Notes under the pieces: model-generated
The model's input: only the letters and a program-made list of their open reading frames with translations
Database searches by the model: none
What the model was told of the DNA's origin: nothing
Assembly (NCBI GenBank): GCA_033439255.1
Contig: CM065892.1
Location: 186,001-250,000, forward strand
DNA length: 64,000 nucleotides
Direction of reading: 5' to 3'
From: Hericium rajendrae
Lineage: Eukaryota; Basidiomycota; Agaricomycetes; Russulales; Hericiaceae
Made by a program: the position numbers and the translations under genes
Part shown: positions 1 through 64,000 of the stretch, one piece after another
Layout: the number at the start of each line of letters is the position of its first letter
How positions within the stretch are numbered: the first letter of the stretch is position 1

Positions 1-258
1 GATCGGCCATTTTGGGCAATGCGGCTGCCGGTGCTGGAGGAGCCCCAGGTACAGATCGCCCGGGCGTGGCTAGCGGCTGTAGCGGACGAGGTGCAGGCGC
101 TGGAGCGTGATGGTCGGTCTGGGCACGGTGTGCGGGAGATGCTCACCCTCGAGGAAGGCGGGAAGATCAGGTGGGCCGAAGATACGCAGTGGGATGAGCT
201 AATGCGACTGAGGCACGTCTTCCCTGGTGAGGACGAGATACCAGGAGCCTCGGGCTGA
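1..258 (+). CDS. 3' end of an unidentified gene cut by the window edge
   Basis: The reading frame is open from the first base to a TGA at 256-258, giving about 85 residues. The peptide is acidic and looks helical (WLAAVADEVQALERD near the middle), with no low-complexity skew, so a last exon is plausible. I do not recognise the family. The next gene, the permease, is on the opposite strand and ends 225 bp further on, so the two would be convergent. A chance ORF cannot be excluded. Confidence 0.35.
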   Translation, partial: DRPFWAMRLPVLEEPQVQIARAWLAAVADEVQALERDGRSGHGVREMLTLEEGGKIRWAEDTQWDELMRLRHVFPGEDEIPGASG

Positions 259-483
259 AGAGTATCGCGGGGAGATCAGCATCTTCCCATTGGGCATGCC
301 GTACGACGGGCGGGTCTCCGGTTGTCCTTCTGCACCAACTATCTCATCCCGTTCTCCAATTTGTCCGTACCTCCGACGACGAAATCTAGCTGCGTATGCC
401 TTATCTCTTGCTCCGATGACGTTACTTCGTATGCAGATAGTAAGATTATACATTTGATATTCCCCAGCACCGTGCCGATCTGA

Positions 484-2614
484 TTACTCTTTTCTGGGGG
501 ATTCCTCCCGGGAGGGTGTGGACGTGAGGTTCGAGATTGGTCCTGTGAACCACTTCCTGGCAGACACGATCCAGGAACCTGCTGCGAAGATAAACACGCC
601 CATGATGATCACGACTGAGTAATCTGGCAGGCGTAATCGTGAGCGATATATAATGTCGGAAAGTGCACTTAAACGTACTCATGGCGTCGGCGGTCGGGGC
701 AGAGCCCGATGGGAAGATGAGGAGGACGTCAATGAACGACACCCAGGCGACCGCCACAATTCCGATTGGAGTATACCACCGTCCAAGTGAGAACGGGCCC
801 GGGACAAGCTTGTCACGCCCAGAGGTTATGCGGAGAAGGATCGGCGTCGCATAGGATGTGTAGAGCCCGATCACCGCAGCGCTGCGGAAGGCAGCCCGTC
901 AGCAGTCCTTTTCCAGTGTTCGCAGACGGTAGAGCGCACCCTGCAAGGGAGGACAGAGCCGCCTCGGAAAAGCCGAGCAGGCCGCATATCGCAGAACCGA
1001 GTATGACAAGCCAAACTGCGTTCACTGGTGTCTGCGTGTAGCGGTTGATCTGCTTCCACCAATGCGAGCCCGGCAGCGCATTGTCCCGCGCGAACGCGAA
1101 CACCACGCGTGACGCGTCAACGCCTTGCGCGGCGCCGGTGACATACTGGGATATCGCTCAGTCAGCATGATCGGCCGGTATCATGTGCGGGCACACCTGG
1201 ACGACGACGATGAAGCTCCATATGGCTAGCATGCCCCGTTTGCCGAGCGTGTCGAGGAAGAGCTGCCCCATGGGCAGCGGCAGGTCGCTGCCCAGCAGGT
1301 CCGGCACAGACCGTGTGGCATAGGACGCAGCAATGAAAAGCGCCCAGCCGAAGGTCTGTGTGGCCAGGACGCCGACCATGATTGCGATGGGCGCTGCGCG
1401 CGCTGCCCCAGCGACTTCTTCGGAGATATGGGCGGCCGAATCGTCTGTCCCGCGCGTGGTCAGCAAGCATCGAAACGAGGCAAGAGTGAATCGAACGTAC
1501 ATCCCGTCAGGGTCCACATGGGCGACGTGAATGCGAGCAGGAAGGCCCAGCCGTCTTGCAGAGATCCGATGTTAACACTGAGATTACTCATTCAGAGGAA
1601 GACACGCGTACTGTTGGCCCATCCGGTGTTATTTTCGAACATTGTCCATGCATCCTTGCTTGAAACTTTGTTGTCGCCAGCACCGACTACCAAAGCAACA
1701 ATCGCTGCTATGCTCGTCCCGACTGCCGGGAACTCAGACGTGCTTTCTTCATCATTCGCAGCTAGACGCACCGTTGATCACGACATAGAACAGGTTTAAT
1801 CTAGCCAGGACACGCGTCGCCGCGGAACACACGACCCCATGCGAGAGCAAGATCGCGATGAGAATGCCGTATGTCGCACCAGATCCCAACACGGTCTCTC
1901 CGTCGGAGCCAACGGCGATGGCTGTAGTGATCATCTGTGCACTGTTCCGCCCTGTCGGTTCGGCCTGAGCAAATGGACACAAATCACCTACCAAGTGAAA
2001 TCAATGGAACAAACTAGTGCGACCTGTCCGGTGACGTTCGCCCAACCCGTAATCCAGCTTGCCAGCGGCGCAAACCTCGGCGGCGCAAGCTTTGCAGAGA
2101 AGTAATACAGCCCTGCGCTCGTCCTATCGGGTAAAGTTGTGGCGATGATGAGAACGTAAGTAGCAGGCAAGGAAGTTAAGAATACGTACGGCATCGCAGA
2201 AGTCATTTCCGCCATCATTGCAGCGATGCACAAGACGAAGAAGCAAGGAATGAGCCATCCGAACGTCATTCCAACGTGACCGCCTGCATGTTATCAGGAC
2301 AGTCCGGAGGTCGGCATATGTACACAGTACCTGACGCGAGCGGGAACGACATGGTAGACGAGACCGACGCGACGATGCCCATGATCGAGAACGCGAACGC
2401 GACGGTCTCTATGAGCTAGTACTATTGTCAGGCACGACTTAACAAGAAAAACACAATGGCTACATACCGAGAACTCGCGCTTGAACTCGCTCTTGTACCC
2501 GAGTTCAGCTAGCAGTGCGTCGTCCGCAACTCGCATATCGGACAAGATGGTATGGCCCTCATCGACAGGCCCCGTGGCCGTCTCGGTGACGCTGTCCTTC
2601 TCGTGCTTGGACAT
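484..2614 (-). CDS. Amino-acid/GABA permease, APC superfamily
   Basis: This is a plasma-membrane amino-acid or choline/GABA-type transporter of the amino-acid/polyamine/organocation family (fungal UGA4/BIO5/HNM1-like). The start at 2614 gives a short acidic cytosolic tail that leads into the family's first segment (LLAELGYKSEFKREFS, then FAFSIMGIVASVSSTMSFPL). The exons then encode about 12 hydrophobic segments, including WITGWANVTGQVALV, SAAHISEEVAGAARAAP and VVFAFARDNALPGSHW, all typical of this family. The last exon ends RKWFTGPISNL plus a short tail, with stop TAA at 486-484. About eight short introns are visible, for example GTACGT before SAAHISEE. I saw no disruption. The exact substrate cannot be read from sequence. 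It is transcribed away from MGM101. Confidence 0.9.
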
Positions 2615-3557
2615 CTTGGATCTAAGGAAGGGATGTAGAAGCTGGAAAGGTCAGGAATGCGAGGCCGATGGGAGATGAGGACGGGTCGGATATGAAATGC
2701 GCCCTGAGACTTTTAGGACCGAACAGGCGCTGAGGGTAATGAAATCTTTCTGTGGGAAGGTCGAACGAGCGCACAGGCTATCTCCAACAGAGATATGAAT
2801 TATTCAAGCTACCTTGAAGGTATTGGGAATACGAATGACGGGTAGATATGCTTATCTCTCACCTTTATCTCTACCTTGAGATATCCTTGAAGATACGTGA
2901 GATCTGCAAGTCGATGCCCAGCTCTTCGTGGATCTTGGGAGAAGGTCTCCGGGCTTCTCGTGAGCCGAAGGAGCAGTTTTGAAGAGCCGCAACACGGTCC
3001 AAGATGGCTCGTGGCCGAAGATAATGGGCTGAGAGCGCGCAGTCTCTGGAGTGGGAGATGGAGCAAGGAAGCTCGAGGAAACTGGCAAGTTGGCGAGGTA
3101 GACTTTATTGCTTGTTGTTGTTCATTATCCGACGACATCATGGAAGGACTCACAAAAGAGCCGAAAGGCAACATTTCAACTCCATTTGACAACTCGCGTA
3201 CGCGCAAGGCTCGCGAATCGCAGGGCCGCATTAGACAGCCTATGACCGAAGAACGCTCCAAGGCCGTGAAGTAAATGAAGAAATGTCATTTCCGTTGTTT
3301 GCATCATCCACGCCGAAGTCACTGGCGGCGAGCTCGAGAATGTCGACGGACAGCGAGCGCTCGATGGATTTGCGTTCGCCTCGGCGCGATCACCGCGTCG
3401 CGAAGAAAGAAACGCATTTTGATTCCGTGACCGTGCGTATCACACCCCGGCAATCACCGCCTCGCGTCTGTGGCGCTTACTGTGCCCCTGGCCCGTCGTC
3501 CGCGACATCCCACACAGCGAGCAAGGACCCAGGACGCGTCTACGAAAATCAACCATA
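2615..3557. other. Intergenic, divergent promoter region
   Basis: This 943-bp gap lies between the divergently transcribed permease and MGM101. It holds ORFs of up to 150 codons on both strands, but none resembles a known domain and they overlap each other, as expected of chance frames. I could not assign specific promoter elements. Confidence 0.6.
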
Positions 3558-4556
3558 ATGTTTGCGATACCAGCACGCGCATTTTCAAAACGCCTGCCAG
3601 CGGCCCACCGCCAACTGGCCGCCTGCACGCGCACGTACGTGAGCGTCGGTGCCAACCGCACCTACACCCCACGTCCGAGCGCACCCAAGCCCAAAGTCCC
3701 TGCCGCGCGAGCAAGCACAGGCGCGGGCATCCAGGGCGACCCCGATACCGTCAACACGCTGCCAACCGCCGAGCAGATCGAAGCCGACGTCGCTGCGGCT
3801 GCGGGCACGCCGGCGGAGAGCACGCCGTCATCGTCGATCCTCGAGGCGGCAGAAAGCGTCGCGCTTGACCATGACGGCGCACCAGACTGGTCGCGCAGCT
3901 ACCACGGGCTCTCCGTAGAGCCGTTCCCGAAGGAGATAGCGGACGTGCTGCTTGCGCCTATTGATCCGCTCGACGTGGAGATGAAACCAGGTGCGTTTTG
4001 GCGTTTGCTCGTGTGGTGGCGATCGTTGAAGGGAGGCAGATGGAATGATATACTTGCCTGAGATCAAGTACCGCCGCATTCTCAACCGCGCGTTTGGGCC
4101 GGGCGGATGGGGGCTTGCGCCCAGGAGCCAGACGCATATAGGGCCAAAAGTGGTGAGCAGGGAGTATGCTCTGGTCTGTCTCGGACGGTATGCCTTTTGT
4201 ACCCCTATAAAGTGTATCTCCTGATGCTTGTCTACGTCCTAGCCTCGTCGGCATCGCCCGTGGAGAGCAGGAGTATTTCGACCCAACGGGCATCCCGACC
4301 GCGACGGAGGCCTGCAAGAGCAATGCTCTGATGCGCTGCTGCAAGGACCTGGGCGTCGCTAGCGAGCTCTGGGACCCCCGTTTCATTCGTGAATTTAAGT
4401 CGAAGTACTGCGTCGAGGTCTTTGCGGAGCACTTGGCAACCAAGAAAAAGTATGTTTGCGCTTTCACTCTTGCGTCGAGGTTTTAATCTTTCAATTAGGC
4501 GCAAGCTGTGGAGGCGGAAGGATCAGCCCAAGTTCGAATATCCTTTCAAAGAATAG
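3558..4556 (+). CDS. MGM101: Mitochondrial genome maintenance protein MGM101
   Basis: MGM101 is a Rad52-like single-strand DNA annealing protein needed to keep and repair mitochondrial DNA. Four exons are read: 3558-3990, 4040-4187, 4243-4450 and 4499-4556. All have GT-AG borders and keep frame. The first exon begins [18 protein letters not shown], a basic Arg/Ser/Ala-rich mitochondrial presequence. A Pro/Ala-rich linker follows, and then the conserved core: [98 protein letters not shown]. The C-terminus is the family's basic ending ([14 protein letters not shown]). It appears complete and has the usual length of about 280 residues. Confidence 0.96.
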
Positions 4557-4943
4557 GGGCATCGCGCTGGCATCTCAGGGTCTTTCTTCATGCATGCTAT
4601 GTTAGACATTTTGTATCGTCACTTTAATAATACACACCTCCGTCTCCGTTTCAAACTCTTCGTTCACCAAATGACTTCTGGATTCTCCGTCAGTCTCTAT
4701 CAGTCGTACTTACAGTCAGGAATATATGAGCGAAGCCACCATCGATATACCCGTACGGAAAAGTTGATGCTATCACGTTAAAGTCAAATAAGTTAGATAT
4801 GGTCCTACGTCACGCTACTAAGGAAGTGCGTTCAGATATCTCATCCGGCTCAAATGCTGGAACCACCCCTACATAAAGGCGCCAGATGTACATGGGTCGG
4901 CAATGAGCGACCCACCGTACATACTGTATTAACATACGGATCC
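4557..4943. other. Intergenic, convergent 3' ends
   Basis: This 387-bp AT-richer spacer separates the 3' ends of MGM101 and the membrane-protein gene. I see no gene or repeat in it. Confidence 0.6.
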
Positions 4944-6321
4944 TTAACTCTTGGGGAAATCGAGGTTCCCGAGCTCGACGACCGCCGCTTCCTCCAGTTC
5001 ACGCCCCTTCCCCGGTTTTGCATCCGGAAGCGGGTGATCGCTATCACCCGAGCGCACCGTCGACGATGCACCCATGCGAAATTGAACCGGCAATAGGCTC
5101 TTGCTGCGGCTGATCCCCTCCTGGGTAAAGGTGGAATACATCGTCCCCGCGGCCTCGATGGTGCGGCCTTGTTCGACGCGGATGATGATTAGATTGAAGG
5201 CGATGCCCTGCGGGGAAAAGATAAGCTCATCACCGACAGTTCACTCTGCGACCGGAAAATGGACACACAATGATCTGAAATGCCTGCACGAGTGCCAATC
5301 AGTTACTACTTGAGGGAGCGACAGTAGACGAGCATGACGTACACAATCGGATGCAGCATATTGCCCATTGCTCCCTGCAAGGTACACCACGAAAAATACG
5401 ACGATCGATGGGGAGTACATGGCTCCGGACTCGATGATCACACGGATGGCATGGCGCAACGCGTCATGCGAGCCGGTATCATGTACGCGCGAGGCTATGG
5501 AGGGCGTATAGGACCATGAACGGATGGACCAGATCTTCCAGACAATCATCGCTGTGTCTGACGTTAATAGTGAAAGAGAAGAGCAAATAATGGGAAACAG
5601 ACAGGTCGCGATGAGATTGAGCCCCAGCGTCGTGGCGAGGATAGATGTGATAAAAGGTGTTAAGTCCTTTGCATTCAGCGCTGCGCTTTGGTGGAGTGTA
5701 AACTCGATGTAGCAAGTGAATATTTCGCAGACTAATGGCAAGATGTCACATCAGAGGCAGTGTGCGAGGAAATGAGGATACATACTTATGCATGCAAGCC
5801 AAATGACCGAAAGCCCGGCGATGATCGCCCATTTGCGTCCATACACGATCCAGCAGCGGTAGATCTGCAACGAAGGTTTATGACTTTACCGTCGCGATGG
5901 CATCTGATCAACGTAGACGCACGAGCATACCGTCCGCGATGCTGGTTTACACGCAGTAAAAAACTGTTCGCATGACATTGACCCAGTCCGAGATGTCCTC
6001 GAGCCGTGTATTCGCGCCACCAGGGCTGTCATAGTAGATGAACGCTTCGAGGACCTGGCGCATGAGAAACGCGATATCGAGCGTCCCGAACAGGAAAAAG
6101 AGGAGTGTGATGACGAAGAAGGTCGACTTTTGCTTGCGCATGCGCCGCGAGTGCGTAAGAGCAAGGACACACTGACCGAACGTCACGAGGAATATACCTG
6201 CGAATATATGAGCGTGTGAGTGCAGAGAGAGGGGAAAGAGATGCGATGCAAGCGCACCATAGAACAGGCTCTCAAGAAAGAGCGCAACGAGATGGGCTTC
6301 AGCAATATTGAACATCCCCAT
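4944..6321 (-). pseudogene. Multi-pass (7-TM type) membrane protein with an in-frame stop
   Basis: The gene encodes an integral membrane protein of a type greatly expanded in Agaricomycetes, with no defined biochemical role. The start chosen at 6321 gives MGMFNIAEAHLVALFLESL. Later exons carry TFGQCVLALTHSRRMRK, FFVITLLFFLFGTLDIAFLM, the marker IYRCWIVYGRKWAIIAGLSV, FITSILATTLGLNLIATCL and GAMYSPSIVVFFVVYLAGSN. The tail is hydrophilic and ends LDFPKS, with stop TAA at 4946-4944. After MRTVFYCV the frame meets TAA (5949-5947) where relatives are expected to carry a glutamine codon; the frame resumes directly as TSIADGMLV. Everything else stays open. This is therefore either a recent nonsense allele, a base error in the assembly, or a splice choice I have missed. 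Confidence 0.7.
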
Positions 6322-6761
6322 CGCAGGATGACGATGGGGGAAGACGTATTCCTGGTTGTCGCAGGTGTCCTGACATCCATGTATATACTTTTCACGAAGT
6401 GCAGTTCTATCTTGGAGAGCCACCGAAAAACCGAAGACACAGGAACTACAATATGCATGTGAAGCTACAGGCCGCGCGAGAATATGAAACCGGGAACTCC
6501 ACCGTGGAGGCTCCCATGATGTACTTATTCTGGTCGTGGGGGAACGTGTGCATACGGCGACTTCAGTAGTAGACGAGTTTGAAGTTCATTTCTTGCTCCA
6601 GGCGTATCGCCTTGTTTCCCAGCATCAGACGACCGTATTCTTGTACTTAGCAGCCAGACACTTCCAAAGGCTTCTCAACGAAAACATTATGTGCAGCCGA
6701 AAGAGGAAAGACATGACGCGGGACTGCAAACCTTAAACACATTTGCATGGACGTTGGGCGT

Positions 6762-6788
6762 TACTGTGATGATGCTTCATCATTACAG
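6762..6788. repeat. 27-bp imperfect palindrome (hairpin)
   Basis: The arms ACTGT-ATGATG and CATCAT-ACAGT face each other across three bases, with one unpaired base in each arm. The right arm runs into the left copy of the 35-bp inverted repeat. It could be a terminal structure of an old DNA element or simply a hairpin. Confidence 0.6.
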
Positions 6789-6818
6789 TGCCTTGCATAT
6801 CAGTCTGCAGTCGACGCG
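6784..6818 (+). repeat. 35-bp repeat, left arm of an inverted pair
   Basis: These 35 bases are repeated exactly, in reverse complement, at 7602-7636. Similarity fades but does not vanish just beyond the inner boundary (a shared GTTTGT stretch). The arms enclose about 780 bp. An exact match of this length is not expected by chance. Confidence 0.8.
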
Positions 6819-7601
6819 CTGAGATCTTTGTTTGTTCGGACCAAAGCGTGACACTTTAGCGCTCTGGATCCTGTTTGCGAGGTTTGCAGTATTTATGCGC
6901 ATTTGTATGTCTTATAGTGCTCAACTTCCCATTTAAACAAACAGGTAAACATTCTACAGACAAAGTCTTGTAAAGACATTCAAATTTGAACAGCTGCGGC
7001 CTAACCGGCACCTGCACACCGTGTCTGCTGACATCCATCGAGACATAATGCTCCTGCTGCCCTCCCGAGAAGGCATCTCGAGCACGCGCTCGACATCCTC
7101 CGGCATAGCTGTAGTGAGCCTATCGGGGTATGGATGTGGCTCGGGGATTATCATTATCCTACGTGCATGAATGTCTGGCTCAAGCACAACTCGCAGTGCC
7201 TGAGGCACGCGAACTTGCGCTCTGCGCTGCATGCAAACCTGGGCGAAGAACATGTCAGTGCATTCAGAATGTTCACGCACCGTAGCCAGCATGAGATCTT
7301 GGTTCCACTCAATATTGGCGGTCATGGAACATACACAAGCGCGAGAGCTATGGCTGCTATGCCGGGGTGCTGGAAATCCATGTCTCGGTGCGAGATTCGA
7401 GGGTGTGCATAGCTGGCAGAGCGATATGTGGCCAGACGGGTTCTCATGGCTTTTCAGCTACTTTATCCACTGGGTCAGACACTTACAGAAAGTAAATGGC
7501 CGTCGTCGAAGACGGCAAGACGCAGAGTGGAACATCCGAGCAGTCGGCGGTCGACGTGTGACATGACGTGACTATTTGGCGACTACAAACAGGTTTCTCG
7601 A

Positions 7602-7636
7602 CGCGTCGACTGCAGACTGATATGCAAGGCACTGTA
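7602..7636 (-). repeat. 35-bp repeat, right arm of an inverted pair
   Basis: This is the exact reverse complement of 6784-6818. It contains GTCGAC and CTGCAG sites and shows no obvious target duplication outside. The pair could be the ends of a small non-autonomous element or the product of an inverted local duplication. Confidence 0.8.
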
Positions 7637-8008
7637 GCTTTGTGGCGTCGCGAAGTCTCGTTCATATTCAATCAAGCTTCAACAAGCGCCGAGAGAAAGA
7701 CAGGTCCCAGCCAGCTGTACATTGACAAGAATACCCACCCTCCAGGGCTCATTGATCTCGGTCTGCTCCAATTCAGCCTGCCGCCATCGCCGCTGTCGCC
7801 TGACTTCGTCGATCAAAACAACAAGGCAACCTCGCTCAGTATTGTGAAGTCACAGTGTACTTACTCCATAGAATGCGGAAACCATGCAGGGGCCGTTTGA
7901 CAAAGGACAAGATAGAGCTAGCGACCGCAGACCGGCTGATGCAGCATGCGCAGCGCTCCGGGGCCCATGCTTGCAGAATTCCTAGAAGAAAAACGGATGG
8001 CTAAAACT

Positions 8009-8388
8009 TCAGCAGGACCAGGTTATCACTCTGTATGACGCTTTATCGATAGCAAGTTGACGAATAACTCGAAATACCCCTGCGAGCGGCCCTTTCTTGC
8101 GATTGCGCAGGTTGTACGGGCCCTTGTGCCTGCCGGGCAGATTTTCAGGCATGCTGTGGATCACCACAGACTTCTTTTCCTAAAGAATAGAGGGGAAGGG
8201 TTGAATGGACAGGGGCGCGGCTGCCTGATGAGGAAGATCAAACCAGGGAGAATGCCGGGAAATAAACAGGAATAAACCCAACTGGAACCGAACTGCGTCA
8301 GTTGGATGTTAGATCGTGCTTCGCTGACTCGGACTTGATCGATAGAAAGCCGAGTCGGAGAAGGATTGGACGTGCTCATAGAGGCCAT
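8009..8388 (-). CDS. Possible small two-exon gene, unknown
   Basis: A start at 8388 (MASMSTSNPSPTRLSIDQ) runs to a possible GT donor after SSW. A pyrimidine-rich tract with CTTTAG then leads back in phase to a basic exon (PGRHKGPYNLRNRKKGPLAG) that ends at TGA 8011-8009. The product would be about 90 residues with no recognised domain. The evidence is only a clean phase and plausible splice sites, so treat it as a weak candidate. Confidence 0.18.
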
Positions 8389-9514
8389 GATAGAATGTCA
8401 GTAGGTGACAGGTGTGCAACAAGTTTCAGGACTCAATGGGTTGCCTTAGTACTTTGTTGACTATTCCAAAGAAGTAAGGAAAACCAAGGAGGCACCAGAC
8501 GATTCCACGGATACAGCGATGAGGTCCTTCATATGACGATCACAGAGAAACAAGAGATGCGGCCAGGCCGCTGCTGCGTTGCGAGTCGGAGCAGAGGGAG
8601 AAAAGTCGTGTTTCCGTAAAAGGAAAGCGTCTAGGAACGAAGTCCTTCAAGGTCGCGCCGGCCTCGCTCGGCCTCAGACCTGCGACTCCTCCGAGACTGT
8701 TCCCCTCTCACACTCAAATGCACTACGATCCAGAGAAGCACTGCTCCATGAATATCAGGTTTGCGAGAAGTAAGCTTACCGTCATTTTCGTGCCTAGCTC
8801 CATCCTAGACGTACAACTCGGGTTCGGTTGCACCCTCCACGAGCATCAGCAATGAAGGGAATCCGACATTCGTAACTCGCATATTGAATGCTTCTAAACT
8901 TTGAGATGAACACAGGAAGAGGACGCGTAGATGAAAGATGGGGATGGAGATTTTGTAACGCAGCTCAGGCAGGAAGCGGGTGCGAAGGAGTGAAAGAGAA
9001 AGCGGCTCGTACCCCATCTATCAAACGGTCCCATACGTGTCGCCGTATGTCCTTGCAGCCCTCTTTCACATTCATTTACCGTGCTTACCCAGCTCTCCTG
9101 CTAGGTGCTATCGTATGGATGTGCGCTGTCATTATCTTATCTCTGGTAACAGTCGTAAAGCGGGCGTTTTGGAGCAGGCATGGATTTGCTCTTCTCACCT
9201 GCCGGCTTCTGGATCACTACCTTCGTCTTATCATCAGGTAACGCTAGAGCCCAGAGTCCGTTTACTAACCACGATGGAGGTCAGATGATGCTTCTTGATC
9301 CCACGGAGGGCCGCGATGTGAGCCTTTATCCACCGCGAATTTCAATCGCGATGCTATTTTGGTATGACGCAGCGTGTCCACGGCTGTCGCGGAGCATATT
9401 GACGCTTCCAAACTTCGTGATAACGCGCTATCAAACATATAGATAGGTCGACTGAAATGCTCTAGTGAGTGGCCATCCTTGTCCCATCTGTTTTCTGGCC
9501 TTCTCTTCTGCGCG

Positions 9515-11869
9515 ATGGGCTCTTTCAGCGAGAAAGATGAGAAGCACGGTCATGGCATCTCGGTGACCAACAAGGAAGTAGATACGGGGGCTCAGCTCGT
9601 GGCTGGAAGTGATGTGGAGCTGGACGAGGCTGAGGCGACAAGGATACGGTGTGTCCAGATGCAGCATTGCAGGGTGGCCCCGAGTTCAACGATGTGTGAC
9701 AAAGGCGCAAGATCGACATGCACATACTGCCGTTGATGTGTGGTATGTTTTACTTCAACTCGTGCTCTTCGCAATTACTGACATATGCGTAGTACTATAT
9801 TGGTACGCAAAGACAGCATTGATTCTATTGCGGAGGCTTATGTCTCGTTTTCAGGATCCAATTTATGGACAAAACAACCTTAGGAAGCGCGGCAATCCTT
9901 GGAATCGAGTGCGTCTTCACCGCGGACGTATCTCGCCTCATTTGATAACCCTCCTTCCGTTATTCATTAGAACCTCGGCGCACTTAACGACGAACCAGTA
10001 CGCAGTTTAATTTCTTGTTGTCTTACCATGCATTGGCTAACTCTACCTACCTAGGTATAACTGGTAGATTCTATTCTCCTTCTTTTGAAGCACTTTCTAA
10101 CCGGTCTTAAGGCTCGGCACGATATTCTATTTGAGTTATCTCTTGTTCGAGTATCCTCAGAACTTGGCGCTGCAACATTTTCCTGTCGGAAAGTGGATGA
10201 GGTACGCTGATTGTCCACGGCAATCTCGTAACTCTCCAATCACGCGATTCAAATCTCCAAGCATCAATATATCTGTGTGGGCCGTCGCGCTCTGCGCACA
10301 TGCGGCGTGCAAGAACTTTGCAGGCCTTTTCGTCGTCCGACTGATTCTGGGCGCGTGTGAGGGATCTATCACTGCGGGCTTCCTGATCGTCACCTCTATG
10401 TTTTACACTCGGACGGAGCAGACTGTCCGAGTCGGATATTGGTGTAAGTCATCTGTTTATGCGGTTTCCTAGGGTGCGCCACTGACGTCGAACAGTTTTG
10501 ATGAACGGCACAGGTAATCTGTGTCAGTTCCTTGGCTCAAGGAAGTTGGGTTGATGATTTTGTGCAGCTCAAATTATCACGGGATTCATTGCGTTCGGCT
10601 CCTTGCATATCAAGACGAAAGGTTTCGAGCCCTGGCAATGGTATGTTTCACGTTGATCTGTGCACGCACCTAAAGATGTCGACATGTTTACCCAGGCTCA
10701 TGATCATCACTGGCATCATGACGCTCATTGTCGCTATATGCTTCTTGTGAGTGACATATCATGGGAACCGTTTTGCATTCTCAGACTGTGTTCAGCTTAT
10801 TTTTCCCCGACTCGCCGACCAACGCTTGGTTCTTGACCCCAGACGAGCGAGCGACGGCAGTTCAACGCATCAAGGTCAGATTCTTTTATCATCTTCCGTG
10901 CTCCATTCATCGAAAACCCATGCATTACCGTCCAGGTCAATCAAACTGGAGTCGAGAACAAAACGTTCAAGAAAGAGCAGTGCGTACCCAGGCTCCGGAC
11001 ATCCGCCCTCATCGTTCCTGAACTCCATCCCTTCAGGTTGATCGAAGCGCTCCTGGACCCGAAGACCTGGCTATTCGCGCTCTTCTCCGCGCTCGACAAC
11101 ATCCCGAACTCGCTCACGAACCAGCGCTCGCTCATCGTCGCGTCATTCGGGTTCACGCCGCTGCAGACGACGCTGCTCGGATGTGTCGACGGCGCCGTCG
11201 AGATCATCACGATCTTCACGGGCGTGAAGCTCGTCGCGCGCATCCCGAACAGCCGCGCGTACGTTGGCATCCTGTACTACATCCCGAACATTCTCGGGTG
11301 CTTCCTCATCAACTTCCTCCCGTGGAGCGACAAGATCGGCCTACTGTTCGGCATCTGGCTCACCGGCGTGGGCACGACGGGCTTCGTCCTGGCCCTCGCG
11401 TGGGTGTCGGCGACCACGGCGGGGCACACGAAGAAGGTGACCGTGAACGCGATCATGCTCGGCGCGTACTGCGTCGGCAACGCCGCCGCGCCGTTCATGT
11501 GGCAGCAGAAGTACAAGCCCAGGTGCGTCCCGCCCCACTGCCCACCCCCCGCTGTGCTGAGCGGCCACGTGCAGGAACCACGTCCCGTGGATCATCATCG
11601 GCGTCTCGTACATCGTCTGCATGGCGCTGCTGCTCATCATCCGCGTGCGCCTCGACCGCGAGAACAGGCGGCGCGACGCGGAGCCCGCGGACGAGACGTA
11701 CGACGACGTGTACGTCTTGCGGCGGACGGACGATGGCGTGGAGGAGGAGCTCAAGGTCGCCAAGGTGCGTGCCGCTTCGGGTTGCGTGTGCGCGATGGGC
11801 TGACTGGGTGTCTAGGAATTCCTGGATCTGACGGACAAGCAGAACAGGGACTTCAGATACGTCTTGTGA
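9515..11869 (+). CDS. Allantoate/anion:cation symporter-type MFS permease (DAL5-like)
   Basis: This is a major facilitator superfamily transporter of the fungal DAL5/TNA1 group, which carry organic anions such as allantoate, nicotinate or pantothenate across the plasma membrane. The start at 9515 gives an acidic N-terminus, followed by the family landmarks KIDMHILPLMC, FMDKTTLGSAAILGIE and AHLTTNQYNWLGTIFY. Next come LLFEYPQNLALQHFPVGKWM, AACKNFAGLFVVRLILGACE and EGSITAGFLIVTSMFYTRTE. The second half carries FFPDSPTNAWFLTPDERATA, EALLDPKTWLFALFSALDNI and NAAAPFMWQQKYKPR. It ends FLDLTDKQNRDFRYVL with TGA at 11867-11869. At least ten introns are present, one exon being only 9 nt long. It looks intact. 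The substrate cannot be fixed from sequence. Confidence 0.92.
10055..10063 (+). other. 9-nt microexon of the MFS permease
   Basis: The exon GTATAACTG lies between acceptor CCTAG and donor GTAGAT. With the flanking exons it restores the conserved motif NQYNWLG (AACCA before it, GCTCGG after it). Reading through the region without this exon breaks the motif and meets stops. Confidence 0.75.
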
Positions 11870-12214
11870 TGCATATAACGACGCGTGAGCTGGTCGTTAG
11901 GCGACCAGCGCCAGAATGAATGACTCTTTCTCTAGTATTTCTTTAATACTGATCGAAATGACGAATGACACACGACCTGCTTTTGACAGTTGGAGAAGGC
12001 AAACTTCAACCCTTTCATCGTGCATCAACATGAAACACAAGTTAGGGTTAGATAGGCCCCAGGCCCCCGAGCAATAAGCACATGCATTACGCAAAAGACT
12101 ACAACACCAGCAGATAAAATAGTAGATAGACAAACATGCGGCGTAGACAAACATAGATAAGAAGCACTGTGCGCCTTGATCCTATATGCATATGAGAAAA
12201 AGCGTCAATGTGCG
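11870..12214. other. Intergenic, convergent 3' ends
   Basis: This 345-bp spacer lies between the MFS permease and the coiled-coil gene. It is AT-richer than its neighbours and shows nothing recognisable. Confidence 0.6.
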
Positions 12215-14755
12215 TCACTCGAGCGTGTCGGGCTCGCCCTCGGCATCTTGGTCTTCGGCTGCGCTGAGGGAGCCTTCGTCTTCAGGCGCAGGGTCGGGAG
12301 TGGTTGGAGGTGGGGGTGCGGTCGGGGGTGCAGCGGCAGGTATGGGATCGGGAGCAGGCATGCTCAAAGGAGCGGGAGCTGGTGCGGTGGCAGGCATAGG
12401 AGGGGTTGCAGCAGTGGGAGCAGGGGTAGAGACAGCGGGCACGGCAGCAGTCGGCTCGGCAGGCTCGCTGATGCCAGCACCCGTGGCCACTGCAGCTACG
12501 GGGGCGCTTGTAGTATCCCCAGGATCGTCTACATCCATAGCTTCCCCCGCAGGTGACCGCGGTGCCGAGTCCGACGCTGACAGCTGGGGCGGCGCACTTC
12601 CGCTACCAGAGGCCGAACTCGCCGCGTCCTGAGAGGTAGAGGGTCCCGCTGGCGTGTCGGCTGCCGGTGGAGGCGCACGCGTGCGTGCTGCGGCTTTCGT
12701 GCGCCTAGCTGGCGCAGCGGCATCCTCAACCGGACCCTTGCCCTTTCGCGTCCCCGACGCGACAGAGGCGGGCGACTGCGTCCGCCCGGACGCGGCACGT
12801 TCGCCGCGAGCCCGCGTGACCATGCCCGCCGCGGCGCTCTTGCGCCCATTGACCGCCCCCGCGGCGGCCCTCGAGCCCTCCGCTGCCTCGCTGACGTCCC
12901 GCGCCTTCGCCTTGCCCTTGCCCTTCCCGCGCCCCATGCTCTTGTCCTTTTCAGAACTGAAGGCCGCAGCTGCTTGATCTGCGAGCACGTCCAGGCCAGA
13001 TCGCGTCCGCCGCGTGGTCTCTTCGGCTCGTCCTGCCCCTCCGACGCTGTCCTTCCGCGCAGCAGCCCCGGTGTCCCGCGACCGCGATATCGACAAGGTT
13101 GTCAGCGGCGCCGCGACCCGCCGCCGCTTCACAGAGACCGGGCTGCCCTGGAGCTCCGCGACCCGTCCGCGCGTCAGCGGCTTCGTCAGATTCGACGGTC
13201 CAGCGGCCGGCTCGCCGTAGTCTTCCTCTTCAGCATCGTCGTCTTCGTCTTCGATCATAGAGATAGATCGTGCAGCCGTTAGCAGCGAGTCCAGAGGCGT
13301 GCGCGGATTCGTGACGGCGGGCCGGTCAGGCGCCGGCGCCTTCTGTGTGGCGATTGTCCTAGAGGCCGGTTGTGGCGTCTGCATAGGCTGGGACGTCGAG
13401 GCTGCAGGAGCCGCGGAGGGTGTCGCAGGTGCAGGTGCAGGGCTGTTCAAGTACATGATGCCCATCGTACCTCCCGTAACGGGGACTGCCTGGGACCTCT
13501 TGGGCGTCCTCGGGGTTGCAGCGGTCGAGTCGTCTTCCTTCTTGCGATCTCGTTCCGGCCCAGATGCGATGCCAGCAAGAATGGCCGCGCGCTCTTTGCC
13601 GACTTTCCGAGCCGCCAGCAGCAGATGCTCCGCGCGTGCGTCAGCAAGCATAGTACTGCCCTTCTTCGGTCGATGTCGTCGATGCTTCGTGGTTTCGGTG
13701 AACACGTCGGTGTCTCGACGGCGATAATAGTCGCCTTTCTGTGGGCGCTGTTTGGGGGTCGCGATAGTTGACGGTCCAGCGTCATCACCTTCTTCTTCAG
13801 TCGCGTCTTGGTCGCGGTCAGTGGCTTGTGGCGGGGGTTGCGCGTGCTTGCGCCGCTTGCTCGATCTCTCAGCTTTGTACGACGGCCCTACGAATGTGTA
13901 GCTGGCTGGCTGTGTGTGCGTGTGCTGGACGGTGTGAGTGAGCGCAAATGGCTGCATGAGGAGGACGGGCCGCAACTGCGCGAGTTCGGCCTCGACGGTC
14001 TGCATTCGTGCGTGATATTCCGATATCTGGAGGGTGACGTCAAACGGACAGTCCCGATCTCAGGAGAGGTGAGTACGGACTTTTGAGCGAAGCGCCTTGT
14101 TGTCTGCATCCAGAATAGCGACATGGCGTTCCAATTCCTGGAATATGGTCAGAGCCACGCTGGGCGGATGCAAACAAAAGTCTGCGTACCTCCTCTCGAT
14201 ATGTGGAATCGCCACCTCGACTACGTTTTCCGATCAAGGCTTCTGCGATCCTCTCGAAGCCCAGCTTCTCAGCTTCCCAGCGAGCACGTTCCTCTTCAAT
14301 CTCCTTGTAGAGGAAATCGCGCTGTCGCGTCAAATCTGAGATCGTGTCTGCCTGAGCCAGGATCTGAGACACGTCTGGCACACTGCAGGACGTCAGTCGG
14401 AGTACCTGGATGGCAGATGCACTTTACACGGGTGTCCACTTCGGGAAACAAGCGAGAAACGCACCATAATGGCAAGCTCCTTCTCCTTTGCCGACATGCT
14501 CATTTTGCCCTGGAGCGACAATTCCACAGCGCGTTTCCGCATGGCTTCGATCTGGGCGGCATCGAGCGGCTCTGGCGAGTGACTTGACGGGCGAGCGGCG
14601 GTGTCGAGGGAGTCGTCGATGAACTGTGGCGCGGGGCTGGGGGACATGGTGTGCATGATGTCGGACAGGGCGAGAACAGGCCCGTCCTGAGCCATGGACG
14701 CGACGGGGATATTGTCGGGGCTTGGAGGAAGAAATGGGGAGACAAACAACGCCAA
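12215..14755 (-). CDS. Coiled-coil, Ala/Pro/Ser-rich protein, function unknown
   Basis: The start at 14755 is the upstream of two in-frame methionines (the other, MAQDGPVLALSD, is at 14695). Four exons are read. The N-terminal part has a helical segment (AAQIEAMRKRAVELSLQGKM). It is followed by a coiled coil (TISDLTRQRDFLYKEIEEER, ELERHVAILDADNKALRSK, ARMQTVEAELAQLRPVLL). A single large exon then encodes about 580 residues of mostly disordered sequence. This has basic nuclear-type stretches (SSKRRKH, KHRRHRPKKG, VKRRRV, MGRGKGKGKAKAR) and an Ala/Pro-rich acidic tail ending EGEPDTLE. One short helix, AEHLLLAARKVGKERAAILAG, is likely conserved. A nuclear scaffold or chromatin-associated role is inference only. 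Confidence 0.75.
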
Positions 14756-14953
14756 GCACTCCCAACGCGTTGCCCCTCACGTGCACTGCATCACGGGACA
14801 CCTGCTCTCGTGCCGTGGCATCGGCACAGCCGCTCTCTTTCCGAACAGGATCGCAGACGCGCAAGGGTCCATTCCACAGCGCAGGGTCGAATCCCAGCCC
14901 TGCGCATATATATCCTCCCTCTGTGCTGTATATACTTACCGCACCTTCTCGTC

Positions 14954-16423
14954 ATGACCGTCACCACTCCCTTCCACTGTCTCACTTTATCACTCCTTGT
15001 ATTCCCCCCACTCTTCCTCGCCGCCTACTTCTTCGCCCAATTTCCGTACGCGCCTGCTGTGGCATCCGTACACGCATCTCTAGCGAGCCTTCCAAAGCAC
15101 ACCAAGTGCTGGGATTTATATCCCGAGGACTTCTACCCTGGCGGCGCGTATGTCACCTTTCCATATGGCAAGGTATGTCCTCGATCCTTCGCACGCGCCT
15201 CGGGCGCTCGCAGGTGTCAGAAGTGGTCTGATTCTGCTCCCAGATGCGCTATTGGATGATGGGACCAGAGAAAGGCAAGAAAGTGCGTGTAATAATAGCA
15301 GAAACTCTCCTTGTTGTTGCTGACTTTATGTGTGCCACAGATCGTGCTCATCCATGGTCTGTCCGTACCAGCCATGATATGGAGGGATGTCGCGCCCTCT
15401 CTGGCGTCCAGTGGCTTCCGCGTGCTCCTCTACGGTATGTGACCCAGGCACTACGCGCGCGGTATGGAATGTGGGGTTCTCACACGGTTTTCCCACATAG
15501 ATCTCTATGGCCGTGGTTATTCCGACGCTCCCCAGACCACCTATGACATAAATCTGTACACGACACAACTCGCCTTGCTGATGCAACATGTCAAGTGGAA
15601 TAAGGCCTACGTCGCAGCTGTGTCCATGGTGCGTGGCGTTTTATTCTTACAATCGCTCCACGCTCAAATCCGCAATTCTGTAGGGTGGCGGAATCGCAGC
15701 AGCGTTCGCCGAGTACTTCCCCGACCTCATTGATGAGAAAATAGCCCTCATCGCATCGGCGGGACTGATAGAGGTATAGTTAATATTGTTGCCATCGGTC
15801 GTGTCTTATCTCTAAAGAGACGCTTCCGGTTCAGCCCGAGGACATGTCTCGGACGTCAAAGTTCATGTCATCACCGCTTGTCCAATCTGTGACCTCGAGC
15901 CACCCATTCCGGGTACGTCTCCAGGCCGCTCTATGTCTACTGTACTGATGAACATCGTTCTTCAGCTTTACCTGCAGCGTCTGACCAACAAATCATCGAA
16001 CGACCCGATGGCCGAGGTATTCTGCATGCTATTACTCCATGACAATGCAAGCTCATATATGACAGGTCGTCCGCATTCAATCTGCCCATCTTCCAGGCTT
16101 CAATGCTGCTATCGCGTCGTCTCTCAGAGACGGCCCGATCCGCGGGTTGACCGCTTCCTTCAAGGCGCTGGGTCTGTCAAATCGTGATGTCCTTCTCATC
16201 TGGGTACGCACGCCTCTCGCAGGAGCTATCCGCATCTTCTTACAATATATCTCGGGTGATCCAGGGCACGGACGACAACACCATGCCGTACAAATACGCG
16301 TCCAAGATGCAAGACCTCGTACCTCAATCTGAACTCATCACTATCCAAGATGGACGCCACGATCTGACTGTCTCGCATCCTGATACCATCAACAATGCCT
16401 TCCTTAGATTCTTCTCCAGATAA
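14954..16423 (+). CDS. Alpha/beta hydrolase, membrane-anchored
   Basis: The N-terminus has a hydrophobic signal-anchor (LTLSLLVFPPLFLAAYFFAQ), which suggests a membrane or secretory location. The fold's landmarks follow across roughly nine exons: IVLIHGLSVPAMIWRDVAP (oxyanion loop), DLYGRGYSDAP, the nucleophile elbow A-V-S-M-G-G split by an intron, then VIQGTDDNTMPYKYASKMQD with the likely acid Asp and DGRHDLTVSHPD with the catalytic His. It ends FLRFFSR with TAA at 16421-16423. The triad looks complete, so a working esterase or lipase-like enzyme is expected. The substrate is unknown. It is head-to-head with the coiled-coil gene, 198 bp apart. Confidence 0.88.
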
Positions 16424-17076
16424 CCTTTGGCCACCAACAACAGTTCGAATGTTTGATCTAGATCCCTAACACGACCCAGCTATTGGAAAACAACACCAGT
16501 TACCCGGAATGTCGAAGAACCTCTTATATCCGAAGCGTCTGCCCCTGAACCTATACATACGTCTGTCATTCACAGCGACCCCCCAGCTAATGTGCATCGT
16601 CGTTTTCATCTCCCGGATCACTCCTTGCTCATGACCCCATCCACTCGGATACCCTACTTTGTTCCTGGCGCACACGTCTATTCAGCAAACCCTACTACAT
16701 ATCATGTTGTTGCATGCATGCACTGTACTCTGCTGTACTGTTTATTTACTCATCTTGCATTGTTGCATCGGACTTTAGTTACCATCTAGCACATGTTCTA
16801 GAGTAGAGTTCATTAATGTCTTTTCATTGTTTGTCTCGACGCGGACCCTCCGTTGATACCTCGACATTACAACATGCATGTATCACTTGTCTATCATCGA
16901 CGGCCTGCGTCCTCGATGCCCAACCATGTGTGGCCATTGGTTTGAGAATTTCTCAGTCTGGGATTTACACTCCCACTGGAGCAAACATGGCCAAATACTG
17001 GACCCACAAGCAGGGACTTGCCGGGTCGGCGTTCGCGCGGCGTGTACGACCACACACTCAGTCTCTCCAATTCATC
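16424..17076. other. Intergenic, promoter side of NDUFA1
   Basis: About 650 bp lie between the hydrolase stop and the NDUFA1 start. An upstream in-frame ATG at 16987 would extend NDUFA1 by 30 residues but is not needed by the family. Nothing else is recognisable. Confidence 0.55.
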
Positions 17077-17510
17077 ATGCCAGTCCCCTGGGAGGCCCTC
17101 ATTCCTTTCGGTGCGTCTCTCCCGTTCTGCATTCGTAGCGAGAGCTGAACGGTGCGCAGGTCTTGTGACCGCGATGTTCGGCGCCGCCGGCACGCTGCTG
17201 AACGTCTCAAAGCGCGAGCAGAACCAGGGCAAGGTGCGTCGCGCGCCTGTCCGTCTTACCCAGGACAGCTCGCTGACGCACGGACGCTGGTTGGGCATCT
17301 AGCTGCCGCGCTATCACGTCGATGCGTTCGAGGCGATGCTGATGGACCGCGACCAGCGACTGACGGGCCACCCGCGCAAACAGACGGTGAGTCCTCCCGC
17401 ATCTCGAACGGCGCTCGATCTTCTGTTTACACTTTACCGCGCAGTCCGATCCAAAAGCGCCGGAAGGGTTCGCGACGAATAGTGTCTGGTATACAGAGCG
17501 CGCGCAGTAG
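17077..17510 (+). CDS. NDUFA1: NADH:ubiquinone oxidoreductase MWFE-type subunit (NDUFA1)
   Basis: This small single-span accessory subunit of mitochondrial respiratory complex I is needed for assembly of the membrane arm. Four short exons read MPVPWEALIPFG, then LVTAMFGAAGTLLNVSKREQ, then LPRYHVDAFEAMLMDRDQRL with TGHPRKQT, ending SVWYTERAQ before TAG at 17508-17510. The pattern of a short N-terminus, one membrane segment, a basic stretch and the W/L-MxRDxRLTG motif is that of NDUFA1, here with a fungal C-terminal extension (about 85 residues). Borders are GT-AG (17116, 17235 and 17388 regions). It faces the 3' end of the lipoate ligase gene, 108 bp away. Confidence 0.9.
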
Positions 17511-17618
17511 AGCCTCGTATCTGCCCAATGCATCATATATTTGTGCTTGCGTCCCTGCAGTCTCGTTCGAATTCCACGTTGGTGCCCCAGTGGATAGTAA
17601 TTAGGTCCCAAGCAAATC

Positions 17619-19101
17619 TCAGGTGGACATTTCGTGCTGCAGCCAGCGCCAGACCTCCCGCGCCGGACCGGTCGCCGTCACCCCCTCCGCATCGTTGCCC
17701 ACGAACCCGTACTTCTGCCCGCGCAGCGCGGCGCCCACCACCTCCATCTCGCGCTGCATCGTCGCATCCGCCGCGACGACGTCGCACGACAGGATGACTC
17801 CGTGTCGCGAGTGCAGGTCCGCTGTCTAAGGCAGTCCAGTCAGAGCTGCATATTGTGTGTGGGCGAGGATACGCACCACGTCGCCCCAGCTGAAGGACTC
17901 GCGGAGCGTGTATGTGAATTCGGGCGTTTGGCCGAACGCCCACTCCCAGCTCTGGGTCGGCAGAGTCAGTCGTTGCACGCCGCGTCGAGATGGGGACGCA
18001 CGGGTAGTTCGGCCATGCCGTGGCGGATGTAATCGATGGCCGTGGCTTGCTCGTCGTTCACAAAGTGCACCTAAATAAACATATGTCGTTTCATGATCGA
18101 CTTCTTCCGGCTGCATGGGTGCAACGCACCGGCTCGTCTATATGATATTCGTCACGGAAGGACCGCACAACGGCCTCGACGAACGACTCGTGCGTGATGT
18201 CCGCGCGGAAGTCGCACAGGTTGCGCACGGGCGAGCGCACAGACGCGACGCCCTTCGTGACCATCGTGTCCTATCACCAATCAGCTCCGATCCCCTCCAC
18301 AAACCGGCCTATCGCGCACGCACCTTCGCGACGCGCAGGGCGTCCCCGAGCACATGCAGCCGGCTCGAGAGCAGCATCGTGCCGTGGTGGTACGCGCGGT
18401 CCTTCACGATCTTATACGCCGAGCCCGACACGTACAGCGCCCGCACATGAGCACGCGCGCGACAGGAAGGGAGGGGTACGTATCTTGAACGCGCCCACGC
18501 ACAGGTCGTTGCGCTCGTTGACGTGCGCGGCGCCGAGCCCGAGCGCGCGCACGGCGCGCAGGACGACCTGCGCCGTCGCATGGCGGTCGAACGCCGCGCG
18601 CGGCAGGTGAATGGAAAAGTTCGTGTTTCCGAGGTCCTGTGTACAAAGAGGCGGTAAGCGTTTGAAGAGGCGCACGGCTGGGAGGTTGCGCACGTGGTAG
18701 ACGGTGCCGCCGCCGCTGTGTCGCCGTATGAAGGGGATGCCTGCGTGCCGGAGCGCGGGCATGTTTACTTCCTTCCATGGGTTCTGGTTGCGGCCTATGA
18801 TGACGCAGGGGTCATCTCTGTAGAGGAGGAGAAGGGGGTCTTTGACGGGCTTGTGTTTGAAGAGCCTATGGGGGAGGTTAGATGGTCGGCGGAGGTGGGG
18901 ATCGTGTGCGACCGACCAGTCCTCGAATGCGAGGTTGAGATATGGGTTCGTTGACTCGGAGACATATATGCTGTGGTTTGGACTAAGATGACGGGTTGGA
19001 GAGACCGAGAAGTGACGGGTATGACGGGGGATAAGTCGTGTGGTATGTGTATATGTGGTGCGGAGAGCAAGCATTGGACGCGGACTAGCGCCGTGTTGCA
19101 T
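17619..19101 (-). CDS. Lipoate-protein ligase, mitochondrial
   Basis: This enzyme attaches or transfers lipoyl groups onto the E2 subunits of 2-oxoacid dehydrogenases and the glycine cleavage H protein (LplA/LIP3/AIM22 family). The N-terminus from 19101 is Arg/Thr/His-rich and lacks acidic residues, as expected of a mitochondrial presequence (RLIPRHTRHFSVSPTR). Family landmarks follow: STNPYLNLAFEDW, DPCVIIGRNQNPWKEVN, FIRRHSGGGTVYHDLGNTNF (lipoyl-AMP binding), NERNDLCVGAFKISGSAYKI and RAYHHGTMLLSS. The C-terminal accessory domain carries SWEWAFGQTPEFTYTL and ends EVWRWLQHEMST with stop at 17621-17619. Around seven introns. It looks intact. Confidence 0.93.
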
Positions 19102-19285
19102 GGGGGAAACTCAGTGGAAGCTCCCAAGTCGGGATTTTCAAAGTTTCATGTACTCGTTTCTCTCTCTTACAGTAACCGAATAAAGGTAGTCTTAGGCGCA
19201 CAGCGATTCTCATCCTCTAGGTATGATTACTCTCAGCAGCACCCAGGTGGACAGTGAATGCAGGGGTAGTACTAGGCTGCATCGC

Positions 19286-20035
19286 TCATTTCTGCATACG
19301 CCCGTACAAGGGCTTCTCGACCTCGTGTATGGGCGTCCCTGATGTTCCAGGTATCGTCTTGACCAGGCCCTGCAGATGTAAATGTGAGTTGGATTAGGAC
19401 GAGGGAAGGACGGCGGAGCGATAGACGCACAAGCTTCTCGAACATGCACTTGTTCAGCGTGCGTTCTGCTTTGCGGCAGGCGTTGTACTCCTGTAAAATG
19501 ACGCGCATTATTGTAAGGGCTTGGGGAGCGCGAGAGTTCCGCGTACCTGGTTGTTGTACTCCAAGCAACTCCAGTGTTCGTCGAACTGCTGCAGGCAGTT
19601 CTCTCGCATTTTGGTGATGCTGGCGGTTGACCACAGCAGGAAGATACCATTCGCACGAATTGAATGCTTGATCAGACACACTGGATGGAATAGCTGCGCA
19701 AAGCAGAAGACACGTACAGGTCCGTAGCACACCTCGTCACTCGGCGCCCTTCCTTCAGACAATGCGCAGGATCCCGGTTCTCCGCCTTGCAGAGCATGAA
19801 GTCCTCTACCAACCGCACAGATCAGCACACCCGCCCACGGCAAACACCCACGGCAACAAACGCCCGAGCACACACCATTGTACTCCTTGCAGTACGCGCC
19901 AATGAAGAACGCGGCGCTCTTCAGCGGCGCGCTGGTCGTGCCGAGCTCGTCGACCTTCGGGACGGAGTCGGGGAGGGGCGCAGGCTCCTTATAGGGCTGC
20001 GAGGAGGATGCGCCGTCGTGGAAGGTGCTGCTCAT
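19286..20035 (-). CDS. NDUFA8: NADH:ubiquinone oxidoreductase NDUFA8-type subunit (PGIV)
   Basis: This twin CHCH-domain accessory subunit of complex I sits in the intermembrane space. From ATG at 20035 the protein reads MSSTFHDGASSSQPYKEPAP, PKVDELGTTSAPLKSAAFFI and GAYCKEYN. It then carries the cysteine-spaced segments DFMLCKAENRDPAHCLKEG and MRENCLQQFDEHWSCLEYNN plus EYNACRKAERTLNKCMFEKL. It closes with LVKTIPGTSGTPIHEVEKPL and a TGA at 19288-19286. The CX9C spacing and the KTIPG ending are diagnostic. An in-frame ATG further upstream (20199) would add an Arg-rich leader. I prefer 20035 because the family starts there and the upstream ATG lies inside the divergent gene's start region. Confidence 0.93.
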
Positions 20036-20195
20036 CGTCGTGCGTGTGTCGGCAGAGTGACCGTGGACGCGGAATTCGCCCGTTGTGATTCGCCTCCGGC
20101 GCCGGACGGCTCGGCACGAACCGGGCGGCGCGCGCCGACGCCGACGACGCGCTGCTCGACGCGTCGACGCGTGCCCCACCTCGTTCTTGTCTGCC
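20036..20195. promoter_or_regulatory. 160-bp bidirectional promoter
   Basis: The NDUFA8 start (minus) and the start of the next gene (plus) are only 160 bp apart and divergent, so both promoters must fit here. The stretch is GC-rich with several GCGTCGACGC-like near-palindromes around 20158-20170. No TATA box is evident. Confidence 0.5.
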
Positions 20196-20751
20196 ATGGT
20201 GAGTGCTGCCGCCGTCGGTCGTGGGCGTTTGTTGACGGGCTGCAGCCTCCCCGCGCGCCGCCGAAAATATTTCAGATTCTGGTCAAGACGCACAAGCTGA
20301 CTGTCTTTTTGACCTTGCCGAACACAACGCCGATCTCGACTGTAAAGGACGAGACTCTCTCTGCGCTCACGGACAGTGTGGCTCAGGGCCTTGGTTTCCC
20401 CGCCGTAAACACCACAGATGACTTTGTCCTTTCGCGCGAGGTAAAGGAGGGAAGGCGGGGCACGGGTAGGTATGAAGAGCTCGATGACGTCCAGATTCTC
20501 AAGGACGTCGCGAGCAATTGGGATGCATTTTTTGTACAATTCAAAAACGAGGATGGTGAGTGGTCTGTATTGGGACGTTGGCGGTATTTACTAAGTACAT
20601 GGTACTAGGACAAGTGCTGCCAGTAGAAGTATCCATTCCGTCAATCGACGATGACGAAGACCCAGAGGTTCCTGCATCCGATGCGGGCATGGAGATGGAG
20701 GTCGATGCGGATAGCAGGAAAGCGGGAAAACGCAAAGCACCTTCAGAGTAA
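20196..20751 (+). CDS. Conserved protein of unknown function with an ATG-only first exon
   Basis: The best reading places ATG at 20196-20198. An intron follows immediately (GTGAGT at 20199, TTTCAG ending at 20275), and the protein continues ILVKTHKLTVFLTLPNTTPI, STVKDETLSALTDSVAQGL and DDVQILKDVASNWDAFFVQF. A second intron (donor GTGAGT after AACGAGGATG) leads to GQVLPVEVSIPSIDDDED. The acidic tail ends KAGKRKAPSE with TAA at 20749-20751. The N-terminal half resembles a ubiquitin-like beta-grasp strand order, but that is inference. The product is about 145 residues with a nuclear-type basic end. I do not recognise a named family. Confidence 0.7.
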
Positions 20752-20916
20752 CGTCCGATGCCTCATCTGCCAAAGCCGTTGTGAATTTCGCCTCATCTTC
20801 CAGGAGTAATGTGTACCATCATCTACTGTATTCTTTCACCATCATGCACCCTGTTCGGTTTGAGCGTGCTTTGAAGATGATAGTCATTCAGTCGATGAGG
20901 TTCTGGATACTGGTGA

Positions 20917-21575
20917 CTATGCCTTTTCCCATGGGTGGTGGCTATATGGGAGCAACGCCGCCGCGACTCGTCGGCCTTCTTCTGCGAGCAAGTTATAGGT
21001 CGTGCATGCATTCCACTGTAAGTAAACGGGCATAAGCAGACCGTAGACCACCCGTAGCTCAGGCATTGCTCACGGTGTCCATAACGTCAAGCTGAATACC
21101 CAACCCATTCAAATATTGCCTCAATGCCGCCGGCGGGGGCACCGTAGACTTGCCAGTCCCAAGCAGAAGAATCTCTATGCACAGTTTGATGGCCATGAGT
21201 GATATGAATAATAGAAGAGGTATGCAACTCGCCTGGCTTCGGGACTGAAACTTCAAATATCTCGAAACGCTCCTGGTCCCATCCCTGCCACAGCGTCGGC
21301 GGCACGTCCCACAGGAAGACCTTTCCCTCCAGAAATATGCAGGCGCCCGGAATGAGCAGACCGTCCTGGAGTTGGATGCCAGATGGTGATATGGACTTGA
21401 CTTGGACAGGCGGCGGGATGTCTCCTGCGAGAATGTTGGTGAGGCCGCTGCCTGCGACGCGGCCGTTCAGGTCATTTCGGAGATTATGCGAAGCGTGGAG
21501 AGCGCGGCATCGAGGTATTGTGCGCGCTGCCAATGAGACACGAGGCGCTGAGCGCCGCAAGGCACATAAGAGCAT
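20917..21575 (-). CDS. NDUFAF3: Complex I assembly factor NDUFAF3 (DUF498/Mth938 domain)
   Basis: NDUFAF3 is a mitochondrial chaperone-like protein needed early in complex I assembly. The start at 21575 gives MLLCALRRSAPRVSLAARTI, an Arg-rich presequence. The Mth938-like domain follows: VQVKSISPSGIQLQDGLLIP, GKVFLWDVPP, ERFEIFEVSVPKPGE. After an intron (GTTGCATACC donor) come EILLLGTGKSTVPPPAALRQ and YLNGLGIQLDVMDT. A further intron (GTGAGC) leads to the final exon WNACTTYNLLAEEGRRVAAA, LLPYSHHPWEKA and TAG at 20919-20917. The GTGK and MDT-NAC motifs are characteristic. Without the last intron the frame would end eight codons too early, losing the conserved end. Confidence 0.92.
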
Positions 21576-21817
21576 AGCAGAGCGGGGAAGCTCGTCGACG
21601 TCGTTCACGTCGTCGAGGTTGGAGGAACTCAGTGGGTAATGACGCGCCCGCCAAAGCGCCGGGGCGCCGAGCGCCTCTGAATCGGCAACGGCCGAGCCAT
21701 CCTCAAACACTCCCCGCATTCCGATGCGCGACTTGCACACCATCTCCACATTCGTTCAGCTCTTGCACATATCTCCCTTGACATCACCAGAAACATCTTG
21801 TTGAACTCGCGGGAACC

Positions 21818-23702
21818 ATGGCTGGAGGAGCATCCGCCGCCGACGTCCGCAGCATCCTCTCCCTTCCCGCCACTTCCACCGCAGGCCCCTCCCAGCCCCC
21901 CAAGAAAGCGGGGGCCGCGAGCAAGAAACCAGAGGGCATTTCCCGCGAGCTCTACTCGCTCATTGGCTCGTCGGCACCCACCCTCGCAGCGCAGCTCGCG
22001 AAGCCGCGTCTGAAACAGAAGCCAAACCTCGGTGGCGGCGGAAAGGTCAGATGGTGAGTCCTGCGTTCTTGAGGCTTCGGATGAGTTACGATGACGCGTT
22101 AGGGAATGGAGGGAGTTTCGAAACGGCGCGAGAAGTGATGGGTTGAAGCTTGGGCACTGGGTCAAGGCGACGTCCGATCCTGAAGCTGGTAAGTCTGTCT
22201 ACCATCTTGCTGAGAGCGTTCATGGATGGATATATGCGCCCCATAGAGTATCCATTCGCAAAGTACAATGTTCAGAACACAGTGTACACCTATTCTCAAG
22301 ACGAGTATACGCGCCTCCTTGAAGGTACGGTCACAAAGCTTCGCATAGTCCGTCTGCTCACCCAATGCCGCACAGATCCTGCATGGACCAAAGAGGAGAC
22401 GGATTACCTCTTCGACCTTGTGAAGGAGTATGATGGCCGATTTTATATCATCAACGATCGATACGACTACCCCGGTGGTGAACCGCGGTCTATGGAGGTT
22501 CGTGTCAATGACACATATTTGTATGCAATGCTGAGACAGGCGCGACACAGGATCTGAAAGACAGATATTACTCTGTCTGCCGCAAACTGATCAGAAATAG
22601 ACCATGGGCAGGTGACGAAAGTAGCAAAGCAGCTCTGATGTCCAGCTTCCAGTTCGACAAAGGTACGTCCTCTACCCTGACTTTGTCATCATTGATTCTT
22701 TAACGGCCACTGCAGAACGAGAAGTGATGCGCAAAAGGTATCTCACGAGTCTTGAGGACCGCACGCCAGGGCAGATCGCAGAAGAGGAGGCGCTGTACGT
22801 CGAGCTTAAGCTACTGGAGCAGACCGAGCGCCGCTTCCGCCATGAGCGGGATGAGCTCCTGCGCACGCTGCTCGGCTCAGAATCTGGCCTGCCTGATCTC
22901 GCCATCGATGAAGACGGTCCGGCTGGAAACACATCCACCAGTGAGTCGAGGAAAAAGAAGAAGGCGAGCGACTTCGAAAGTCCTGTGACACCGTCGACGT
23001 CTGCTACACCCAAGCGTGCTCAATCGGCCAAGTCAGCAGCATACGGTTAGTCTACTTCTTGTCTCAGCTTTATCTTTGCGCATATATGACATATCGTGTC
23101 ATGACAGATGCTCTCCATTGCATCTACCGCAACGACACGGCCGCCGCCACCGCGCCCGCGACCAAATCAGGGCACCAAGCCGCACACCTCCGCTCCTTCA
23201 AGATCAGCTACCCGAAGACCGCCGTCGCAGGCAAGGTGTCGAGCGTAGTGTCCGAGCTCGGGCTGCGCATGGACCGGCTCGTGATGCCGACGCGCGAGGT
23301 GCTCGCGCAGCACGAGATGCTGCTCGAGGCCGCGACCGCGCTCGTCGAGACGAAGAAGGTCGTCGACCGCGTCGAGCAGGACATCCGCGTCGCAAAGGCG
23401 CGGCTCGGCATGCGCGACAGCGAGGCGCCGGGCGAGGGCGTGGGGACGCCGATGGATGTGGACGAGGAGAGGGAGGGCGCGCCACCGGGTGTGCCGGCGG
23501 AGGACGGCAGGGCGCAGAGCGTGATGAGCGCCAGGAGTGTGCGGAGTCGGAGACAGGTGAGGGTTCTGCTTTTGGAATGCTCTTTGGCGCTAACCGGTCT
23601 CGTTGGCTGTAGAGCGGCAGGAGGTCGATGTCGATATCCTCCGTGGACACGAGTGCCACATCAACCACTCGAGCAGGGACGAAGCGTCAGAAGATTGGCT
23701 GA
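21818..23702 (+). CDS. SWC4: SWR1/NuA4 complex subunit SWC4 (DMAP1)
   Basis: This SANT-domain subunit is shared by the SWR1 chromatin remodeller (H2A.Z deposition) and the NuA4 histone acetyltransferase. The protein starts MAGGASAADVRSILSLP and carries KKPEGISRELYSLIGSSAPT, EWREFRNGARSDGLKLGHWV, EYPFAKYNVQNTVYTYSQDE and YTRLLEDPAWTKEETDYLFD. These lead into the SANT helix set (LVKEYDGRFYIINDRYDYPG, DRYYSVCRKLIRNRPWAG). The DMAP1 part follows (KREVMRKRYLTSLEDRTPGQ, LKLLEQTERRFRHERDELLR, and VSSVVSELGLRMDRLVMPTR later). About seven exons. It ends RAGTKRQKIG with TGA at 23700-23702. It shares a 242-bp divergent promoter with NDUFAF3. It looks complete. Confidence 0.95.
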
Positions 23703-23972
23703 ACGTTCTGTCACCGGAGCTGTATTGTATTTCTATATCCTTGTTATCTTCGCTGTATCCGCACAAAGCATCTCTAGTAATATTCCATAGTTTCCTGCAT
23801 ATGAGAACTACACCAATCACGGATGCAGGCGCACAAGAGCAACACAGAATATCGAGTCAGATAGCTCAAGGTATTGTGTACATACCAAATTCCCATAACT
23901 GATTCCCATAACGAAACGAAATTCTTCACATCCTTTAATGTCATATGTCTTCACCACCTTTCAAGCGATAGC

Positions 23973-26458
23973 TTAGGTTTTGGCAAGGACGAGGCACGAC
24001 CTGCTCGGGACGTATACCTGTACCAGGATGGCCACCAATCACTAAATGTCAAAAGCAGAGCACAAGTTGCGACTCACCTGCAGCCAGTTCTTTCTCCCAT
24101 TCCACCCCATAGGTGTCGTGAAGTACTTCGACCCAAGATCAACGTTCCCAAATCCACCAAAGCGCTTATCGTCGCTGCACAACGCTATATGATACTCGCC
24201 CGGCTCCTCGATGCCCACCCTGTAGTCGGTGTATGAGTTCGTCGGGTGGAAGTTGAAGATGAACAACAGCCCCGCGCGCTCGTATACGATGACCTTATCG
24301 GTCTCGTTCTTGAGTGAGACGTACGCCTGGGGGGAGGACAGCCAGTTGTACTGCGCATCGAGGTGGTTCATGGCTGCGTCGAAGGCGTAGAGGTACCTGT
24401 AGCGCAGGAGTTTGTCGTCGACGAGATTGAACTGGCGGCGGGCGTGGTGGAAGGAGTTGTTGTTGCCTGCGCGAGGGAAGTCCAGCCACTGGAAAACATA
24501 ACTTCAGTCGGTATGGCTGCTGTCATGTACGAGGTCAGAAGCTGACCTCGGGATGACCGAACTCATTCCCTTCGAAATTCAGGTAACCTTCGCCGCCGAG
24601 GGAGTGGACAAGCAACCTACGAAATTCAATTGACGCACTTCAATCAACCGTAGCAACAAACACATACCTGATCATCTTGTGCAGGGCCAGTCCCCGCGCA
24701 ATGACGGGCGTCATCTCTGATAGATCTGACATGTTTGTATCTAAACCCAGATCAGCATGTCCCTCACGCAACAGTGCATAGACAGACGTACACATCTCCT
24801 TATCCATCAACCAGAACGCGAGCGTCTTGTCGCCCACCAGTGCCTGGTCGTGGCTCTCCGCATAGGCGATGCTCTTCTCGCCGTGGCGCCTGTTGGTGAG
24901 CGTGTGCACAATATTAGACATGTCCCATTCGTCATCGGACTTGTGCTTGAGCAGCTTGATCCACATGTCTGGAATCGCCATGGAGAGGCGGTAGTCGAAG
25001 CCGATGCCGCCCTGCGAGACGGGAATACAGAGGAGTGGCATGCCGGAAACGTCTTCGGCGATAGTAATCACTGAGGGGAAGAGCGAGTGCATGGCATCGT
25101 TGGCCTATCATTTCGGTGTCAGCAATGGAAAATCCAGATGATGCGAAGGATACTTGCAAGCATGAGATAAGTCACGGCCTCTTCGTCCACCGACGGACCA
25201 AAGTACTCGTGGTATCCTCCACTGAAGCCCGTTCCGATTCCATGGTGCAGGTACATCATGCTCGTGACACCATCGAACCGGAATCCATCAAACTTGTATT
25301 CTTCAATCCAGAACCGCAGATTGCTGAGCAGGAACCTCAGAACTTCATGCGAACCATAGTTGAACAGCCGGCTGTCCCAGAGTTCATGTCGTCCCTTGGC
25401 GCCCTCATGGAAGTACAGGTGGTCGGTCCCGTCGAAGAGATTGATACCATCCAGCACATTCTTGCACGCGTGTGAGTGCACAATGTCGATGAGGACTGTG
25501 ATGCCCATGCCGTGCGCAGTGTCGATGAGCTCCTTGAGTTCCTCTGGGGTGCCGTAGCGCGAGCTAGCAGCAAAAAAGCTGGTCACCTGGTAACCAAAGG
25601 CTACAGCAGACGCATGAATGCATGTATGCATGCGAAGAGGAACAGTCCCTTACAAGCATAATAAGCATGCTCCATAATGGCCATGAGCTGGATTGTATTG
25701 TATCCCAATTCCTTGATTCTCGGCAGAACGTTTGCCGTGAACTCTTTGAAGGTCGCTACTTTACCCTCTGGAGACGAGATGCCAACATGCGCCTCGTATA
25801 TGCGCACACTTTTGGGCTGCGGAGGCGGCTTGTGCTTAAATACATATCTCTCGTTCTGCGGAGGGTTCCAGAAGCGCGCATCGTACACAGGGGAGACGGA
25901 AATATTCTGAGTGACGCGCTTGATCCAAGCAGGGACGCGTTCAATACGCTCTCTCGACGGGAGGATCATGGAAATCTGAATATGATGCTGATGAATGACA
26001 ATTCTTTTAACCATACAGCACTACGGACCTTGAGCTTGGAGTCGTGAGGAATGGCGGGTTCACCAGGAGATTTAGGCGGCAGGACTATCTCCCAAACGCC
26101 AAATGAATCTTTGGTCATAGGATGGCTTTCTCTGTTCCATTCATCTATGAAAGCGTGAAATCGCAAGGGTTAGCATATGAACCTTTCGAATAAGCAAGTA
26201 CTGACTGAAGTCGCCAATGAGAAAGGCTTCGATCGCATTCGGGGCCCATTCTCTGTACGTCACCGTTCCATCCCCTGAGACATTCAGCCCGAACTTCTCA
26301 TAACCCTTGGTAAAGGCGTCGTATCCGCCCTCATGCTGAAAGATGGCGTCCTTCCATTTCTTGAACGATTCGTAGCGATGGCCAATGGCAGGAACAAAGG
26401 GCTCGAGCCACGGGTCCAGCTGCAAAACTGACTTTGGGTCAAAATCCTTGGTGGACAT
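23973..26458 (-). CDS. GLC3: 1,4-alpha-glucan (glycogen) branching enzyme, GH13
   Basis: This cytosolic enzyme cuts alpha-1,4 chains and rejoins them as alpha-1,6 branches during glycogen synthesis. The N-terminal CBM48 region reads [20 protein letters not shown] and [18 protein letters not shown]. The GH13 barrel shows its four signature regions: LIDIVHSHA (I), [18 protein letters not shown] (II, nucleophile Asp), [11 protein letters not shown] (III, acid Glu) and [15 protein letters not shown] (IV, His-Asp). The C-terminal domain includes [21 protein letters not shown] last small exon reads [14 protein letters not shown] with TAA at 23975-23973. About eight introns. It appears intact and of normal length (about 680 residues). 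Its 3' end faces that of SWC4, 270 bp away. Confidence 0.96.
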
Positions 26459-27289
26459 GGTGGTCTGAGGGAGAAGAGGGCGATAAGGAGGAGGAGCTGA
26501 GCGGAAAGCTCTGGATGAACTTCATCAATACGCTCATACCGACGCGTGACGTCACTCGCACACGGTGCACAACGGCTACTCCTTTCTAGCCTCTTGCCAT
26601 CGCCAGGCTCTGCTGAGGACGTGTTTGCGCGTTGCAATGAAGCATTGCACGCACACTTGGCACCGGAACTATCTGGCAATCGGACTCTGTTGTCGGCGAG
26701 CAGTGAGTGCTTGAGTTTTGACCTGATATTTTTGGTAATTACAGCATAAACATGGGCATCGCCGAGCGCCCGTACAGCTGGTCTCATATCGATATTAGAC
26801 CAGCTGGCGAGCGCGCAGCTCTGCCCAGCTTCGGAATTGGTGGGAGCCCCCGATTGGATCTCCCAAACGCGCACCGAGTAACGAGTTTGTGCGATATCTT
26901 CCCGCACAGGACATTGCGCTTTCTGCAGCATGGATTTACAAGCGGGTCGAGTGTACCCAGCCATGGCCTGTTTCTCGTCGATTTTCGGCTGAAAACGAAC
27001 CATCTCACACCAAATGTAGCGTAGCTGGCTTGTAGGTGGCGGCGGCGTCATGGAGAGGGAGCCTGGTGGAGTCGGTCAGCTTCGATGCCGCAAACCTGTC
27101 CGAAAGGACCATTCCCGGAGCAAGCTCCGTGAGCGCAGGTGGGGGGTTCTATCGATGTAAGGCCAGATATAACGATCAGCTCTTGCCGTCATGAACTTCC
27201 TCTGATTTCTCTAGTGACAGGAAAGCCAAGCCACGCATCCCTCATAATTTGGTGTCCTTGCTCGTTATTGCATTCCTGACCTGCCGTTG
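26459..27289. other. Intergenic, divergent promoters of branching enzyme and F-box gene 1
   Basis: An 830-bp gap. ORFs on the minus strand here are extensions of the branching-enzyme first exon frame and have no domain content. No repeats or RNA genes were seen. Confidence 0.55.
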
Positions 27290-29217
27290 ATGGAAGGCCA
27301 ATCCGAACCAGTTCCATCTGTGGGTTCAGCGATCGATGCCCTCCCAGAAGTCATCACTGCTTTTCCTCCGGAGGTTGTCGTGTTAATCTTGAGGTGTCTC
27401 AATTACCGAGACTTGCTAACTTGTTCACTGGTACGTGCATGAACGATTCCACGATTAAGCTTGTCTTAAACCTCCATGACAGGTATGCCGATCCTTTCAC
27501 GACCTGATCGCAACGGCACCGGATCTCGTGTATCTCATAGAGCTCGCCGCCGCGGGACTCATCGATGCTCAAAGCAACCGCATGTCAATGGCCGAATCAC
27601 TCAGCGTTCTTCGCGATCTACAGGCCCGCTGGTTGAGCTTCAAGCCTCTCCTGCGTCAGACTATTCTTCCCCCGTCGTCGCAAGGTGTCTTCAGCTGGTA
27701 TAGCCAGCGCCTCTACACGCAAGCTATAAAACCAGAAGACTTCTTCTTCTTCTTCTATACGAGGTCGATTGTAGGATATTCTTTGCCTGGCAGGACAACA
27801 GAGCTCTTGGATCATGGCCCTCTGGTGGACGACATGATCGCGGCATTGAAGTTTAGATCGCAAAAGCACTTCGTGGACATTGGCAAGGACCTGATAATGA
27901 TGTTTGAATGGGTCGAAAAAGAAGTTGATGAGGACGATGAGGATGAAGACGATGTCGTTTCTCAAACCTGCGTTCGCGTACATTTCAGGACTCTTTCCTC
28001 GGATGCTGTCTTACCCTACCCAGCGTGCCAGAGTCCTGTCTTGGAAACGGAAGTGAGTGGTAATCGGACCTATCTCAAGTCATTTCACATACACAACGAT
28101 ATTCTCGCAATGCACCTGGGGCCACACTTCGGTGTTAACCATCATCTGGAACTGGAAAACGGGAGAAAAGCTTGTGGTGAGAACTTCCAGTCATATCTGT
28201 AATTCCGCCAGTGCTAACCTTAATTTTATCTCAGCATATCGAATGGCAGGAGGCTCCGTTTGATACCTACGATTTCTCCTTGCTCTCGTCCAGTGAATTC
28301 GTTGTACTGACTCGCGGCTGTCGTGGTCCGTGGTTAAATAAAACTACACTCAGCCTATTCCGTTTCGGCCAGCATGCAACGTCCGGCATGAAGTGGACAT
28401 TTCGGGGCACCACGATTATGCATATTGTCAGCCTATGCCTGCCGGAGCTGGTTCCCAAGGGTTATATGCCTTATGATTTGTCTGCAGACACCCAAAGAGA
28501 TGGTCCATTCATAGCTTCAACTGATACCCACGCTCGCGTAGTCGTTTTGGATGGGTGTCCAAACCATGTACTGATTGACCCGCATGGTTCGAGCGCTACC
28601 TTCGTTCTGCACACCACTACGCTGTCCTCCCTCGCGCAACGGGCCCTGTCAATGCCCGAGTCGAAGGATCAGACCATATTTATACCATGGGAGGACTGGG
28701 GGTCGAAGAACTCCCGGATGTTCCTGACGAAACCCCTTAGCGCCGCGCAATACCCAGCCAGGTCTGTTTTTCTCAGATTTAACTTACCTATTTACCCTGT
28801 CGCTGAGCGAATCGCGTCGTAGACATTTCACTGGCGAGCGCCTTGCCCTGACAGTATGCGACGCGGACGGCATAGAAACCTCGCAAATCCTGGATTTCAA
28901 TCCGCGTGCTCTGAAGCGCGCGCCCTTCACCGACGGTAAGGGCCACGCTGTGACGGTTGTCACCGAGGCCACGACGCATGACTTGTCTGCCGTCTTCACA
29001 AGCCTGACAAGTATTACAACGTCCCTGCCATATACCGCGGTCCAGATCCCGGACCATGAGGAGTATTCTGACTTCATGTTGGACGAACATCGGCTGCTTT
29101 GTCTCAAGGTGGGTGTGTTTCATGTCGATCCGTACGTCGATTAGACACGCTTTGTTTTTTTCGTAGAGGCAGACAAGTCAGGACGAGGCGAACCAAATAG
29201 ATGTCTTCGTGTTTTGA
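27290..29217 (+). CDS. F-box protein 1
   Basis: F-box proteins recruit targets to SCF ubiquitin ligases through Skp1. From ATG at 27290 the protein starts MEGQSEPVPSVGSAIDALPE, and the F-box follows at about residues 20-60: TAFPPEVVVLILRCLNYRDL, LTCSL, an intron, then VCRSFHDLIATAPDLVY. The rest has no named repeat but carries tryptophan-rich blade-like segments (HIEWQEAPFDTYDFSLLSSS, FIPWEDWGSKNSRMFLTK) and the C-terminal motif EYSDFMLDEHRLLCLK. Five or six exons; the last is short and ends DVFVF with TGA at 29215-29217. A poly-Asp/Glu run lies near residue 200. It is clearly paralogous to the gene at 43106-44986 on the other side of the retroelement nest. Confidence 0.85.
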
Positions 29218-29745
29218 GTAAGTAGGGACATTATACTGCCCAAATCCTGTCAGTATGCCTGGACAGCCGGATGGACAAGTTCTTTCAGCGTTTGAAAACT
29301 ATCTTTTACACTTCGCCTGTGCCCATGCATGTCTCGATATGCGGGCCAGGCAACAACAGCATGGTGTCATTTGCGCATGAAGTCGACGCACTAGATGTTC
29401 CGTCTTGAATCGGGTCTCCGAGTGGCATCCCCTGGACTCGCCGTGTATTTCTCGTTGGTTGAGCGGCTAGAAAAATCAAGATTCTCGTCTTTTGAGATAG
29501 GATTTGATGCTAAGCTCGAGAATGGACGAACCGGATGTCGTTGGACCTGGTATATGATTGGTCGATGGACCTTGCAACTAGCAGTCGAAGATATGTATTC
29601 AACCCATCGAATCCAGCGAATGTATTTCTTGATGGAGCTAACATCAATGCACTGCGATGGGATGCACAATGGCATCTGAGACAGTGGGACAACCTCGTCA
29701 GATGATGCCTGCTGCGCGGAAAGAAGCTAGTAGGACACGCAAATG
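29218..29745. other. Intergenic between F-box gene 1 and the DIRS element
   Basis: About 530 bp of AT-richer sequence with chance ORFs on both strands. I see no domain and no repeat. Confidence 0.5.
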
Positions 29746-29790
29746 GGGCTAGTTAATTGACCAATTGCTTCGCTCGCAAGGCGGAGAGAT
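29746..29790 (+). repeat. DIRS left inverted terminal sequence
   Basis: An 11-bp exact match to the complement of the right end (42465-42475) continues inward as an imperfect match (GACCAAT, then a GC-rich CGCTCGCAAGG-type block). This is consistent with DIRS inverted terminal repeats. The inner limit is not clear. Confidence 0.55.
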
Positions 29791-30163
29791 GTCCCAAGAC
29801 TGAGAATGTAATTAGCTTTGATCCTAGCGTGGACTCAATGCTAATTGCTGCTACTTGAGGTGGGGAGGGGAGTTTTGGGGGAGCAGGAGGAGGGCACGTG
29901 ATGAGGACACGTGTCTCGCATGATCAGCGCGTCGCGCGTCAACGATCTCGCGCCTTCGGCGCGTCCTGCTGCAAACCCAAAAACTCGAGCTGCTCGCAGA
30001 GCAGAAGGAGCCCGGCAAATGCCGCTCGACCCTTCTCCAGGTCTTAGGCACCGAGGCCCCACCCAGAGCGCAGCTCACCCACCTCGGGGGCTAAAGACAC
30101 CCCCACACCCGAGCCACCCCACACCAGAGCAAGCTCAGAAAGAACAAGGGGAACCGACATTGA

Positions 30164-31428
30164 TTACGAGCCAAAACCATGCTCAAACTCATCCATCACT
30201 GAGTGTAAACTACTAGGGTCCATGCCCGAAAATGACTTGGAAATAAAAAACGGAAGAATGTCCTGAATCTTACGCCAGTACAAAAGAAAAGCGTCCGAAA
30301 GCCACCGACCCTGCTTAGCGACGACCTCTGGCGGAACACCCATCAATAGCAACTCCGTGGCCCCTCCAATGCGAAAGCTATGACCACCTGAAATGCTCTC
30401 AAGACCAGATCGAGCCCACACAGCATTGCAGCGGCCCATGAAGACATCCTTAGTCAACGGGAGCCAAGAATCATCCTGAACAAAGGCGAACAAGGGCGCG
30501 GAAGATGGCACGTTAGCGTTGATGCACAAATGGTACTCCAGCGCGAACAAAGGGGAGAGACCGCCAGCAAAATCGGTGATGGAGATATCGGCACCTGCGG
30601 TGTCCGTGGTCTTCGAAAAGGGAATGTGCAGCGTCGCATACCGCGCCCGATTGCGACTCTCGCCGAACTTGAGAGGCGACGCGCGAGTGACGTGGCGAGA
30701 AGGATCGAAAACTGAATCGGAGACAATAATGAGCTCGCCGAGGCGGCAACAAGACCAGAAGGCAACAGAAGCGGTCGCCCAGACCGCCGAATCTAAAGAA
30801 TTAGAAAAATTGAGACCAGCGAGCAATGCTTTCATGTGTGCGTGAGTGACAGGAGGACGTGGGGGTCGACGAGATGAACTAGGAGCTAATTTCTTCACCC
30901 CCGCTAATGCAGCCTTCAACTCCGCGGCACCAAGCCAAGGCGCACCTTGCATCTTGTGCCAGAGCTCCAGACCGCTTATCCATTGTTGTGCCGACCCGAC
31001 CTTGCCAGCTCCTGCGGCGACAAAACCAGCAAGAAGCGTGTCCGATGCGGGAACACGAAGAGCCTCAGAAATGTTGAAAGTGTCACAATATTGTGTGAAG
31101 CGCAGAAGACCGGCACCGTACACTGTGCGTGTTGAAGCTTCGATGGAAGAGATCTTGACAAATTGGAGACGATCGTATGCGGGCGCAGAAAGTAAGGCGC
31201 GCGCTTCGCCACTGTGAATGAGACCGAAGGGTGATGTCCAAAGGAGAATGCGATCCCGGGCGGGAACGAGAGGTCGAAAAATAGAAGAGGCATACTCATT
31301 CCCAGCCCTGGGCTTTCGAGCCCGAATGAGGCGATCACTGGAGGTGCGCGGAAGTGTAATCAGCACGCCGCCGGAGCGCGCCTCGGCCGATAACACAACC
31401 TCCGTAATCGCGTCCGCGACAGCGGACG
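30164..31428 (-). CDS. DIRS tyrosine recombinase part
   Basis: This is the site-specific recombinase that DIRS elements use in place of a DDE integrase. The frame shows the phage-integrase fold's catalytic set: Arg in WSCCRLGELI, His-x-x-Arg in GGHSFRIGGATELL and a Tyr in GRWLSDAFLLYWRKI. Upstream are the SAM-like N-terminal helices (STRTVYGAGLLRFTQYCDTF). The start of the part lies beyond the Gypsy insertion. The open frame as it now stands borrows its first codons from the LTR at 31429 onward. It is a fossil part, described as found. Confidence 0.88.
31424..31428. repeat. Target-site duplication GGACG (left)
   Basis: Five bases next to the left LTR, identical to 38529-38533 next to the right LTR. 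Five-base duplications are usual for Ty3/Gypsy integrases. Confidence 0.9.
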
Positions 31429-31851
31429 TGTCAAGACTCGGTCGTAGACAGCAGAGAACCACCCAAGTCACCAGCGATGATGGGGGCGAGAGAGCAGAGA
31501 GCGGCTAGCAGCGCAGTGACCTGTATTGGAGGTACAGTACGGTACAGACGAAATGGACAATCTAGGGAAATAGGCGAGCGACAGGGAGCCTATAAGTACT
31601 GGGACGACAATGGGAAAAGAACAATGGACACCATAACGGGTCGAACAATAGAGTGAGAACAATGGTGGCCAAAAGGAGAACAATGGGAGGGAGAACAATA
31701 GGATGTCCCAAAGGGGAACAAGGGCATGGGTGAAGGATAGCCCCAGGTCATGTGAGGAAGTGAACATGTGATGGGGCTGCTGGAGCACATGACCGATGCG
31801 ATGCCTTGATGGCAGAGAAGAAGGCGGAGAGAAATGGAGCGATCCGTGACA
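31429..31851 (-). repeat. Gypsy LTR (3' copy)
   Basis: A 423-bp direct repeat of 38106-38528, beginning TGTCAAGACT and ending CCGTGACA, with TG...CA ends. It is nearly identical to its partner. The end of the pol frame runs into it. Confidence 0.95.
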
Positions 31852-34800
31852 TCACCCCCTCTCTAAGACGCACTTTCGCCTGGAGTGCGTGATGAGCATG
31901 GACGGGATCGAGGTAGATGAGTCCACGAAGATTGGGAGCCTTGAGTGCATGCGGATGGCGGGTGTAGAAGTCGGTGATTGCACCATGGGCATTGGAAAGG
32001 GAGGTACGTGAAAGCCACTGATTTTCTGAATCAGGGTAGCCTGCCCATTTGACGAGATATTCAATGCCGCGTTTGTTCCGAGTGAGACGAGCATCGAGGA
32101 CAGACTCAACTTCGTACTCTTCCTCGCCCTCCACAAGGTCAGGTGGTGGTGCAGGGAAGTTGGGACCATGAGCATCGGTTTCCTTGTAAGGGGACAACAG
32201 GGACGTGTGGAACACCGGGTGGATACGCCAGGTGGGTGGTAGCTTCAGTCGATAAGAGACTGGGCCCAGGACGTCAGTGATTTCGAAAGGTCCCAGGCGT
32301 CGATCAGCAAGCTTAGCTTTGGGTCGTGTGGTTTTGATGTTCTTGCCATCGAGCCAGACCTTGTCGCCAACCTGGAAGTGGATGGTGTCATGCATATGGT
32401 CCTGGTTGTTGCGCTTCATGAGATCAGCAGCTGTTTGAAGGCTGGCCTGGACCTCAGTGCGAAGTTGTTCGAGGTGACGGAAACGATCCTCGACGGCGGG
32501 TGTAGACGATGTGGGGTTGACAGTGGGGATGGCAGTGGGAATATAGCCGAGGAGCATTTCAAATGGAGCTCGGTTAGTGGCGCTGTGGATACGGTGGTTG
32601 TGCGAGAACTCAGCGTAAGGGAGCCATTGGACCCAATCATCCTGACGGTAGTTGCAGAAGGTACGAAGGAACTGCTCGAGTTCTTGATTGACGCGTTCTG
32701 ACTCGCCATCGGTCTGTGGATGATAGGCGGTGCTGAGGGAGGACTTGATACCAAGTTTGTCAAAGACGCCACGCATGACTTTGCCTGCGTACTGTGGGCC
32801 ACGATCAGAGATGAGGCGTTCCCAGAGGCCATAGTTCCGATAAATCCTGTCAAAAAGGATGTCGACTGTGCCATCACTGGTAATGGTCTCGTTACAAGGA
32901 GTGAAGGAGACGTGCTTTGTAAAACGGTCGACGACCACATTGATGGAGTCATAGCCTTGGCATTCTGGGAGTTTGACGATGAAGTCCGAGGTAATGTCTT
33001 GGAAGGGACGGGTAGGGATGGCATTGGGGATTGTTTCAACATGGGGGCGGTGATTTTGAACCTTGGTGGCCTGGCAGGTAGCACAGCCATCGACATAATC
33101 ACAAACGAAGACAGACATACCGGGCCACCAGTAGTTGCGACTGAGGAGCTCATAGGTCTTGTAGCGTCCGGGGTGACCAGCCATGGGAGTGTCGTGATGC
33201 AGCTTGACGATATCTCGCCGAAGGTCCTTGTCAGCAGGGATGTAGACTTTGCCACGAAAGAGGATGAGGCCATCCTCGTAGTTCCATTCTTGGAGGTTCT
33301 TGACGAGGGAGCGAGGACCGTTGTTCAGGATCACGTCAAGGGCTTGAACGACCTCAATATCCTTGGTCTTGGCATTGCGAATGCGTTGGCGAAGATCAGC
33401 ATTGCCAATGGACTTGACAGCGGCTGGACGTGTAGCACGAATCTGGAAGTACTTGGGGTCGAGGAGGACACGATCTGAGTTGTCGTCGTCCACCCCCTCT
33501 CTATGGTCAGGTCGTCTCGACATGGCATCTGGCCGGTGATGAATACCGGGTTTGTGGATCAAGGTGAAGTCGAAACGAGTGAGGAAGAGAGCCCAGCGAG
33601 CCTGACGACGACTCAGCTTTTGGGCAGACTTGAAGTATTCCAGGTTCTTATGGTCGGTCCAGATCTCCACAGTATGGGGAGAGCCTTCCAGGTAGTGCCG
33701 CCAGGCTTCGAGGGCACGGATGATGGCCAGGAGTTCCTTGTCATAAATGTCGTAGTTGCGTTCAGGGGCAGTGAAGGCCTTGGAGATGTAAGCAACAGGG
33801 TGCCATTGCTCGTCCTCCCCGCGCTGGGATAGGATACCTCCTGTGGCATAGTCTGAGGCATCGACCTCAACCAAGTAGGGTTTGGACGGGTCAGGCATGA
33901 TAAGGACTGGGGATGAGGTGAACGCAGCTTTAAGAGCCTCAAAGGCATGTTGACATTCAGCAGACCAGGCCCAAGGATGGTCTTTCTTGGTAAGGTCAAA
34001 CATGGGACGGGCGACTTTGGAGAAGTCCTGGATGAAGCATCGATAGAAGTTGCCAAAGCCAACAAAGGACTGGACATCCTTGACGTTACGGGGGGCAGGC
34101 CATTCAGCGATGCCTGCAACCTTGACGGGGTCCATGGCAAGCGTGTTATGGGAGACGATGAGACCGAGGAACTCAACAGAGGGCTGCTCAAAAGAGCACT
34201 TCTCTGGTTTGAGGAAGAGGTCATTGTCCTGGAGGCGTTGGAGGACCTTGCGCACAAGGTCGCGATGTTCTTCGAGGGTTTCGGTGAAAATGAGGATATC
34301 GTCCATGTAGATGACGACTTTGCCCGTGTCGATGAGATCCTTGAAAAGTTCATTCATCATTCCTTGGAACGTGGCAGGGGAGTTTGTAAGACCAAAAAAC
34401 ATCACCAGCGGTTCAAAGAGACCGCGGTTGGTTTTGAAGGCGGCTTTCCATTCGTCGCCCTCCTTGATGCGAACGTTGTTGTAACCCCAACGAACGTCCA
34501 TCTTGGAGAAGACTTTGGCACCCTTGAGCTTGTCAACGAGTTCAGAGATGAGGGGCAGGGGATATTCATTCTTGATGGTGCCCTTGTTGAGGGTGCGATA
34601 GTCCTGGACGGGGCGTAGTTTTCCATCTTTTTTCTTGATAAAGAAGAAGGGACTCGCCATAGGAGATTTGGAAGGACGGATGTAGCCTTTTTTGACCTGG
34701 TCATCAAGGAACGAATCGAGGTCCTCCTGCTCAGTGGGAGCCATGGGATAGACCTTGCATGAACGGGGTTCAAAACCATCTTTCAGGTCGATGGCGTGAT

Positions 34801-35230
34801 CCCAAGGGCGACGTTCAGGAAGGCGATGGGAGGATTCCTCATCGAAGACGGGTTGGAAATCCTGGTACTGAGGGGGAACCATCTCAGCAAAGGACTTCTC
34901 CGCAACATGGGCGGCCACACGCTCAGCCAGTTTCTGAGCATTGGTGAAAGAGCGACGGATACGGATGGTATGTTGGTAGTCTGGGTCGTCATCTGGAGGG
35001 GGTGGTGTGTCCCAGTCAGGGAGAACACCAGCTAGGCGAAGACCCTCTTCAACCCAGTCATCATCGACGTTAGGTCGCGGGTCATCATCCTCGGTAAACA
35101 GACGTGCAGGGACTTTGGACAGGTGGATGCGGCGAAGACGGACACCTTGGACTCGGCGAGCGGGGATCACGTATTTGGGAAGTGGGGCAGGAACAAATGG
35201 CGGGGGCAGTGGGAGCAATGGAGGGGGCAA
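31748..35230 (-). CDS. Gypsy pol: reverse transcriptase, RNase H, integrase, chromodomain
   Basis: The 1,160-codon frame has, in order: reverse transcriptase ([20 protein letters not shown], then [14 protein letters not shown] with the YMDD box); RNase H ([25 protein letters not shown]); integrase with an HHCC zinc finger ([30 protein letters not shown]) and DDE core ([25 protein letters not shown]); and a C-terminal chromodomain ([27 protein letters not shown]). The frame is open throughout and its last part lies in the LTR. It is a fossil or possibly live element part, described only as found. Confidence 0.93.
   Translation of the reverse strand: [1160 protein letters not shown]
31852..31864 (-). 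other. Polypurine tract of the Gypsy element
   Basis: On the minus strand the sequence AGAGAGGGGGTGA sits directly before the 3' LTR. This is where LTR retroelements prime plus-strand DNA synthesis. Confidence 0.75.
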
Positions 35231-35853
35231 GGTGGGGGGAGCAGTACAGCAGCGGTACTGAGGACTGGTGGACGAGGGGCTGATTGGCGGCGTTCTGAGC
35301 GAGTGGACAGGTTTTTGACCGGGGGCTTATTCAGGGTGCAAGAGGGAGGGCAGCGAGTCATGTTAACACGACGAGAGACCCAATCAATTTCAGGGTTGTG
35401 TTCCTGTAACCAATCGGTCCCAAGGATAATGTCATAGTCGCCAATATCAACGAGATAGAACTCAGCTGTCTCCTCATGGAAGGACGTCGAGTCCTTGGCG
35501 TAAATGCGGATGTTCTGGTTGACGGAATAGCGGACCCAGCCCATGATGTTTTCGGAGTTGTCCACGTTGCGAACGGGAAAGGGTTTAGGGAGTTTCTTGA
35601 GGGGGAACTGGTGTTTCTTGGCAAACTCAGGGTGCATAATGATGCCTTCTGCACCACTATCGAGAAGTGCCTCAGCGTCGATTTGTTTCTTGATCGGGGC
35701 AGTGATAATCTTGGCCTGGAGCGTAATGGACGGTGTCTGACGGTTGGGTGTGATAGCGGACATGCGCAAAGACGATGGATACGATTGCTCACAGGGGTCG
35801 GATAGTACAGAGAAGCGATTCGACGGATCAAAGAAATGTTTCTTGCCACCCAC
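35167..35853 (-). CDS. Gypsy aspartic protease region
   Basis: The frame holds the retropepsin motif EALLDSGAEGIIM and the downstream DYDIILGTDWLQEHNPEI typical of Ty3/Gypsy proteases. It lies between gag and pol and overlaps the pol frame by about 60 bp, as is common in the family. Confidence 0.85.
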   Translation of the reverse strand: MGGKKHFFDPSNRFSVLSDPCEQSYPSSLRMSAITPNRQTPSITLQAKIITAPIKKQIDAEALLDSGAEGIIMHPEFAKKHQFPLKKLPKPFPVRNVDNSENIMGWVRYSVNQNIRIYAKDSTSFHEETAEFYLVDIGDYDIILGTDWLQEHNPEIDWVSRRVNMTRCPPSCTLNKPPVKNLSTRSERRQSAPRPPVLSTAAVLLPPPCPLHCSHCPRHLFLPHFPNT

Positions 35854-35876
35854 GGACGACGTGACCGGGGGGCGCT

Positions 35877-36866
35877 TTAAAAACCCTCAACCATATCCTT
35901 TAATGCAGCCTTTGCCTCTTCCCTCTCTTCCTCGCTCAAGTCCTTCAACTGCGACGATAAGTCGGCGATGGACCTGTTGATGGCGGGGACAGCGAGGGCA
36001 GCGGCTGCATCTTCTGGAGCTACTCCCGGGGCAGAGCCGGTTTCTAGCGCTCGGACACGAGGGGTTGAGGCACGGGGGTTGGAGTCGGCATTGAGGGGGC
36101 AGTCGCGGAAGCCATGGCCCTTCTGGCGGCAGCAGAAGCAACCGCCCTCACGCCTGAGGCGCTCACGGTCAGGCTCCGAGAGTTTGGACAGTGGGGCACC
36201 TGTAGCAGCGACTGTGCGGGATCGGCCAGTAGATGTGGACTGAGGGGAGCGAGTGCTCACCGGGGTGCGCCCAGTTGTAGGGCGGGGACTCTGGAACCGG
36301 GTGCGCATGAGGTAGGCAGCATTCCTGTCACGGGCCCTCGCCTTCCACTCAGCCAGGGTGGTGGGCGTGGGGTAGCTGCGCTGGCAATCATCGCGCAGGG
36401 TGCTGTTGAGGCCATGCAGGAACCAGTCGATCAGGGCCACGTCATTGTAGCCGGTGCGAGGGGCGAAGGACTCAAACTCGGTGATGTAGTCGACTACCGG
36501 GCGCGTACCCATCTGGAGGGTCTGGATAGCATGGGAGGCATCCTTGGAGTCGTCAAGGGGAGAGAAGTCCAAGTTGAAGCGAGTTCGAAGGGCGGTGAGG
36601 TTGGCGTAACGGGGAACATGAGCTGGAGATGTTTTTGCAGCCACGAGATCGTCATCCTCAAGGATCTCCTCGACGCGCTGGGTGGCCCACTGGCCAGCGA
36701 TAGGGCCCTGGCAGAGGTCGAGGAAGAGGGAGATCTGGGCGGTATCATCTTTATACCGGGTAGAGTTGGCGCGAAGGAATAAGCGAATACGCAGCTGGAA
36801 TTCCTTGGACTTGGAACGATCTCCCTCAAAGGGAGCAGGTTTGACGCCGATCTCAGGGTTGGACAT
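35877..36866 (-). CDS. Gypsy gag with zinc knuckle
   Basis: The retrotransposon gag (capsid) domain reads PAPFEGDRSKSKEFQLRIRL, then TLQMGTRPVVDYITEFESFA and WFLHGLNSTLRDDCQRSYP. It is followed by a CX2CX4HX4C knuckle (CFCCRQKGHGFRDC). A helical Ala/Glu-rich tail ends the frame. Confidence 0.88.
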   Translation of the reverse strand: MSNPEIGVKPAPFEGDRSKSKEFQLRIRLFLRANSTRYKDDTAQISLFLDLCQGPIAGQWATQRVEEILEDDDLVAAKTSPAHVPRYANLTALRTRFNLDFSPLDDSKDASHAIQTLQMGTRPVVDYITEFESFAPRTGYNDVALIDWFLHGLNSTLRDDCQRSYPTPTTLAEWKARARDRNAAYLMRTRFQSPRPTTGRTPVSTRSPQSTSTGRSRTVAATGAPLSKLSEPDRERLRREGGCFCCRQKGHGFRDCPLNADSNPRASTPRVRALETGSAPGVAPEDAAAALAVPAINRSIADLSSQLKDLSEEEREEAKAALKDMVEGF

Positions 36867-38105
36867 GTCGATGGATGGCTGAACAGGGGGGGCTGTGGCA
36901 ATGGTTGGTTTGACGTTGACGGTGGATGTCGATGCAACAGCGGCAACGGGTGGAGCAGGTGAGGGGACTGGTACTGGGGTAGGCGTTGAAACAGGTGGTG
37001 GTGGTGGGGCCTGAAGGGTATCGAGGCGGGTAGCTTGTTGCTGAGCGAGATTCTCTATAACTGCTTGAGAGAGTGCGAGTTCTGCAGTGGTTAAGAAGAG
37101 GGTACTGGCCTGCCAAAACCACAGGTCACTTTCTTCTACGAGGCTGGGTCTCCAACTGACTACAAGCCGATTGGTGTCGGAGCGGTATGCGTAGTAGTTG
37201 TTGGTTACCGGGTTGAAAGTAATACCTGGGGGAACAACAAGTGGGGTGGTGCGAGCAGGGGGAGAATCTGCACTAGGAAGGGCAACGGTGGGAAGCGGCG
37301 GGGTAGCGGGGTGTTGGCGACGGTGTTCTGTAGCTGCGACGTCGAAGTCGTTAAGCTCGAGGTCTGCCTGGTCGTCACGATCGGCGAAGTACCACTGTGC
37401 GGGACCGTCGTCGTCCTCGTCCGGAGTGACGAAGTCTATTCGAACGATGCCAGAAAGGGTGTAGATGAAGTATTCGTCGAGCGAGGCAAAGACGCCGAGT
37501 GGGTATGGTTCTGTGGTCTGGAAACGGGGGTTGGTGGGATCAATGGTGAGGTCTAGAAGAAGTCAGCCGCAACTGGGCGACGACCAAGAGCACGAGGGTA
37601 CAGGGGGTCCGAGTACGGGTTTCTGAGGAATCGGTGGCCGAGGCGTTCTCTGGCCCACACAGGCTCAGGCGAGGGTTCGGGGGTGAAGAGACCTAGTGTG
37701 CAAAAGGGGAACGAGGTCGATGGTAGGATACTTGCAGGGGATCCTCGGTTGGGTTGGCGACAGTGGTAAGCGATATCCGAGGCACCGAACGTGAATTCTT
37801 GCAAGTCGACGTCAAAGGAAACTCGAATTCGAACGTATAAGGCAATGGAGATAGCACCTGCACGTGGTTTCCACGACCTCAATCGAAACCAAACTCCTTC
37901 GGCTTCCCAACGCTTCACAGCACAATAGCGGAGGAGGGGGATGAGTGCACTGCCCTCGATGGTGTTGGCGATGGGAAAGGGGAGATGAGGTTGATGGAAT
38001 GGATGTCGGGATTCGGTGAAAATGTCGGCAGTGAAGGGTTCAAAGAAGAAAGGTATGATGGGCGATAGTAGGGAGGTGAGGTGGGTGTATGAGAGATTGT
38101 CCAGG
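36867..38105 (-). other. Gypsy leader and gag-upstream coding-like stretch
   Basis: Between the 5' LTR and the gag domain lie about 1.2 kb with long minus-strand frames. They encode a Pro/Val-rich region (PTPVPVPSPAPPVAAVAST), DEDDDGPAQWYFADRDDQAD and an aromatic segment near 37.55-37.92 kb. This looks like an N-terminal extension of gag, or a separate product, as seen in some basidiomycete Gypsy lineages. I do not propose how the frames connect. Confidence 0.5.
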
Positions 38106-38528
38106 TGTCAAGACTCGGTCGTAGACAGCAGAGAACCACCCAAGTCACCAGCGATGATGGGGGCGAGAGAGCAGAGAGCGGCTAGCAGCGCAGTGACCTG
38201 TATTGGAGGTACAGTACGGTACAGACGAAATGGACAATCTAGGGAAATAGGCGAGCGACAGGGAGCCTATAAGTACTGGGACGACAATGGGAAAAGAACA
38301 ATGGACACCATAACGGGTCGAACAATAGAGTGAGAACAATGGTGGCCAAAAGGAGAACAATGGGAGGGAGAACAATAGGATGTCCCAAAGGGGAACAAGG
38401 GCATGGGTGAAGGATAGCCCCAGGTCATGTGAGGAAGTGAACATGTGATGGGGCTGCTGGAGCACATGACCGACGCGATGCCTTGATGGCAGAGAAGAAG
38501 GCGGAGAGAAATGGAGCGATCCGTGACA
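38106..38528 (-). repeat. Gypsy LTR (5' copy)
   Basis: A 423-bp direct repeat of 31429-31851 with about one mismatch. Being upstream in the element's direction, it carries the promoter. A TATAAG-type sequence and repeated GAACAATG blocks are inside it. Confidence 0.95.
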
Positions 38529-38533
38529 GGACG
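38529..38533. repeat. Target-site duplication GGACG (right)
   Basis: Partner of 31424-31428. It belongs to the interrupted DIRS element. Confidence 0.9.
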
Positions 38534-38604
38534 GCGACGACGATGCACCTATGCACGACGACGCTTGATAAATACAAAAAGCCACGAAAACCGTAGATAA
38601 CGCA

Positions 38605-39835
38605 CTATTCATTCACAAACGCCTTTCGAAGTGCCTCTGGCAGAGGCGCAGCGTCCTTGAGCCGGGAGAAAGATGGGACCCGTATTCCGCGCGAAACGGG
38701 GTCTGCCACATTCTCTGCCGACTCGACGTACACAAGCTCGAATGAAATGTTGATATCCATGGTGACCAGATCCGTGCGCCGTATGCACTGGTTCACCATC
38801 CAATTGCGGCTCCGTCCGCGTCGGAAGGCCCCAATGACACCCTGGTTGTCACTGTGGATGAGAACGGAGGCATCTCGTATGCCCGCGCGCTCAACCTGCA
38901 AGACGGCTAGTTCAATGGCAATAGCTTCGCCCCAACCTATGTCGCATCCCACCGGGATGTTCCAGCCCTCCGCCCAGCGCCAAGCAACAAATGCAGAGTC
39001 AAGGACAATCCCGACACCCCACTCCGTGGACGCGTCAACCCAGATGTCGATGTCACGTCGCGGACCCCGCGGTACGAGCGAGCGAATGCGCGGGGCCGAG
39101 CGTAACTCGGTGAGCCACCAATGTATGTCTGTCCAAAGGGAGGGTTTTGGCCAGCGGAGAAGAGGTCGACCGTGACGAATATAGGCGAAGTCGGCGATGA
39201 AGGAGGCGAGGGAGGTGAGGAAAGCGCGGCCGTGGGGGTAGACGAAAGCAACATGGTTGAGTGAGCCGTTGATGCTCTGAGCTTCCTTCAGAGGAATTTG
39301 ACGGCCCTCGAATTGAGATATGAAGTCGTGAAGTTTCTGAATGAGACGAACAAGCTTGTGGTCAGCGACTTGAACTGTTTTCGCCGAGATGTCCCATGAG
39401 AAGCCGATGTACAGGACGACAAAATCGAATTCCTGGCCCTTTGTCGCATGCCAAGGAACCTGCAGGGCCGCGATAAGAGACTTCGCGCCCTCCCGATTGT
39501 ATGCATACTCGTAAACGGCGGAGCCCAAGTCATCGGTCCACGACCGAATCGGGAAGCGAAAGATGCAGTTGTCGTCAACCCATTTCACCGACGGGCCGAC
39601 TCCGACACACTGCCAGATGTCTATCGTCGCATCTGCGACCTCGCCCTGTAAGCCCGAAGTGGTAGCGGCGCCAAACGGCGCATCATGGTCAAGCCAGAAC
39701 ATCCCCCGATGAGCCATGACGAGGAACTTTTTGTCCTCTGACTTGATTGGGATCGTGCGATACGCTTTCTCAATGTCAAGTGTAGCAGCCTGCGCACCAG
39801 GAGGCGTGCTCGCGACCTGCGAGTACGTGGTATCA
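38605..39835 (-). CDS. DIRS reverse transcriptase / RNase H block
   Basis: This block holds LDIEKAYRTIPIKSEDKKFL at its start, then HRGMFWLDHDAPFGAATTSG, SVKWVDDNCIFRFPIRSW (the catalytic DD box in DIRS form), YIGFSWDISAKTVQVADHKL and an RNase H-like domain (DIDIWVDASTEWGVGIVLDS, SVLIHSDNQGVIGAFRRG). It ends ALRKAFVNE. DIRS reverse transcriptases are a distinct lineage related to those of Gypsy elements. Fossil part, described as found. Confidence 0.88.
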
Positions 39836-40395
39836 GAACATGATAATCCACAAGCGCATGCGCTTCAGGTAACGATCCGATATCGAGAAGAAAACACGTC
39901 CCCGAGGACCGAGAAAGGCCAGCGCTGTCAGCGCGACCGCGGCTCAAAATTTCAGACACTTGGGCGCGAAACTCGGCAAGCCCGACTTCAAGGGAACAGG
40001 GAGCTCCACACGCATAACGTGTATCCGCACTCGAAACAAGGAGCTCCCCATGCGCCAGCATGTGTTCGCGCTCGAAGCCAACATCGACCGCGAGGTACGA
40101 CGTGCTTATGAAACCTGAGCTCCACGTGCGAACACGCATTCGCGCTCCAGAAAAAGCCGCGTTGACCTCATGGTACAACGCGCTTATGAAACATCGAACT
40201 CCGTGCGCAAGCGCACATTCGCGCTCGAAAAAAAAACCTCACCGGCCGCCATGGCACGGCTAGTTTATGAGAACAAGGAGAGTTCCTGGCAGAGGATCCG
40301 CAAGACCATGCCAGAAAGGGAGCGTCAACGCGAAAGAAGATGGGAGCAGAGAACTGAAAGGACGACATAAGTTAAGGGGGAAAAGGAATAAGAAC
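39836..40395 (-). other. Stretch inside the DIRS reverse transcriptase: probable intron
   Basis: The two conserved reverse transcriptase blocks are separated by about 560 bp. On the minus strand this stretch begins GTGAGT and ends with CAG. DIRS-like elements are known to carry spliceosomal introns in some lineages, so an intron is the simplest reading. It contains the tandem repeats listed next. An inserted sequence is the alternative. Confidence 0.5.
40041..40275. repeat. About three tandem copies of a 76-80-bp unit
   Basis: Units start at about 40041, 40117 and 40196, each opening GAGCTCC or GAACTCC, then a TTCGCGCTC block, then a GTACGACGTGCTTATGAAAC-type block. A half unit precedes them at 40001. 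Copies differ at many positions, so the array is not freshly made. Confidence 0.7.
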
Positions 40396-41335
40396 TCACA
40401 ATTTCTGCCATCACAGATGCTGTGCCCCATCGCGTCGGGAAATCGTCAGAGTCAAGGAGGTCGTTGACCGCGTACCCTGCCTTGCCCTTATGCGATATAT
40501 CCCGCACAATGCGGCTCTTGATTTTTCCATTTTCGTCAACCGTGATAACGACGTGCACGGGGCACGCCGCAAAGTTCCCGCCGCAAATCTCCCTCATCTC
40601 ATCATGCGTGAACGGGCCACTCATGCGTTGGGAGTCAACCTCTTCCTGAAGATACTCGTCGATGCGCCCGTCCTCACTCGAAGGTCGATAAGGTGGTATA
40701 ATAGAGTCAGCGAGAATGGAATCCGGAACGCCAAGAGAGAAGCCGTTGCGCAGACTGTGGACCAAGTGAGGATATCGGTTTTCCAGATGAAAAAGGTGGA
40801 AGAAAAATTCGAATGCTTCAGGGTTGTACGGGCACACGACGCGATCGAGAATAGAGTCGGAAAATGATGTGATACGAGAAGTCTTAGCCGGAACGTCAAG
40901 AAGGCCGTCGGGAAGTGGTATCGTGCAATGTGGAATGAGAGGTGAGGATTCAGGCAGGACAACCCGAGGCATTGTGGTGTTCGTCACCACAGAGGGAGCA
41001 GGAATGCTTGACATTGGTGCCATGAAGTCCTGGCTTGCACTTGTCGGCACCGGAATTGAAGGCGATGCAGTACAGGAGCTTGCTGTTGCTGACGTTGGTG
41101 ACGGCGTGGGGATGTTGTTTGTCGAACCGGGAGAGAACCGGTCGGTTGCTAAGAGTGGTCTTGGTAACGCAGTCGCGTGCGAAATGACCGGAGCGGCCGC
41201 ATATGATGCAAGAACCGCCGGCCGAGGTGCGGGACTTGCCCGATGGAAAGGGCTGGGTCTTGTCCTTGCCGTAGGGAGCGAACCGGGATGTGGACGCGAT
41301 GGACGAGCCCACACGATCACGGGTGCCGCCACCAT
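40325..41335 (-). CDS. DIRS reverse transcriptase, upstream block
   Basis: A Pro/Ser-rich N-terminal segment precedes the start of the polymerase domain: NPEAFEFFFHLFHLENRYPH, EEVDSQRMSGPFTHDEMREI, VHVVITVDENGKIKSRIVRD and GYAVNDLLDSDDFPTRWG. It overlaps the gag-like frame in another phase, as usual in these elements. Fossil part, described as found. Confidence 0.8.
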   Translation of the reverse strand: MVAAPVIVWARPSRPHPGSLPTARTRPSPFHRASPAPRPAVLASYAAAPVISHATALPRPLLATDRFSPGSTNNIPTPSPTSATASSCTASPSIPVPTSASQDFMAPMSSIPAPSVVTNTTMPRVVLPESSPLIPHCTIPLPDGLLDVPAKTSRITSFSDSILDRVVCPYNPEAFEFFFHLFHLENRYPHLVHSLRNGFSLGVPDSILADSIIPPYRPSSEDGRIDEYLQEEVDSQRMSGPFTHDEMREICGGNFAACPVHVVITVDENGKIKSRIVRDISHKGKAGYAVNDLLDSDDFPTRWGTASVMAEIVSSYSFSPLTYVVLSVLCSHLLSR

Positions 41336-42347
41336 TGTCGCGTTGGCTAAATCTGGACATGTCTTGTAGGCGCCGGTTGAACTCGAAGCTGCGGAAATTG
41401 GCGATCTCTTGTCCTAGACGGATATGCCAACAGGCGTCATCGTGCACGAATTGTGGCTCGTTGTATGCACGACGCTCGGCAATGTCGAATGCGAGAATGG
41501 CCGGGAAGGCAGACTCACGCTCCTCGCGCGCACACAATGCTTCAAAGTGATGGCGCCAGCGCAGTCGGACCGCCGAATCGGCACGTCCTCCGAGAAACGT
41601 AGCGTAGTTGCCCCAGGCTTCCATCCAGAGGACCAGAGAAAGGTCCATCTCCTTGCCGAGCGCGGCATGTCCGACGTCGAGCAGGGACACGTTACCCGAG
41701 TTGATGTGATGCTTCTTCATGAGTGTGCTCCTTTGTTCGGTGATAAAACGGAGATTAGCGCGGGTAAAAAGATGCATGGGAAGATACATCTTCTCGTCGA
41801 ATAATGAATGGATCTCGTCAGGGATCGAGATCGGGCGCTCAATCGAGGATACGACTTCTTCATCGACTTCTCTGAAAATCCTGCGCTTAGGCTTGGTGAC
41901 TGCTGCCGTGGGCGCGGTAACCTGTGTGGAGGAATTGAGTGGTCCTAGCGCGCCGGAAGCAGCCAGCGAAGCCACGCGCTCGGATGCCATGTGTGAGGCA
42001 ATCAGTGATACGAGTTGTTGTTGGTCGGCCGGAAGATTACTATATAGATGTGTAAGTGGGGTATTAAAGGAAGTTCCGGCACCACCGGATGAGGAAGCGC
42101 CTCCGGCAGCGCTAGAAGATGCCGCATTTGTATTAGGAGGTTGCGTTATAGGGGTCGAAGGTCGGTTATCCTGTTCATCCGCCGGCGGCGTCGATGGACG
42201 AGATCTGCCGGATCTATTCTGCGGAGTCTCGCCGTCCGTTGTGATAGTGGTTCCTTCTGTCATGCTGATTGTACTGAATGTTGATCGGGAAGATCGTATG
42301 CGAGGAATGAACCGAAATGAAAAAAGTCGGCGGCGACACCGCGACAC
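40950..42347 (-). CDS. DIRS gag-like protein with zinc knuckle
   Basis: The 465-codon frame has a Ser/Thr/Pro-rich N-terminus, a helical capsid-like middle (LGKEMDLSLVLWMEAWGNYA, WRHHFEALCAREERESAFPA, VHDDACWHIRLGQEIANFRS) and a zinc knuckle CIICGRSGHFARDC near residue 385. A second Cys/His cluster near the end (CSLCGDEHHNASGC) may be another knuckle. Fossil part, described as found. Confidence 0.85.
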   Translation of the reverse strand: MSRCRRRLFSFRFIPRIRSSRSTFSTISMTEGTTITTDGETPQNRSGRSRPSTPPADEQDNRPSTPITQPPNTNAASSSAAGGASSSGGAGTSFNTPLTHLYSNLPADQQQLVSLIASHMASERVASLAASGALGPLNSSTQVTAPTAAVTKPKRRIFREVDEEVVSSIERPISIPDEIHSLFDEKMYLPMHLFTRANLRFITEQRSTLMKKHHINSGNVSLLDVGHAALGKEMDLSLVLWMEAWGNYATFLGGRADSAVRLRWRHHFEALCAREERESAFPAILAFDIAERRAYNEPQFVHDDACWHIRLGQEIANFRSFEFNRRLQDMSRFSQRDNGGGTRDRVGSSIASTSRFAPYGKDKTQPFPSGKSRTSAGGSCIICGRSGHFARDCVTKTTLSNRPVLSRFDKQHPHAVTNVSNSKLLYCIAFNSGADKCKPGLHGTNVKHSCSLCGDEHHNASGCPA

Positions 42348-42434
42348 GAGGCAGGAGGAAGGGATGAAGGGACGTGGGAAATCTCTCCCTGCGCGTCCCG
42401 TCCTTTCCTCTGCCTGCGGGCGGCGGCAAAGGCC

Positions 42435-42475
42435 GGCCCGCTCAGTTGCCTCGCTCCATTGGTCTTAACTAGCCC
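42435..42475 (-). repeat. DIRS right inverted terminal sequence
   Basis: This is the counterpart of the left terminal sequence. Just outside it (42478-42516) lies a small 9-bp inverted repeat, GCAAAAGCT facing AGCTTTTGC, which may belong to the element's end or to the host. Confidence 0.55.
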
Positions 42476-43105
42476 TAGCAAAAGCTCCCGTCTCGCAAGC
42501 TCGACTTAGCTTTTGCGGCATCTAGTCTCATATTAAGACCCCGCGGTTTGGAATGAACCTACAAATGGGTCTGCGTCTGTCTGCGTGTCGACCAGAAGGA
42601 AGGAAGGAAGGAAGGAAGTATATTCCGCAGCGGTCCATTGCGGGACGCGAACTGTGACGCAGTCAGGCACAGGATAGATCTCCTCGAAGTTCACCAATGA
42701 CCATCGACGACGACTCACCGCGTCGCCGGGCTTGGCTCATCTCAAACAAGTTCGAGGCTGCGACTTACTGTGAATTTCACCACAGACTTGCTACAGGCTC
42801 CCGAATAGTCATCGTGCTGATGCCGACTGCCATGTGAGTTTATCCATTGTTGTCCATCCGTCCACGAGCTGAACCTACTCGCAATCACCCTGATCACAGT
42901 GGCTACTCGCATCTGCCTCTATGCTTCTCTCCGATCGCACGTGGATTCGTAATGTCCGACTGTCAGTTTCTGCTAGGGACCATAGACGCTTGTCAATGGG
43001 TCTGCGCTCCGACAGCGTTTAATCAAATACTCTCCATAAGCCAGCTATGGCAGCCTGTATGTCGCACTGCTTCGACTGGTCTTCCTACTTGTTGGACTCG
43101 TCTTG
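42476..43105. other. Intergenic upstream of F-box gene 2, with a short GGAA microsatellite
   Basis: This 630-bp stretch lies between the DIRS end and F-box gene 2. It holds about five to six tandem GGAA units at 42596-42618 and no recognised gene. Confidence 0.6.
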
Positions 43106-44986
43106 ATGAATCACGGTCGTGATATGACTACCAATCAAATTGGGAAGAGGATAATCGCGTTTCCTTTGGAGCTGCTGGTGATGATCCTCAACGAGTTGGG
43201 ATATAAAGATTTGTTAGCATGTTCTGCGGTATGTGGCGCGTCCGTTACATTTTGGGTCACAGAGCTAGAACGTTTTCTATGACCCAGGTCTGTAAACACC
43301 TCCATGGCGTAGTGAAACATGCCATCGAATTTGTGTACAAGATCGAGCTCGCTGTTGATGGCTTCGTGGAAGGACCCAGTAACTTAAGCACCAGCGAACG
43401 CCTTCGTATCCTCCTCGACCTTCGATCCAATTGGCGCACCTTACGTTGGATCAAACGGGAAACCGTCCATCTATACCCCGGAAGACTCAAGGACGTGCAG
43501 ATGCATTACGTCCAAGGTATCTTCGCACAGGCGACGTCGCGGATCTCAGAGGACGCCCAGTTCGATCGATCGGTCGTCGGGACTTTGCTACCTACTCGCT
43601 CAACCGAGTCGGAGGCTCGCGGCTCACTAGTTGACGATTACGACATCTTCTGGCACGCGTTCTGTATGGATCCTACCGCTGATGTGGTGATTCTTGCGGA
43701 GGCAACTGTTCTCCACCCGGATTTATATGGCCCTGGCAATGAACCCGGTCAAACACAGGTTATCCTACATCCCAGATCTCTCAGCTCTCACGGCACTCTG
43801 CCACATCCCAAATGTCGCATCGCAACACTTGAATTGATTGTGGAGGCTGATGAGGTGAGCCTTTGGGAGCCGAAAATAGCTGGGGACGTTGTTGGCATAT
43901 GCATGGAAGATAAAGAGCATCTGATTGCAATCTGGAACTGGCAGTCGGGCGATATGCTTGTCGTAAGTACTTCTCCTGCGGTATTTGAACTAAATTCACG
44001 AACGCTTCCAGAAAATGACGCACGACGATTATTCATTTTCAATCTGCGATTTCGCATTTCTTTCGCCTCGGTCTTTCGTCGTTATTGCGTCCGGATGGGA
44101 GGGCCGTTCAAGCAAGCAACAGTCTCTGATCTTGTTTACTTTCGGCGACGATACCTCCGACGGTGTATCGTGGGGCTTATCCGTTGGCGCAGTGAAACAT
44201 GTAACTAGCCTCTGTCTTCCAGAGCTGGCTCATAGGCAGCCCGTTAGAAGATTCCTTTCAACAGCAGCCTGCACCTCATATCAGCCCGCTGGTATACCAT
44301 TCATCGTGGACCACCCCACTCGCCTTTTGGTCCTTGACATCGAGGTTGGTGGACATTACTTTGGCGATCGACGCACAAACTTGAGAATGATCGTGCACAT
44401 CAATGCACTGTTGCGGACCATCAAGTCTGCGTCTACCGCCGAAGGCTCTACCGATGCATGCCGATGCATATCATGGGAAGCTTGGGGTCCCGAAAATTCT
44501 CGGGTATTCCTGACCAAAGCACACGACCCTGTGAGCTTCCCGCAAAGGTATGTGCGCCTCGAAACCGCTTATAGCGTTACATATCTGACCTGAACTTTAG
44601 GCCTATTCACGGAGACCGAGTCGTCTTGCAGGTACTAGAGGGGTGCGAACAGCGCACGCAAGTCATGGATTTCAACATACGTGCCCATCGGAACAGATCT
44701 TCCGACGATCGCACCTCAGTCGTGAGGGAGCCTTCTGTCCTCGCAATACCATCGATTTTCAAACAGCCAGTCATCACGTCCCTGCCATACTCTGCGACAT
44801 GCATCCCGGACGGTCACCTGTATGATGGCTTCATGCTGGACGAACAGCGGCTACTTTGCATGAAGGTTTGTCTGGACAATCAAATTTTGCAAATATTTGC
44901 ACTCACTGGGAAATGCATAGGTTGTCCCTAAAAGTCCTGGGACCGGACTTCTCGTTGTTGAAGAAATAAAAGTCTTTTCGTTCTGA
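43106..44986 (+). CDS. F-box protein 2
   Basis: It is a paralog of the protein at 27290-29217 with the same plan. ATG at 43106 (a second ATG at 43124 is possible) leads into the F-box IIAFPLELLVMILNELGYKD, LLACSA, an intron, then VCKHLHGVVKHAIEF. Later segments are DLRSNWRTLRWIKRETVHLY, ICMEDKEHLIAIWNWQSGDM, FAFLSPRSFVVIASGWEGR, HVTSLCLPELAH and CISWEAWGPENSRVFLTK. The shared C-terminal motif is YDGFMLDEQRLLCMK. The last exon ends EEIKVFSF with TGA at 44984-44986. All frames stay open across five to six exons. Target proteins are unknown. Confidence 0.85.
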
Positions 44987-45029
44987 GTCGGTCGTCCCGA
45001 ATCACCCCCATCTTGCTCCTGCAGTTCGT

Positions 45030-45475
45030 TGCGCAATTGTCATCAAGTTTGATGCCATTTAGCCGGCTGGACCAGCCTAGCATTTCTCCCGCATCATCGC
45101 CATGCCAGTCGACGGAAGTGGGATCAATCATTAGACCCTGACCGAGCGTGGTCATCGTGAGGAGATTGTATCCACCTAACCCCGACCTGAGGGGCTTCGT
45201 GATCGATAATCTCCTTTACTGACCTGAGGGCTTGAATAAGCCGTCTGCATTCATATGATGGCCTTTTGTACAAGTACTCGACCCACTCTTGCTCGAAAAA
45301 GTCTTCGAGATTCTTCAGCGGTCACCGAGACCATATACAGAGCCTCCCCCTTTCCGTCTTCACTTGACCAGATGCAAACATGCGGTCCTAGATAGCGAGG
45401 CGGAAGCGACAAGCTAACGACGATCGGTATGACGTCAATCTCCTGTATTCGATGCTCGAGACCAACTCGGGACGT
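45030..45475 (-). pseudogene. Gene remnant, 5' truncated and frameshifted
   Basis: Two coherent minus-strand coding stretches are read. The first (about 45475-45350) has IDVIPIVVSLSLPPRYLGPH, VCIWSSEDGKGEALYMVSVT. The second, in another frame, continues LKNLEDFFEQEWVEYLYKRP and SYECRRLIQALRSVKEIIDH, with a one-base frame change near 45310. A further stretch reads YNLLTMTTLGQGLMIDPTSV, DWHGDDAGEMLGWSSRLNG. No start or upstream domain exists before the aldo/keto reductase begins. The family is not recognised; the style resembles the C-terminal parts of F-box-type paralogs. It is most likely a decayed copy. Confidence 0.5.
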
Positions 45476-45539
45476 ATATATCGGGCAGCAACCGCTGAGG
45501 ATGGCCGATGATTCCTCTCTTCATTCTATCCTCATTAAA

Positions 45540-46949
45540 ATGTCAAAGCTTCCCACTCACAAGATTGGCAGTACCGACGTCACCGCCATAGGTTATGGCG
45601 CCATGGGTATTGCCTCATATTATGGCACTTATCCGCCAGACTCGGAGCGCCTCAAAGTACAGTGATGATGCCTACATTGTCGTTCAGGGTCTTTAACGCG
45701 ATCGTTAGTTGCTGGACGCGCTTTATGAGCGAGGCTGCACGAATTGGGATACAGCTGACGTTTACGGGGATTCCGAAGAGCTGATTGGACGATGGTGAGC
45801 ATACGCGCCGCATTGGCCTAGGTGAAAGCTCACCGTGTTTGGTTCTTCCAACCATCTAGGTTCAAGCAAAGTGGAAAGCGCAATGAAATCTTCCTGGCCA
45901 CCAAGTTCGGTTTCGAGTCGCCTCCGCCGCGAAACAAATCGCCTGACGGCGATCCGGAATACGCTCGTCAGGCCTTCGAGAAGTCGATGTCAAGGCTGGG
46001 AGTTGACCACATTGATTTATGGTATCTTCATCGGTGAGTCGCATGCTGATTTAAAGACGTTGATCGTAGTAATCGCAGCCATTCAGCCCGGACCCAACCG
46101 TCCCTATTGAGGTAAGCAGTCGAAGGCGCACGTCAATTGATGGAGTTCAAGTTGAGTATCTCCCAGCATACCGTTGCTGCTATGGCAGAATTTGTCAAGT
46201 AGGTCAGAAGCTTTTCTCGTCCCGATTTGAATTCATGAATTCCTGTAGGGCCGGGAGGGTCACGTACCTTGGCCTCTCCGAGGTGTCAGCCTCGGGTCTA
46301 CGCAGAGCGCATAAAGTGCACCCAATTTCTGCACTCCAGGTCGAGTACTCGGTCTTCACGCTTGATATCGAAGATCCCAAGATCAATTTGCTCAATACGG
46401 CTCGTGAGCTCGGAATCACGATCGTTGCATACGCACCCATAGGAAGAGGTCTTCTCTCCGGAAAATACGTAGGTTTCTCGTGCAAATCGGCCGTCTAACT
46501 GACGCTGATTTCTATGGTCGATTGTTACAGAAAGGACCCGAAGATTTCGAAGAGAGTGACTACCGACGCACAATCCCGAAGTTTTCGAAAGAGAATTTTC
46601 CAAAGATCCTAAAGCTCGCCGCTGATTTGAAGAAGATCGGTCAGAAGCATGGAGCGACTGCGGCCCAGGTTTGTCTGGCCTGGCTGCTTGCCCAGGGTCC
46701 CGATGTGATCCCCATTCCGGGTACAAGACACATAGAGGTATGTTACGTCTGAGCAAAGCTGGAGGTTTCAAGCTCTGCTGACACGCCTTGCAGTATTTGG
46801 ATGAAAATTTGGGGGCTTTCAAAGTCAAGCTTTCTCAAGAGGAGGTGGTCCAGGTCAGGAAAGTTGCCGAGGACGCGGATCTGCTCGGAGAACCGCGCTA
46901 TGCGCCTGGCATACAGGAGATGCTTTTCGCCGAGACTCCGCCCCCGTGA
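45540..46949 (+). CDS. Aldo/keto reductase
   Basis: This NADPH-dependent oxidoreductase belongs to the aldo/keto reductase superfamily (fungal AKR13/YakC-like, acting on aldehydes or ketones). From ATG 45540 it reads [20 protein letters not shown] (an in-frame ATG at 45501 would add 13 residues). The catalytic tetrad is visible: Asp and Tyr in [18 protein letters not shown], Lys in [13 protein letters not shown] and His in [11 protein letters not shown]. Cofactor-binding segments follow ([68 protein letters not shown]). It ends [10 protein letters not shown] with TGA at 46947-46949. About seven introns. It looks complete. Confidence 0.94.
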
Positions 46950-47624
46950 ACGCGCGTCGCGTGCCGGCAAAACGAAGGCATTTGCTGCGCAGCAGCAATG
47001 CGTTCGATGATGGGCTGTCGATGACGCGTTGTACTTGTAAGTTACGTGTCGATGCTTTTGTAAAATTAGATTTCTTTGAGAGTCTTCATACGCACTAGTG
47101 AGGATTGACCGATAGTCACCGCGAGGTTGCAACATGCGAATAGGCAAAATCATTATGCACCTCGCCGTCCAGATAAGACTGAAATTCAGAAAATGAGAGG
47201 CACGCCTTTGCGTGATCGTGGAGATGTGCCTACATCCGGGACCCGATAGAAACGCGAAACGCTTCCATGCTGCGCACGAACTGCGCACTGATTTAGTGGT
47301 ACTTGGAGGCGCTCGCATTGAAGCGTTACCGACAGAATTATTCTAAAGATGGCCAATCGTTGCGTATGAACTGTGCCATATCTATTGACACGTAGAGTGG
47401 AGACGGTAAGAGAGCAATAAATGAGCCAGAGTAAGCGCGATAAGATGTCGCCCGTGTATTGCACCGCAAGAATCAACGATTTGTGAAGGCGTCATGGCCG
47501 CCGTGAGACACCGCACGACGTCCTACTTATAGTTATACTCCTTGACTTGAACTATCCCAGACATCCCATCCCTTCATTAGCTTCTTTTCTTTTGACTTCC
47601 GTTCGGTAGTTATTCCCTGTCAAC
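46950..47624. other. Intergenic, promoter of the M28 peptidase
   Basis: A 675-bp gap. Only short unrecognised ORFs are present. A TATAGTTATA stretch about 95 bp before the peptidase start is a possible TATA box. Confidence 0.45.
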
Positions 47625-50600
47625 ATGGCGGACGATAGGTCCGTCACTCAGCCCCTTCTCGCTGAAGAGAAGGATTTCGACTTCGATAAAGAGACTCTGA
47701 CACCGCCGGTCACCCAGTCTCCGAAACGCAAGAGGTCGCGTGGCTGGAAGCTCTTCAGACGCATCGTTCTCTTCAGTCTGCTTTGGATTGTTATTCATCG
47801 CTGGTTGTTTGGGCTTGCTTTCCATGGTCTGCGGCGCAAGGATGCCGACGCAGAAGTAGGCAAGACGCATGGTTGTGCTGGCCGCAAGGACTTGTGGATG
47901 ACGGATGCGTTCCTTCGTCCTCCCAAGCCGCACGTCCCATTCGGACGCAAGGCTGAGGAACTCTTCCTGTGCGTATTCGTCCTTGCATTAGCAGTGCTAC
48001 ACGGTTGCCTAACCTGCGCCTTAGCGCCGTTCCCAACTCTGCAAGTGCCATTGGCGCCTCTCGTCAGTATGCAGGAAAGCCGCACCTCGCAGGTTCGGAC
48101 GGCGACCTGCAGACTGCCATGGACTTTCTCGCACTTCTGCAGCGCGAGCTCGGCCTTCCCAAGTCTGAGTCTGCCCCGATCTTCCCCGCCGGCTCAGAAG
48201 AATCGCGGAACGCGACGCTCTCTATCCACGAACTCAACAAGCCTGCGGCATGGGTGGATGTTTACTATCCTGTGATGAACACCCCCTTGAACAGGACCCT
48301 CGAGATCCTGGATGGCGACGAGGTGGCCTGGTCCGCAGATCTGGAGGAGCACGCTGACGACCCCGACAAAGATGGTGATGCTTGGACCTATCACGGGGCG
48401 GTGCCCACCTGGCATGGTTTGAGCCGTGGTGGTGAGGCCACGGGCAAATTAATCTATGCGGATTATGGCAGGAAGGAAGACTACGACGATCTTGTTGAGA
48501 AAGGTAACGTCACTTTCTGGAGCTCGTCGGACAGGAAGGATTTTAACTCTGCTCCAGGTGTCAACTTCACTGGTGCCATCGTCCTTACTCGCTATGGTGG
48601 TATCTTCCGTGGTCTGAAGGTATATGTCATCCTGTGCCTTGATGTATTCCGCATTTGCTGACACCATATCCCAGGTGAAACGCGCACAGGATCTCGGTGC
48701 TGCGGCGGTTCTCATCTACTCTGACCCCCGTGACGATGGGACAGTCACCGTCGAGAATGGCTATGAGGCGTAAGCTTCTTATCAGCCACGCGCGGTCTGT
48801 TTCTAATAATTTACTTACACTAGTTATCCCAATGGACCTGCTCGCAACCCGAGGTCGGTCCAGCGCGGATCCGTCCAGTACCTTTCCGTCTACCCAGGAG
48901 ATCCCACCACTCCTGGCTATCCTGCTTATGAGAATGCCACCCGGACGGAAGGCTCGAATATTCCTGGGATTCCGAGTTTGCCTATCTCGTGGGAGAACGC
49001 AAAGGTCCTTCTCAAAGAGATCGAGGGCGGAAAAGAGGGGAGAACTGTGAAGCTTGTCAACCAAGGTCTTGATACCCTGTCTTGAATGGCTAGCGCATTA
49101 CTGATATCGTCTCCAGTGGACGACAAGGTCACCCCCATCTGGAACCCAATGGGTGTCATTCCCGGACATATCAAGGATGAAGTTGTCATTATTGGCAACC
49201 ATCGTGATGCTTGGGTGAATTCAGCGTCTGTACCATGACCCGTCATCGTGCGCTCATTCTTGATAGGTTCTTGGTGCGAGCGACCCGTCATCCGGTACCG
49301 TCTCCGTCCACGAGATCATCCGTGGCTTTGGTGCCCTGCTTAGGGAGGGCTGGAAGCCTTTGCGTACCATCGTTATTGCCAGTTGGGATGCCGAAGAGGT
49401 ATGCTTGTTCATTCTAATTGTCGATCAGAAAGACCGACTCTGGTTCGAAGTACGGCTTGATTGGAAGCACTGAATGGGGTGAGGATTTCGAAGACTGGAT
49501 CAAGGAGCACGTTGTCGCGTATTTGAACCTTGGTATGAATCTTTGCTCCCTCATGGACCTGATATCGACGATATCTACCTTTTCCCTAGATTCTTCCGTG
49601 TCCGGCTCTCGCTTCGGCGCATCTGCGTCGCCTTCACTCGCCCATCTCGTTCGCAGCATAGCTGAGGAAATTCCTCATCCGACTGACCCCAAGCGCACAC
49701 TTTGGGATGCTCACTACGACCGCGGCCTTTACTTTGGCAACAACTCTGACGTTACCGAGAAGCCAGGAGGATGCTCGTCGGAGATGGTCGGAGCGGCCGA
49801 AGACCGTCTTGGTATCCGCCCGCTGGGCTCTGGTAGCGACTACACCGTTTTCTTGCAGCGGATTGGTGTAAATGACGTTGTTCTATCTCGCCAATTCAAG
49901 TACTTACCCAGGTTTCATAGATTGCAAGCGCGGATTCAGGAGGATTTGGATCAACATTTTCGGATGCTGTGTATCACTACCACTCCATCTTCGACTCCGA
50001 GCCCTGGATGGAGAGATATGGTGATCCCGGCTTCGTGAAGCACGTAAGTCCCTTGTTTCATTTCCTGAGAATTCAGAGCAAATGTTGATCTCCGTTTGAT
50101 AGGTCGCTATTGCCAAGAACTTGGGTCTGCAAGCTCTCAGGATTGCCAACTCGATTGTTCTGCCTCTGAACACCACTCACTACGCCTTCGAACTAGAGGC
50201 GTACCTCGACAAGTTCGTCCTTCGAGTGTCTGAGCGATATACTACTGACAAACCCGCTTCAGAGTCGAAGAACTTGCTGCCGCTTCCTCCGTTAAACCCA
50301 ACTTCGTGCCTCTCCGCGCATCTATCAAGACTCTTCAGATCGCCAGCTTGCATCTTGATCTCGAGAAATTCAGGGCCGAGCACCACCTTAAGCATCTCAT
50401 TAACCGCTGGAGGCGCTGGCACCACTGCAAGCACGCATTCAAGAAAGCGGCCTCGAAGATCAAGAAGTTCTTCGGCTTTAACCCCCACAAAGGCGAGCTC
50501 ACACAAGGACGTCACCATGACAAGATCGTCTTCGAGTCCATGAACAACTCGTCCGAAGTGGTTCCCGTTACGCGCGCCGTGGCGTCGCCGAACGACAACT

Positions 50601-51029
50601 CGACTGTCCCGGAGTGGCCGCACGTTCCCCACCTCCCGCACTTCCCCTGGCCCAAGCCCCCCCACCACAAGCCCCCCCACCATAAGCCGAAGGGCCCCGG
50701 TCGCAGGTTCCTCCGCGCCGTGAAGCACATCCGCCAGATCAACAAGAAGCTCGCGACGTTCGAGAGCGGCTTCATCCACGAGGCGGGCATCAAGGACCGG
50801 GAGTGGTACAGGCATCTCGGTGTAGCGCCTGGAAAGTGGCTCGGTGCGTCCACATACCCTGCCCCGTTGTTCGCTGCTCATACTGATGCCTGCCGCAGGA
50901 TACGGCGCGACGACGCTGCCTGCGCTCACGGAGGCCATCACCATCGAGAAGAACACGACGCTGGCGCAGTACGAGGCTGACAGGCTCACAGGCGTGATTG
51001 AGAAGATGGTCGCCGCACTCGCCGCGTGA
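47625..51029 (+). CDS. M28 glutamate carboxypeptidase II-like peptidase (PSMA/transferrin-receptor family)
   Basis: This is a type II membrane metallopeptidase with two catalytic zincs. The cytosolic N-terminus ([20 protein letters not shown]) ends in a basic stretch, followed by the anchor [23 protein letters not shown] domain ([20 protein letters not shown]) precedes the peptidase core: [20 protein letters not shown] (zinc His and bridging Asp), [20 protein letters not shown] (catalytic Glu and ligand Glu), [15 protein letters not shown] and [19 protein letters not shown] (last His ligand). The C-terminal dimerisation domain has [20 protein letters not shown] but is interrupted by a His/Pro-rich insert (about 50610-50700, units such as [10 protein letters not shown]). 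It ends MVAALAA with TGA at 51027-51029. About nine introns. Confidence 0.94.
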
Positions 51030-51302
51030 GCAGCCCATCTACGCAAGTATTATCTACACGAGTGCTATTCTCTAGTCTCCGTGGACGCTCTTTGTATTGT
51101 ATCTTTGTTGAATATGCGATACGAACTCTTGCATTCCTGTGCGGCTGAAAGCGGACATGGGCAGCCGGCTGACAGCTCGGCGGGTGGTTGAATCTGCGGG
51201 CGCGTGGCCAACCGCCTCTTCAGCACGACTACCAACCACCGCCGGCTCGCAGCAGTCTATCCTCTATCCACACTCGTCACATCTATACTCGCACGCTACA
51301 CG

Positions 51303-53726
51303 ATGGGCAACACAGCATCTACCGCACAACCACTCGAAGACACGCAAACCCAAGCGAAGCAACCCGAAGCTACGCCGCACGCACAGACGCCGGGCGCGAC
51401 GCCGGAGGCCCCAGGCCAAGTCAGCAATATTCTCGTCTTCCTTGTGGCCTATGCCTTACGCGTCGTGCTCGAGCAGGTCGTGAAGGGCCCGCTCCGGAAG
51501 CCCGCGGGCCTGAAGGACGTGCGTGCGCCCCCGACACGCCCGCAGCCCCGCACTGACGCCCGCCCGCAGAGCATCCACGCCGTCGTGGAGCACAACGCCA
51601 CGCGCGACGCGGTACGTCCGCCCGTTCGCCCGCCTAATGCGCGCGCATCCTAACACGCCCTTCCGCACATAGAAACAGTCCCCGCCCGCCCGCGCCAAGA
51701 CTGCGAACGTAAGCCGCCCCGCCCGCGCACTGCTGGCTCTGGTCTGTTGCTGACATGCACATGCACACAGCTCCATGCGCGCACGCCCGACACGCTGGGC
51801 CGCAAGCCCGCGGCGCACAGCGCGGACGCACCGAACTGGGCGCTCGCGTCGCCCACGAGCGCGGACTGCACGTGCCGCACGCCACCTGCGCCCGCGCCGG
51901 CGCAGAAGAAGCGCCCGATGCGGCCGGGGAAGCGCGAGCGGCAAGAGAAGCGCGAGGCGCTCGCCGCTGCGGCCGAGGCCGAGGAGAAGGCGCGCGAGCA
52001 GGAGAGGGAGCGTGAACGCGAGAAGGAGCGTGCGCGCGAGGAGAAGGAGAGGAAGCGCGAGCGCGAGAGAGAGACAGAGCGCGAGCGCGAAAAGGAGAGA
52101 GAACGTGAGGGTGAGAGGGAAAGGGAGAGGGAGCGCGAACGCGAGAGGAAACGCGGCGGGCGGCGCGCCCGCGCTGCGCCCTCGAAGGGCGCGAGCGGCG
52201 CGCGGAACCACCCCGACGCGGAGAATATCCCGCCGCACGACTCGGACTCGGACAGCGCGAGCGAGGACCGTGCGCGTGCGCGCGCGCGGCGGGCGCCGCA
52301 TGAGGAGCAGGACGTGCCGGAAGCGCGTAAGAAGCCGCGTCGCAGCCGCGGGCTGAGCAAGGTGCCAAAGGACCTGGAGGACGGCTGGCGGGGACCGTCA
52401 AGCGTGAAGGAGAATATGCAGCGCGAGGCGTGCCTTCCTGAGGGCGAGGAGGATGACGAAGAGGAGGCGAACGGGCTCCTGAGCGCGATGGAGAAGTCTC
52501 TGGAGAGGGAGGCTCCGCCTCACGCCGCCGCTGGGGACGAGGATCGTCGCTCTGGTCTTCCTATGTCAGACAGCGGGCTGCGCATCGGCGGCGGATCGAA
52601 CTCGGGAGACAAAGGCCAGAAGGACGACGAGCCCGTGCCTGTCCCTGCTGCGGAGGCCTCTGCATGTTGCAACCCCCATTGCTGTGCGCATGGCGTTAAA
52701 GCGAGCAAGCAGCCCACAGTCCAGAAGGAGCCCGCCACGGTACCATCTCAGCAAGCCATTCTACTGCAGCTCATGTCCGCTGCGCCTGCGCCTACAGGCA
52801 CTCCTTCAACAACAGACACCCCATCTGCCCGGACCACAACGAACAATAGCACATCCAGCATGCTCGGCCGCGGTGCTTCCCAGCGATTCGGCTTCGGCAG
52901 CCCCGCGCAGCCGTATACGCCCACGAACCCAAGCCCGGCGCACCCCGCCTCGGCGCCCGCCGCGCTGCCCACCCCTGCCACCGCAGCCTTCCGCGAGCGC
53001 GAGTCCTCGCCCGCATCGGCGCCGTCGCCGACCCCCGCGTCAAAGGGCCCCGCCCCGCACACCCCGCAGGCTCTCGTCGCCATGACGCCGACCCCCGCGC
53101 CCACGCCTGCGTGCGGCACGCCGCCCTTCGGGCTGTACGCCCCGAATGCGCGCGACGCGCGCGAGATCGCGCGGGAGTATGCGCAGAAGCAGATCGTGCA
53201 GGCGATGCAGACGCCGCCGAGCGGGGCGGCGAGCAAGTACGGGACGCCGCTGTCCGCGCACAACCGCGTCGAGGCTAAGCATGCGACGCCCGCGTCCGCG
53301 GGGCCGAAGCATGCGACGCCGCTGTCCGCGGGCAAGCTGGCGTATAACCACGCGCTGCCGCCTGTGTCGGTCAACAAGCTCGCACACGCGACACCGGTCG
53401 CGCGCGCGCCGCTGTCGGCGTCCGCGCACAACCTCGCGCGGCCGGTGCAGGCGCATGTCCCGGCGCGCTTCGGCGGGATGCACAACGTGCGCGCGGCGCC
53501 GGTGGGCACGCCCGGCTCTGTGCGCGTGGCGCCGGTGGGCACGCCGGGCGCGGTATGGTCCTCGGGGCAGGGGCTGGCGCGGGGGCGGTATGGGCATGGG
53601 CGCCATGGGTCGGGCTGGGGCCAAGAGGGGGAGCGGGTGAGCGTAGGGGAGGTTGGGTGGGTGTGGGGCGTGGGGTCGAAGAGCGTTGGGCTTGGGGTGG
53701 GGGTTGTGGAGCAGAGGAGGGTGTAG
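51303..53726 (+). CDS. Protein with N-myristoylation-type start, hydrophobic segment and long charged helix; function unknown
   Basis: ATG at 51303 gives MGNTAST, which fits the Met-Gly-x-x-x-Ser consensus for N-myristoylation. A hydrophobic segment (ILVFLVAYALRVVLEQVV) follows. After short exons, one of about 36 nt, a long exon begins. It carries a Cys-containing patch (SADCTCRTPPAPAP) and an uninterrupted Glu/Arg/Lys run of about 60-70 residues (about 51.94-52.16 kb; repeated EREREK units), likely a single alpha-helix or coiled coil. An acidic segment and a long Ala/Pro/Thr-rich region with repeated HATP-SAG and APVGTPG motifs come next. The last 50 residues are Gly-rich. It ends GVVEQRRV with TAG at 53724-53726. 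No domain family recognised. High GC and low complexity leave exon limits approximate. Confidence 0.7.
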
Positions 53727-54896
53727 TGAGGGACTGGTGGCCTGGCTGTTGATTCCCAACGGCGGACGAGACGGGTATTGTGTATGAGCCTCGAGCCGGT
53801 GTGGCTGTCGGGATGTGTGGGTTTCGTACCTGTGTGTTTGTTTCTTCTCTTGGTTTGCACACTCTTACACCAGTAAACACCGTAGCATAGTTGGAGCGTG
53901 GCATGACAGTCTGTGTTCCGTATTGTGTACACTCTGGTCGTAGACTAGATGTGTTGACACTCTTATCTGTATGGGTCGTCTGGAATGATAGGATGCACGC
54001 GCGGTGTTGTCCTAGTAAGTAGACTAGCCGCAAGTCCGCCCTGGATCCGTACATTTCATGTGTGCACATGTTTGAATTCGTCAGGCACCGGAGATATCGT
54101 TGAGATGGCGACGAGACGCCTGTTCGGATGTCAAGTACTTACATCATTTGCGCCGGCGCAGTACTTGGACTCCACCGACCGAATAAGGTCATCACAGCTC
54201 TGGTGCAGAGAACGCGAGCGCGTTATCGTCGGCGACCGCGGCTGTGACGGTTGTAGCAGCGATGCCGTACCCTGGTCGACGAAGCTATCGCGGAACATGT
54301 CGATGGGCCCAGACCGCGACCAGAAAAGAAAGTGTCGAACTTCATTTGGCCGCAAAAGGAAGGCGTGTTATGCACTGCTAGTATCCAAGTTGTTCGTGGA
54401 TAGGTGTGCACTTGAATGCTTGGGGCGCGTCCGGGCAGAAATGCATGACGGAAGAGGCGGACGTCGATCCGGAGCGCGTGCAGTCTGTTGCTTTAATTCG
54501 CCGGAGGAGGGCGCGCCCGGCGACGGGCGAGTGATCGATATGATGGCTCGGCGAGCTGCAGTGGAGCGGGATAAAAGGGGAGTTGTCGTTGCCTCCTCTG
54601 GTGACATAACGACACCAAGATGTCCGCATCCGAAATGAACTCTGTCAGGCTTGTTTCGTGCTGTTTGCGCGGCCTACAGTTCAAACTAGCTTTTGCATGG
54701 AAAGACGTGGATGTGCGCAAGGGGCGAGCGAAAGGCAAGAAGAGAAAAAAGAGGGACAAGATAACATGGCTTGGCTGAAAATAGCAAGGAGGCGGCCGGT
54801 GTGTCGTTGGGCGCCGAGTTACCGGAAGCGGGCAGGGTGAGTGCTGCAAGATGTAGTGTCTGTCTTTTATGCGTCGAGTCTCGCAGCAATGCAACC
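53727..54896. other. Intergenic, 1.2 kb upstream of the KRE6-like gene
   Basis: The longest ORF (53985-54638, plus) has 217 codons but no domain, odd composition and no conserved-looking segment, so I do not call it a gene. No repeats seen. Confidence 0.5.
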
Positions 54897-57375
54897 ATGT
54901 CTTGCTCTCCACCCGCTATGTCCCCAAGCCTCTCCCCCAGCATCACTCCTTTGCCCTCCAAAGACACAAACTCATCGACAGCCTACAGCCCCAACGATGG
55001 CTCCAGCACACCCACCTCCTTCTCCAGCCTCCTCGCCGCAGACACCGCGTTTGGAAAGTCAATGAAAAGAACAACCAGCGTCAACAGTGTCTATGTGCGT
55101 CCCGCCCTCCTTTTTACGCGTGTTTTTCTCGTTTGACGCGTCGTGCAGTCAGAGACACCGTATCCCTCAATCAGCAAGTCGCACAATTCGGGTCTCATCG
55201 GTCTCTCGGGGCCCATAGAGGACAGGGCGAGTCCGCCCCTCGCAAAACGCGCCATTTCACCTGACCAGCCCAATTTAGTTCTCATTATCTCCGGACCCGC
55301 GCCGCTGGGGCTCCAACCTCTCACCCGACGTCGTCGAGGCTGACGATGACTTCCACAATCCCGACTACCTGCCCGTACTCAGAGATAAAAACGGGCGCGC
55401 CAGAGGCGCGTACATGTACGACGACAACGGCGCCATCTTCTCTATCCGCGGCTTCGCCAACGTCGGTTGCCTCATCATCCTCTGTGTTGGCGTCCTCGTG
55501 CTCTTGTCCGTGCCGTTGCCATCCCTACTCGTTGCCTTCTCACGCTACTTTCAGTGCGGGCTACCCCATCATTACGACGTTCGTGCACACGCCGTTATCC
55601 TCGTTTGGCGCATTCAACATCGGCGGCGTCAATGCGTCCGGCCAGGTGCCGACCATGCCCGGCAACATGGGGCTCATCGACGTGCACACGCCGCAGTCCG
55701 CGTACACGCGCCCGTCGTTCAACGTGCCGGGCCAGGAGATGGAGCTTGTCTTCTCGGACGAGTTCGAGGTGGAGGGGCGCTCGTTCTACCCCGGCGACGA
55801 TCCGTACTGGGAGGCGGTGGACTTGCACTACTGGGTGCGTGCACTGCGTTTGACGTATCCGTGCGGGGCTGATAGCGCGATATAGCAAACGAACAATCTG
55901 GAATGGTATGACCCGGCCGCGATAACGACGAAGAATGGCTCGCTTGTCATCACGTTGGAGCAGAAGGAAACGCACGACCTGAACTATCAAGGCGGTAAGT
56001 GTCCTACTCCGTTCTCGTCAAGGCACGACGCTAATGTCGCGTCGTGGCAGGCATGATGTCAAGTTGGTAAGCAGCGTGTCACGAATGGCCCACGGGCCAG
56101 AAAAGCTGATGGAATGCATATATGCGTGTCGACTACGTACAGGAATAAATTCTGTTTCACAGGCGGATACATCGAGACCTCTGTTCAATTGCCAGGATTG
56201 AACAACATCGCCGGCCTGTGGCCTGCGGTATGGACGATGGGAAACCTTGGCAGGGCAGGGTTTGGCGCGTCGCTCGAGGGCATGGTGGGTCTCATCCTCC
56301 GATTCGGCTTCTGCATCGGCTGAACTGCAGACTTAGTGGCCGTACACGTACGATGCGTGCGATGTCGGCACGGTCGCAAACCAGTCGGTGGCGGGATACC
56401 CGCCCGCCGCGTCCGAGAACGGAGATGCTTCCGTCGGAGGCGTGCTGTCGTACCTGCCAGGCCAGCGGCTCTCGCGCTGCTCCTGCCCCACCCTCGGTGC
56501 GTATATATGCCCCAAGTGTCTACCCTTTTCTGACATGTAATGGAATCAGGTCCGGGTGAGATGCATCCAGGCCCGAAACATTCGGATGGGACATGGGTCG
56601 GGCGCGCGGCGCCTGAGATCGACATTTTCGAGGCGCAGGTCGGCAAGCTCATGCTCGGGCCTGACGGCGAGGTTTATCCCGATGCAGACGCACCGAAGGG
56701 CGGCCAGGTGTCGCAGAGCGCGCAATGGGCGCCATTCAACGCACAGTACATCTGGCAGAACACGTCGTCGAACGAGATTATCGCGAACCCGCAGATCTCG
56801 GTGCTGAATACATATATGGGCTCGTCGACGCAGCAAGCAACGAGTGTGGTGACACAGACGGACCAGAATTGCTATGAAGGGAATGGCGGGTGCTTTTCGG
56901 TGTACGGGTTTGAGGTGCGTTTCGCATGAATGCCTGTGATACGCTATATGGGGACTCACGCGCTTGTGTGTGGCAGTACAAACCTGGGTTCGACACGGGC
57001 TATATCCAGTGGATCTCGAGCGGCACGCCATCGTGGACTATCAATGCCGCCGGCATGGCCGCGGACCCAGAGACGCAGATCTCCGCACGCCCCGTGCCGC
57101 AGGAGCCGATGTATATCCTGATGAACATGGGCATGTCGACCAACTTTGGCACGGTCGACCTCGAGCACATCCCGTTCCCGGTGCACATGTACGTGGACTA
57201 CGTGCGCGTGTACCAGCCCAGGGGGCAGCGCAATATCGGGTGCGATCCCGCGGACTTCCCGACGGCCGCGTACATCGAGCGGTACAGCGAGGCGTACACG
57301 AACCCGAACCTCACGACGTGGAGGGACGGGTACGGCCAGCCGTTCCTGCGGAACAGCTTCCTCGGGCAGTGCTAG
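54897..57375 (+). CDS. KRE6: Beta-1,6-glucan synthesis protein, KRE6/SKN1 family (GH16)
   Basis: This type II membrane protein of the secretory pathway is needed for cell-wall beta-1,6-glucan. From ATG 54897 a Ser/Pro-rich cytosolic tail ([20 protein letters not shown]) leads to [20 protein letters not shown] and the anchor [20 protein letters not shown]. The lumenal GH16-fold domain shows [77 protein letters not shown] and the catalytic ExDxxE box ([11 protein letters not shown]). It then has [20 protein letters not shown] and [20 protein letters not shown], ending [10 protein letters not shown] with TAG at 57373-57375. About nine introns. Exon borders before WGSNLSPD (55,180-55,280) are uncertain because phases did not resolve by eye. 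An upstream in-frame ATG at 54771 is possible. Confidence 0.92.
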
Positions 57376-58230
57376 ACGCGTGCCCCCGCCCCGCACGCAC
57401 GCTCCCTTTTGATATCGTAGACTACACCGTACATCCGCTAATCCGTTACCTGTATCAGCCGCCCCGCCATCGGGGCATCGAACACTGTATCCGTACCCAT
57501 ACCCCCATAGTCGCGGACAGAGAGAGCGTACAGACGTTACGTTACGTAGACACATGGACGCTGGACGCTACTATGATTATACCGCCGTTCGTTTGACGAT
57601 GAATGCATACCATACCCATACCCCGTACGAGTATAGGACTTCTGTGTTGTGAGTGGACGCTGTGGCAATTGATGTTTCCTAAATACAGTCGTTGCCATGG
57701 ATCTATATGATCACGTATGAGCAGCGATCCGCGGCTGCGCAGTAGGTTCGCGCTTCTATCAACCCTTCCACCGTTTCTTCCCTCGTTAGTTTTCGCAACG
57801 GCCGGAATAGAATGCGCCCGTCCAAACGCTATGCTCCAACAGTCGCTTTTACGCGGGGCGACCAAGAATTAAATGGCTGCACCGTTCCCGAGTACGGAAA
57901 CTTTCTAATGCCCATGTTTCCTGGACTTCATCAACGAATACACAGCAACAGGCTCCAATGCGGCATATGTAGCCGTATAGCAGACTAAGGTTCATTGTGA
58001 GAGAGCGCTGAGAAAATGCATGCATTCGAGCCAGGCGAGAGTGGACCAGTCAGCATATGGTACAATGATCCTCCAAGAGTAGTAGTAGATGTGCACATGT
58101 AACAGTAGAGATACAACTGATTGTCTTGGACACTGTCCAAGGAATACGTCGGACAGATACCCGCACGGCCAAGGACTGAGGGCGGAATGCAATAGGACCT
58201 GCAACGTACGGCCCGTTTTGGACACGCACA
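57376..58230. other. Intergenic, convergent 3' ends
   Basis: This 855-bp gap lies between the KRE6-like and MYND genes. ORFs here are short and shadow-like. I see no repeat or RNA gene. Confidence 0.55.
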
Positions 58231-61200
58231 CTACTTGCACGTCGGCTTGTGCCGCTTCCAGTCTGCCTTCTGGCACGCGGCAGAGCAGTACTTCGCGCGC
58301 TTGCACCGCGCACACACCAGCAGCTTCGCACCGCTGCTCCCGCAGCGCGCACATCCGCTGCCGGCCGGGGGCGGCGGCGCACCGCCCCCCAGCCCCTTCC
58401 CGAGCGCGGCCGCCCTGCCCGCCACACTCTCGAGCGACGACACCGCGAAGAGCGGGCTGAGCGCCACGCGCGTCACGCACGGCGCGGCGTCCGCCCACCC
58501 CGGGAACGCACTGCGGAACGCAGCGGCGTCGCGCCCCGCGCCGCAGCTGCACAGCGGGTCCTCTGCGTACGCGAGCGACCGCGGCGCCCGCCCGCCCGCG
58601 GCGACGTATTCGCAGTTGGGGCCGTGCACCCAGCGCGTGCGGCAGCGCTCCGCGAGCGCGGACAGCAGGCGCTTCCACGCGGTCATCTCTGCGCCGGCGG
58701 TGCGGACGGAGACGGGCTGCAGCGTCACGAGGAGGTGCTGGAGGCGCTGCACGTGCGCGATGGTCATCGGGAGCGCGTACGCGTCGAGGAGGACGGTGTG
58801 CGCGGGGAGATCGAGCCGCAGCGCGTCCACGAAGAGCAGCGTGTAGATCCCGCCGCGCACGGGGTCAGAGAGCGCGAAGATGCGGTGTGCGCCGTCGCCC
58901 TGGATGCCGGCGTGCCGTATGAAGAGCATGTGCAGCGTCTCCTTCACGTCGACGAGCGTCTGGAAGACGTCCTGGTCCGTGTGCTGGCCTCCGGAGCGCA
59001 TCGGCGTCTCGCGGTCAGACAGCGAGAGCGAGACGTGCGCGTTGAGCCATCTGCCGAGGCGGGCTTTGTCGGTGGTGTCGAGGGCGGGGAGCCGGTCTAG
59101 GTTGACGCGATGTATGTTCCAGAGCGTGGGCACGGTGCCCTTGAAGATGAGGGGGAATTGATTGACGAAGAAACCACCGAGGCTGCTGATGCCTGAGATG
59201 GGTATACCAACTACCTGTATGCCAAGATCAGCATCAATCGATCAGGAAGATCGGGGCATTATTACCTCAATGTAGTGGGATTTCCGAGCAATGCGCATTT
59301 TAGTCCGCGTTCCATCGACTGGGTAGGGGAAGAATGCCATCTCCTCGACTCCGCCAAAGGTCATCTTGATTGCGCAAGGCGACACTTGCTCCTCAGAAAC
59401 TATCGCGCCATTTGTGAGAATGTCTTGCGCCTTCGCATCCGAGATATCGACCCGTCGCGTCAAGGACGAGACCCGCGTACAGGGTTTGCTCATCTGCACG
59501 CTGACGTTCCCGGTAGTGGGACCAGTGAAACAGGCGAACTTCATCGTGCGGATCTTCTCTACCTCTCCAGGCATGTCAGGGCGCTCTCGGGTGATGTAGA
59601 CCTGCTTTTTATCGAGCAATGTGGCTGTGTGTAACTTCATCTGGAGACCTAGAGTCATTTGGAGTCGCATACTGGCCGGCGTTGAGCGCACGCTCAAGCT
59701 GATCCGTGTTGCGGCTGGCTGTTGGGCGACTACGAACGTAGGGACCCAGAACGATACGACGAGGTCGGATGCAGCGTCCTCATCTATCGATAGTTGCCTG
59801 TTGTCGTGAGTCCCGGAGGCGACTACGCGTCCGAATACCGGGCGGAATGTGGAGAAGTAATTGAGGAAACTTGGACCAGTAATCTCACACCATAGAGGCG
59901 GTGTGCCGACATCGAGCTCCTCAAGCTGCCGAAGTTGGCCTCTCGGGACGAGGAAGGTGAGACAGACCATGGTAGGGACGTCAACCCATCCGCGGAATGT
60001 CTCGCTCTGCTTGTACATCTCGGCGGTTCTGCTAGTCGGCAGGAACGTGTCAACCGAGAAGACATTGTAATAGTGAAGTTGACAGCAAAGATCTTGATAG
60101 TTGTTCATGCCGAGAAGAAGACTGCTGTCTTCGTCTAGTAGGTCAAACAATGCGTCCATCGTGGCATGCCACTTAGCGTCGTCTTGGAGCCTGGCTTGGA
60201 CGACCCTCAGGAAAGCCGCATAACTCGCGCGGACATAATGAATCGTGCTTCCAGCCTGGAGTTTCTCTTTCATCGGTCCAGCCATGATGAAAGACGGGTC
60301 TTCGTTGGCAAACATTGTGTTATAAATTCCTAGGAAGAACGTCGCTAGCTGGTGTGGTTCGAACGTGAATCCTAAGGGACGATTGACACCACCTGGAGGA
60401 GCAGGCGGCGGGTCGGCAAGGGATAAGATTTTCCACGACGTACGCTCATGAAATTGAGCTTGAGATTCGATAACGTGGTAGATTGCCAGCTCATGCACGT
60501 TGGAGCTGGTCGTGAACCTGGATAAGAAGGCGGACGGCGCGATGTCAAGCAGCATACATGTGGTGGCCATATCCCCACACAAGTGCTCTTGGAACCTGGA
60601 TACGGCATTCTCGCCAAGAGGTAGCAATGTCTCAGTATAAATGGTAGAAGACGGTCGTCTGGAGAGTAACGGAATCGTAACGGTCAGGACGTTCAATAAT
60701 CCGAGATGGTCCGTGAGATTAGAGGTGTCGACCACGTCGAATTCGAGTGGTGCCGGGGATGAAGTGTCTTTGTCGTAGCAACCACCATCGAGAGTAATCG
60801 ATGTACCCTTCCACGGCACCACGCAGCTCGGTGTGGACGTAGAAGATGTCGACGAACAATAATGAAGCGCGTCGCAAAATGCAAGCGCCTCGCCGACGAA
60901 CGCTCTGACTACAACCCGCGAACCAGACCCGACAGCGATAACTTTCTTGAACGCCTGGCACCAGGCCTCAAACTGCGCCTTGGAAGAGATAACAGCCGAT
61001 TCGGGTTTTGGAGGAAAAGATGGACGGGTTGGACTATCCTTGACCTCTGCAAAGGCAAGAGCTAAGTGGAAGGCGGCAAGGCAATCGGTTCCATAGTGGA
61101 CGTCAAAACCCTCCTTCCCAGCGGAATAGGCGAACGTAGGATTGACGAAATCGGCACCAATCCGGTCCTGCGCATCCATCGAATTGATCCCCGTCTTCCA

Positions 61201-61951
61201 GAAATGCGTGAAGTGTTCAGAACATGGCATGAGGCCTTCAGGGACGAGCGGGCCAGCGGAACGACCAACGGATACAACGTTTTTGCCTTGCATATGCTTC
61301 ATACCATCCACGAAGGATGACTTGATCTTTGCTTTTCGACTGGCTGGGAGATCGTCGAAGTCGGCGTAACGTGACCAGCACTGGCGAACTTCGTCGAAGG
61401 TGTGACGTGAGCAAAATTTTGAAAATTGGCCGTACTTGCTCTGGTTCCAGGACTCCAAGTCTGTCGAGGAGCCCAAAAGCCTGCGACTGTGCGTCATGAG
61501 AAGATCGAGGGCGGCACGCTTCAAGAAGAAGTCGTAGAAGATGTTCCAGATTTCGTCGATGGGCGCGTCGCTCTCCGAGAGCAGACTAAATAGGAGGAAG
61601 TTGCGAGCTGAATGAACCGTTTGCTTTCAGGTTCGCATTCAAGGTCAATCCATCTCTGGAGCGCACCAAGTATAGCCGGCTCGACATCGCAGCAGGTAAA
61701 GTCCAGGCTGCGGGGGACTGTTGTACTTAGATCAGTAGTTGATCCTCGGAAGAATTAGAGAACGACATACGACTGCTTTCATCCAATGCTGAAGCGTAGA
61801 TGGTGTACAAGATGTTCCTAGGATCTCCACATCCAAGGGACAGTACATTCACCGATTGCTCAGGGGGCATGTCTTGAGTCAGGCAGATGGGCGAGGTATT
61901 TCCCGTCGGATAGAAGAACGTTTTCTTTGGCCAATACAAAGTGTGAGACAT
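58231..61951 (-). CDS. DUF4470 plus MYND zinc-finger protein
   Basis: This architecture is common and multicopy in Agaricomycetes; its role is not known, and MYND fingers usually bind proline-rich partners. From ATG 61951 the DUF4470 domain reads FYPTGNTSPICLTQDMPPEQ, SVNVLSLGCGDPRNILYTIY, then LDFTCCDVEPAILARNFLLF after two introns. A very large exon (from about 61.6 kb to 59.27 kb) follows with FKKVIAVGSGSRVVVRAFVG and WKGTSITLDGGCYDKDTSSP. After one intron the last exon gives WNIHRVNLDRLPALDTTDKA. It ends with a perfect MYND finger: CARCGSSGAKLLVCARC, then RAKYCSAACQKADWKRHKPT and a final Cys; stop at 58233-58231. About 1,160 residues, four introns, intact. Confidence 0.92.
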
Positions 61952-62301
61952 TTTGAGAATTGAGAATCAGGAAGTGCTTCAGAACAGACAATGAGGCTAA
62001 GTATTTAGTAGATGAGGCGAGTAGGAGTATAGGGCGTAGTTGGTGGCGGAGAAGAGCGAGCGCTTGAACTGGCGCGCCTCGACGCGTCGACGTGAAGACG
62101 CGTGAGCCACGTGCTGCGCGTCTCGTATGTCAAACGTGTGCACTGTGCATGATAAATCAAATGGCTTGATGTTTGGAGAGTCATTGTCTGACTGACACCT
62201 CGTCAGAGCGTACATACTAGCGTCGTGCTAACTACTGAGAACATCGGTCAGAAAATACATAGGCTCAGGCCTCTTTCTTCCGGAGCCGTTGCAGTTCTTC
62301 C
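61952..62301. other. Intergenic, promoter of the MYND gene
   Basis: This 350-bp spacer contains the 3' side of the deacetylase gene and the promoter of the MYND gene. A TCGACGCGTCGACG-like palindrome lies at about 62081-62095. Nothing else is visible. Confidence 0.5.
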
Positions 62302-63953
62302 TCAGTCACGAAACCCACGGGGCATCACTGCGCCTTCGACCGGTTTGACCTTCTTTCTGAACTCCCGAGCCATCTCAATCATAGGAACCCACGCGACATG
62401 CTCATGAGTGTTGATCCACTCGATGAAGCGCTCCTTAGGACACGCAGACGTTCGTCAGCACTGGATTACGGGGAGCAACAGCAAAACTCACCAGCATGAG
62501 AAGTACGTGGGGACGTCTGACGACGAGGTATCAACACATGAGGCGCACGACGATTTGAAGCTGCTTACCCGCTCACGTCAGGGTGGATCGTTATGGGGAA
62601 TATGAAGTCTTCCTCCTCCCTGCGAAGGCGGGAATCAATACGAGGCACTATTTGACAGCCCGATGAGCTGACCTGTATAGATAGGTGAAAGTATCTTTCC
62701 AAAGTTGCTCGACGTCTCGTGCATTGACCTAGGCCCAGTTAGTCCACAGCCCTCACAGCCAAACCAGGAAACGTACCCAGCCATGTGAGTTGGGGCTTGA
62801 CTTGATAAACCTGTCAGCGCAATCAGCAAGATGCGCGGTAGTGAATGAAATTAAACCTACATCATCGGTGGAAGATCATCCAGGTACCTACAGCGCATAA
62901 GAGCTCAGCATACTCGAGTATATTAAATGATGAAAAAAAATGAGAAGAACCGACCAATTAGCCGGAATCTCGACCAGTCCGGTCTCTTTGCCCTTCTGGA
63001 GGGGCTTCATCCACGTCGCAGCTTCCGCTTTATAATCAATCTTCGTCCAGGTGTCCTGATCTCTCAGGTAGTATGCTTGTGAGCTGTGCGAAACAGTCGA
63101 CATCCAGACTTGTCTCGATCTATTTGAAGCACGCACTCGTGGGCCATGTTTGAATGATCTGGAAGGCAGATAAAGTCAAAGCTAATTCTTCTTCGCGGGT
63201 GATCCTTGCCTACCATATTCGATGCCCTTATCGAGCAGCAGTTGCGACCCTTCGTGGCTCGTCTCCCACCACGGTGCGACGCTTCCCTTAGGAGGTACAC
63301 CATGGTTGAACTTGGTCAGGAGCTCATAAGTATGGTCCAGAATATCCTTTTGCTGCTTGAAGCTCATGGATACGGGATTCTTTCGACTTCAATTAACGCG
63401 CCGGGCTCGTTCAGAAAAACCGCCGTTGCTTACTTCATGAGAGTATCCATGCAATCCGCTAAGTGCAGCATAGATTAATGAGCACTACACGTCGTGTGAA
63501 GAGAGGTCCTGGCGCTCTTACATTTCATGTCCCGCATCGCGAACTGCTGCAAGTTGGCCAGGAAATGTCTCAAGGCTATGACCTATTGTTCAGACAACAA
63601 AGGTCATTCGTAGGAGTTCATTCCCAGAGCTTGACTCTCGTACATACCTGGGATAAACCAGGTGGTTTTGATCTGGTACTTATCAAACAGCTTGAGAAGG
63701 CGCGGAACACCGACTTCTCCAGCGTACATCCCCTGTCAGACGACCACATATATGAGGCCGGGGATCGACACCCCATCCAACAGCAAAATCTACCCTCGAG
63801 ATATCCAATGGGGAATCTTCGCCCCCGTAAGACCCAAGCCTGTCACGATTGCAGAAATGAACCTCTCGATGCTGGTTGTCGATATGTGCATACTCACCAA
63901 CCGGCCACTGCATCCACATCGACACCAAATCCAATGAGGACTCTGCGAGGCAT
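62302..63953 (-). CDS. Polysaccharide deacetylase family protein (NodB fold)
   Basis: The family removes acetyl groups from chitin-like or peptidoglycan-type glycans with a metal-dependent NodB barrel. This subgroup resembles bacterial PgdA/PuuE-like deacetylases found in fungi. Some ten very short exons are read from 63953: [18 protein letters not shown] (metal/catalytic Asp pair in GVDVD), [64 protein letters not shown] and GLHGYSHE (metal His). Then follow [74 protein letters not shown] and [20 protein letters not shown]. It ends [10 protein letters not shown] with TGA at 62304-62302. No signal peptide is seen, so a cytosolic place is likely. It looks complete. Confidence 0.88.
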
Positions 63954-64000
63954 TCTGTGCTATGAGGTGGATTCAAAGTTGTAGACCAGGAGGCTCTGGC

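Follow-up and report, generated by a model that had tools for sequence, protein, structure and literature searches.

The founding papers on Ngaro retrotransposons are reportedly those of Goodwin and Poulter. In the excerpts of PMC3783388 that concern fungi, Ngaro elements have A-pol-B-A-B repeats, gag, RT/RNase H and a tyrosine recombinase (YR), lack a methyltransferase and a DDE integrase, and come from Basidiomycota with one ascomycete exception, whereas fungal DIRS elements come from early-branching fungi. Basidiomycete chromodomain Gypsy elements (MarY1, Laccy, Tcn, and other clades), as excerpted from PMC2864245, carry gag, the pol order PR-RT-RH-IN, a chromodomain after the integrase and paired LTRs, and self-priming is described in the same excerpts. 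For retroviruses, passages of PMC5035971 and PMC10309623 place packaging and export signals in a cis element found solely in unspliced genomic RNA.

The window (the whole 64-kb stretch of DNA analyzed here) contains members of the first two groups, a 7,100-bp Gypsy element on the minus strand (31429-38528) being inserted in an older Ngaro element. The Ngaro family found here shares the repeats, gag, YR and the two absences of the excerpted fungal elements (PMC3783388), probably has their RT/RNase H as well, and differs from them in a predicted phase-0 RT intron with hairpins and, in the window copy, in being without A2-B2. The main features are as follows:

29748..42520, minus strand: Ngaro-type tyrosine-recombinase retrotransposon, split by Gypsy (C13 homology and A/B repeat edges)
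42318..42520, minus strand: Ngaro A1 repeat, its C13 counterpart being 203 bp long (comparison with relatives)
40950..42464, minus strand: Ngaro gag-like frame with zinc-knuckle motif (ORF; zf-CCHC below its cut-off)
40400..41413, minus strand: first exon of Ngaro RT, the frame preceding the intron (copy comparison)
39817..40399, minus strand: predicted phase-0 GT-AG intron, 583 nt, inside RT (same position in 9/9 copies)
38605..39816, minus strand: Ngaro frame with RT exon 2 and RNase H (motifs by eye)
38534..38612, minus strand: beginning of the Ngaro YR frame, truncated by Gypsy (ORF list, comparison)
38529..38533, unstranded: target-site duplication GGACG, right (sequence)
31429..38528, minus strand: chromodomain Gypsy (chromovirus), entire insertion (LTR pair, target-site duplication, Pfam domains)
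31424..31428, unstranded: target-site duplication GGACG, left (sequence)
30164..31426, minus strand: remainder of the Ngaro tyrosine recombinase (PHROG integrase E 2.4e-4; Phage_integrase E 0.079, below cut-off)
29748..30072, minus strand: Ngaro B repeat, single in the window copy (comparison with relatives)

We are highly confident of the identity of the two elements and of their nesting. The first-pass annotation had reported a 7.1-kb Gypsy with 423-bp LTRs differing at about 1 position, a GGACG duplication and nesting inside a DIRS-like element; apart from the name given to the host, all of this was reproduced. A 99%-identical Ngaro copy on another contig, C13, is contiguous across both sides of the insertion (C13:668151-670745), and because this Gypsy-free copy carries a single GGACG, the nesting is genuine as assembled. 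The insertion point interrupts the Ngaro recombinase frame 28 codons past its first ATG. Many near-identical Gypsy copies can mislead assemblers, yet the chance that the nesting is an assembly join appears close to negligible: the empty site at an independent locus is exact, the GGACG copies at the two Gypsy edges match as a 5-bp target-site duplication, the LTR ends are exact, and 5-bp duplications flank all 14 Gypsy copies with an intact LTR pair among the 20 looked at. As to the host, it had been called a DIRS element with ends at 29746 and 42475. The element is real, and its correct ends are 29748 and 42520; the earlier ones fit an 11-bp inverted motif (GGGCTAGTTAA/TTAACTAGCCC), whereas C13 homology and the A/B edges reach 42520. 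That motif, lying close to both ends, would suit a true DIRS element, with inverted terminal repeats and an internal complementary region, as would the YR gene, and the order DIRS, broadly defined, does include the element. We nevertheless consider true DIRS identity very improbable, since two intact relatives carry split direct repeats, no inverted repeat of ≥30 nt was found in 28000-44500, no Dam methyltransferase match was obtained in the 5 Ngaro ORFs scanned with Pfam, and the reported fungal distribution, in the excerpts of PMC3783388, favors Ngaro.

Judged from these features, the host belongs to the Ngaro type and not to DIRS sensu stricto. The layout A1-ORFs-B1A2-linker-B2 is intact in 2 of 7 subfamily loci (C13 and C2), where the A repeats measure 203 and 206 bp, with 100% identity within each pair, and the B repeat pairs are 99.1% and 99.7% identical; A2 and B2 are absent from the window copy. 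The Ngaro frames gave no Pfam rve match indicative of a DDE integrase. RT and RNase H were recognized from motifs by eye; the one profile match, to DNA_pol_viral_C, was sub-threshold and confined to the C2 relative. Against solved structures, the YR and RT profiles yielded no match up to E 1. The AlphaFold model of YR from a single sequence was unusable (mean pLDDT 33.6). No tRNA genes were found in the 64-kb window.

The predicted RT intron lies at the identical codon, with GT-AG borders and phase 0, in 9 of 9 Ngaro copies examined (8 independent ones, the window copy and C13 being siblings; the C1 relative, 5' truncated, was left out of the scoring), and these copies cover 2 Ngaro subfamilies that are 40-45% identical in protein. 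Basidiomycete introns are usually shorter than the 254-583 nt found among the copies, a length that would suit an unspliced reading, in which frameshifting links the two parts of RT or the stretch between them is a decayed spacer. This we regard as very unlikely, given the donor, acceptor, phase and codon position common to every copy and the conservation of the exon halves around a middle that fails to align in nucleotide searches. Rfam gave no match up to E 1 in 29500-42700. Among titles and abstract openings, no literature on introns in Ngaro was found; the main text of PMC3783388 contains neither “intron” nor “splic,” PMC3266345 has no passages with “intron,” and the “intron” passages of PMC8547959 do not concern Ngaro elements. 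Five hairpins were located in the window intron:

40286..40314, minus strand: conserved intron hairpin H0 (comparison of introns)
40196..40226, minus strand: hairpin unit 1 (pattern and mismatch-tolerant scans)
40117..40147, minus strand: hairpin unit 2 (pattern and mismatch-tolerant scans)
40041..40073, minus strand: hairpin unit 3 (pattern and mismatch-tolerant scans)
40001..40032, minus strand: hairpin unit 4 (pattern and mismatch-tolerant scans)

The hairpin unit covaries and forms arrays at 4 loci, with 15 units in all (mismatch-tolerant scan). Such arrays could matter at the DNA level alone, as palindromes or minisatellite repeats that have no RNA function, a serious possibility, although short of probable: the units are repeated 3 to 4 times per element, and recombinase sites can be inverted repeats. 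The inner stems, however, vary between units and still pair, at 47 of 48 positions versus 37.5 on permutation (0/20,000); C13 units were omitted from this test as duplicates of the window units, and one window unit with an off-pattern outer stem was added by hand, the mismatch-tolerant scan also recovering it. G.U pairs outnumber A.C by 11 to 1, which again argues for RNA, although 5 of the 7 G.U pairs in the outer stems sit where CpG would decay to TpG and are explicable at the DNA level. Location and replacement speak against mere DNA repeats as well, in that 12 of the 15 genome matches of the unit fall within Ngaro introns, the C2 and C18 introns, from which the unit is missing, have other hairpins, and all 6 introns of the window's subfamily contain H0. 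The fold excess over whole introns is uneven (z of −0.9 in C6 and of −0.8, −0.8, and −2.4 in the second subfamily), as the DNA-level reading would have it, and some downstream-exon controls are as low (−2.6 in C5, −2.1 in C18); for both reasons, it does not serve as main evidence here. Interpreting the units as kink-turns was abandoned, the required G being missing in 5 of 15.

A bolder reading, to which we assign a probability of roughly 0.3, is that Ngaro splits its RNA roles: spliced RNA would give RT, and unspliced RNA alone, with the hairpin array, would be marked for reverse transcription, a packaging system independent of retroviruses. RT would be made from spliced mRNA only; the unspliced genomic RNA would keep the intron, whose hairpins may act in cis to signal export, packaging or the choice of template. 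An RNA-copied retrotransposon is expected to tend toward intron loss, and because this intron persists at one codon over deep divergence, unspliced RNA may be what is chosen as template. If true, a template-marking intron has been kept across both subfamilies. The conserved intron hairpins are a testable candidate for the means by which such a tyrosine-recombinase retrotransposon selects its template. A cis element solely in unspliced genomic RNA would be shared with the retroviral signals of the excerpted sources (PMC5035971, PMC10309623), whereas the putative signal here belongs to a tyrosine-recombinase retrotransposon and lies inside RT. The retained intron matters more than the nesting, which is ordinary and gives a clean relative date for 2 retroelement families. 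Ngaro presumably inserted via its own tyrosine recombinase, its internal A2-B2 repeats now being gone, and Gypsy would then have used its own integrase to enter the recombinase frame, leaving the 5-bp duplication. The internal features of Gypsy are:

38106..38528, minus strand: 5' LTR, 423 bp, TGTCA...TGACA (sequence comparison of the LTR pair)
38231..38240, minus strand: LTR stretch pairing with the priming site, candidate RNA 5' end (sequence)
38094..38103, minus strand: candidate self-priming site TGGACAATCT, 2 nt past the 5' LTR (complementary to LTR 289-298)
35877..37562, minus strand: gag frame (Pfam Retrotrans_gag; CCHC knuckle by eye)
35880..35886, minus strand: candidate −1 frameshift heptamer G_GGU_UUU, then gag stop UAA (same in 14/14 copies)
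35167..35886, minus strand: protease frame, start of pol (Pfam)
31748..35326, minus strand: RT, RNase H, integrase and chromodomain frame (Pfam; ORF list)
31961..32116, minus strand: chromodomain (PF00385, E 1.1e-10)
31852..31863, minus strand: polypurine tract before the 3' LTR (sequence; role from general knowledge)
31429..31851, minus strand: 3' LTR, a single CpG-site difference from the 5' LTR (LTR comparison)

The insertion is a chromodomain Gypsy (chromovirus), with paired TG..CA LTRs, a target duplication and Pfam matches to gag, protease, RT, RNase H, integrase, SH3_Tf2-1, and chromodomain, the pol order being PR-RT-RH-IN and the chromodomain C-terminal to the integrase. In gene order, chromodomain position and LTRs, it resembles the excerpted basidiomycete elements (PMC2864245), from which it is set apart by the candidate self-priming and the G_GGU_UUU slip site noted here. 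The 10-nt complement between LTR and primer-binding site (PBS) is present in 13 of 14 Gypsy copies, the remaining one keeping just 8 nt; in a control, 3 of 567 stretches reached a 10-nt match, the PBS stretch itself among them. A TATA-like motif lies about 32 nt upstream of the candidate RNA 5' end. Tf1/sushi elements self-prime their reverse transcription, and the window Gypsy may likewise prime from its own RNA 5' end, although, unlike them, it has gag and pol in separate frames and a 2-nt spacer before the candidate PBS. It would make Gag and, through −1 frameshifting at G_GGU_UUU, Gag-Pol. In the window copy, pol is broken, protease and the RT-to-chromodomain part lying in different frames, a change common to 6 of 13 other full-length copies. 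The break sits in a homopolymer, and an assembly error is possible; if it is real, this copy may have moved using the proteins of relatives.

The first-pass annotation had proposed searching the genome for further copies and comparing their LTRs. The Gypsy family comprises at least 40 near-identical copies (the best 40 of 157 candidates), and 19 of the 39 places besides the window were examined; for 6 of the resulting 20 copies, the stretch examined included no intact LTR pair, leaving the above 14. LTR differences number 0-5 across the 13 full-length copies measured (L038, whose LTRs are unequal in length, was excluded), with 0 in 4 of the 13 versus 1 per 423 bp in the window copy, whose 16 private internal changes are the fifth lowest of 14. 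The window Gypsy is young, yet typical of its family, so that “very young” holds as to youth and not as to any exceptional status. LTR near identity and the family comparison support the view that a chromovirus recently entered an older tyrosine-recombinase retroelement, and the suggestion that both families may be recently active is supported by the near-identical Gypsy copies and the 99%-identical Ngaro sibling.

The proposal that the nesting marks a silenced patch found some support in the elements and none in the flanking stretches scanned. Of 20 flanking ORFs scanned, 4 match Pfam, none of them as a transposon protein, and no match to the other Gypsy loci examined was obtained with any of 52 flanking pieces, element ends being assumed in this comparison for the 6 copies without an intact LTR pair and the L035 “flank,” which still contained Gypsy sequence, being disregarded by a filter. 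Within the elements, CpG decay accounts for 199 of the 391 private changes in the 14 Gypsy copies, CpG making up about 12% of bases, and the window Ngaro has lost 19 CpG versus 3 in its C13 sibling. These mutation spectra suggest that both elements have been CpG-methylated.

The window corresponds to C15:186001-250000 in a genome of 46.8 Mb and 19 contigs, whose size and Ngaro type suggest an agaricomycete. It carries a Gypsy retrotransposon within an older tyrosine-recombinase (YR) retrotransposon, the latter a Ngaro by its repeat structure. The features concerned are as follows.

31429-38528, minus strand: chromodomain Gypsy (chromovirus), 7,100 bp, with paired LTRs, GGACG flanks and Pfam domains
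29748-42520, minus strand: Ngaro, window copy, with a single B repeat and without A2 and B2
39817-40399, minus strand: predicted intron of the Ngaro RT, 583 nt between two frames with RT motifs

The assembly bears out the nesting: the sequences on both sides of the Gypsy match a Gypsy-free Ngaro copy (C13:668151-670745) at 99% identity, the two matches directly adjoin, and C13 carries one GGACG across the insertion point. In the recombinase frame of the Ngaro this point falls 28 codons past the first ATG, and the Gypsy therefore cuts the recombinase gene.

The host element had been described as DIRS-like in the first-pass annotation, an assignment contradicted by the split direct repeats of its C13 and C2 relatives and by the lack of a methyltransferase match among five Ngaro ORFs scanned. 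In sense order, the C13 copy comprises A1 (203 bp), the genes, B1 (325 bp), A2 (203 bp, identical to A1), a 28-bp linker and B2 (99.1% identical to B1), and the C2 copy follows the same plan, with repeats of 206 and 327 bp. This order is the A-pol-B-A-B of Ngaro elements as given in a fungal survey (PMC3783388), which reports Ngaro from Basidiomycota, with one ascomycete exception, and among fungi confines DIRS to early-branching lineages. Profile support for the YR frame comes from a PHROG phage integrase (E 2.4e-4) and, below the cut-off, from Pfam Phage_integrase (E 0.079). RT and RNase H were identified by eye; for them the sole profile hit is to DNA_pol_viral_C, sub-threshold and in the C2 relative. 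Like the window copy, with its B end at 29748, those on C5 and C6 stop at the B end and have neither A2 nor B2, which suggests recurrent loss, either through recombination between B repeats or through action of the recombinase between two B ends. By eye, a hairpin opens the A repeat (window 42440-42520; also C2, C5, C6, C13 and C18); its outer stem, GCAAAA...UUUUGC, varies on both sides among copies, and after it comes the B end in inverted copy. The arrangement may be a recombinase site or an RNA structure. At one C18 locus, two A-repeat starts lie head to tail at a distance of 62 bp, which would fit insertion of one Ngaro into another's A repeat.

The gap in the Ngaro RT has GT and AG as its first and last dinucleotides and a phase-0 position at the identical codon (MAEI|VAS..PGAQAATLD) in all 9 copies for which both sides were available (window, C13, C2, C6, C5, C18, C2b, C5b and C14b), which represent 8 independent copies, the window and C13 being siblings; the C1 copy, truncated at its 5' end, and the C3, C8 and C17 loci stand outside this set. 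Three of the nine (C2b, C5b and C14b) form a second subfamily, 40-45% identical in protein, with donors GTACGT, GTATGT or GTGAGC; donors in the window's subfamily are GTGAGT or GTAAGT. In nucleotide searches between relatives the exons align and the intervening stretch does not. A spliceosomal intron is the simplest reading of the gap; the main text of the survey makes no mention of introns (PMC3783388).

Not far from the 5' end, all six first-subfamily introns carry a hairpin that follows GCAUGRUCUY-NNN-GGAYCCUCUGC exactly or nearly so, with the outer pairing predicted differently in C18. Another unit, GAGY-GYGRAY-stem-loop-stem-GGA-GCUC, occurs four times each in the window, C5 and C6 and three times in C1, and is absent from the C2 and C18 introns, which contain other strong hairpins (fold z -5.5 and -3.7). 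Across the 12 units of the window, C5 and C6, 47 of 48 inner positions are paired, compared with 37.5 on permuting arms between units (47 reached in 0 of 20,000) and 21.2 on shuffling the inner letters (0 of 5,000); two C1 units outside this set pair at 3/4 and 4/4 inner positions. A genome-wide scan with the unit pattern gave 15 hits, 12 of them within Ngaro introns, against 4 for the reversed pattern. In the three non-Ngaro matches, 0, 1 and 0 of 4 positions pair in the same register, although one of these matches can pair if shifted. The 15 units contain 11 G.U pairs versus 1 A.C pair, modest evidence for the strand because 5 of the G.U pairs lie where CpG would decay. Fold excess is weak in the C6 intron (-0.9) and in two second-subfamily introns (both -0.8). 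Low values also occur in exons downstream of the intron, in C5 (-2.6) and C18 (-2.1); whole-intron energies therefore carry little interpretive weight. Rfam returned no match up to E 1 over 29500-42700.

Spliced Ngaro RNA could encode the RT, and new intron-bearing copies would arise from unspliced RNA only. The hairpins would be well placed to mark genome RNA because they are confined to the intron, which unspliced RNA alone keeps. We tentatively propose, with a probability of roughly 0.3, that they tag unspliced Ngaro genome RNA for export or packaging.

The Gypsy agrees with its earlier description as a 7.1-kb element: its two 423-bp LTRs differ at one site (CpG in one, TpG in the other), GGACG is present on either side, and Pfam identifies gag, protease, RT, RNase H, integrase, SH3_Tf2-1 and a chromodomain. 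It was compared with 13 further full-length copies, all 14 having 5-bp duplications. In every copy gag terminates in G_GGU_UUU_UAA, with pol in the -1 frame; we take G_GGU_UUU to be a canonical slip heptamer. The sequence TGGACAATCT, 2 nt past the 5' LTR, is complementary to LTR positions 289-298, which follow a TATA-like motif by about 32 nt, an arrangement that fits Tf1-type self-priming but is suggestive only, because a 10-nt match is reached by 3 of 567 stretches (the priming-site stretch among them) and one of the 14 copies keeps 8 nt, the other 13 retaining all 10. The pol frame, unbroken in 2 of the 14 copies, is split in the window between protease and RT, together with a one-base difference in homopolymer length. 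As this difference is common to 7 of the 14 copies, a divergent one included, the split may reflect recurrent slippage, assembly error or an old break in copies moving in trans.

The position of the Gypsy makes it the younger element, as first proposed. Its youth is typical of the family rather than exceptional: 13 measurable full-length copies have 0 to 5 LTR differences (zero in four), internal pairwise divergence is 0.5 to 3.8%, and at least 40 copies, the window's included, show 98-100% identity over a 1,000-bp probe, a lower bound from 40 of 157 candidates scored. Ngaro also looks recently active, at low copy number, since the window copy differs from its C13 sibling at 42 of about 5,670 aligned positions (plus one gap) and two copies have an A1 identical to their A2; the suggestion that both families may be recently active is thus consistent with these data. 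A recombinase DNA probe found 7 Ngaro loci, and more distant relatives exist besides, including Ngaro-like loci on C3, C8 and C17. The Gypsy family also nests in itself: pieces of an older LTR of the family (about 80%), at C7:2869460-2869656 and 2876755-2876964, lie on both sides of a near-identical Gypsy copy. Two other Gypsy copies (flanks L021 and L032) lie within related tandem repeats with a period of roughly 144 bp, perhaps a satellite.

Mutation spectra point to CpG methylation of both elements. Among 526 variable internal Gypsy columns, 482 are transitions, 320 of these at CpG, and 199 of 391 private changes are CpG to TpG or CpA, with CpG bases making up 764 of 6,254; the window Ngaro has lost 19 CpG kept in C13, versus 3 in reverse. 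Of the local silenced patch proposed earlier, silencing of the elements is thus supported by CpG decay, and a patch predating them is not supported: no transposon family matched among the 20 window ORFs scanned outside the elements, four of which match Pfam (lipoyl ligase, Mgm101, MYND and, below the cut-off, MFS). In 19 of 39 cases, representing 13 of 20 copies, the sequence flanking a Gypsy copy has a match at another fetched locus, as does none of the 52 control pieces from the window. This excess is weak evidence because the window's Ngaro flanks contribute to the 19, a single locus served as control and the loci were picked around Gypsy and Ngaro copies. In the window itself, the right flank has two short matches; the left has weaker short matches and a gene-family member adjoining Ngaro (window 27169-29343), with 84% copies at C15:78644 and C6:30091.
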